Of a DNA stretch of 39,533 bases, positions 1 to 39,533 are shown piece by piece (position 1 is the first letter of the stretch; every line of letters starts with the position of its first letter). The position numbers were made by a program, and so were the translations under genes. The notes under the pieces are model-generated. The model made no database searches, had not been told where the DNA came from, and saw only the letters and a program-made list of their open reading frames with translations. This DNA is from Bacteroidota bacterium (GTDB lineage Bacteria; Bacteroidota; Bacteroidia; Bacteroidales; F082): contig JAJRWG010000112.1 in the NCBI GenBank assembly GCA_024276895.1, positions 1 to 39,533 of the forward strand, in the 5' to 3' direction.

Positions 1-257
1 AAACCGTTGAAGCTTTTAATGATGTTCACATTGCTCAGGTCCTCACCTACTTAAGATTGGGCAATTACAAACTTGGTTCGCTTTTTAATTTCCAAACCAC
101 AATACTTAAAAACGGAATAAAAAGAATAAAAAACTGAAGTCTGCACATCCAAATAAAATTCAGCCCCCTGATCAGAAACCGGAAAACACCTCAACAGGTA
201 CAACATCCTGAACAATGAAAACCACAGCCTTTCGTTTTTATTTAATTTTGCCACACA

Positions 258-2279
258 ATGATGATGCAGCATACCACTTCCCGGAGGGGCCGGCTGATCC
301 TGTCCGTCCTGGTTTTATTTTTTTCACTCCATGTGTCCGGACAAATCAACTACGAGCATTTTCTCCGGGCAGGACAGCTTGATCTTCAGAAAGAAGATTA
401 CCTCTCGGCAGTAAAAAAATTCAATATTGCCATCAGTTCAAGGCCGGACGGCTTTGAGGCTTATTTTCTGCGCGGCATTGCCAAGTTCAGCCTGGGTGAT
501 TTTCACGGTGCGAGAAACGATTTCTCGAAAACCATCGGCATGCACCCGCTTTACGTCAGGGCTTACCTTTACCGGGGCATCTCCAACGAAAGACTTTACG
601 ATTATCCGCATGCCATCAGCGACTTCGACAAAGCCCTCGAACTGGACCCTTTCAATCCCGAGGTCTTTATTTCAAGGGGCGATACCAAACTGCAGATCCA
701 GGATTTTTACGGTGCCGTTGCCGACTATTCTTCCGCCATCGAACTGGATCCCAATGCGGAACGCGCCTGGCTCAACCGTGGCATCAGCCATCATTTTTTA
801 GATGACAACGAAGCCGCCCTCAAAGACATCGACCAGGCCATCTACCTCGATTACTTCAATGCCGAAGCCTGGGTCAAGCGCGGGATGATCAAGTACGAAA
901 CCGACAGCATGAAGTCGGCACTTGCCGATTTTAACCATGCGCTGACACTCAGTGATGACAACCCTTTCATTTATTTTCAGCGGGGACTGACCTTCCTTAA
1001 ATTATCGGATACCCTGGCAGCCCTGAAAGACTACGACAAAGTAATTGAAATGGAACCCGACAACGCCCTCACCTACTACAACCGGGCCCTGGTAAAATCC
1101 ATGCAAAAAGATTACGAAGGCGCCCTGGCCGATTACAATGCCGTGGTGCAGATCAACCCCAGGAATATTTACGGGCGGTTTAACCGCGGGATGCTTTACT
1201 ACGAAATGAAAAACTGGGATGCCGCCGAGGCGGATTTGAGTACGGCCATCGAGATTTTCCCAGATTTTGTCGGTGCCTGGATTAACAGGGCGGCAGTGCG
1301 TCAGCAAAAGGGTGACAACAAAGGTGCTTACCGCGATCAGCAGCAGGCCCGGAAGATCATCGCTGTGCTCAATTCCGACAGCAAAAGTCCCGAAGTGCTT
1401 TACCGCCGCTACCAGGACTCGGTGTACTTCAGCAAGGTCATCGAGTTTGAAGCCGATTTCGTAAGCGGAAACATCAAAAAAGGACGTGTACAGTTTCAGC
1501 GGGTTTCCATCGAGCCCAAGCCCAATTTCTTCCTCATCCATGCCTTCCCCCTACCCGACTCCCTGGAAGAAGAGTACGCAAAGTACGAATACCTTGACCA
1601 GAACATTTCGCAATTCAATGCCGGCAACGCACTGGGTATCAAATTTGTTTTCACCACACACGAATGGCCGGTCAGGCAGGAACAGGTCTTGAAAAAGATA
1701 CGCGAGATTGACAGCACGGTATTGATGATCGGACACGACACGGCGGGCGCTTACTTTATGAAAGGGGTCATCAACACAATGCTCCACAATTATGCCGAAG
1801 CCATCAGGGCATACGACAAGGCCATCGAAAAAGACCCTGAAATCTCGTATGCTTACCTGAACCGGGGCACAACCAGCTACGAGCTGGCCGAGATGGTTTA
1901 CTCCGAACAGCAGTACGCCAGTTCCATCACTATCAGCAGCAGTATACCGGGCAAACAACAACTGCCCAAACTCAGGCCTCCCGACCACAAAAACACCCTT
2001 TACGATTACGACAGGGTGATCCGCATGAACCCCGGGCTGGCTTTTGTTTACTACAACAGGGCCAATGTAAAGCTTAGCCTTCAACAGTTCCAAAGGGCCA
2101 TCGACGATTATTCAAAGGCCATTAAGCTGGAACCCGAAATGGCCGAAGCTTACTACAACAGGGCGCTCACCCTGCTTTTCCTGAAAGAAAACAAGCTGGC
2201 CTGCAAAGACCTCAGCAAAGCCGGCGAACTGGGCATCGCCGAAGCCTACAATGTCATCAAACGGTTTTGTAACAAGTGA
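258..2279 (+). CDS. TPR-repeat protein with signal peptide
   Basis: 673-aa ORF with N-terminal hydrophobic signal (LILSVLVLFFSLHVSGQ) and many TPR units (e.g. AYYNRALTLLFLKENKLACKDLSKA); ends TGA. Confidence 0.9.
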   Translation: MMMQHTTSRRGRLILSVLVLFFSLHVSGQINYEHFLRAGQLDLQKEDYLSAVKKFNIAISSRPDGFEAYFLRGIAKFSLGDFHGARNDFSKTIGMHPLYVRAYLYRGISNERLYDYPHAISDFDKALELDPFNPEVFISRGDTKLQIQDFYGAVADYSSAIELDPNAERAWLNRGISHHFLDDNEAALKDIDQAIYLDYFNAEAWVKRGMIKYETDSMKSALADFNHALTLSDDNPFIYFQRGLTFLKLSDTLAALKDYDKVIEMEPDNALTYYNRALVKSMQKDYEGALADYNAVVQINPRNIYGRFNRGMLYYEMKNWDAAEADLSTAIEIFPDFVGAWINRAAVRQQKGDNKGAYRDQQQARKIIAVLNSDSKSPEVLYRRYQDSVYFSKVIEFEADFVSGNIKKGRVQFQRVSIEPKPNFFLIHAFPLPDSLEEEYAKYEYLDQNISQFNAGNALGIKFVFTTHEWPVRQEQVLKKIREIDSTVLMIGHDTAGAYFMKGVINTMLHNYAEAIRAYDKAIEKDPEISYAYLNRGTTSYELAEMVYSEQQYASSITISSSIPGKQQLPKLRPPDHKNTLYDYDRVIRMNPGLAFVYYNRANVKLSLQQFQRAIDDYSKAIKLEPEMAEAYYNRALTLLFLKENKLACKDLSKAGELGIAEAYNVIKRFCNK

Positions 2280-2284
2280 CCGGA

Positions 2285-2325
2285 GCCGGAAGCTGGAAGC
2301 TGGAAGTTCAGTCGTCAGACCACTG
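2285..2325. repeat. In-phase degenerate heptanucleotide repeat (gccggaa gctggaa gctggaa gttcagt cgtcaga)
   Basis: Direct reading of the intergenic sequence just after the TPR gene. Confidence 0.6.
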
Positions 2326-2377
2326 GAGAAAGATTGTACAGTGCAGAAGAATTAAGCAACAGTGGTCAGACGACTGA
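2308..2377. repeat. 18-bp inverted repeat (1 mismatch) with 34-nt loop
   Basis: tcagtcgtcagaccactg (2308-2325) versus cagtggtcagacgactga (2360-2377). Confidence 0.7.
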
Positions 2378-2433
2378 AGACCCGTCTCCTTCGGAATCCG
2401 GGCAGGCTGCTGACTGCCAAGCCACACACCCGC

Positions 2434-3024
2434 TCAATAGTTATAGCCTCCGTAATCCTCTTCCACTTCCACGCCCAGTCCGTTAACCATGCGGTTTACA
2501 AAATTGAAATATGCAATCACCAGGGTTGCATCGTGGATGGCCGTGTCAGAAAAACCGGCATTTTTCAGTTCGTCAACAACTTTTTCAAGCATTGCCGACG
2601 AAGGTTCGCGGGTAAGCAGTACGGCATAGGCACAAAGCAACCGGTCTGCTTTATCCAGTCCCGCATTTTCGTAACCGGCCCAAAGGGACTGTAAACGCTT
2701 TTCATCTTTCCAGTAAAAATGCAGGGCGGCGCTGTGGTGGAGACGGCAGTATTCGCAGTTGTTCGTTACCGAAACCACCACCCCAAGCATTTCGCGCTGT
2801 ACACGTTTCAGCGGCGATCTTTTAAACATGATGGTCATGTAAAAATCCATGTGGCTGCGCAGGGCCTCAGGGTTGAGGCTGTGTATTTTATGCACCTCTG
2901 CTATTTTCCCGCGCGAGGCAATGAGGCCCTCGTAGATTTCTTTCAGTTTCCCTGTAGCTTCGGCTGGAGAGATGGTTTTGATGCGTGTCATTTTTTCCTG
3001 ATTTAAAGTCTGTAAAGTTAGCAA
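2434..3024 (-). CDS. AhpD-like / carboxymuconolactone decarboxylase-family (peroxidase-related) protein
   Basis: 196-aa ORF with CxxCxxxH-type motif (NNCEYCRLHHSAAL) typical of the AhpD superfamily; start may be internal (MTRIKTISPAEATGKL). Confidence 0.8.
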   Translation of the reverse strand: MLTLQTLNQEKMTRIKTISPAEATGKLKEIYEGLIASRGKIAEVHKIHSLNPEALRSHMDFYMTIMFKRSPLKRVQREMLGVVVSVTNNCEYCRLHHSAALHFYWKDEKRLQSLWAGYENAGLDKADRLLCAYAVLLTREPSSAMLEKVVDELKNAGFSDTAIHDATLVIAYFNFVNRMVNGLGVEVEEDYGGYNY

Positions 3025-3231
3025 AAACGCCTGGATGACCGTGAGCGGCAGATTGGAAGTTCAACGATTCATCCGGTGAACCAGGTTTAGAGACTGTTTA
3101 AAATTCATCCTTCAGTCCGTCAGGTTTCCGGCAAATGTGCAGTGTTAACAATCACGCGTGTAAAAAAAATAAAGTGTGCTGGCCGGATCAGCCGGTCAAA
3201 GTGTATCTTTGAACATTCTTATAAACGACTG

Positions 3232-3519
3232 ATGTTTTTTAAAAAATATATCCACAACCGGTACTTTTACACCGGACTGGCTTTTATTGTCTGGATGCTG
3301 TTCTTCGACCAGGAAAACATCATCGAACAAATCAGACTCAGCCGTCACCTGGACGAGCTTGAAAGGCAAAAAAGCTTTTATCAGGAAGAGATCACCAACA
3401 ATAAGGAAACCATTTATCTTTTGGAGCACGACACCCTCCGCCTGGAACAATATGCGCGTGAGAAATATTTTATGAAAAAGGACGGCGAGGATGTTTTTGT
3501 GTTGGTGCCAGGTGACTGA
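3232..3519 (+). CDS. Septum formation initiator family protein (FtsB/DivIC-like)
   Basis: Start moved from 3142 to the ATG at 3232: MFFKKYIHNRYFYTGLAFIVWMLFFDQENIIEQIRL, one TM helix then coiled coil and YAREKYFMKKDGEDVFVL. Confidence 0.85.
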   Translation: MFFKKYIHNRYFYTGLAFIVWMLFFDQENIIEQIRLSRHLDELERQKSFYQEEITNNKETIYLLEHDTLRLEQYAREKYFMKKDGEDVFVLVPGD

Positions 3520-3791
3520 TCCGATAGCATTTCTTGTTCAGCTTTGCCCTTTCCCGAATGAATAATTTGTCCTTTGGAGAGGTTTAATCAAGTGCTTTTT
3601 TGTTAAATTAGGTTAATTTCCCGGCACGCCGGTAAGACAATGCAACTTTTTTCGGAAATTCATGTCTGCTAATGGTAGAGGAAAACATTCACCAAAGTGA
3701 AGAATTAAATGTTCTGCCGGAATGAACTCAGGGGTGGATAGAAAATCTTCCTGTTTTTTTGTCAAAAACGGATTTTTGTCTGCAATTGTAT

Positions 3792-3799
3792 TATATTTG
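3792..3799 (+). promoter_or_regulatory. Putative Bacteroidota -7 element TATATTTG upstream of the first T9SS paralog
   Basis: Matches TAnnTTTG; no convincing -33 TTTG at canonical spacing. Confidence 0.4.
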
Positions 3800-3849
3800 T
3801 GGGCTGAAATTGAAAATAATAAACCAATTGTCAAATTAAACTTTTTATC

Positions 3850-5868
3850 ATGAAAAAAATCCTACTTATTGTTTTGGCCCTCGGGTTTGGTTACGCAACC
3901 ATTGCCCAACAGGCTTATCGCTTCAAGACCGGCATCAAGGAAGTGCAGCGCATTGACGCCCCGGCTATCGGGATAGAACCGGTACAAAGCACAGCAATCG
4001 TTAAAACAAAAACAAATGAAAATTACGTGCTGGCACCGACCGCCGACCGCGACGTGAACATTGTAACCATTGTTGACATCGGCACTTCGGCCAATGCTTA
4101 TGGTTATGGTTACGCAGGCGGCCAGAAATCGCTGGTTTGGGCCGATCCCGACATGAACACCGTAACCAACTTTCACCGCATGGGCGGCGCCCTCGACGTG
4201 GGAGGTTACTCCGGTGACCTGGGATACGACATCTCCACCGATGGAGGTACCACCTGGACAAACATGATTGAGTTGTACGTTGCTACCGATAACGGTGGCG
4301 GACAGTACTACTACGATGCCGCCCGTTATCCCAATCACGGACTGTACAACCCGGAAGGCAGCACCGATCCCAACGACGCTTACGTTGTATTCTTCGCGCC
4401 CAACCTCGACGGCTCGAACTCTGACAGCGATGCCGGCTGGGGCGGATACAGCTACGGCGTGGCCAACATTGGCGACACATCCATCCACACCAAAAACCTG
4501 AAGTCAACCCACGGTGATTACTACCAGTACATTCCCGATGCATTCGACATCACCTCAACGGGTGAAGTATGGGTCGTTGACCAAAATCAGGACTGGACGG
4601 GCGGAGGCCTGGTTTACCTGGAGCAAATGATCATCAATCGCGGAACCTGGAACGGCAGTGATTTTGAGTACGACGAAAGCCTGTTGGACTGCCCTGTTCA
4701 GCCCGACCTGGTACGTCCGGTTAACACAAAAGTAGCCTTCGGCCCCGACGGCATGACCGGTTACATTGTTATTCTGAGCGATGACGGCTCGGCCGAGCAG
4801 CAAAGCGGTTTTGTAAACCTTTACCCCATCTACTGGAAAACCACCGACGGAGGTGAAAACTGGGACGGTCCCAATTTCATCCAGCTTGACGGCGCCGACG
4901 GCCTTGGCGGAATTGTTTACCACCACCTGACCGATGAGCAGATTGCCGAATTGTTTGAGCCTCCGGTACCGGCTCGCGAAGACATTTCCTATACGACTGC
5001 TTTTGATCACGACATTGTGGTTGATGCCTGGGGCAACGTGCATATCGCCGTTGTTATTGCTCCCACGGGCGCAGATCCTTACAGCATCATTACCGCTGAA
5101 GGTTTCACTGCTGCTGTTGATATTTTCACCAAAAACGGCGGTCAAAGCTGGGAAGTTGAAGAAATGGGACGCCCCAGGACTTTCCGTGGCAATTTTGGAG
5201 ACTTAAGCGAAGACAACCGCATCCAGATCACGACCAACCCTGCTGCTGACAAAATCTTCATCTCCTGGCTCGACACCGACCTGGAAGACGAAGTTGACAA
5301 TAACCGTCCCAATATCTGGATACGCGGTTTTGATCCGATTACGTACCTGAAAACGATTGGCTCACCGGTAGAAGACGGCCCGACTAACGTGACTTTGTTC
5401 TCCGAAGGTATGTGGCAGGCTTATTTCTTTATTGCTGCCGCCACTTGTTTCGAGGACAATGGCGTTTACACCATTCCTTTCACTTACGAGGACATGGATC
5501 CCAACGATCCTGCAGCCCAGGTTCAGTTTAAATACATTACAGACTTTACCTTTGACGAGAACGCTGACTTCACCATTCAGGATGTAGGAGACAACTTTGC
5601 CTCAAACAGCATTACAGAGGTTTCGCAGAACTTCCCTAACCCGTTCAGCGGCGAGACTTACGTTACTGTTACACTGAGCGAAGCCAGTAACCTTAACGTG
5701 GATGTGTACACACTGACCGGTCAGAAGGCTTCCAGCAAATCGTACGGTTACCTCACCACAGGTGCCCATACGCTCACTGTTGACGGAAACGATCTGGCTC
5801 CCGGTGTTTATTTCTACACCATCACCGCAGGCGAAAGCACCGTAACACACAAAATGATTGTTGAATAA
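3850..5868 (+). CDS. T9SS-exported protein with Asp-box (BNR/sialidase-like) repeats
   Basis: Signal peptide; Asp-box-like motifs STDGGTTWTNM, TTDGGENWDGP, TKNGGQSWEVE; C-terminal type A sorting tail QNFPNPFSGETYVTV...LAPGVYFYTITAGESTVTHKMIVE. Confidence 0.88.
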   Translation: MKKILLIVLALGFGYATIAQQAYRFKTGIKEVQRIDAPAIGIEPVQSTAIVKTKTNENYVLAPTADRDVNIVTIVDIGTSANAYGYGYAGGQKSLVWADPDMNTVTNFHRMGGALDVGGYSGDLGYDISTDGGTTWTNMIELYVATDNGGGQYYYDAARYPNHGLYNPEGSTDPNDAYVVFFAPNLDGSNSDSDAGWGGYSYGVANIGDTSIHTKNLKSTHGDYYQYIPDAFDITSTGEVWVVDQNQDWTGGGLVYLEQMIINRGTWNGSDFEYDESLLDCPVQPDLVRPVNTKVAFGPDGMTGYIVILSDDGSAEQQSGFVNLYPIYWKTTDGGENWDGPNFIQLDGADGLGGIVYHHLTDEQIAELFEPPVPAREDISYTTAFDHDIVVDAWGNVHIAVVIAPTGADPYSIITAEGFTAAVDIFTKNGGQSWEVEEMGRPRTFRGNFGDLSEDNRIQITTNPAADKIFISWLDTDLEDEVDNNRPNIWIRGFDPITYLKTIGSPVEDGPTNVTLFSEGMWQAYFFIAAATCFEDNGVYTIPFTYEDMDPNDPAAQVQFKYITDFTFDENADFTIQDVGDNFASNSITEVSQNFPNPFSGETYVTVTLSEASNLNVDVYTLTGQKASSKSYGYLTTGAHTLTVDGNDLAPGVYFYTITAGESTVTHKMIVE

Positions 5869-5885
5869 ACGATTCCATTTGAACC

Positions 5886-5921
5886 AAAAATGCTGATCCG
5901 TTGCGGGTCAGCATTTTTTTT
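5886..5921 (+). terminator. Rho-independent terminator
   Basis: aaaaatgctgatccg-ttg-cgggtcagcattttttt stem-loop plus T-tract. Confidence 0.85.
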
Positions 5922-6021
5922 GTGCCCGTTAGTTTGTATTTTGATGTACCGGTTTATTGCTGTCGGTATTGCGGATTTGCCGGGGGAACTGCCGGATTGG
6001 AATATTTCTGTTTATGCCGGA

Positions 6022-6053
6022 TTTGGTAAAACAAAATTTTTTGCTTATTTTTG
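6022..6053 (+). promoter_or_regulatory. Putative Bacteroidota promoter TTTG-N20-TATTTTTG
   Basis: -33 TTTG at 6022-6025 and -7 TATTTTTG at 6046-6053, about 50 bp before the ATG at 6104. Confidence 0.6.
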
Positions 6054-6103
6054 GAAGCACGTTTTCAGCCTGTTTCGATCAAATATTCATTAAAAAAAGC
6101 GTT

Positions 6104-8104
6104 ATGAAAAAAATTACACTTCTTTTACTGGCAATTGGTATTAGTCTTCTGACTTTTTCACAGTCGTCAGTCCAGTTTAAAATCGACACCCGGGAAAAAA
6201 CAGCGATACACGATCCACTGATCGGGATTGAGCCGTTGAACCACGCCTCTGTACTGAGGGCAAAATCCGAGAAGCAAATGTTTACACCACCTGCCGACAG
6301 GGATGTAAACATCGTTACCATCGTCGACATCGGCACTTCTGCCAACCCGTACGGTTACGGTTACGCCGGAGGCCAGCGCTCGCTGGTTTGGGCCGACCAG
6401 ACCATGAACACGGTGACCAACTTCCACCGCATGGGCGGCGCCCTTGACCCGGGCGGCTACTCGGGTGATTACGGTTACGACATTTCAACCGACGGCGGCA
6501 TCAACTGGGAAAACATGGTTGAGGTGTACATCGCCACCGAAAACGAAGGTGGCACCTATTATAAAGATGCTGCCCGTTATCCAAACCACGCGGTATACAA
6601 CCCGAGCGGAAGCGACAATCCCGATGACGCTTACGTGGTATTCTTCGGCCCCAACCTCTGGGGAGCAAACGATATCTGGGGCGGTTACAGCTTCGGCGTG
6701 GCCAGCATCGGCGATACTTCTTACCACACCAAAAACATCTGGGTTGCTGACGATGAGTATTTTTACGGCGTACCCGACGGTTACGATTTTACCACGCAGG
6801 GAATGTCCATCGTCATTGACGACAACTACGATCTGGTAAACCAGGAATACCAGCAAAACCTCATTGTTACCAAAGGTTTTTGGAACAGCGGCCTGCAGGA
6901 CTTTGAGTATGATAAAGAACTGCTGGATGCAACGGTAGTTGACGATCTTGGATTCACCGTTGACGAGAAGGTGGCCTTTGGCCCTGACGGCATGACCGGT
7001 TACATCACTGTTCTTGCCAACAATGGTGATGCCGAAGAACAAAGCGGTTTCCAGAATCTTTATCCCATTTACTGGAAGACCACCGACGGCGGTGAAAACT
7101 GGGACGGCCCTTTCTTTATCCAGCTGGATGGTGCTGACGGCCTGGGAGGCATTGTTTACCACCACCTGACCGATGAGCAGATCGCCGAATTGTTTGAACC
7201 GCCCGTACCGGCACGTGAGGACATTTCCTACACCACTGCGTTTGACCACGACATTGCCGTTGACGCGTGGAACAACCTGCACATTGCTGTCGTTATAGGA
7301 CCTACCGGAACAAATCCTTTCAGTATTGTTACGGCTGAAGGATACCTTGGTGCGGTGGACATCTTTACGAAAAACGGCGGGGATAGCTGGGAGGTTGAAG
7401 AAATGGGGCGGCCACGGACTTTCCGCGGCACTTTCGGAAATCTGACCGAGGACAACCGCATCCAGATCACCACCAGCCAGGCAGCCGACAAGATTTTCAT
7501 CTCCTGGCTGGACACCGACCTGGAAGACGAGGCCGACAACAATCGCCCCAACATCTGGGTGCGTGGCTTCCATCCGATTACTTACATCAAAACCCTGGGC
7601 TCACCTGTCGAAGACGGCCCGACCAATGTAACCCTGTTTTCCGAAGGCATGTGGCAGGCCTACATGGGTACCGTGGCAAAATACACCCTCGAACAGGACG
7701 ACAAATACATCCTGCCCTACACTTACGAAGACCTGGACCCCAACGACGACCTGCAGCCGGTGCAGTTCAAATACATCACCGACTTTTCGTTTACCGCTGC
7801 CGACTTTACCCTTGAGGGTATCGGCGACCAAACGGAAACCATCACCAATGCCAGTGTTTCGCAGAACTTCCCCAATCCTTTCAAAACAGAAACTTATGTA
7901 AACATTGGCCTGAACAGGTCGAGCGAACTGGTTGTGGAAGTACACACTTTAATCGGCCAGATGGTTTCAAGCAAAGACTATGGCCTGCTTACTTCGGGTC
8001 AGCACACACTGACAATTGATGGCAGCAAACTTTCGCCGGGCGTGTACTTTTTCACCGTTAAGGCCGGTGATAGTAAGATAACGCGCAAAATGATTGTTGA
8101 GTAA
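6104..8104 (+). CDS. T9SS-exported Asp-box (sialidase-like) protein, tandem paralog of the preceding gene
   Basis: Start moved from 5957 to ATG 6104 (MKKITLLLLAIGISLLTFSQ); long near-identical blocks to the 3850-5868 product; C-terminal sorting tail QNFPNPFKTETYVNI...KMIVE. Confidence 0.88.
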   Translation: MKKITLLLLAIGISLLTFSQSSVQFKIDTREKTAIHDPLIGIEPLNHASVLRAKSEKQMFTPPADRDVNIVTIVDIGTSANPYGYGYAGGQRSLVWADQTMNTVTNFHRMGGALDPGGYSGDYGYDISTDGGINWENMVEVYIATENEGGTYYKDAARYPNHAVYNPSGSDNPDDAYVVFFGPNLWGANDIWGGYSFGVASIGDTSYHTKNIWVADDEYFYGVPDGYDFTTQGMSIVIDDNYDLVNQEYQQNLIVTKGFWNSGLQDFEYDKELLDATVVDDLGFTVDEKVAFGPDGMTGYITVLANNGDAEEQSGFQNLYPIYWKTTDGGENWDGPFFIQLDGADGLGGIVYHHLTDEQIAELFEPPVPAREDISYTTAFDHDIAVDAWNNLHIAVVIGPTGTNPFSIVTAEGYLGAVDIFTKNGGDSWEVEEMGRPRTFRGTFGNLTEDNRIQITTSQAADKIFISWLDTDLEDEADNNRPNIWVRGFHPITYIKTLGSPVEDGPTNVTLFSEGMWQAYMGTVAKYTLEQDDKYILPYTYEDLDPNDDLQPVQFKYITDFSFTAADFTLEGIGDQTETITNASVSQNFPNPFKTETYVNIGLNRSSELVVEVHTLIGQMVSSKDYGLLTSGQHTLTIDGSKLSPGVYFFTVKAGDSKITRKMIVE

Positions 8105-8133
8105 TCAACACAAACACACAAGTTCATTTGATA

Positions 8134-8168
8134 AAGCCGGTCCGTCAGTTAACGGGCCGGCTTTTTTT
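8134..8168 (+). terminator. Rho-independent terminator
   Basis: aagccggtccgt-cagtta-acgggccggctttttttt. Confidence 0.85.
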
Positions 8169-8216
8169 CGGCAGCTATCAAACCCCTGATCCGTATTCAG
8201 GCAAAACCGGAGAAAC

Positions 8217-8249
8217 AAAAAAAGCCCCCCGGTTGAAAACCGGGGAGCT
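8217..8249 (-). terminator. Rho-independent terminator for the small secreted protein gene
   Basis: Minus strand: agctccccggttttcaaccggggggctttttttg. Confidence 0.8.
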
Positions 8250-8274
8250 CAAACCAAATTAATTAATGAAAAAG

Positions 8275-8535
8275 CTATTTCTTGTCGCCGCCTTCTTTTT
8301 TGCTGCACTCGGATGATTTTTCATTCATCATTTTGGTGCTGCTGCAGCATGATTTTTCCATTTTGTTTTCTTTTTCTTTGCTTTCGCTTGCTTTGGCTTT
8401 CTTCTTGTCTTTATCTTTGTCGTTGTCAACAATACTTGAAAGGTTACTAACCTGGAGCGTTGTTGCCACACTTGTTGTTGCAATGCTTCCGAAGAAAAGG
8501 ATACCCATACTTAATGCAATTGCTTTTTTTCTCAT
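8275..8535 (-). CDS. Small secreted Lys/Ser/Cys-rich protein of unknown function
   Basis: 86-aa ORF: signal peptide (MRKKAIALSMGILFFGSIATTSVA), charged DKDKDKKK segment, SCCSSTK...SSECSKK; own terminator and putative promoter. Confidence 0.78.
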   Translation of the reverse strand: MRKKAIALSMGILFFGSIATTSVATTLQVSNLSSIVDNDKDKDKKKAKASESKEKENKMEKSCCSSTKMMNEKSSECSKKEGGDKK

Positions 8536-8578
8536 CGTTTCTATTTTGTAAAAAATGACTACTCTTTATTTAACGTTA

Positions 8579-8586
8579 CAAAAGTA
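8579..8586 (-). promoter_or_regulatory. Putative -7 element TACTTTTG for the small secreted protein
   Basis: caaaagta on + strand = TACTTTTG on - strand (TAnnTTTG), 44 bp upstream of the ATG. Confidence 0.55.
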
Positions 8587-8607
8587 AGCCTGTACAAAAG
8601 CTATCCG

Positions 8608-8676
8608 TGTTAAGCTGCTGTTAAAAACTGTTAACAAAATGTTAAATTACAGCTGTGGCAGTTAAGCAACAGTTAA
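8608..8676. promoter_or_regulatory. Phased array of (T/A)GTTAA motifs, candidate OmpR-family response-regulator binding region
   Basis: tgttaa/agttaa starts at 8608, 8619, 8629, 8640, 8660, 8671 (spacings 11, 10, 11, 20, 11) within the divergent intergenic region. Confidence 0.65.
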
Positions 8677-8681
8677 TTTTG
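8674..8681 (+). promoter_or_regulatory. Putative -7 element TAATTTTG for the histidine kinase gene
   Basis: Matches TAnnTTTG, 17 bp upstream of ATG 8699. Confidence 0.5.
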
Positions 8682-8698
8682 ATTTGATTCCGCAACGA

Positions 8699-9988
8699 AT
8701 GAAGAAAAAAGCCATTGTTTTCGTTATTGTTCTCACTTCCGTTTCACTGGTCGGCATTGTTTTTACCCAGTTGTTTTGGGTGAAAAAGTCACTGGACCTG
8801 AAGTCGGAACAATTTGACAACAGTGTGCGCATTGCCATAAAAAGTGTACTGAATCAATTTATGGACATGAAGAACGACAGCGTATTTCAGCAAAAGCTAC
8901 TCCTGATCTCCTGTCGCAAACCCAAACTGGATGTAACGGATGTTATACCACCGCGTTTGCTGGACTCCCTGCTCACGGAAGAGTTTATTTGCATGGGATT
9001 GGGCGGGAGCTATTATTATGGTTTGTACGACAGGTCCATTGGCAGGTTTGTGGCAGGCAGATATCCCGATAATGAACAACAACTCCTGGAGTCACCCTAC
9101 CAGTTTTCGGTGGCCAGTCTGTTCCGTCCGGGCGATTACTACCTGAGCATCTTCTTTTCGGGTAAGTCGGGCTTAGTGCTACGACAAATGGAAGGCTGGT
9201 TGTTGCTTTCGGTTTTTTTCCTGATCATTTTAATCATCAGTTTTATTTGGGTAGCTTACACCATCTTCAGGCAAAAAAGGCTGTCCGAAATGAAGACCGA
9301 CTTCATCAATAACCTGACCCACGAGTTTAAAACACCCATTGCCACCTCATCACTGGCGGCAGAAATGCTGTTGCGCCCGGAAATCAGTGACGAAAAAGAC
9401 AAAGTAAAAAAATATGCCGGCGTTATCCTTGATGAAAATCTGCGACTTCAAAACCACGTGGAACAAGTCCTTCAGGTAGCTTTGCTCGAAAAAGGACAGC
9501 AGCAATACAAATTCCGCCGGGCCAATATTCACCAACTGGTAAGTTCGGCCATCGACAGCTTCAGCCTGATCATCAAAGAAAAAAATGTGGACATCAGCAT
9601 CAGTCTGGATGCGGACCGGTACATTGCTGTTGCCGACCGCGCCCATATTCTGAACGTTTTTCACAATTTAATTGACAATGCCATCAAATATTCACACGGC
9701 AGACCCGTTATACAGATCAGTACATGGAATACAAAAAACCACATCGTCATACGTGTAAGTGACAAGGGAATTGGCATCAGTCCCCAGCACCAGAAAGATA
9801 TTTTCAAGAACCTGTTCAGGGTTCCGATGGGCAACATTCACGATGCGAGGGGTTTCGGACTCGGCCTGTACTATGTAAAAACAGTGGTCAACCACCACAA
9901 CGGACGCATTGAAGTAAAAAGCGAATTGGGAAAGGGATCAAGTTTCGATATTTACCTGCCTTTTAACGAAGAGAAACTCAAGGTGTAA
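8699..9988 (+). CDS. Sensor histidine kinase (two TM helices flanking a periplasmic domain)
   Basis: H-box FINNLTHEFKTPIATSSLAAEM, N-box NVFHNLIDNAIKYS, G-boxes VSDKGIGIS and GFGLGLYYVK; ATG 8699 preferred over the TTG at 8684. Confidence 0.93.
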   Translation: MKKKAIVFVIVLTSVSLVGIVFTQLFWVKKSLDLKSEQFDNSVRIAIKSVLNQFMDMKNDSVFQQKLLLISCRKPKLDVTDVIPPRLLDSLLTEEFICMGLGGSYYYGLYDRSIGRFVAGRYPDNEQQLLESPYQFSVASLFRPGDYYLSIFFSGKSGLVLRQMEGWLLLSVFFLIILIISFIWVAYTIFRQKRLSEMKTDFINNLTHEFKTPIATSSLAAEMLLRPEISDEKDKVKKYAGVILDENLRLQNHVEQVLQVALLEKGQQQYKFRRANIHQLVSSAIDSFSLIIKEKNVDISISLDADRYIAVADRAHILNVFHNLIDNAIKYSHGRPVIQISTWNTKNHIVIRVSDKGIGISPQHQKDIFKNLFRVPMGNIHDARGFGLGLYYVKTVVNHHNGRIEVKSELGKGSSFDIYLPFNEEKLKV

Positions 9989-10067
9989 GGAACTTGCTTT
10001 TACCACGTCTTATTTAAATAAAAGCCAGGGGGAAACAGCCGGTGTTTACTTAATAAAAACTAAGAAA

Positions 10068-10799
10068 ATGAAAACGGAGAGCGAAAAAGTAAGGATACTG
10101 TTTGTTGAAGACGACCCGAACCTGAGCATGGTTCTGCAAGACTATCTTGAAATGATCGGTTACTCCATACGCCATGCTAAAAACGGGGTTGAGGGTTTCA
10201 ATTATTTTATGGCCGAACCTTTCGACCTGCTCATCCTCGATGTGATGCTGCCGAAAAAAGACGGTTTTTCTCTGGCCGCCGATGTCAGGGCAAGCAACCA
10301 ATCCGTACCCATCATATTTTTAACCGCCAAAAGCCTGAAAGAAGACCGCATCAAAGGTTTTCAGCAGGGCTGCGACGATTACATTACCAAGCCCTTTAGC
10401 ACTGAGGAATTGAGCTTGCGCATCAAGGCCATTCTGAAACGTTGTGCCGTTCCCGGAAATCAATACCGCACGGGCACCCCCGAGTTGTTTGTCCTTGGTA
10501 AATACGAATTTGACAGTGGCAACATGATGTTGCGTTGCAAAGGTGTTGAAGACAAACGGTTGACCCGCAAGGAGGCAGACCTGCTCAAACTGCTTTGCAT
10601 TAACAAGAATAACATTCTGCCCCGCGAGGTTGCCCTTGAAACCATTTGGGGAGAGAATAACTATTTTATAGGCAGGAGCATGGATGTTTTCATTGCCAAG
10701 TTACGAAAATACCTGAAAGCAGACCCCAATGTCCGGATCATCAATGTGCACGGCATCGGTTTCAAACTGGAGATCAGGGGCGAACTGGTTCAACGCTGA
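10068..10799 (+). CDS. OmpR/PhoB-family response regulator
   Basis: Receiver (ILFVEDDPNLSMVL...DLLILDVMLPKKDG...IFLTAK) plus winged-helix output (LTRKEADLLKLLCINKNNILPREVALETIWG...IINVHGIGFKLEI). Confidence 0.95.
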   Translation: MKTESEKVRILFVEDDPNLSMVLQDYLEMIGYSIRHAKNGVEGFNYFMAEPFDLLILDVMLPKKDGFSLAADVRASNQSVPIIFLTAKSLKEDRIKGFQQGCDDYITKPFSTEELSLRIKAILKRCAVPGNQYRTGTPELFVLGKYEFDSGNMMLRCKGVEDKRLTRKEADLLKLLCINKNNILPREVALETIWGENNYFIGRSMDVFIAKLRKYLKADPNVRIINVHGIGFKLEIRGELVQR

Positions 10800-10827
10800 T
10801 TTGTCCGTTTCCCCGGAAGTTTTTCCA

Positions 10828-12963
10828 CTACTGATTGATCCCCAGCAGCATCAGCATAAAAGCATCTTCCATGGCGGTTTCTTTGTAGGCTTCAAAACGG
10901 CCTGAGGCGCCTCCGTGCCCGAAATCCATGTTGGTATGCAGGAGCAGAATATTGTCGCCGGTCTTCATCTCACGGAGTTTAGCCACCCACTTTGCAGGTT
11001 CCCAGTACTGTACCTGACTGTCGTGCAGGCCGGTGGTAACCAGCATGGCGGGGTAGTCTTTTTCCCCGACCTGGTCGTAGGGTGAGTAAGAAAGCATGTA
11101 TTCGTAGTATTCTTTTTCGTGGGGATTTCCCCATTCGTCGTACTCGCCTGTGGTCAGCGGAATGCTTTCGTCAAGCATGGTGGTTACCACATCAACAAAC
11201 GGAACGGCGGCAATCACCCCTTTGAAAAGGTCGGGCCGGTAGTTCACCACTGCACCCATCAGCAGCCCACCGGCGCTGCCACCCATGGCAAACAATTTAT
11301 CTGTCGTCGTGTAATGCCCGGCCAGCAAGTATTCGGCACAATCGATAAAATCGAAAAAAGTATTTTTCTTTTTTAACAGTTTCCCGTTTTCATACCAATC
11401 TCTTCCCATTTCTTCACCACCCCGGATGTGTGCAAGTGCAAAGGCAAAGCCCCTGTCGAGCAGGCTCAGCCGCGAAGACCGGAAAACGGACTCAATGCTG
11501 TAACCGTAGCTGCCATAGCCGTATAGCAGGAGCGGATGCTGCCCGTTTTTCTCAAAACCCTTTTTGTAAACAATACTGACCGGTACCTTCACACCGTCGC
11601 GTGCTGTGGCGTACACCCTCTCGGTAATGTAATCGTCATGGTTGTAACCGCCGACGACCTCCTGCTGTTTCAGCAGTACTTTGTCACGTGTAAGCATGTC
11701 GTAGTCGAAGACGGAATTGGGTGTTTTGAGCGAAGTGTAGCCGTACCGCAGCAATTTGCTGAAGTAATCGGGATTGGAGGTAGTGTAAGCGAAATAATCG
11801 GCTTCGTCAAAGGAAAGGTAATGGTCTTTTCCTTTTTTTAAGTCGAAGATGCGTAGTTGCCGCAATCCGTTCCTGCGTTCGGTCAGGACAAAAAAGTCAT
11901 TGAAAACATCAACATCTTCGAGAAGTACATCCCCGCGGTTGGCAATTACTTCTTTCCAGTTTTCCATGCCTGTTCGGTCTTCCGGGGTTTCCATGAGCCG
12001 GAAGTTTTTGGCTTTGTCGTTGGTCAGGATCAGAAAACGCTTACCCTGGTGCGAAATGCTGTACTCCAGCTTTTTCTGCCGTGGTTGAAAAACTGTAAAT
12101 TCTCCTTCGGGATTGTTGGCATCCAGAATGCGGTATTCCGAAGACAGCGTGCTTTCCGAACCGATCACCAGGTACTTTTCCGATTTGGTTTTGTAAATGT
12201 AGGTGTTGTAAATGGAATCTTTTTCGTGGTACACGAGTTGGTCTTCTTCAACCGGAGTACCCAAAATGTGTTTGTAAATCTTATACGGCCTCAGTGTTTC
12301 GTCTTTCACGGTGTAGTAAACGGTTTTGTTGTCGTTGGCCCACACCATTCCGCCCGAGGTGTTACGGATACTTTCTTTGGCAAGCTCACCGGTTTTCAGA
12401 TTCTTAAAATAAATGGTGTACTTGCGACGGCTCACCGTGTCCACACTGTAAGCCAGCAACTGGTTGTTGTGGCTGACCTCCCAGTCACCAATCTGAAAAA
12501 AGGGATGCCCCTTGGCCATTTTATTGCCGTCCAGCATGATCTCTTCCGCAGCTTTTCCCTCCTGTAAAAGTTTTTTACGGCAGTAAACAGGATATTCTTT
12601 CTTTTCTTCGAAACGGGTGTAATATTCGTAGCCTTTTACACGGTAAGGCACCGACATGTCAGTCTGTTTGATGCGTCCGACAATTTCGTCATAAATCTTT
12701 TTCTGCAATGCTTCCGTGTCTTTCAGCACTGCTTTGGTGTACGCATTCTCGGCTTTTAAATATTCGATGACCTCCGGGTTCTCCCTTTGATTAAGCCAGT
12801 AATAATTGTCGATGCGGGTATGTCCGTGTTCCTCGAATTCTGTCGGGATCTTTTTTGCTGTGGGAGGCTTCATTTCATTTTTGTTTTGCTGCTGGCATGC
12901 CTGTAAACCGCTAAATAAAGTGGCAAGAACGACGGCCTTTAAAAAATATTCTTGAATATTCAT
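10828..12963 (-). CDS. ptrB: Prolyl oligopeptidase-family serine peptidase (oligopeptidase B-like), lipoprotein-type signal
   Basis: 711 aa; GGSAGGLLMGAVVNYRPDLFKGVIAAVPFVDV catalytic Ser motif, HIRGGEEMGRDWYENGK, HTNMDFGHGGASGRF; LxxC-like N-terminus (FSGLQAC). Confidence 0.92.
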   Translation of the reverse strand: MNIQEYFLKAVVLATLFSGLQACQQQNKNEMKPPTAKKIPTEFEEHGHTRIDNYYWLNQRENPEVIEYLKAENAYTKAVLKDTEALQKKIYDEIVGRIKQTDMSVPYRVKGYEYYTRFEEKKEYPVYCRKKLLQEGKAAEEIMLDGNKMAKGHPFFQIGDWEVSHNNQLLAYSVDTVSRRKYTIYFKNLKTGELAKESIRNTSGGMVWANDNKTVYYTVKDETLRPYKIYKHILGTPVEEDQLVYHEKDSIYNTYIYKTKSEKYLVIGSESTLSSEYRILDANNPEGEFTVFQPRQKKLEYSISHQGKRFLILTNDKAKNFRLMETPEDRTGMENWKEVIANRGDVLLEDVDVFNDFFVLTERRNGLRQLRIFDLKKGKDHYLSFDEADYFAYTTSNPDYFSKLLRYGYTSLKTPNSVFDYDMLTRDKVLLKQQEVVGGYNHDDYITERVYATARDGVKVPVSIVYKKGFEKNGQHPLLLYGYGSYGYSIESVFRSSRLSLLDRGFAFALAHIRGGEEMGRDWYENGKLLKKKNTFFDFIDCAEYLLAGHYTTTDKLFAMGGSAGGLLMGAVVNYRPDLFKGVIAAVPFVDVVTTMLDESIPLTTGEYDEWGNPHEKEYYEYMLSYSPYDQVGEKDYPAMLVTTGLHDSQVQYWEPAKWVAKLREMKTGDNILLLHTNMDFGHGGASGRFEAYKETAMEDAFMLMLLGINQ

Positions 12964-13013
12964 CAGGGAGGAGATTTATATTGGAAATCCTGTTCGGGTT
13001 AAGCGTATTTTTA

Positions 13014-15335
13014 TCAGAAATACAGGTTCAAACCCAGGCTGGGCATAAACGGCAACTGGTAAACAACTTCACCGCTGATCAGGTCAACGTAAAAAACATT
13101 GTCACGGTTGTAAACGTTTGTAATGCTCAGGTTAACAACCAGCTTTGTACGGGCACTGAAATAAAAGTTCCTTTTGGCGTCAATGTCCAGGCGGTGGTAG
13201 GTGGGCAGTCGTCCGCCAAACAAATCGGCATAAAGCACACCCAGCTGGCCGTTTTCAGTTAAATAGTCGGTGTTGACACCTCCCGGAAAAACAAGGTATT
13301 CGTAAAAACCCTGAACCTGTGTAAAGGGAAAGCCACTGCCGAAGTTCCAGCGTGCACTAAACTCCCACTGTTTTTTTGCACCGGTAACGTAGGACAAAAC
13401 AGCATTCAGGTTGTGCCTGCGATCGTAGTTCGGGGTATAGCTTACCAACTCCCCATTTGGGGTTTCGTATTCGCGGTTCACAAAACCCAGCGAATACACA
13501 AACCAGAGGTAGATCTTCTTGTAATCATATTTTAATGACACATCCAGTCCGTAAGAATTTCCCCTTTCGATGATAAAATCTTTGGTTTGCACGTCGCTGG
13601 CACCCGGAGGCGCTTCACCCTGGTCGTAAACCTTAAAACGGTTAATGTTGGTAATCTGCGGGTACTGCTTGTAGTAGCCTTCCACATTGAGGTTGATGTA
13701 GCGGCCGATATCGAATTCGGCGCCAAGTATCACATGATTCGATTTTTGCAGGCGGGATTTACGCGGCTGGCCGGCAAAGCTTTCCGGGAGATTTTCAGGT
13801 CCGGATAAAAAGCCGTAAAAAAGGTTGACCACATCCCTGTCAGAGGTGGCATCAATCAGGTTCTGCGAATACATCCCGGCAGCCAGCTTCAGACGGAAGT
13901 GCTCGCCTGCATTGAACTTGACCGCAATCCTGGGTTCGGGAGAAAATTCAGCTAGCGAGGCATACCATTGCGCCCTGAAACCCGGTTCAATGATGAATTT
14001 GCCAAAGACGGCCTTGTACTTTACATAAATACCCAACTGGGTGGTGTTTTCAATCTGCTCAATACTCTTTCCCAGAAAATTCGTAAAGAAATACTCCGTC
14101 CGGTAGCCCTCAATTTCAATTCCGTACTGCAATTTGTTCTTCCCGTAAAAGTAGGAAAAGTCAAGTTTTCCTGTAAAGCCGCCGATCATGCTTGAGCGGT
14201 CGTTGAGCGCGGTGGAGTTGATGCCGCTGTTGTACTGCGAATAGGCAAACAGGCCCTCGACCAAAACCGGCGAGCGCCCGGGAATAATGACAAAATTGAG
14301 CCCGCCTCCGAACGAGTTCCAGCCAAAATCGGAAACGGACTTGTAATTGTTTACCTTGTCGGTAAAATTAAATCCGAAGATACTGACCTTGCTTCCGTTG
14401 GCTGCGTTAATCGATATCTTCCCGTATAAATCCATGAAGTTGAACGGCAGGCCGTCTTCGTCAATATAATCGTAAAATATTTTTGAGCTTTCAGCCAGGA
14501 AAGAGTTTTTAAACGAAAGAATCATGGAGGCACTGCCTTTGTCGGGTGCTTTTTGTTTCACAATGGGCACTTCAAGCAGCGCTCTGGAACCGAAAGTGGA
14601 AGCGCCCACAGACCCGGACACCCTTTTCTTGTTACCGTCTTTGTAGCTGATGTCCATCACCGCCGAAATCCGTCCGCCGTATTCGGCGTTAAAGCCCCCT
14701 GTGTACACCTCGGCATTGCTGATCAGGTCGGTCTCAAAAACCGAAAACAAGCCGATGGAATGGAAAGGATTGTAAATGGTCATGCCGTCGAGGATGACCT
14801 TGTTTTGAATGGGTGTGCCCCCCCTGACGTAAAACTGCCCGCCCTGGTCGCCTGTGAACACAATTCCGGGAATGACCTGCAGGTATTGAGCAAAATCAGC
14901 CTGCCCGCCGATGCTGGGGATTTGCTTAATTTCTCTGGGCGATATCTGAATGACCGATGTCCTTGTTTCGGTCTTGGCTTCGATGCGTGCCGCATTCACC
15001 GTAACCGTTTCCAGTTCAAATGACGATTTTTTCAGAAACAGTTTGATGTCAACAAGATCATTCTCTTTAAGGGTAATAGCTCTTCTGATGGTGTCAAAAC
15101 CAATGTAGGTAACCAGGAGGGTGTAATTACCCGTCGGCACTTTGGTGATGAGAAAATAACCGTTGACGTCTGTGGATGCGCCATGGGTGGTGCCCTCAAG
15201 AAAGACATTGGAGAAAATGGCCGGTTCGCCTGTTTCTTCTTCAAACACAAAGCCCCTGACAGAAGCCACCTGCGCATTGGCGGATATTGCTAAAAACAAG
15301 AATGTTACGAAAAATAAAAGGTAGGTTTTGTACAT
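13014..15335 (-). CDS. TonB-dependent receptor with N-terminal carboxypeptidase-regulatory-like domain
   Basis: Likely start MYKTYLLFFVTFLFLAISANAQ at 15335; GFVFEEETGEPAIFSNVFLEGT domain, plug QYLQVIPGIVFTGDQGGQFYVRGGTPIQNKVILDGMTIYNPFH. Confidence 0.9.
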   Translation of the reverse strand: MYKTYLLFFVTFLFLAISANAQVASVRGFVFEEETGEPAIFSNVFLEGTTHGASTDVNGYFLITKVPTGNYTLLVTYIGFDTIRRAITLKENDLVDIKLFLKKSSFELETVTVNAARIEAKTETRTSVIQISPREIKQIPSIGGQADFAQYLQVIPGIVFTGDQGGQFYVRGGTPIQNKVILDGMTIYNPFHSIGLFSVFETDLISNAEVYTGGFNAEYGGRISAVMDISYKDGNKKRVSGSVGASTFGSRALLEVPIVKQKAPDKGSASMILSFKNSFLAESSKIFYDYIDEDGLPFNFMDLYGKISINAANGSKVSIFGFNFTDKVNNYKSVSDFGWNSFGGGLNFVIIPGRSPVLVEGLFAYSQYNSGINSTALNDRSSMIGGFTGKLDFSYFYGKNKLQYGIEIEGYRTEYFFTNFLGKSIEQIENTTQLGIYVKYKAVFGKFIIEPGFRAQWYASLAEFSPEPRIAVKFNAGEHFRLKLAAGMYSQNLIDATSDRDVVNLFYGFLSGPENLPESFAGQPRKSRLQKSNHVILGAEFDIGRYINLNVEGYYKQYPQITNINRFKVYDQGEAPPGASDVQTKDFIIERGNSYGLDVSLKYDYKKIYLWFVYSLGFVNREYETPNGELVSYTPNYDRRHNLNAVLSYVTGAKKQWEFSARWNFGSGFPFTQVQGFYEYLVFPGGVNTDYLTENGQLGVLYADLFGGRLPTYHRLDIDAKRNFYFSARTKLVVNLSITNVYNRDNVFYVDLISGEVVYQLPFMPSLGLNLYF

Positions 15336-15491
15336 GCGATTCCCATTTTCCTGATAGTAAAAAAGAAGGCGCAAGATAAATAAAAAGTGCTTTGACGGTG
15401 AAACTAATTTTGACAAGTTTCCGGTACTGACAGCACGCCCTGTTCAGGCGTGGGCGTTTGAAACAACGGTGGCTGTTTCTCCTGCAAAATC

Positions 15492-15529
15492 AAAAAAGAG
15501 CAGCTTCCAAAACCGAAAGCTGCTTTTTT
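15492..15529 (-). terminator. Rho-independent terminator (possibly bidirectional)
   Basis: aaaaaagagcagctt-ccaaaaccg-aaagctgctttttt. Confidence 0.7.
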
Positions 15530-15594
15530 ACACCGAAGCAAACAGAGGACGAAAAACTAAGCAGTTTAATGTCAGTTTCCTGCCAGCGGTTTCT

Positions 15595-16503
15595 TTAGTA
15601 GCGGATAATGGAATAGTTCGACATGGCTGCATTTACCTCCAGGTAAATTTTGTTCGCGGCGCTATCGAAGTTGGCAGTCCGGTAATGTCTGTGGTCAACT
15701 TTTTCAAAGCCCTGAATTTCCTTGACCGACAAAACCGCACTGATCTTCAAATCACAGCCCGATTCTTCCGGCACTTTAAGCACAAGCTCCGACGCTCCTG
15801 CATCAATGTTAACACGGGTTTCGGGATATTTATCACCCAACTTGACCTTTAAGGAAGCCGCACCGCTTTCCAGTTCCAGGTTTTTGACTTTAAAAGGGCT
15901 CAAATCGAACTGCACGGCGGCTGCACCAACATCCAGGTTAATGTCCCACACGGGCTTTTTGTTGAGCCTGACCCTGACTTTGCTGTGGGGTTTCTTGTTA
16001 AACAACAGGCGCGAATTGGAAGAACCGATGGTGATGACAACCCGGTCATCAGTCACTACTTTTGAATAGGTGTATCGCATATCGGTTTTGTTCTGGCTGA
16101 AATGAAGCAATGCCTGAGTGGTGTCGAGCAACATGAATTCACCTGCTGCTGCCGACATGTTGAGGGTGGCAAAATCAATGCTGTCTTCGTTGGAAATATC
16201 GAACTGCTGATCGAAAACCGTCTTACCCGATTCGGGCCATTCCGTTTCCTCCTCATCGGGAAATTTACTGGAGACAGTGCGGTCAAGCATATAATACACC
16301 GATCCCGCCAGGACGGCCATCACCAGCCCGATCCTGATCCATTTGCCGGCCGGCAGGATGGAAACACCCCACAGAATCAGCACAACAGGCCACAAACGCC
16401 ACAATTCCCTGAAATCGAAGTAAATCAGGTTGAGATTCTCCAGCGTGAAAAGCACCCCGATCAGTATCAGGATGACTCCCCAAAATATGTTTCTGTATCG
16501 CAT
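15595..16503 (-). CDS. Membrane protein with LiaF/toast-rack-like C-terminal domain
   Basis: 302 aa; N-terminal TM segments (IFWGVILILIGVLFTLENLNLIYFDFRELWRLWPVVLILWGVSIL) and beta-rich repeat C-terminus (VGAAAVQFDLSPFKVKNLELESGAASLKVKLG). Confidence 0.75.
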   Translation of the reverse strand: MRYRNIFWGVILILIGVLFTLENLNLIYFDFRELWRLWPVVLILWGVSILPAGKWIRIGLVMAVLAGSVYYMLDRTVSSKFPDEEETEWPESGKTVFDQQFDISNEDSIDFATLNMSAAAGEFMLLDTTQALLHFSQNKTDMRYTYSKVVTDDRVVITIGSSNSRLLFNKKPHSKVRVRLNKKPVWDINLDVGAAAVQFDLSPFKVKNLELESGAASLKVKLGDKYPETRVNIDAGASELVLKVPEESGCDLKISAVLSVKEIQGFEKVDHRHYRTANFDSAANKIYLEVNAAMSNYSIIRY

Positions 16504-16584
16504 AAGGCTTAATTTTTTAAGTTATTGAACTTTCACCGGATCGTGCGGCAATTCATTGTCGCCTCACTAAAACGGCAGGGTTTT

Positions 16585-17031
16585 TCAGGAATCAATATTC
16601 CCGGATGAACGCAGCAACTCGGGTTTGATGAGCAGCACCCCGACTGCAACCAAAATTAAAGGCCACAGATCGAGGATGTGGGTGTAAGGCATCAGGCGGT
16701 CAACAAGAAAAAGCAGTCCGAGAAAAATAAGGATCATCCCGGCAATAATGCTTCCGTTTGTTCCGTTTCCGTTTCCTTTTTCGCTTACGGTGGCGTCAGG
16801 GCTTTTTTTTTCCGAGAGGTCTTCGTAATCGTGCAGGGGTTCTTTTTGGATGGGAATCACGATCCACATAATGATGTAAACCAATATTCCGCTTCCTCCG
16901 AACAAGAACAGCAACACAAAAGCAATCCTCAGGATGACCACATCAACCCTGAGATAATCGGCGAGTCCGCCGCAAACACCACCGATTACTTTTTCGGTAG
17001 CTGACCGGTATAGCCTTTTTACATTCTCCAT
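16585..17031 (-). CDS. PspC-domain protein
   Basis: KRLYRSATEKVIGGVCGGLADYLRVDVVILRIAFVLLFLFGGSGILVYIIMWIVIP. Confidence 0.92.
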   Translation of the reverse strand: MENVKRLYRSATEKVIGGVCGGLADYLRVDVVILRIAFVLLFLFGGSGILVYIIMWIVIPIQKEPLHDYEDLSEKKSPDATVSEKGNGNGTNGSIIAGMILIFLGLLFLVDRLMPYTHILDLWPLILVAVGVLLIKPELLRSSGNIDS

Positions 17032-17307
17032 TTTATTTCCAGTTTAAGTCAATAAATTTTTATCATTCGATTGTGGTGCAAATATATTGCGTTCGGCAGA
17101 CCGTGTAAACAGGAAATCGGCGAACGGGGGAATTTGGTCGGTAAACGGGGAGAACGAGCTGATGTTTTCCTGTTTCACCCCGGGCAAAAAGCCACAGAAA
17201 ATACTCCTGCGGCTTACCGGGACAGCCTGCAATTTATACATCTATCTAAATAAGCTCTAAATTAGTATGGCGGTTGAAAATCCTGAATTTTAATGGAGGG
17301 AATTTCG

Positions 17308-17315
17308 TAACTTTG
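17308..17315 (+). promoter_or_regulatory. Putative -7 element TAACTTTG upstream of citrate synthase
   Basis: TAnnTTTG match; implies a leader of about 190 nt. Confidence 0.4.
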
Positions 17316-17507
17316 TCCCTCTTAAAAAACATGCAGTTCATTTAAATATAATAAATCTGGCACGGGTATATGGAAAAACACCATCAGTTAAGCCGCTGCT
17401 CAACCGGACAGCGTTCCGGCTATCGGCACCCTGTCCCGGGTTTTCAGATTGCATTGAACAAAGAATTTTGAAATGAATTTTAAACTAAATTAATAAAAGC
17501 AAAAATT

Positions 17508-18815
17508 ATGTCTGGATTAAAAGATAAGCTGTACGACAAGATCCAAGCCCATCGTCCCCGCGTGAAGCGCTTGTTAAGCGAGTATGGCGACCATGTGGTC
17601 TGTGATGTTACGGTTCAGCAGATCATCGGTGGAATGCGGGGCATTAAAAGCCTGGTTACGGATATCTCCTACCTGGACCCTTACGAGGGCATCCGCTACA
17701 GGGGTTACACCCTGCCCGAGGTATTTGAAAAACTTCCCAAACCTCCCGGAGATGAAATGCCTTATGTGGAAGGTTTGTTTGACCTGCTGCTCACCGGTGA
17801 CATCCCCACCGAAAGCCAGGTGGCTGATGTCATTTACGACAGCGTGAACAGGAGGCAACTTCCCAAGTATGTTTACGAAGTTATCGACGCATTCCCTAAC
17901 CAAAGTCATCCGATGGTTATTCTTTCGGCTGCGGTGATGTCCATGCAAAGGGAGTCCATGTTCAACCTGAGGTACCAGCGCGGGATGAACAAACTTGATT
18001 ACTGGGACCACACTTACGAAGATTCCATGAACCTGATGTCCAAAATTCCGGTTATCGGGGCCTATATTTACAATAAACTCTACAACAAAGAACGTATCGG
18101 TTACCAGGATCCCACCAAAGATTTTGGCGCCAACTTCGCTTTCATGCTGGGCAAGGAAAAACCATACGATGATGTTTCGAGAATGTACTTTATCATCCAT
18201 GCCGACCACGAAGGAGGAAATGTAAGTGCGCACACAGGGCACCTGATCGCCAGTTCGCTTTCGGATGTTTATTATTCTATTTCGGGCATGATCAACGGCC
18301 TTGCCGGCCCGCTGCACGGACTGGCAAACCAGGAAGTTCTTCGCTGGATTCAGGACCTGCGCAACAAGATGGGTGACAAACTTCCCTCCCACGACGAAAT
18401 GAAAGAATTTGTATGGAAAACCCTCAACAGCGGACAGGTGATCCCCGGCTTTGGCCATGCCGTTTTACGCAAGACCGACCCCAGGTACTAGATCCAACGT
18501 GAGTTCTGTTTGAAACATTTGCCCTCGGACCCGCTGTTCGAGTATGTGAATATTCTTTACGATGTTGTTCCCGACATTCTTCGCGAGCAGGGAAAAGCCA
18601 AGAATCCCTGGCCAAATGTGGATGCGCATTCAGGCGTTATCCAGTGGTATTACGGGCTTACCCAGTACGACTACTACACCGTTTTGTTCTCCATCGGACG
18701 TGCACTGGGCGTGCTGTCGAACATCATTTGGGACCGCGCGCTGGGTTATCCGCTGGAAAGACCGAAATCCATCACCACCGATATGCTCGAGCAGATCGTT
18801 GGTTTGAAAAAATAA
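17508..18815 (+). CDS. gltA: Citrate synthase (eukaryotic-like type), reading frame interrupted by in-frame TAG at 18489-18491
   Basis: 17508-18491 gives the N-terminal 327 aa ending [14 protein letters not shown]; the same frame continues [19 protein letters not shown]...[16 protein letters not shown]...[12 protein letters not shown] to TAA at 18815. Confidence 0.9.
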
Positions 18816-18840
18816 AAGAATCGGATTCAGACGCTAAAAA

Positions 18841-19006
18841 GAGGCTTTCTCAAAAGTCTTTTTATTAACAATTGTTTACTTAAAGCACCCTCTGTGCCGC
18901 TTTGCGGATCCTTTGTGGAACTTTGTGTAACAGCGTATTAGAGCTATGTCATAAAGCTGCACAAAAAAGACCCGGAGGGACACAAAGGACTTTTGAGACA
19001 GCCTTC
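18841..19006. mobile_element. MITE-like element with imperfect terminal inverted repeats
   Basis: gaggctttctcaaaagtcttt (18841-18861) versus aaaggacttttgagacagccttc (18984-19006), near reverse complements; no internal transposase. Confidence 0.5.
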
Positions 19007-19023
19007 TTTATATTTTGGCAGGC

Positions 19024-19434
19024 ATGATCAGACAACAGGAAATATTGCTTCCGGCCATGCGCAAAGGCTTTCATAAAATCGACTACCTGGTAACCGAAGC
19101 CGTGGGTCCTTTGCCGGAAACAGGGCTGGTCAATGTGTTTGTTAAACACACATCGGCTGCATTGATGCTTAACGAAAATGCAGACCCCGATGTGCAAACC
19201 GACCTGAAATCACTACTGGAAAAAATGGCCCCCGAAAACGCCCCCTTTTACAGGCACACGCTTGAGGGTTCCGATGATATGCCGGCCCATTTCAAATCGG
19301 CGGTACTGGGTCCTTCGGTGACGATCCCGGTGAGCAGCCACCGGCTGAACCTTGGCATTTGGCAAAGCCTCTATTTTTGCGAGTTCCGCAATTACGGCGG
19401 GAAAAGAAAAGTGGTGGTCACGCTTTACTGGTAG
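19024..19434 (+). CDS. YjbQ/UPF0047 family protein
   Basis: GLVNVFVKHTSAALMLNENADPDVQTDL...HTLEGSDDMPAHFKSAVLGPSVTIPV; ATG at 19024 likely. Confidence 0.92.
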   Translation: MIRQQEILLPAMRKGFHKIDYLVTEAVGPLPETGLVNVFVKHTSAALMLNENADPDVQTDLKSLLEKMAPENAPFYRHTLEGSDDMPAHFKSAVLGPSVTIPVSSHRLNLGIWQSLYFCEFRNYGGKRKVVVTLYW

Positions 19435-19446
19435 CTGCGGAGATGT

Positions 19447-20052
19447 TCAGCCTTTTCCGTTTTCCCTGAGCAGACGCTGCAGGGTTTGCTCCGAGAATTG
19501 AAACAGCTCGGGATAGAATGCTTCAAAATCCTGCTTTAAACCGTCGTAGTTTCTTTCCAGGCCGGCAACGGCATCGCCCATGCCCGACAGCAGTCCGGTA
19601 CGCCTGTCCATCCCTTTAAAAACATTCTTAAGACCCGAGAAATCAGCGTAGGCCGTCAGCCAGTTTTGGGCAATTAAGAAAGGGAGCATGCGTTTCGTCC
19701 GGTCGGGAAGTATAAAAAAATGCCTGGTCAGCAAGCCGTACACACGGGCGGCAAAAACACCCAGTTCATCCTTGTGATAACGTTCCCAACCACTGGCAAG
19801 AAAATGGTCATAGTAAATGTCAACCACCACACCCGAATACCTTCCGTAATCAGCTTTGACCCTGCTGACACTGTGCTTTACAAGCGCGTGCCTGTCAGTA
19901 AACGTATCGATTTCACGGTGAAGCCGGATGCCCGTCCTGATGCCCTCTTTGTACCTGGCCATTTGTTTTCCTTTTACAGCATCGGCAATAAAATTACCGA
20001 AAAGGATGTCGTTGTTTTCTCCTGAAAGATGGGCGTGGGCAAGGAAATTCAT
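19447..20052 (-). CDS. Acyl carrier protein phosphodiesterase-like (AcpH family)
   Basis: Start MNFLAHAHLSGENNDILFGNFIADAVKGKQ at 20052; HREIDTFTDRH, YDHFLASGWERY. Confidence 0.88.
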   Translation of the reverse strand: MNFLAHAHLSGENNDILFGNFIADAVKGKQMARYKEGIRTGIRLHREIDTFTDRHALVKHSVSRVKADYGRYSGVVVDIYYDHFLASGWERYHKDELGVFAARVYGLLTRHFFILPDRTKRMLPFLIAQNWLTAYADFSGLKNVFKGMDRRTGLLSGMGDAVAGLERNYDGLKQDFEAFYPELFQFSEQTLQRLLRENGKG

Positions 20053-20189
20053 TCTCGTCAATTGTGCGGCAAAAGTAAAACATTCAAGCAATTTAAAATC
20101 ATTATGGATAAATTGAAAACAGATTGGGATGAAGTGAATTTTAATAATTTTGCGGTTCATTTTATTGAACCCACTAATCAGAAGAACTG

Positions 20190-21815
20190 ATGCAAAAATT
20201 GTTGTTGTTAGGAGATGAAGCCATTGCTCAGGGCGCTATTGATGCCGGGATTTCAGCGGTTTACGCATACCCCGGCACCCCCTCAACCGAAATCACAGAG
20301 TACATCCAGGCCTCAAAGCAAGCAGCCGAAAAGAAGATAAAGTCCTTATGGTCAGCCAACGAGAAAACGGCAATGGAAACTGCCATTGGCATGTCCTATG
20401 CAGGAAAGAAATCGCTGGTATGCATGAAACACGTTGGCTTAAATGTTGCCGCCGATCCCTTCATTAACTCAGCCGTTACGGGTGCCAACGGAGGCCTGGT
20501 GGTGCTGTCGGCCGACGACCCTTCCATGCATTCTTCGCAGAACGAGCAGGACTCGCGTTTTTACGGAAAATTCGCCCTCATCCCCGTGCTGGAACCCAGC
20601 AACCAGCAGGAAGCTTACGACATGACACGTTACGCTTTTGAATTGTCGGAAAAGTTCGGAACACCGGTGCTTATCAGGGTAACAACCCGCCTGGCCCACT
20701 CCAGGGCAGGTGTTACACGGGCCAAAGAAAGCAAGCAAAACAGTATGCAACTGCCGGGCGACCTTCAGCAGTTTGTGCTGCTGCCTGCCATCGCCCGGAG
20801 GCAATACAAAAGACTGCTTACCAAACAGGAATTGTTTGAAAATGATGGTCTGGAGTCGGGTTTTAACACCCTGATCCCCGGCAAAGACAAAAGCCTGGGA
20901 ATTGTGGCCTGCGGCATTGCTTACAATTACCTGCTTGAGAATTTTGAAGGCGGCAAAGTTCCTTACCCTGTGCTGAAGGTCGGGCAGTACCCCATCCCCG
21001 CTAAACTTGTGGAAGAACTTTACAACAGTGTTGACGAGATGCTGGTCCTTGAAGAGGGTTATCCCATCTTTGAAGAACTGCTCAGGGGCTACCTTAACAA
21101 AGGCAAAACCGTCAGGGGCAGACTTGAAGGCAGCATCCCCAGGGACGGAGAGCTGAATCCGAACATTGTGGGCAGGGCACTGGGGCTGGCCATCACCGAA
21201 GGTTTTGAAACACCTTCTATTTTAAGGGGGAGGCCGCCACAACTTTGCGAGGGCTGTTCGCACACCGACTCGTTCAAGGCTCTTAACGAAGCACTGGAGC
21301 CTTATTCCGGGGGCCGTGTTTTATCCGACATCGGCTGCTACACCCTCAGCGCTTTGCCGCCACTGGAGTCCATCAATTCCTGTGTTGACATGGGTGCATC
21401 CATTACCATGGCCATCGGGGCTGCCGATGCAGGCCTTTTCCCGGTTGTGGCTGCCATCGGCGATTCCACATTTACACACTCGGGAATAACCGGTTTGCTG
21501 GATGCCGTCAACCACAACTCCCCCATTACCGTCCTGCTGAACGACAACTCCACCACCGGAATGACCGGCGGACAGGATTCTTCGGCCTTTGGAAAAGTGG
21601 ACGATATTGTCAGAGGACTGGGCGTTGAGGAAGAACACATCCGTGTGATCACCCCTTTGCGCAGAAACCACGAGGAAAACGTTAAAGTGTTTCAGGAAGA
21701 GTTAGAGTACCGTGGTGTTTCGGTCATCATCGCCCGGCGCGAGTGCATCCAGACCCTGGCCAGAAGAATGAAACTGAAAGCACTGGAAAAAAGGAAAGAA
21801 AAAACATTGGCTTAA
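20190..21815 (+). CDS. iorA: Indolepyruvate ferredoxin oxidoreductase, alpha subunit
   Basis: AYPGTPSTEITEYI, LCEGCSHTDSF, DIGCYTLSALPPL, GDSTFTHSGITGLLDAVNHNSPITVLLNDNSTTGMTGGQ (TPP-binding). Confidence 0.93.
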   Translation: MQKLLLLGDEAIAQGAIDAGISAVYAYPGTPSTEITEYIQASKQAAEKKIKSLWSANEKTAMETAIGMSYAGKKSLVCMKHVGLNVAADPFINSAVTGANGGLVVLSADDPSMHSSQNEQDSRFYGKFALIPVLEPSNQQEAYDMTRYAFELSEKFGTPVLIRVTTRLAHSRAGVTRAKESKQNSMQLPGDLQQFVLLPAIARRQYKRLLTKQELFENDGLESGFNTLIPGKDKSLGIVACGIAYNYLLENFEGGKVPYPVLKVGQYPIPAKLVEELYNSVDEMLVLEEGYPIFEELLRGYLNKGKTVRGRLEGSIPRDGELNPNIVGRALGLAITEGFETPSILRGRPPQLCEGCSHTDSFKALNEALEPYSGGRVLSDIGCYTLSALPPLESINSCVDMGASITMAIGAADAGLFPVVAAIGDSTFTHSGITGLLDAVNHNSPITVLLNDNSTTGMTGGQDSSAFGKVDDIVRGLGVEEEHIRVITPLRRNHEENVKVFQEELEYRGVSVIIARRECIQTLARRMKLKALEKRKEKTLA

Positions 21816-21836
21816 CCGGCATTTATCAGGATTAAA

Positions 21837-22421
21837 ATGAAAAAGGACATCATCATTTCGGGCGTTGGGGGACAGGGTATTTTAACCATTTCCACTGTCA
21901 TCGGCACTGCGGCTTTATCAGAAGGGCTTGAACTGAAGCAGGCCGAAGTACACGGCATGAGCCAACGTGGCGGGGATGTGCAGTCGCACATGCGGCTTTC
22001 CTCCGATAAAATTGCATCCGACCTCATCCCCCAGGGGCAGGCCGACATCATCATCTCGGTTGAACCCCTTGAATCGCTGCGCTACGTGGAAATGCTCAAC
22101 AGGGAAAAAGGCTGGCTGGTTACCAGCATGAATCCTTTTAACAATATTGCCGACTACCCCCCTGTGGAAGATATACTCAATGCCATCTGGGAATTGCCGC
22201 ATTACGTTACCATTGATGCCAACCGGGTGGCCAAAGACCTGGGCTCGATCAAGGCCGCCAACATTGTGGTACTGGGTGCTGCCAGTCCTTTACTCGACAT
22301 AAAATATGATTCGCTGGAAGAGGCCATCAGAACCATTTTTGCAAAAAAAGGTGAAGACATCATCCACCTTAACCTGAAGGCATTGCGGGCCGGGAGAGAT
22401 TATGCGCAGGAACGGACCTGA
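21837..22421 (+). CDS. iorB: Indolepyruvate oxidoreductase, beta subunit
   Basis: DIIISGVGGQGILTISTVIGTAAL...AEVHGMSQRGGDVQSHMR. Confidence 0.93.
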   Translation: MKKDIIISGVGGQGILTISTVIGTAALSEGLELKQAEVHGMSQRGGDVQSHMRLSSDKIASDLIPQGQADIIISVEPLESLRYVEMLNREKGWLVTSMNPFNNIADYPPVEDILNAIWELPHYVTIDANRVAKDLGSIKAANIVVLGAASPLLDIKYDSLEEAIRTIFAKKGEDIIHLNLKALRAGRDYAQERT

Positions 22422-22463
22422 AGCCTGTTGAGCAAAACCGCACGGATTGCGGTTAAATTCGTT

Positions 22464-22487
22464 GCCGGGTCATTTGCCCGGTTTTTT
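22464..22487 (+). terminator. Rho-independent terminator after iorB
   Basis: gccgggtcatttgcccggtttttt. Confidence 0.7.
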
Positions 22488-22513
22488 ATTTTTGCCGTTT
22501 AATTGCAACAACC

Positions 22514-23728
22514 ATGTGGAAATCCGGGATACTTTTCCTCCTCACCATACTTAGCTTGTTTGCCTGCGAAAGCAGTGTAGATGATGTCAGGCAGACAGAG
22601 AAAACCGAAGAACACCATTCGGAATTTGCATACGGCATCAATGTGGACAGCCTCAAAGTGATCAGGGGAACTGTCAAAAGAAACGAATTCCTCGCCGATA
22701 TCCTGCTCAGGTACGGGGTGAGTTATCAGGTAATCGATTACATTGCCCGCTACACAAAAGACACCTTTGACGTAAGAAAACTCAGAAGGGGAAACAATTA
22801 CAGCCTGATCTGTACCAACGACTCAATTGCCAGAGCGCTCTATTTTATTTACGGAATTACGGCATCCAACTATGTTTTGTACCAGCTCACTGACTCGGTT
22901 TCGGCCCGCCTGGGTGCAAAAGAGATCAGGGTTGAGACAAACAGCATCTCGGGCGCGATTCAGTCTTCGCTGTGGAATGCCCTGGTGGAAGAGGGTGCTG
23001 ATCCCAACCTTGCCAACGAGTTGTCGGAAATTTACGCCTGGACCATTGATTTTTTCGGTTTGCAAAAAGGCGATCACTACAAAGCCATCTTTGATCAGTA
23101 TTTTGTGGAAGACACCTACACCGGTCTGGGCAGGGTAAAAGCAGCCAGTTTCCACCACGGTGGCAAAGACTTGTATGCTTTTTACTTTGAGCAGAATGGG
23201 AAAGGTGATTATTTCGATGAAGAAGGTAACAGCCTGCAGCGCACTTTTCTGAAGGCACCACTGCGTTACTCAAGGATCAGTTCAGGTTTTTCGAACAGCC
23301 GCATGCATCCGATCCTGAAAATCAGAAGGCCGCATCACGGTGTGGATTACGCAGCCCCATCCGGAACACCGGTTTACAGTGTGGGCGATGGTGTGGTGGT
23401 AAAAAAGGGCTACCAAAAACGTGGCGGGGGCAATTATGTGAAGGTGAAGCACAACGGCACTTATTCCACAACTTACATGCACCTGAAAGGTTTTGCCAAA
23501 GGCATTAAGGTGGGCAAACACGTCAGGCAGGGCGACTTACTGGGTTACGTAGGCCAGACAGGACTGGCCTCAGGCCCACACCTCGATTTCCGGTTTTACC
23601 GGAACGGTAAAGCGGTGAACCCGCTGAAAGTAGAGTCACCGCCTTCAAAGCCGGTTGAACCGGCTTACCGTGCCGCCTTCGACTCGGTGGTCAGTCATTA
23701 CATTCCTTTGCTTGATTCCATCAGATAA
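22514..23728 (+). CDS. M23-family metallopeptidase (LytM-like), lipoprotein-type signal
   Basis: SSGFSNSRMHPILKIRRPHHGVDYAAPSGTPVYSVGDGVVV...TYMHLKGFAKGIKVGKHVRQGDLLGYVGQTGLASGPHLDFRFY. Confidence 0.94.
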   Translation: MWKSGILFLLTILSLFACESSVDDVRQTEKTEEHHSEFAYGINVDSLKVIRGTVKRNEFLADILLRYGVSYQVIDYIARYTKDTFDVRKLRRGNNYSLICTNDSIARALYFIYGITASNYVLYQLTDSVSARLGAKEIRVETNSISGAIQSSLWNALVEEGADPNLANELSEIYAWTIDFFGLQKGDHYKAIFDQYFVEDTYTGLGRVKAASFHHGGKDLYAFYFEQNGKGDYFDEEGNSLQRTFLKAPLRYSRISSGFSNSRMHPILKIRRPHHGVDYAAPSGTPVYSVGDGVVVKKGYQKRGGGNYVKVKHNGTYSTTYMHLKGFAKGIKVGKHVRQGDLLGYVGQTGLASGPHLDFRFYRNGKAVNPLKVESPPSKPVEPAYRAAFDSVVSHYIPLLDSIR

Positions 23729-23752
23729 TGCCTTGAGAAAACGAGGCAATAA

Positions 23753-23781
23753 AAAAACCGCCCTTTTACAAGGGCGGTTTT
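23753..23781. terminator. Bidirectional terminator between convergent M23 and SusD genes
   Basis: aaaaaccgccc-ttttaca-agggcggtttt. Confidence 0.85.
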
Positions 23782-23806
23782 GGTCTCAATTTAATTCAAC
23801 AAGTTG

Positions 23807-25270
23807 TTAAAACGGGGGTTCAAAAATATCCCAGAAAACTTTTGTTGAAGTCTCGTCCCCACCAATGGAGGCAGCAGCAGCTTCGTAATTAATTTTATTT
23901 TGCTGCACCTCGTTGTATGGATAAGGCATACGACGCGGAATGTCGCCATAAGTCATCCCTTCGGGAACATTCAACTGCGGATAATCAAGTCTTCTCCACT
24001 CGCTGAAGGCTTCAACACCTTTATTATACAAAGCAATCCATTTTTGTTCGCCAATGCTTTGCTTCCAGTTGTTGGGATCGTAAGGATTCTCAAGCAGGTA
24101 AGCATCAACTTCTTCCTGCGTACCTCCCCAGTAAAGGATACTGGTGGTAACAGCCGCATTGTAATGGCCTTCAGCCGTTCCGGGAACGCCAAATCCTCTT
24201 TGGGCAGCTTCTGCCAGGAAGAAGTGTACTTCAACCATGTCAATCAGATTTGCTTCGAAGGCAGGATCAAAGAAACGGGCCTGGAAGTTCGAGAAGTTGT
24301 TGTACGACTGTGCACCGTCCAGACCGGCTACAGCACCAAGGTAAACAAAGTGCTGTACTGAATCGTAAGAACTGGTGTCAACCTGTGTAAAGTACTTACC
24401 GATACGCGGGTCGTTCTTGGCAAGCATCATGTCGATGATGGTGTTCGTCGGCAGGAAGTCTTTACGTCCTGTGCGGAAAGCATCGTAAATCCGGTTAACA
24501 TGCGGAACAACGCCGGGATAGAAAACAAATCCGCTTTGTGACTGATCCTGGAAAACACCTGCATTGAGTGCATCGGTAACTGCAAGTTTTGCTTTATCGG
24601 GTGCTACGTCTGCAAGACGCATGCCTACCCTGAGCAACAGTGAAGCACCAAACCTTTTCCATGAGGCCACATCACCACCGTAAACCAAATCGGCAGCGCC
24701 GAAGCTTCCATAGTTCGGGTCGAGCGATGCAAGGTCATTTCTTAACCTTTTCAGCAGGTCATCGTAAATATCGTTCTGCTTGTCGTAAACCGGTGCAGGA
24801 TTTACAAATCCCTTTAAGGCATCGGTGTAAGGCATGTCGCCAAAAGCATCAACGAGTATTTGATAACAATACACCTCATGGATGTCAATGATGGCAATCA
24901 TGTTTTTGGCTTCATTGGGATCGCCGCCGTAATTTTCATCCATCAGGATTTCTTTGGCTTCCTTCAGGTCCATCAAAGCGTCCCTGTAGTATTCCCTTAC
25001 AAAACCATCCGGGATTCTCCTGTCCTGATACAGATACCTGGACTCATCAAAATAGGTGGTTTCCTGCCAAAACTGAACAGTCAAACGCTGGATATTCACG
25101 TTCACACTGGTGGCTTCTGTCTGATTGATCATACCAAGCTGCCCGTTAGAAAACAGTGTGGTTGGAGGCACTTTTGTCGGGCTCTTGGGGTCAACATTAT
25201 CAGGCAATTTGCATTGCGACACCCCAATGATGAGTGCCAATGCGAGTGATAAATATTTTATAATTTTCAT
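23807..25270 (-). CDS. SusD/RagB-family lipoprotein
   Basis: Lipoprotein signal LALALIIGVSQC; directly follows the SusC gene; YQILVDAFGDMPYTDALKG, ALYNKGVEAFSEWRRLDYPQL. Confidence 0.9.
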   Translation of the reverse strand: MKIIKYLSLALALIIGVSQCKLPDNVDPKSPTKVPPTTLFSNGQLGMINQTEATSVNVNIQRLTVQFWQETTYFDESRYLYQDRRIPDGFVREYYRDALMDLKEAKEILMDENYGGDPNEAKNMIAIIDIHEVYCYQILVDAFGDMPYTDALKGFVNPAPVYDKQNDIYDDLLKRLRNDLASLDPNYGSFGAADLVYGGDVASWKRFGASLLLRVGMRLADVAPDKAKLAVTDALNAGVFQDQSQSGFVFYPGVVPHVNRIYDAFRTGRKDFLPTNTIIDMMLAKNDPRIGKYFTQVDTSSYDSVQHFVYLGAVAGLDGAQSYNNFSNFQARFFDPAFEANLIDMVEVHFFLAEAAQRGFGVPGTAEGHYNAAVTTSILYWGGTQEEVDAYLLENPYDPNNWKQSIGEQKWIALYNKGVEAFSEWRRLDYPQLNVPEGMTYGDIPRRMPYPYNEVQQNKINYEAAAASIGGDETSTKVFWDIFEPPF

Positions 25271-25299
25271 ATCAATTATTTTTTTAGTTGGTGATTAAA

Positions 25300-28200
25300 T
25301 TAAAATCCTAATTTAAGATTAAACCCAAATGTCCTGGTTGTTGGGTAAGAACCCGTTTCAATTCCCTGGTTGTTACCTGAACCCAGACTTGCTTCCGGAT
25401 CAAAGTGGTCAACATTTTTGCTGATGATCCACAGGTTACGACCTACGAACGATAAGGACAGGTCACGCAGCAATACTTTATCGAACCATTTTTTCGGGAA
25501 ATTGTACGACAAAGAAACCTCACGCAACTTGGTGTAAGAAGCGTCGAATACGTACCTTGCGGTGGGGCTGTTGTTGTAATAGAAAGCCCTTCCCCAGCGA
25601 GCCGAGTTGACAAGGATGTCGTTGGGGCTTCCGTCAGCTTTCACACCGGGAAGAATAGTACCACCCGAAGTTGCGTGTGCCTGGTCAACAGGAACACCAT
25701 CACGGGTGTGGGGGCTTAAAACAGTACCGTCGGCCAGTACCAGGTTGTCACGCATCGGGTTGCCAAGAACGTTGGTTCCGGCAGTTTCAGCGTACAGTCC
25801 GGTAGCTTGTCCGTATTTCGTGCTTACTGAATAAATATCACCGCCTTTTTGAATATCAATCAAAGCGTAAAGTGTAATTCCTTTCCAGCTTAAGGTTGTG
25901 GGAATACCCATTTTCCAGTCAGGCTGGATGTTGCCAATAACTTCATCACCGGATTCAGACTTCAGGTAGTAACCGTTTTCATCAACCGTGGGTTGGCCAT
26001 TGGTATAAATATAGTCGCTACCCCTGATGGCGCCATAAGGTTCGCCGGCAGTAGCATTAACGGTAACGTCCCATGCGGAGTAGATCAAAATATTGTTTAC
26101 TTCAACGCCACTGGCATCGCGGTAAAGGCTAATGACTGTGTTATCGTTGGTGTACCAGTTAGCACCAATGTCCTAGTGCCAGTTTTTCGATTCGATGGGT
26201 ACAAGTACAAGTCCGACTTCCCAACCTTTGTTTTCCATCTCGCCACCGTTGACCCACATGCGGGAATAGCCCGAGAATGGTGAAACGGCAACAGGAAGGA
26301 TCTGGTTGTAAGTAGTCGATTTGTATTGTGCAACATCAATTCTGATCCTGCTATTCAGGAAGTGAGCTTCCAAACCGAATTCCAAACTCTTTGTAAGCTC
26401 AGGCTTCAGATCAGGATTCTGCAGGGTGCTGTTTACCGAGAACATCGGAACATCTCCCCAACTGGTGTTTTGTGAATAGGTTGACTGGAGGCTGTAAGGA
26501 ACAGCATCGTTACCTACCTGGGCGTAGTTGGCCCTCAGTTTCAACAAAGGCATCCAGCTCAGGTCGCGCAGGGCAGACATCTCGGTCAGCACTAAGCTTA
26601 ACGAAGCAGACCAGTAGTTAAAGGAGTCTGCTCCATCAGGCAGTGAGGAGGATTTGTCCCACCTGTCTGTCAGGTCAAGATAAAGGAAACTGTTCCATCC
26701 CATTGAAACACTTCCGAATACACTATTAATGCCATAATTTTGCAGGCTCTCGTTTACTACATAAGGAGAAACCGAGTTGCGAACCGTGTAAAGGTCAGGA
26801 ACAACCAGTCCGCCAACGGTGTTACCCATGATGGTTTCGTAGCGGTTCTTCCTGATGTTCGTTCCAACGAATGCATGCAAGGAGAATTTGTCCCAGGTTT
26901 TGTTAAACTTAAGGATACTCTCAATGTTCAACTCCATAAACTGCTCTGTGAAGTTTGAATAGTAGGAGTCGTCAACACTACTAACGGCAATTCTTTCATT
27001 TTGAACCCCCGAGTAGAAATCAAGCATTACTTTGTTGGAGAAACTGAGCCAGTCGGTAAACTTATAATAAAGTGCCGTATAACCGAAAACCCTGTTGCGC
27101 ACATCGTCTTCATAACTTTTACGACGAACAAAATAAGGGTTATCGAAGAAAATAGGACTCAGGTTGTCATAATAGGAGTGGTTCCACGAAAGCTGTTCTC
27201 CATTGGGACGGAGATAATTTTGGTCCAGTCTCTTGAGGTCCACGTTTCTTTCAAACCACTGTCCGAACGACTGCATGGGGTTCATGCCGTCGTAGCCTGT
27301 ACCGAAGCGGCCTTTGGCATATGTATTGACATAGGATATATTGGCTTCCATTTTCAACTTTTTGGTGAAATTGTAATCACCCGAAAAGTTAAGTGTATTC
27401 CTTTTAAACTCGCTGTTCACCAGAATACCTGTTTGGTCAACATTGGTGTAAGACAACCTGAAGGATCCGTCATCATTGTATCCGTTAAAAGTAAGGTTGT
27501 TGGTGTAAGAAGTACCCGTATTAAAGAAGTAATCCAAACCGTTTGCGCCGGCAAGCCAGGGTCTTTTTTCACCATAGTTGTCGCGCAGCGGGTCGAGGGC
27601 ATCCCATTGGATAACCATCTTGTCCGGGTCGAATTTTGCACCCCATGATGCATCTTCCGAACTTGGGGTAATCAGGTCATTCACACCATCACCGTCAATG
27701 TCTGCATAAAAGAAGTAAGCCGTCGGGTCTTCGTAGAAAGGACCATAACCTGCACCGTAAGTATTTTGCCACTGGGGTGCGGTTGACATGTCGGCTTGTT
27801 CCCAAAGCACACTGGAACTCCAGGTGACGCCTATCCGTTTTTCGCCGGGTCCGCGTTTACCTTTTTTGGTGGTAATGAGGATGACCCCGTTGGCAGCACG
27901 TGCACCGTAGAGGGCGGTTGCAGCAGCACCTTTAAGGATAGTAACACTCTCAATGTCGTCAGGGTTGATATCCATGGCAGCATTACCGTAGTCGTAACCA
28001 CCCCAGCCCTGGTTTTGGGTTGTACCGTGTTGCACAACCTGGCTGTTGGTATTGTTGTTGCTGAGCGGCACACCGTCAACGACAAACAAGGCCTGGTTGT
28101 TTTGGGTCAGCGAGCTTGAGCCCCTGATCAAAACGTTGGCCGATCCACCCATGGTATTGGGCTTGATGATGGATATACCGGTTGCCTTACCGGACAATGA

Positions 28201-28626
28201 ACTGACGACGTTCACATCGGAGACCCTGTTTACGTCATCACCGTCAAGTTCTTCAACCGCATAACCCAGCGATTTCTTTTCACGGGAAAGGGCAAGTGCG
28301 GTAACCACCACCTCGTCAATCATCATGGCTTCCGATTCCATGGTAATGTTGATGGTAGTCTGGTCACCAATGGTAACTTCCTGGGTCTTCATCCCAACAT
28401 AGGAGAAAACCAGTATTTTGTGTGCTGGCTCTACCTTCAGGGAAAACTTACCATCCAGATCGGTTGTCGTACCGACGGTCGTTCCTTTTACCTGGACAGT
28501 AACCCCCGGAATTCCCATTCCGTCATCAGCACTGATAACCTTACCACTAATGGTCCTTGTTTGTGCATTGGCAAACTGAATGCCAACGAAAAACAAGAAC
28601 GCCATTAAAATTGTAATTTTTCTCAT
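25300..28626 (-). CDS. SusC/RagA-family TonB-linked outer-membrane protein, interrupted by in-frame TAG at 26173-26175
   Basis: 28626-26173 encodes 817 aa (GKVISADDGMGIPGVTVQVKGTTVG..., plug VLIRGSSSLTQNNQALFVVDGVPL); after the TAG the same frame continues DIGANWYTNDNTVISLYRDAS...YTKLREVSLSYNFPKKW...TRTFGFNLKLGF to TAA at 25300. Confidence 0.9.
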
Positions 28627-28872
28627 AATGATAATTTTTGGTTAATGAATTTGTTGAATGTATAAATTGATTGATAATTTTTTTAAAATCTGGTGCAAAA
28701 TATTAATTATTTGGAAACATTATCATTTTTTAACAATAAAAAAATAAACATTCATCTTTTTATAAAAAAGAAGTCTGCTTTGCTTTACGATTCCGGCGTG
28801 TGATCGCTTTTGGTTATTGGTAATTATCGATTTGAGACTGCAAGTTATAACATTTTTTAACTAACCGATTCA

Positions 28873-29289
28873 TCAAACCAGTTTTTTGCTGAAAAAAATC
28901 AGTACAACCAGTAAAACAAATCCGGTAACAACCATTGTCCAGCTAAACACATCATTGAAATAATAATTGAGTATTGCAAGTATTATGTAGCTAATAATGA
29001 ATAAGTAAAGTCCGGTTTTCCTGGCTTTAAGCAACAATATGCCGCTGACTAGCAAGCCGGTAAACAAAATAATATGGAGTATTATGTAGAATGAATATAA
29101 ATTACGGTCTGCACCCCCGTCCGCCGGGCTTACAGGAAAACTTTCACCGGTCAGCTGGTATATACCCGCCAAAATAAAAAAAAGTAGTCCCACTATTCCT
29201 TCCACAGCGATTACGATCGCAGCTACTCTCAGGAGAAAATGGATGCCAAAAAGCGGGTGCTTTACAGATTCACCGGTTTCGGTTGTCAT
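28873..29289 (-). CDS. Small multi-TM hypothetical membrane protein
   Basis: Start likely MTTETGESVKHPLFGIHFLLRV (29289); about four hydrophobic segments. Confidence 0.7.
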   Translation of the reverse strand: MTTETGESVKHPLFGIHFLLRVAAIVIAVEGIVGLLFFILAGIYQLTGESFPVSPADGGADRNLYSFYIILHIILFTGLLVSGILLLKARKTGLYLFIISYIILAILNYYFNDVFSWTMVVTGFVLLVVLIFFSKKLV

Positions 29290-29296
29290 GTTTCGG

Positions 29297-29731
29297 TTAT
29301 TTGAGGTAAGCCAGATTCCTTGAATACAAATATACAAAAACGGAACTGATGAGCATTTCAAGAAAAGGAAACGGCAGGGTGCTGATGAAAAGTTTGGGAA
29401 TGATCAGTAACAGTATCTGGGAAAAAGTGTATAAGTGAAAGCCTGTTTTGCGCAAATTCCACATCTGGATTGCACCTAAAAGTGACACGGACAGGAGAAT
29501 GGCCTGAAACAAAAAAAACATGGGGCTGAGGTCAAGCAAAAAATCAAAGTTCAGCTCTGTGCCCATAAAAAGAAAGGTGCTCTTTTTCTCCAGAGCCTGT
29601 TTTATCGGATTGATGGCGGCAAAGAACAGCATGTTCGACAACAGCGACATGCCACTTCCAATGAAAGTTAAAATGCAAAGCACGGTCAGTAGTTCGGGAC
29701 GTCTTACCGGATTTTCTGTTGCCTCATTCAT
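29297..29731 (-). CDS. Multi-TM hypothetical membrane protein
   Basis: RRPELLTVLCILTFIGSGMSLLSNMLFFAAI and further TM segments; adjacent to the previous gene. Confidence 0.75.
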   Translation of the reverse strand: MNEATENPVRRPELLTVLCILTFIGSGMSLLSNMLFFAAINPIKQALEKKSTFLFMGTELNFDFLLDLSPMFFLFQAILLSVSLLGAIQMWNLRKTGFHLYTFSQILLLIIPKLFISTLPFPFLEMLISSVFVYLYSRNLAYLK

Positions 29732-29751
29732 CTTGTAAAAGTTATTAACCT

Positions 29752-31275
29752 TTAACTCAACTGTCCGATTGTTTTTTCCACTTCTTCCAAAATCTCCCCC
29801 GACTGTACAAGCGCTTTCATTTTGTTGTGGTCTTCGTACAGTGGCCGGTCAACATCCAGAAAATCAACATATCTTCTGATGACCTCTTTGGCTTTGGTTA
29901 CCCCCTTGCCAAATTTGTAATCTCTGAAATCCAGTGCCTGGGCAGCTGCCATAAACTCGATGCCTAGTATGCCGTAAGCGTTGTCGAGTATCTGAAAGTT
30001 TTTGATCGCCGTGTTCATACCCATGGAAACAAAGTCTTCCTGGTCGGCGGCGGCGGGGATGGACTGGATGGAGGCCGGTGCCGACAGGATACGCTGCTCC
30101 ACGATTTGCATGTCGGCAGTGTACTGGCTGAGCATGAGTCCCGAAAACATACCGGCCCCTTTGGTCAGGAAAGCAGGCAAACCGGCACTCAGCGCCGGGT
30201 TATTCAGGCGGTTCATCCGTCTTTCCGAAAGCACACTTACCATGGTGATGGCGATTCCCGCCATGTCCATGGGCAGGGCCACCGGTGTGCCCTGGAAGTT
30301 TGCTCCCGACAGGCTGATATTTTCATCAGGAAAGAAAATGGGATTGTCTCCCACCCCGTTGAGTTCGATCTCCACCTGTGAGCGGGCGTAAGCCAGCGCA
30401 TCGTGGGCAGCCCCGATGACCTGCGGTGTTGACCGCATGGAATAAGCATCCTGCACTTTGTGTTTGATCTTTCCCAGTTTCAGGTCGCCACCTTCAATAA
30501 GCCGGGCAATGGCTTTGGCACTCCTGACCGCACCTTTGAAGCCCCTGATTTCGTGGAGGCGGGCGTTGTAAGGCCCCATGTTGGCCTTGAGTGCTTCGAG
30601 GGACATGGCCGCCGCAATCTCAGCCTGCATCAGCCAGCGGCCGGCATCGTAAAGAAACAAAGCGCTCATGCCTGTCAGCACGTTCGAGCCGTTGATGATG
30701 CCCAGGCCATCGCGGGCCTGCAGACCGGGAACAGCAATTCCTGCCCGTTCCATTGCTTCGGCACCTTCGTACATTACACCTTTATAATAAGCCTTGCCTT
30801 CACCAAGCATGAGCAGTGCAATTTGCGACATGGGCGCAAGGTCACCGGAAGCACCCACAGAACCTTTCCGGCAAACGTAGGGAGTAACTCCCTTGTTGAG
30901 CATTTCCACCAGGGTTTGTGTGATCACAGGACGAATACCCGAATTGCCATGGGCATGCACGTTGACCCGTCCCAGCATGGCTGCGCGAACATGGTCCTCA
31001 GGCATGGCGTCGCCAATGCCTGCCGAGTGGTTATAAACAAGATATTTCTGGAAATCTTTGATCTGGTCATCATCAAGCACGATTTCCGAAAACTCGCCGA
31101 TGCCCGTGTTGACCCCGTACATGATCTCGCGGGCTTCGATTTTCTTCTCCAGCATCGCACGGCACTTCTCAATCGCCTCAAGCGCTTCGGTGGACAGGCT
31201 TACTTGTTTGCGGTGGCGGGCAACGGCAACAACGTCTTCAATTGTCAGGCCCGCTCCTTTGATCACTAAGGTCAT
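29752..31275 (-). CDS. HAL/PAL/TAL-family aromatic amino acid lyase (paralog 1, substrate uncertain)
   Basis: MIO motif KGSVGASGDLAPMSQIALL; start MTLVIKGAGLTIEDVVAVARHR at 31275. Confidence 0.9.
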   Translation of the reverse strand: MTLVIKGAGLTIEDVVAVARHRKQVSLSTEALEAIEKCRAMLEKKIEAREIMYGVNTGIGEFSEIVLDDDQIKDFQKYLVYNHSAGIGDAMPEDHVRAAMLGRVNVHAHGNSGIRPVITQTLVEMLNKGVTPYVCRKGSVGASGDLAPMSQIALLMLGEGKAYYKGVMYEGAEAMERAGIAVPGLQARDGLGIINGSNVLTGMSALFLYDAGRWLMQAEIAAAMSLEALKANMGPYNARLHEIRGFKGAVRSAKAIARLIEGGDLKLGKIKHKVQDAYSMRSTPQVIGAAHDALAYARSQVEIELNGVGDNPIFFPDENISLSGANFQGTPVALPMDMAGIAITMVSVLSERRMNRLNNPALSAGLPAFLTKGAGMFSGLMLSQYTADMQIVEQRILSAPASIQSIPAAADQEDFVSMGMNTAIKNFQILDNAYGILGIEFMAAAQALDFRDYKFGKGVTKAKEVIRRYVDFLDVDRPLYEDHNKMKALVQSGEILEEVEKTIGQLS

Positions 31276-31332
31276 CCGTTTTTTTTGAAGCGAAAATAAA
31301 GAAAAACACAACCGCAGCAATTGAAATTCTGC

Positions 31333-31362
31333 TTTGATTCACAAAACAATATTTTAATTTTG
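31333..31362 (+). promoter_or_regulatory. Putative promoter TTTG-N18-TAATTTTG for the thioredoxin-like gene
   Basis: -33 TTTG 31333-31336; -7 TAATTTTG 31355-31362; ATG at 31438. Confidence 0.55.
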
Positions 31363-31437
31363 TGACCCCTTAACAAGCATCAGCGAAATACGCTTTGGTA
31401 CCGCCAAAATTATTATAAGCAGTAATTCCGTACGCGA

Positions 31438-31767
31438 ATGACCAATGAACTGGAAACCATCGAACAAACGGAGAACCTGACGGGAAACAAGCCCGCTGTG
31501 TTGCTGTATTTCTACAACGACAGCTGTGCCCCCTGCATCAGTTTGCGGCCCAAAGTGATCGAACTGCTGGAGAATGAGTTCCCGAAAGTTCAACTGGCAT
31601 TTGTCAACTCAGTACTTCATCCTGAGGTGGCTGCACGCTACAACTCCTTTTCAAACCCGACTTTGATCTTGTTTTTTGACGGGAGGGAATACCGTCGCGA
31701 AAGCAAATACATCTCCATCCCTCAACTGGCGGAAAGCATCCGCAGGCCTTATGAGATGATCTTTTAA
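31438..31767 (+). CDS. Thioredoxin-family protein
   Basis: VLLYFYNDSCAPCISLRPKVIELLENEFPKVQLAFVNS, CxxC = CAPC. Confidence 0.9.
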   Translation: MTNELETIEQTENLTGNKPAVLLYFYNDSCAPCISLRPKVIELLENEFPKVQLAFVNSVLHPEVAARYNSFSNPTLILFFDGREYRRESKYISIPQLAESIRRPYEMIF

Positions 31768-31769
31768 GT

Positions 31770-31825
31770 AGTCGGCGGTCTTCAGTTGGCAGTCTTCAGT
31801 TGGCAGTCGGCGGTCGGCAGTCGGC
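31770..31825. repeat. Eight in-phase heptanucleotide repeats filling a convergent intergenic gap
   Basis: agtcggc ggtcttc agttggc agtcttc agttggc agtcggc ggtcggc agtcggc. Confidence 0.9.
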
Positions 31826-31827
31826 GA

Positions 31828-33351
31828 TCAAACCCCGGGAATCAGTGCATCGGGCAGGTCGTACTGCACTTCGCGCAGGAACAGGATGGTTTTCTCCATT
31901 TCGTCATGCATGATCTTATCCTCCTGCACAAACGCCACCCGGCTGCGGTAAGCTGCTACAAACTCCTCAATGAATGGCGAAGATTTTTTCGGCCTTCTGA
32001 AGTCCAGGGCCTGGGCAGCATTGAACAACTCAATAGCCAGAATGCGTTCCAGGTTGTCAACCACCCGGTAAGCCTTGGTGGCTGCATTGGCACCCATACT
32101 TACGTGGTCTTCCTGTCCCTGCGACGACTCAATGGTGTCAACCGATGCAGGCGTACACAACTGTTTGTTTTGGTTCACGATGGATGCCGCCGTGTACTGC
32201 GGGATCATAAAGCCGGAATTCAGTCCGGGATTGGCAACCAGGAAAGGCGGCAACCCTCGTTTACCGTGCAAAAGCTGGTAGGTTCGTCTTTCGGAAATGC
32301 TGCCCAGTTCGGCTGCCGCGATGGCCATGTTGTCCAATGCCAGTGCCAGCGGTTGCCCGTGAAAATTCCCACCCGAAACGATGATGTCCTCGTCAGGAAA
32401 AATGGTGGGATTGTCGGTCACGGCATTGATTTCGCTTGAGAAAACAGAAGCCACGTAGTTAAAGGAATCTTTGGAAGCCCCGTGCACCTGGGGGATGCAA
32501 CGGAAAGAGTACGGATCCTGGACGTGCTTTTTGTATTGGGCGATAAGTTCACTGCCATCCAGTAGAATTCTGAATCGCGCTGCCGTTTGTATCTGTCCTT
32601 GGTGGTGGCGGATGTGGTGCAGGCGGTCCATGAAAGGCTCAATCCTGCCGTCGAAGGCATCCAGCGAAATGGCGCCGATGATGTCGGCCAGTTCCGAAAG
32701 CCGGAACAACTTTAGCAGGGACTGTACACCGTAAGCCCCCATGAATTGCGTGCCGTTGAGCAGGGCGAGTCCTTCTTTCGACTGCAGTTGCAAGGGCTTC
32801 CAGCCAAAATGTGCCAGCACCTCGGTTGCTTCTTTTTTTTCACCATCAAAATGCACCTTGCCCATGCCCAGCAGAGGGAGCGACATGTGTGCAAGCGGTG
32901 CCAGGTCGCCCGAGGCACCCAGCGAACCCAGTTGGTAAACCACCGGAAACACCTCGTTGTTGAAGAAGTCAATAAGCCGGTTGACTGTTGCCGCTTGTAC
33001 ACCGGAATGCCCGTAGGAAAGCGACTGCACTTTGAGCAACAGCATCAGCTTGACCACCTCCTTCGGCACTTCCTCACCCGACCCGCAGGCATGTGATTTC
33101 ACCAGGTTTTCCTGCAGGCGACCAAGGTCTTCTTTTGAAATGGATTTGTCGTAAAGTGCACCGAAACCCGTGTTGATGCCATAGATGGGTTCGTCCTGTT
33201 CAGCCATTTTCCGGTCGAGGTAAGCACGGCATTTCTCAATTCGCTGAACGGCTTCCTCTGAAAGGGCAATCTTGCGGTTTTCCTTCAACACATCAAAAAT
33301 AGCCTTGAAAGTCAGTTTCTCAGGACTGATGCGGTAAGTCGTTTTTTCCAT
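31828..33351 (-). CDS. hutH: Histidine ammonia-lyase
   Basis: LGSLGASGDLAPLAHMSLPLLG MIO motif, LVKSHACGSGEEVP, YGHSGVQ, QDPYSFRCIPQVHGASKDSF, SSQGQEDHVSMGANAA. Confidence 0.92.
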   Translation of the reverse strand: MEKTTYRISPEKLTFKAIFDVLKENRKIALSEEAVQRIEKCRAYLDRKMAEQDEPIYGINTGFGALYDKSISKEDLGRLQENLVKSHACGSGEEVPKEVVKLMLLLKVQSLSYGHSGVQAATVNRLIDFFNNEVFPVVYQLGSLGASGDLAPLAHMSLPLLGMGKVHFDGEKKEATEVLAHFGWKPLQLQSKEGLALLNGTQFMGAYGVQSLLKLFRLSELADIIGAISLDAFDGRIEPFMDRLHHIRHHQGQIQTAARFRILLDGSELIAQYKKHVQDPYSFRCIPQVHGASKDSFNYVASVFSSEINAVTDNPTIFPDEDIIVSGGNFHGQPLALALDNMAIAAAELGSISERRTYQLLHGKRGLPPFLVANPGLNSGFMIPQYTAASIVNQNKQLCTPASVDTIESSQGQEDHVSMGANAATKAYRVVDNLERILAIELFNAAQALDFRRPKKSSPFIEEFVAAYRSRVAFVQEDKIMHDEMEKTILFLREVQYDLPDALIPGV

Positions 33352-33406
33352 CTTTTTAATTTCGGTTGTAAATCAAATAAAGGTGATTTTATTGTTGGTT
33401 GCTGTT

Positions 33407-33469
33407 AGCAGTCAGCGGACTTCAGTCGGCGGTCGCCAGTCGGCAGTTAACAGCCAACAGTCAACAATT
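33407..33469. repeat. Degenerate heptanucleotide repeat tract
   Basis: agcagtc agcggac ttcagtc ggcggtc gccagtc ggcagtt aacagcc aacagtc aacaatt. Confidence 0.75.
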
Positions 33470-33493
33470 TTTTACCACCAATAACGCCCGAAG

Positions 33494-33522
33494 GCCAAAT
33501 GACGGCGAAGCCAAATGACGGC
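33494..33522. repeat. 13-bp direct repeat gccaaatgacggc, period 16
   Basis: Copies at 33494-33506 and 33510-33522. Confidence 0.8.
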
Positions 33523-33543
33523 CGAAGGGCACCTGACCAGCAA

Positions 33544-34911
33544 CTAAACACCACCAAGCACCACCTTCAACTTCTCCAACTCTATTTTTTTCTGCTCACC
33601 CGACTCCATGTCTTTGAGTGTCAGCAGGCCGGATTTCATTTCTTCTTCGCCGATGAGCAGCACGTAGCGGATGCCTTTCTGGTCAGCGTACTTCATCTGT
33701 TTTTTCATTTTGGCGGTGTCGGGGTAGAGTTCTGCGCTGACTCCCGTCTTTTGTAGTTCTTCCAGCACTTTCAAAGCGTAAACGGCTTCCTTTTCCCCGA
33801 AATTCACCAGCATGATTTTTGAAGTTGCCTGCACCTGCGGGGGAAACAATTCCAATTCCCTGAGCACGTCATAGATCCTGTCGGCACCGAACGAAACGCC
33901 GACTCCCGAAACATCCGGCAAGCCGAAAACCCCGGTCAGGTTGTCGTACCTGCCACCGCCGCAAACACTGCCGATGCTGACACCTTTGGCTTTCACTTCG
34001 ATGATGGCGCCGGTGTAGTAGTTCAGTCCGCGTGCCAGCGACTGGTCAATTTCCACTTCCGACTGAATATCGAGCCCTTCCAGCAAATCCAGCATGGTTT
34101 CCAACTCGGCAATGCCTTTTGAACCTTCCGCCGTACCGCCCAGCAGTTCGGTCAGGCAGTTCAGCTTTTTGCGGTTATCGCCACCCAGGTTGATGATGGG
34201 TTCCAGCATTTTGATGGCGCTTTCATCCAGCCCTTTGGAGCGTAATTAGTCGTAAACTTTTTCCACACCGATTTTGTCCAGCTTGTCGATGGCCGTGGTG
34301 ATGTCGGTCAGTTTGTCATCAGCACCAACCACTCCGGCCATGCCACTGAGCAGCTTGCGGTTGTTGATCTTGATCAGGACAGGCATCTTCAGTTTCACGA
34401 AAATCGCGTCAATCATCCTGATCAGTTCAACCTCGTTTAACAGTGAATCGGAACCGATCACATCCACATCGCACTGGAAAAACTCGCGGTAGCGGCCCTT
34501 CTGGGGACGGTCGGCACGCCACACGGGCTGGATCTGGTAGCGCTTGAACGGGAAGGTGATATCGTTGCGGTGCTGCACCACGAATCGTGCAAAAGGCACG
34601 GTCAGGTCGTAGCGCAGGCCTTTTTCCGAAACGGATTTGGTCACCGTGCCCAACCTGTTTTCGGCAATATCTTCCGGCTTCACCTGCTTTAAAAAATCGC
34701 CCGAATTCAGAATCTTGAACAACAGCCGGTCACCCTCTTCGCCATACTTTCCCATCAAAGTTGACAGGTTTTCCATGGCCGGTGTTTCGATGGGCTGGTA
34801 GCCGAAATCCTGAAAAACGGTTTTGATGGTATCGAAAATGTAATTCCGCCGCGCCATTTCGGTGGGGGAAAAATCGCGTGTTCCTTTTGGGATGGAAGGT
34901 TTTTGTGCCAT
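33544..34911 (-). CDS. hisS: Histidyl-tRNA synthetase, interrupted by in-frame TAA at 34246-34248
   Basis: 34911-34246 encodes the N-terminal half ([21 protein letters not shown]...[53 protein letters not shown]); same frame continues [17 protein letters not shown]...[16 protein letters not shown]...[17 protein letters not shown] to TAG at 33544. Confidence 0.93.
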
Positions 34912-34931
34912 AGCCTGGATAAATTTTCAGA

Positions 34932-35768
34932 TTACAAATTACGCGCTTTCGACTTTTTTTGTTTACGCGACCAGATCAAAATCGCGATGCCAGCCAAAAT
35001 AAAGGGGATGCTCAGCCACTGGCCCATATTCAGCACCATATTTTCTTCAAATCCTACCTGAGGTACTTTGATGAATTCGATGAGAAAACGTACGCCGAAA
35101 AGCAGGATTAAAAATATCCCGAAAAGCATGCCCGGCCTTGGCTTTCCATCGTATTTCAGGTAAATACGGTAAGTGATCAGAAAAATGATCAGGTAACTCA
35201 AAGCCTCGTAGATTTGAGTCGGGTGACGTGGGTCCACAGCAAGCCGCGGATCGTAATAGTTGACAAAAACAAATCCCCAGGGCAGGGTGGTCACATCGCC
35301 GAAGATCTCCGAATTCATCAGGTTTCCCATGCGTACAAAAAAGCCGCCCAGCGCCACAACAATGACGATCCGGTCTAAGATCCAGATGTAGGGTTTGTTG
35401 TTTTTTCGCGTGAAAAAATACATGCCGATGAGTATGCCGATTGACGCCCCGTGGCTGGCCAGGCCGCCTTCCCAGATTTTTATTATTTCGAACGGGTGGG
35501 TCAGGTAAAAGCCCGGTTCGTAAAACAAAGTATGCCCAAGCCGGGCACCGACAATGACCGAAACCACCATGTAGGTGGTCAACTGGTCAAGCATTTTGAT
35601 GGGCAGACCTTCCTTTTTAAAGATCCGTTGCATGACGATGTAGCCGAAAATGAACGCACAGGCAAACAGCAGTCCGTACCATCTGACCGTTAATCCGCCG
35701 AAAAGCCACACGTCTTCGGGAACCGAAAACATCTCGGGCTTGACGTTCCAAACAATGTAATTCAGCAT
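34932..35768 (-). CDS. lgt: Prolipoprotein diacylglyceryl transferase
   Basis: VRWYGLLFACAFIFGYIVMQRIF, GARLGHTLFYEPGFYL, GGLASHGASIGILIGMY, FVRMGNLMNSEIFG, RHPTQIYEALSY. Confidence 0.95.
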   Translation of the reverse strand: MLNYIVWNVKPEMFSVPEDVWLFGGLTVRWYGLLFACAFIFGYIVMQRIFKKEGLPIKMLDQLTTYMVVSVIVGARLGHTLFYEPGFYLTHPFEIIKIWEGGLASHGASIGILIGMYFFTRKNNKPYIWILDRIVIVVALGGFFVRMGNLMNSEIFGDVTTLPWGFVFVNYYDPRLAVDPRHPTQIYEALSYLIIFLITYRIYLKYDGKPRPGMLFGIFLILLFGVRFLIEFIKVPQVGFEENMVLNMGQWLSIPFILAGIAILIWSRKQKKSKARNL

Positions 35769-35780
35769 GAGTAACCGGGG

Positions 35781-36284
35781 TTAAATGAATTCTTTTTTCA
35801 GGGCAGCCACCCATTTTTTGATGCGGCCGTCGCTCAATTCCTTCTGGTTGTGGTCGTCGAGCACCAGCCCCACAAATTTACCGTCTTTGTTGGCGAGCGA
35901 AAAATAAAAGTCGTAACCTCCAATGGGCCAGTCACCGACCACACAGGATTTATCAGGCAGGCGGCAGTACAAAGTCCCCAGACCGTCCACAAAACTTTCG
36001 GGATATTCTTTCTGATCGCCCAGTCCGAACAAGGCCAGTCTGCGTTCCGAGAAGTCAATTTCGGTCAGGCCGTCGATGATCCTTTCCCAGTCGTCCTGCA
36101 TCTCGCCGATACCCCAGGCCGAGGTTCCAAAAATGAGGTTGCGGTATTTTTTCATGTCCTCAACACTTGCTGTTGCCAGGTTGTACAGGTCCACCTTTGC
36201 CCTGCCAAAGGCTGTCTTGATTTTTCCGGCCGCCTTCTCCGTCATGCCGTAGGTTGAACCGTAAAATATTCCAATGGGTTCCAT
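35781..36284 (-). CDS. fldA: Flavodoxin (long-chain, FldA-like)
   Basis: IGIFYGSTYGMTEKAAGKIK, NLIFGTSAWGIGEMQDDWE, LALFGLGDQKEYPESFVDGLGTLY. Confidence 0.92.
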   Translation of the reverse strand: MEPIGIFYGSTYGMTEKAAGKIKTAFGRAKVDLYNLATASVEDMKKYRNLIFGTSAWGIGEMQDDWERIIDGLTEIDFSERRLALFGLGDQKEYPESFVDGLGTLYCRLPDKSCVVGDWPIGGYDFYFSLANKDGKFVGLVLDDHNQKELSDGRIKKWVAALKKEFI

Positions 36285-36439
36285 TTCAGTCGTATTTCAG
36301 TGCAATTAAAAACGTGACAAAAATAATTGAATTGTTCGACTCTCACATTTGGACGGCTGAATGTTTCGGATAGTTTTCGAACAGCAGCCGGACTGTTTGC
36401 TTCGGGCTGGGGGGGCGCAGGGTGAATTGAGGGAGAAGA

Positions 36440-36484
36440 GGTATAAGGTGTATAAGGTATATAAGGTATAAGGGGTATAAAGGA
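36440..36484. repeat. Degenerate short tandem repeat (ggtataa-type)
   Basis: aggtataaggtgtataaggtatataaggtataaggggtataaagg. Confidence 0.75.
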
Positions 36485-36619
36485 TATGGCTTGGGCGGTT
36501 GGCTCAGTCAGTTGGATGGATGGCCGAGTTGTATTGGGCTTTAATACAAAAACAAAAAATCGCAGTTCTTAAATCGTTAATCGGTGTTCGGTATTCAAAA
36601 AAAAGAGAGTAAGAATATC

Positions 36620-36637
36620 AATCAACGAATGTTGATT
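36620..36637. repeat. Perfect 7-bp inverted repeat hairpin aatcaac-gaat-gttgatt
   Basis: Direct reading. Confidence 0.6.
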
Positions 36638-36723
36638 ATTGATGGAAGAAAAAATGGTTTGACTGGTGGATGGTTGGATGTATGCAGGGTGTAAAAGGTT
36701 TATGCGGTGTAAGAGGTGCAAAG

Positions 36724-36830
36724 GGATCCCCCAACCACTTTTCGTTTAATTCCGAGCAAGGAACAAGCGGAGGAATCCCCGACTTCTTTCCGTTCAATTC
36801 CGAGGGCAACCGCCCGAAGGAATCCCCTCC
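36724..36830. repeat. Two-and-a-bit units of a ~48-bp degenerate direct repeat
   Basis: Units start with ggatccccc (36724), ggaatcccc (36772), ggaatcccc (36819) and share tttcgtttaattccgag / tttccgttcaattccgag. Confidence 0.7.
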
Positions 36831-36963
36831 AAACGAAAAAATCAAACCAGTATGAGATTGCCACGGCATCCCTCCACACAGGCTTACTTATTGAGGCTTC
36901 GCAAATAAACGGTTGTGGACAGATTTTTTCAATCTCGTGAAGATGAGTACTCACCGACAGGCT

Positions 36964-37578
36964 CTATTCTTTTCTCCGTTCCACATCATCCATCGCCACC
37001 AGCTTGTTCATCAGCGCATAAACGGTGAGGCCCGAAACGGTTTTGATGCCCAGTTTCCTGGTGATGTTTTTGCGGTGGGTCATCACGGTGTGGATGCTCA
37101 GAAACAGTTCGTCGGCAATTTCCTGGTTGGTATGGCCCAGGGCTACTTTTTTCAGGACGGTAAGTTCACGCGCGCTGAGGTTTTGGGGGTCATTACCACT
37201 TCCGTTTTTTTCAGGCCGGTGTCCGATGATCTTCCGCAAAGCTTCCAGCAACTCAAATTTTCCTTCGCCTGCATGCAGCACATGGTGAAACCGGCTGCGA
37301 ATATTCAGTGGTATGCTGTCGTCCACCAGTCCCACCTGGACGATGCTAGGCTCACCATTCATTGTGTTCACCAATTGAAACAGTTTTTTCTGCTCAAGAT
37401 TGCAATTGACGATCACCAGATCGGGCTTGAGGGCCATCACTTTACCGGGCAGTTGCTTTTCCGTTCCGTCGAACACCTCCTTCAGCATCAGTCCCGGCAG
37501 TTCGCCCAGCAGGTTTTCGATGCCTGCTCGCAGCAAAAAACTGCATTCAACCAGTACCACTGTGAGGCGTTCAATCAT
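36964..37578 (-). CDS. LuxR/NarL-type transcriptional regulator with a degenerate receiver domain
   Basis: C-terminal HTH LSARELTVLKKVALGHTNQEIADELFLSIHTVMTHRKNITRKLGIKT; N-terminal receiver-like fold without canonical Asp residues. Confidence 0.9.
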   Translation of the reverse strand: MIERLTVVLVECSFLLRAGIENLLGELPGLMLKEVFDGTEKQLPGKVMALKPDLVIVNCNLEQKKLFQLVNTMNGEPSIVQVGLVDDSIPLNIRSRFHHVLHAGEGKFELLEALRKIIGHRPEKNGSGNDPQNLSARELTVLKKVALGHTNQEIADELFLSIHTVMTHRKNITRKLGIKTVSGLTVYALMNKLVAMDDVERRKE

Positions 37579-38311
37579 TTTTTCCTGTCAGTTTCTTTAG
37601 TGCAAATTCCATGGCCTCGACCTTGGGGATAAGGATCAGGTTTTCCATGCGGGCATGTTCGTTCAGGTCTTTCTCAAGGGTAAACAGATCGTCAAGGATT
37701 TTAAAACTCAACCTGTCGTCGGTGGGTTCGGGCAGGTATTTGATGATGATGTTTTTCAGGTCGAACAGTTTTTCTTCCACATCCTCATGCTCGGCTTCGT
37801 AATCGGTGATCGAATAACTGCCGAACTGTTGTGCGATTTCATCGGCAAGCTCTCCCGTTTTCAGGGCTTCCTCCAGCGCGATGGCGTAAGGGTAAACCCG
37901 CTGCTCCTCGCGGTCGATGTGTGTAATCAGTTCTGTTTTGTACTAGGTGAAGAAATTTCTGGCCAGCCGGTAGGGTTCCGCATTACCTTCAGCCCGGTCG
38001 GTCATTTCCCGGATCAGCCTTTCGACCTCCGGTATTTTATCATCAATGTAGTACAGATGGGTTTTGCGCAGATACTCCACCAGCATGCTGGCCGGAAAAC
38101 TTAGTAAATGCCGCTTGGGAAAAAACTGTTTGTCGTGAAAAGTGTTCACGATGGTGATAAAAAACCCGACATTCAACCCGTGGCTCGTACAGATTTCCTC
38201 AATACTTTGGTCGCCAAAGCCCAGGTGAATACCAAAACGGTTGATCACCGGGATAATGTGATGATCGTGAAGGATCACGTCGGCCAGTTTCATTTCTTTG
38301 GTAATGAGCAT
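37571..38311 (-). CDS. RIC/ScdA-like hemerythrin-domain protein, interrupted by in-frame TAG at 37943-37945
   Basis: 38311-37943 encodes a DUF542-like N-terminus (MKLADVILHDHHIIPVINRFGIHLGFGDQSIEEICTSHGLNVGFFITIVNTF); same frame continues YKTELITHIDREEQRVYPYAIALEEALKTGEL...DYEAEHEDVEEKLFDLKNIIIKYLPEP to TGA at 37571. Confidence 0.85.
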
Positions 38312-38365
38312 GTTTCTAATTATTGGTCAGCAAAAGTACGGATTCCCTGCCAAACGCGGTGCAGG

Positions 38366-39472
38366 CTACCGGAACAGCTTTTCGATACGCTCTTCCAGTT
38401 TTGTGCTGTTGCCCGTTTTAAACAGCCCGCTAAAACCTTGCACTCTGCTGACGGCCTCTTTCAGGTTGAACTGTGCCTGTTTTTGGGTAAATGCCATCCC
38501 CTTTTCAAAAAGTCTTCGGGCGAGGTATTCCTGTTCCGTTTGCCCCGGAGTCGGAACAAAAACGGCTTTCTTTCCGAAAACTGCTAAATCCATTAAAGTG
38601 GAGTAGCCGGGACGGCTGACAACCAGTTTCGCCGACCGGATCAATGCCGCCAGTTCCCCATCAGGCAGGTGGGGGATGATTTTTACATTTTTTTTCTGCT
38701 CTATTCCCGAAGCCTCCGGCTTACCCTGCAAAACAACCGCCTTGAGGCTTGATCTCAAAGCCTGGTCGATCAGCATTTTTTCAAAAAGGCTGCGCTGCGG
38801 TTCGGGGCCCGAAACTAGTACAAGCAGGTCAACAGACTCTTGCGAAGGTTCGGTATTCATGCCTGCAAACCGGCTCAGCGGCCCGATGAAGTGGGTATTG
38901 CCAATGGGCATTTTTCCTGAGTGGGAAAGTACGCCTGACAGGTTGGGTTCGCCGGGCATATCAGGAATCCAAAGCTCATCGTATTCGCGGATGTAACTGT
39001 TGGCCGTTAACCTGATGATGGGGTTGGCCAGCTTTTGCAGGCCGGATGTGTGAATGTGTATCTGGTGTGTAACGAATACCGAATAAACCTTGCAGGAGTG
39101 CATTTCGTAACGGTTGTCGGAAATAACCACATCAATTTTTTTCTCGTCAATCAAATCCTGCAAAAGGGCATGGGATTTTTCTGCTGACTTTCTCATCTTC
39201 GGGAAATCCATCAGCATGGTCCGGGTCATCGAGCCCTTTTCGGGATAAACGGGTACAAAGCCGGGAAATCTGACAAACGGCAAGCCCGGAAAACGCTGCC
39301 GCAAAAATGCCAGTGGTCGGTTGTCGGCAGCAAGGAATACGTTTGCCCCCTTGCGGACAAATATCTCAATCACAGGAACCATCCGTGTGGCATGGCCCAG
39401 CCCCCAATCGAGCGGACAAACAAGTATGTTTTTCTCCAGTTCCAAACCCACTACAAAGCTATGAAAAATCAC
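38366..39472 (-). CDS. Predicted glycosyltransferase (GT-B, MurG/MJ1255-like)
   Basis: KNILVCPLDWGLGHATRMVPVIEIFVRKGANVFLAADNRPLAFL; LIRSAKLVVSRPGYSTLMDLAVFGKKAVFVPTPGQTEQEYLARRL; exact start uncertain. Confidence 0.85.
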   Translation of the reverse strand: MIFHSFVVGLELEKNILVCPLDWGLGHATRMVPVIEIFVRKGANVFLAADNRPLAFLRQRFPGLPFVRFPGFVPVYPEKGSMTRTMLMDFPKMRKSAEKSHALLQDLIDEKKIDVVISDNRYEMHSCKVYSVFVTHQIHIHTSGLQKLANPIIRLTANSYIREYDELWIPDMPGEPNLSGVLSHSGKMPIGNTHFIGPLSRFAGMNTEPSQESVDLLVLVSGPEPQRSLFEKMLIDQALRSSLKAVVLQGKPEASGIEQKKNVKIIPHLPDGELAALIRSAKLVVSRPGYSTLMDLAVFGKKAVFVPTPGQTEQEYLARRLFEKGMAFTQKQAQFNLKEAVSRVQGFSGLFKTGNSTKLEERIEKLFR

Positions 39473-39515
39473 GATTGGGAAGCGGAATGTTTGAATGTGT
39501 TTATTAGGGAGGATT

Positions 39516-39533
39516 CGGTCAGCAGTTGGCAGT
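39516..39533. repeat. Start of another heptanucleotide repeat tract running off the window
   Basis: ggtcagcagttggcagt, same motif as 31770-31825. Confidence 0.5.

Follow-up and report, generated by a model that had tools for sequence, protein, structure and literature searches.

A conserved array of four phased GTTAA half-sites as the probable operator of an RprXY-like two-component system and a divergent exported protein in Bacteroidota

In the window, that is, the whole 39,533-nucleotide stretch of Bacteroidota DNA that was analysed, four GTTAA half-sites (8609, 8620, 8630, and 8641, plus strand) follow each other at steps of 11, 10, and 11 bp between the genes of a two-component system and a divergent gene encoding a small exported protein. 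Judged from the sequence, this array (8609–8645) is quite probably the operator of the adjacent two-component system, at which two cooperating regulator dimers would activate both their own operon and the gene of the Cys-rich exported protein. According to the proposed mechanism, the response regulator encoded at 10068 would, once phosphorylated, fill the four head-to-tail half-sites in the form of two tandem dimers that cooperate and lie on the same side of the double helix. RNA polymerase would be contacted from there at both divergent promoters, each of which has a -7 box and no -33 box. Activation of both promoters would result in autoregulation and in induction of the exported protein, whose probable role is to deal with the envelope stress sensed by the kinase or to signal it back. 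Such an operator would provide a concrete model of the DNA site bound in a widespread group of two-component systems of the Bacteroidota that has received little study, and would link these systems to a conserved exported protein without known function.

The intergenic region, 163 bp between the minus-strand ORF at 8275–8535 and the kinase ATG at 8699, contains six copies of GTTAA, at 8609, 8620, 8630, 8641, 8661, and 8672, with steps of 11, 10, 11, 20, and 11 bp. All six are where the earlier note had placed them, its (T/A)GTTAA word beginning one base before each GTTAA (8608 instead of 8609, and so on), and their helical phasing is borne out as well. Among the first four, alternate half-sites are two turns apart, with 21 bp between copies 1 and 3 and 21 bp between copies 2 and 4. 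The fifth copy (8661–8665, plus strand) is confined to the source species and is missing from both other genomes of the genus (L056 and L057). The sixth (8672–8676, plus strand) overlaps the -7 box TAATTTTG (8674–8681) and is not a conserved half-site. It follows that the conserved unit corresponds to the four half-sites of 8609–8645; a six-site array as the conserved unit is ruled out. The cooperative multi-dimer array suggested earlier thus stands as far as there is room for several regulator copies, but the conserved element has four half-sites instead of six, and would offer docking sites for two response-regulator dimers.

Conservation was assessed in 56 orthologous kinase loci from the same family, the window included, which cover 40–100% kinase identity and were selected without use of the array. 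Upstream of the kinase, and in the same orientation, 53 of these loci carry exactly GTTAA-N6-GTTAA-N5-GTTAA-N6-GTTAA (20/20 core bases), and two others carry 19 of the 20 core bases. When the best of 125 spacings was freely chosen for each locus, 11-10-11 was obtained in 55/56 loci, one of them tied. The outcome that the earlier note had named as fatal to its reading, a spacing lost in relatives that retain the gene order, was therefore not seen. Conserved direct half-sites 10–11 bp apart in a target promoter, as expected of an operator of the OmpR/PhoB family, are what these 55 loci display. The core columns hold 2 bits of information each, compared with mostly less than 0.4 bits in the flanks. 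Some columns outside the selection are essentially fixed too, namely a T before copy 1 and a CT before copy 3.

The genes on either side of the array are as follows. The sensor histidine kinase (8699–9988, plus strand) is RprX-like, harbors HisKA and HATPase_c domains, and is encoded directly upstream of the regulator. Its most likely start is the ATG at 8699, where the starts of the orthologues align, within an ORF that opens at a TTG at 8684. The RprY-like response regulator, the proposed binder of the array (10068–10799, plus strand; recognition helix RSMDVFIAKLRKYL), consists of a PF00072 receiver (Response_reg) and a PF00486 winged helix (Trans_reg_C), both above cut-off, in agreement with its earlier assignment to the OmpR/PhoB type. 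Its best NCBIfam model is RprY (NF051850, equivalog), with a score of 277 bits that lies below the curated cut-off of 370. The product of the divergent gene (8275–8535, minus strand) is 86 aa long, carries a signal peptide, is rich in Lys, Asp, and Glu, and has a charged tail that contains a CC motif; no Pfam family was found for it. A divergent small exported ORF with a CC motif is present in 49 of the 51 orthologous loci read. Two cysteines (SC...CM) in the periplasmic domain of the kinase are kept in most orthologues, and the divergent exported protein is itself Cys-rich; a thiol or metal signal is possible. The AlphaFold model of the kinase sensor domain has a mean pLDDT of 56. The small exported gene is preceded by the genes of two neighbouring large proteins (3850–5868 and 5957–8104), both with type IX secretion C-terminal sorting domains.

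The array is bracketed by the two Bacteroidota -7 boxes pointed out in the earlier note: TACTTTTG on the minus strand (8586–8579), 22 bp from the array edge, belongs to the exported-protein promoter, and TAATTTTG on the plus strand (8674–8681), 28 bp from the other edge, to the kinase-regulator promoter. On the exported-gene side, 52 of 53 orthologues have TAnnTTTG at a distance of 21–23 bp from the edge of the array (exactly 22 bp in 47), and on the kinase side 46 of 53 have it at 26–28 bp. These distances, conserved on both sides, speak for the control of both directions that had been proposed. The -33 TTTG was found in 0/52 divergent (exported-gene) promoters and in 4/46 kinase promoters. 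If the -7 box starts near -12, the array edges would come to lie at about -34 and -39, positions from which an activator can substitute for the -33 contact. The bound regulator is therefore rather unlikely to repress one or both promoters: on either side the conserved array would be situated at about -34 or further upstream, in the zone of activator-polymerase contact, and both promoters are devoid of a conserved -33 box, even though copies 5 and 6 sit in the spacer and the -7 region of the kinase promoter, and repression of chaperone genes has been proposed for RprY from Porphyromonas gingivalis (PMC3646045). Under activation, the preferred reading, the fixed array-to-minus-7 distance may help to predict activator-dependent promoters in a phylum whose regulation is poorly mapped.

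Several loci show which of the two genes the array accompanies. In five loci of one genus (L105–L109), the kinase promoter is about 40–50 bp further off and the exported-gene distance is still 22 bp, and in another locus (L104) the array and the exported gene are together located about 200 bp from the kinase. In two genomes (L317 and L318), the exported gene is located on a contig other than that of the kinase and is accompanied there by an exact array, with a -7 box 22 bp away, and the kinase locus of one of them (L102) has neither array nor small gene beside it. Where the exported gene and the kinase are separated, the array thus remains beside the former. Since the kinase of at least one genome is without an upstream array, autoregulation is not universal; feedback on the kinase operon would be a common trait that can be lost.

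The array also co-occurs with the two-component system. Exact arrays are present in 55/56 sampled family genomes with the kinase and in 0/24 without it (Fisher, 1.5e-19); imperfect arrays in the kinase-less genomes were rejected as chance matches that are devoid of -7 boxes and partly coding. In unbiased pattern searches, 48 of 295 genomes from the order and 35 of 395 from the class matched; the reversed control matched in 3 and 7, respectively. Of the loci from these searches, 58 were inspected: a related kinase is encoded directly downstream on the same strand at 39/45 of the 11-10-11 matches, but at 2/13 of those with other spacings (p = 3e-6). When two of the spacings were allowed to vary class-wide (25 combinations), 25 of 39 matches are exactly 11-10-11. 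This co-occurrence, together with the existence of paralogous systems that have arrays of their own, strongly implies the adjacent 10068 regulator as by far the best candidate binder. Recognition of the array by some other regulator, such as the paralogous RprY-like protein of contig C239 or another OmpR-family protein, with the neighbouring system as just one target among others, is unlikely. The recognition helix of this paralogue (RSMDVYITKLRKYL) is indeed nearly identical and it has its own GTTAA array, but that array is spaced 10-10-10 in 14/14 loci (two tied), and several of the 24 family genomes that lack both the window-type kinase and an exact 11-10-11 array nevertheless keep the paralogue.

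The array is also unique in the source genome. Neither the rest of the window nor the rest of the 3.06-Mb genome contains a phased match of even three copies, and when three mismatches were allowed the sole extra match in a promoter context was upstream of the paralogous kinase on contig C239. Dinucleotide shuffling of the 163-bp intergenic region gave three phased copies in 5/20,000 shuffles and four in 0/20,000, which, with an exact word and spacing kept over a large divergence when the flanks are not, leaves a negligible probability for chance or for a general AT-rich structural element (UP element or bent DNA), AT-rich and helically phased as the repeats are. The half-array GTTAA-N6-GTTAA has 26 matches in the same genome, compared with 14 for the reversed control; no further targets were established from these matches, and no regulon is claimed.

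Paralogous systems use the same word at other spacings. A second RprY-like system, found in the source genome (contig C239, 2207–2241; L111 and L346) and in 13 relatives, has a GTTAA array with 10-10-10 steps in the same promoter frame; on C239 the -7 geometry is the same as well. The C239 regulator is the closer RprY homologue, with 326.5 bits against 277 for the window regulator. No small exported gene was seen beside the C239 system. A third paralogous system in the family (L319–L332) has a 10-10-11 array of GGTTAA words; its divergent exported protein has 124–204 aa where read. In a related class-level system (L159), the divergent protein has a type IX secretion sorting domain at its C-terminus. 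Freely chosen spacing separates the three systems, with 11-10-11 in 55/56 loci, 10-10-10 in 14/14 (the two ties included), and 10-10-11 in 10/10. In the regulator tree, the second and third systems form groups supported at 100/100, and the window type falls together with short-kinase relatives from the order. The recognition helices are nearly alike across systems, mostly RSMDV[FY]I[ATV][KR]LRK.

A tentative and somewhat doubtful reading of these differences is a spacing code, in which paralogous RprY-like regulators would share the GTTAA word, in divergent promoters that are otherwise built identically, and the distances between half-sites would keep the systems separate. The nucleotide that precedes the word differs too, being mostly T in the window type and G in the third system, so that spacing may not be the sole determinant. 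The 11-10-11 step was also seen in long-kinase systems outside the family, but these were located with that very pattern and thus provide no test of the code. In order-level 10-10-10 matches (L343–L358), the divergent -7 box is in many cases 12 bp, not 22 bp, from the matched array; this is one repeat closer, and another register of the same architecture. How cross-talk is avoided between paralogous regulators whose recognition helices are almost alike can be studied on these systems as a natural experiment. In addition, 29 of 30 degP promoters of the family (L280–L309; L298 on contig C15 of the source genome) carry GTTAA-N5-GTTAA, a step of exactly 10 bp, on the strand that does not encode degP. 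This is the spacing of the second system, and it suggests that the degP pairs are an RprY-like envelope-stress target; it fits an envelope-stress role of the paralogue, and only indirectly one of the window system. In three class-level loci (L168–L170), array-like GTTAA repeats are located between dapF and a gene for a DegP/HtrA-like protease, with -7 boxes at 25 and 27–28 bp.

Operators of this kind are known; no description of the precise layout of this one, of its conservation, or of the paralogues' differing spacings seems to exist among the papers covered by a still incomplete search. PhoB and OmpR boxes are head-to-tail half-sites at 10–11 bp that are bound by tandem dimers. The window array shares this head-to-tail arrangement at 10–11 bp, and differs by its strict alternating 11-10-11 step, its four half-sites, and its fixed distance to two divergent -7 boxes. 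The window system also resembles the RprXY systems of Bacteroides and Porphyromonas, RprY being the best-matching regulator family and the kinase and regulator genes being adjacent. In P. gingivalis, RprY was shown to bind its own promoter in vitro and was proposed to repress chaperones (PMC3646045); no RprY DNA motif is given in PMC3646045 or PMC6032018, and other literature text searches returned no relevant match. The window regulator, however, falls short of the equivalog cut-off (277 against 370 bits), which makes the P. gingivalis result analogous only; a homologue closer to RprY is encoded at another place in the source genome.

Another likeness is to CpxP/CpxAR, an envelope-stress system of Enterobacteriaceae whose gene layout includes a divergent exported accessory protein. 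In the window, likewise, the divergent exported protein (8275–8535, minus strand), which is conserved in the orthologous loci, shares the regulated intergenic region, and the boxes for the OmpR-family regulator are tandem direct repeats. CpxR boxes are themselves tandem direct repeats of the form GTAAA-N4-8-GTAAA (PMC5063474), whereas the half-site of the window is GTTAA in all four core copies, so that the array does not match a CpxR box. Moreover, the Cys-rich exported protein has no Pfam match to the CpxP (LTXXQ) family even at E 0.1, and the window array is made of four half-sites at fixed spacing between Bacteroidota -7 promoters. By these comparisons, the window system has a CpxP/CpxAR-like layout, yet is not Cpx by sequence.
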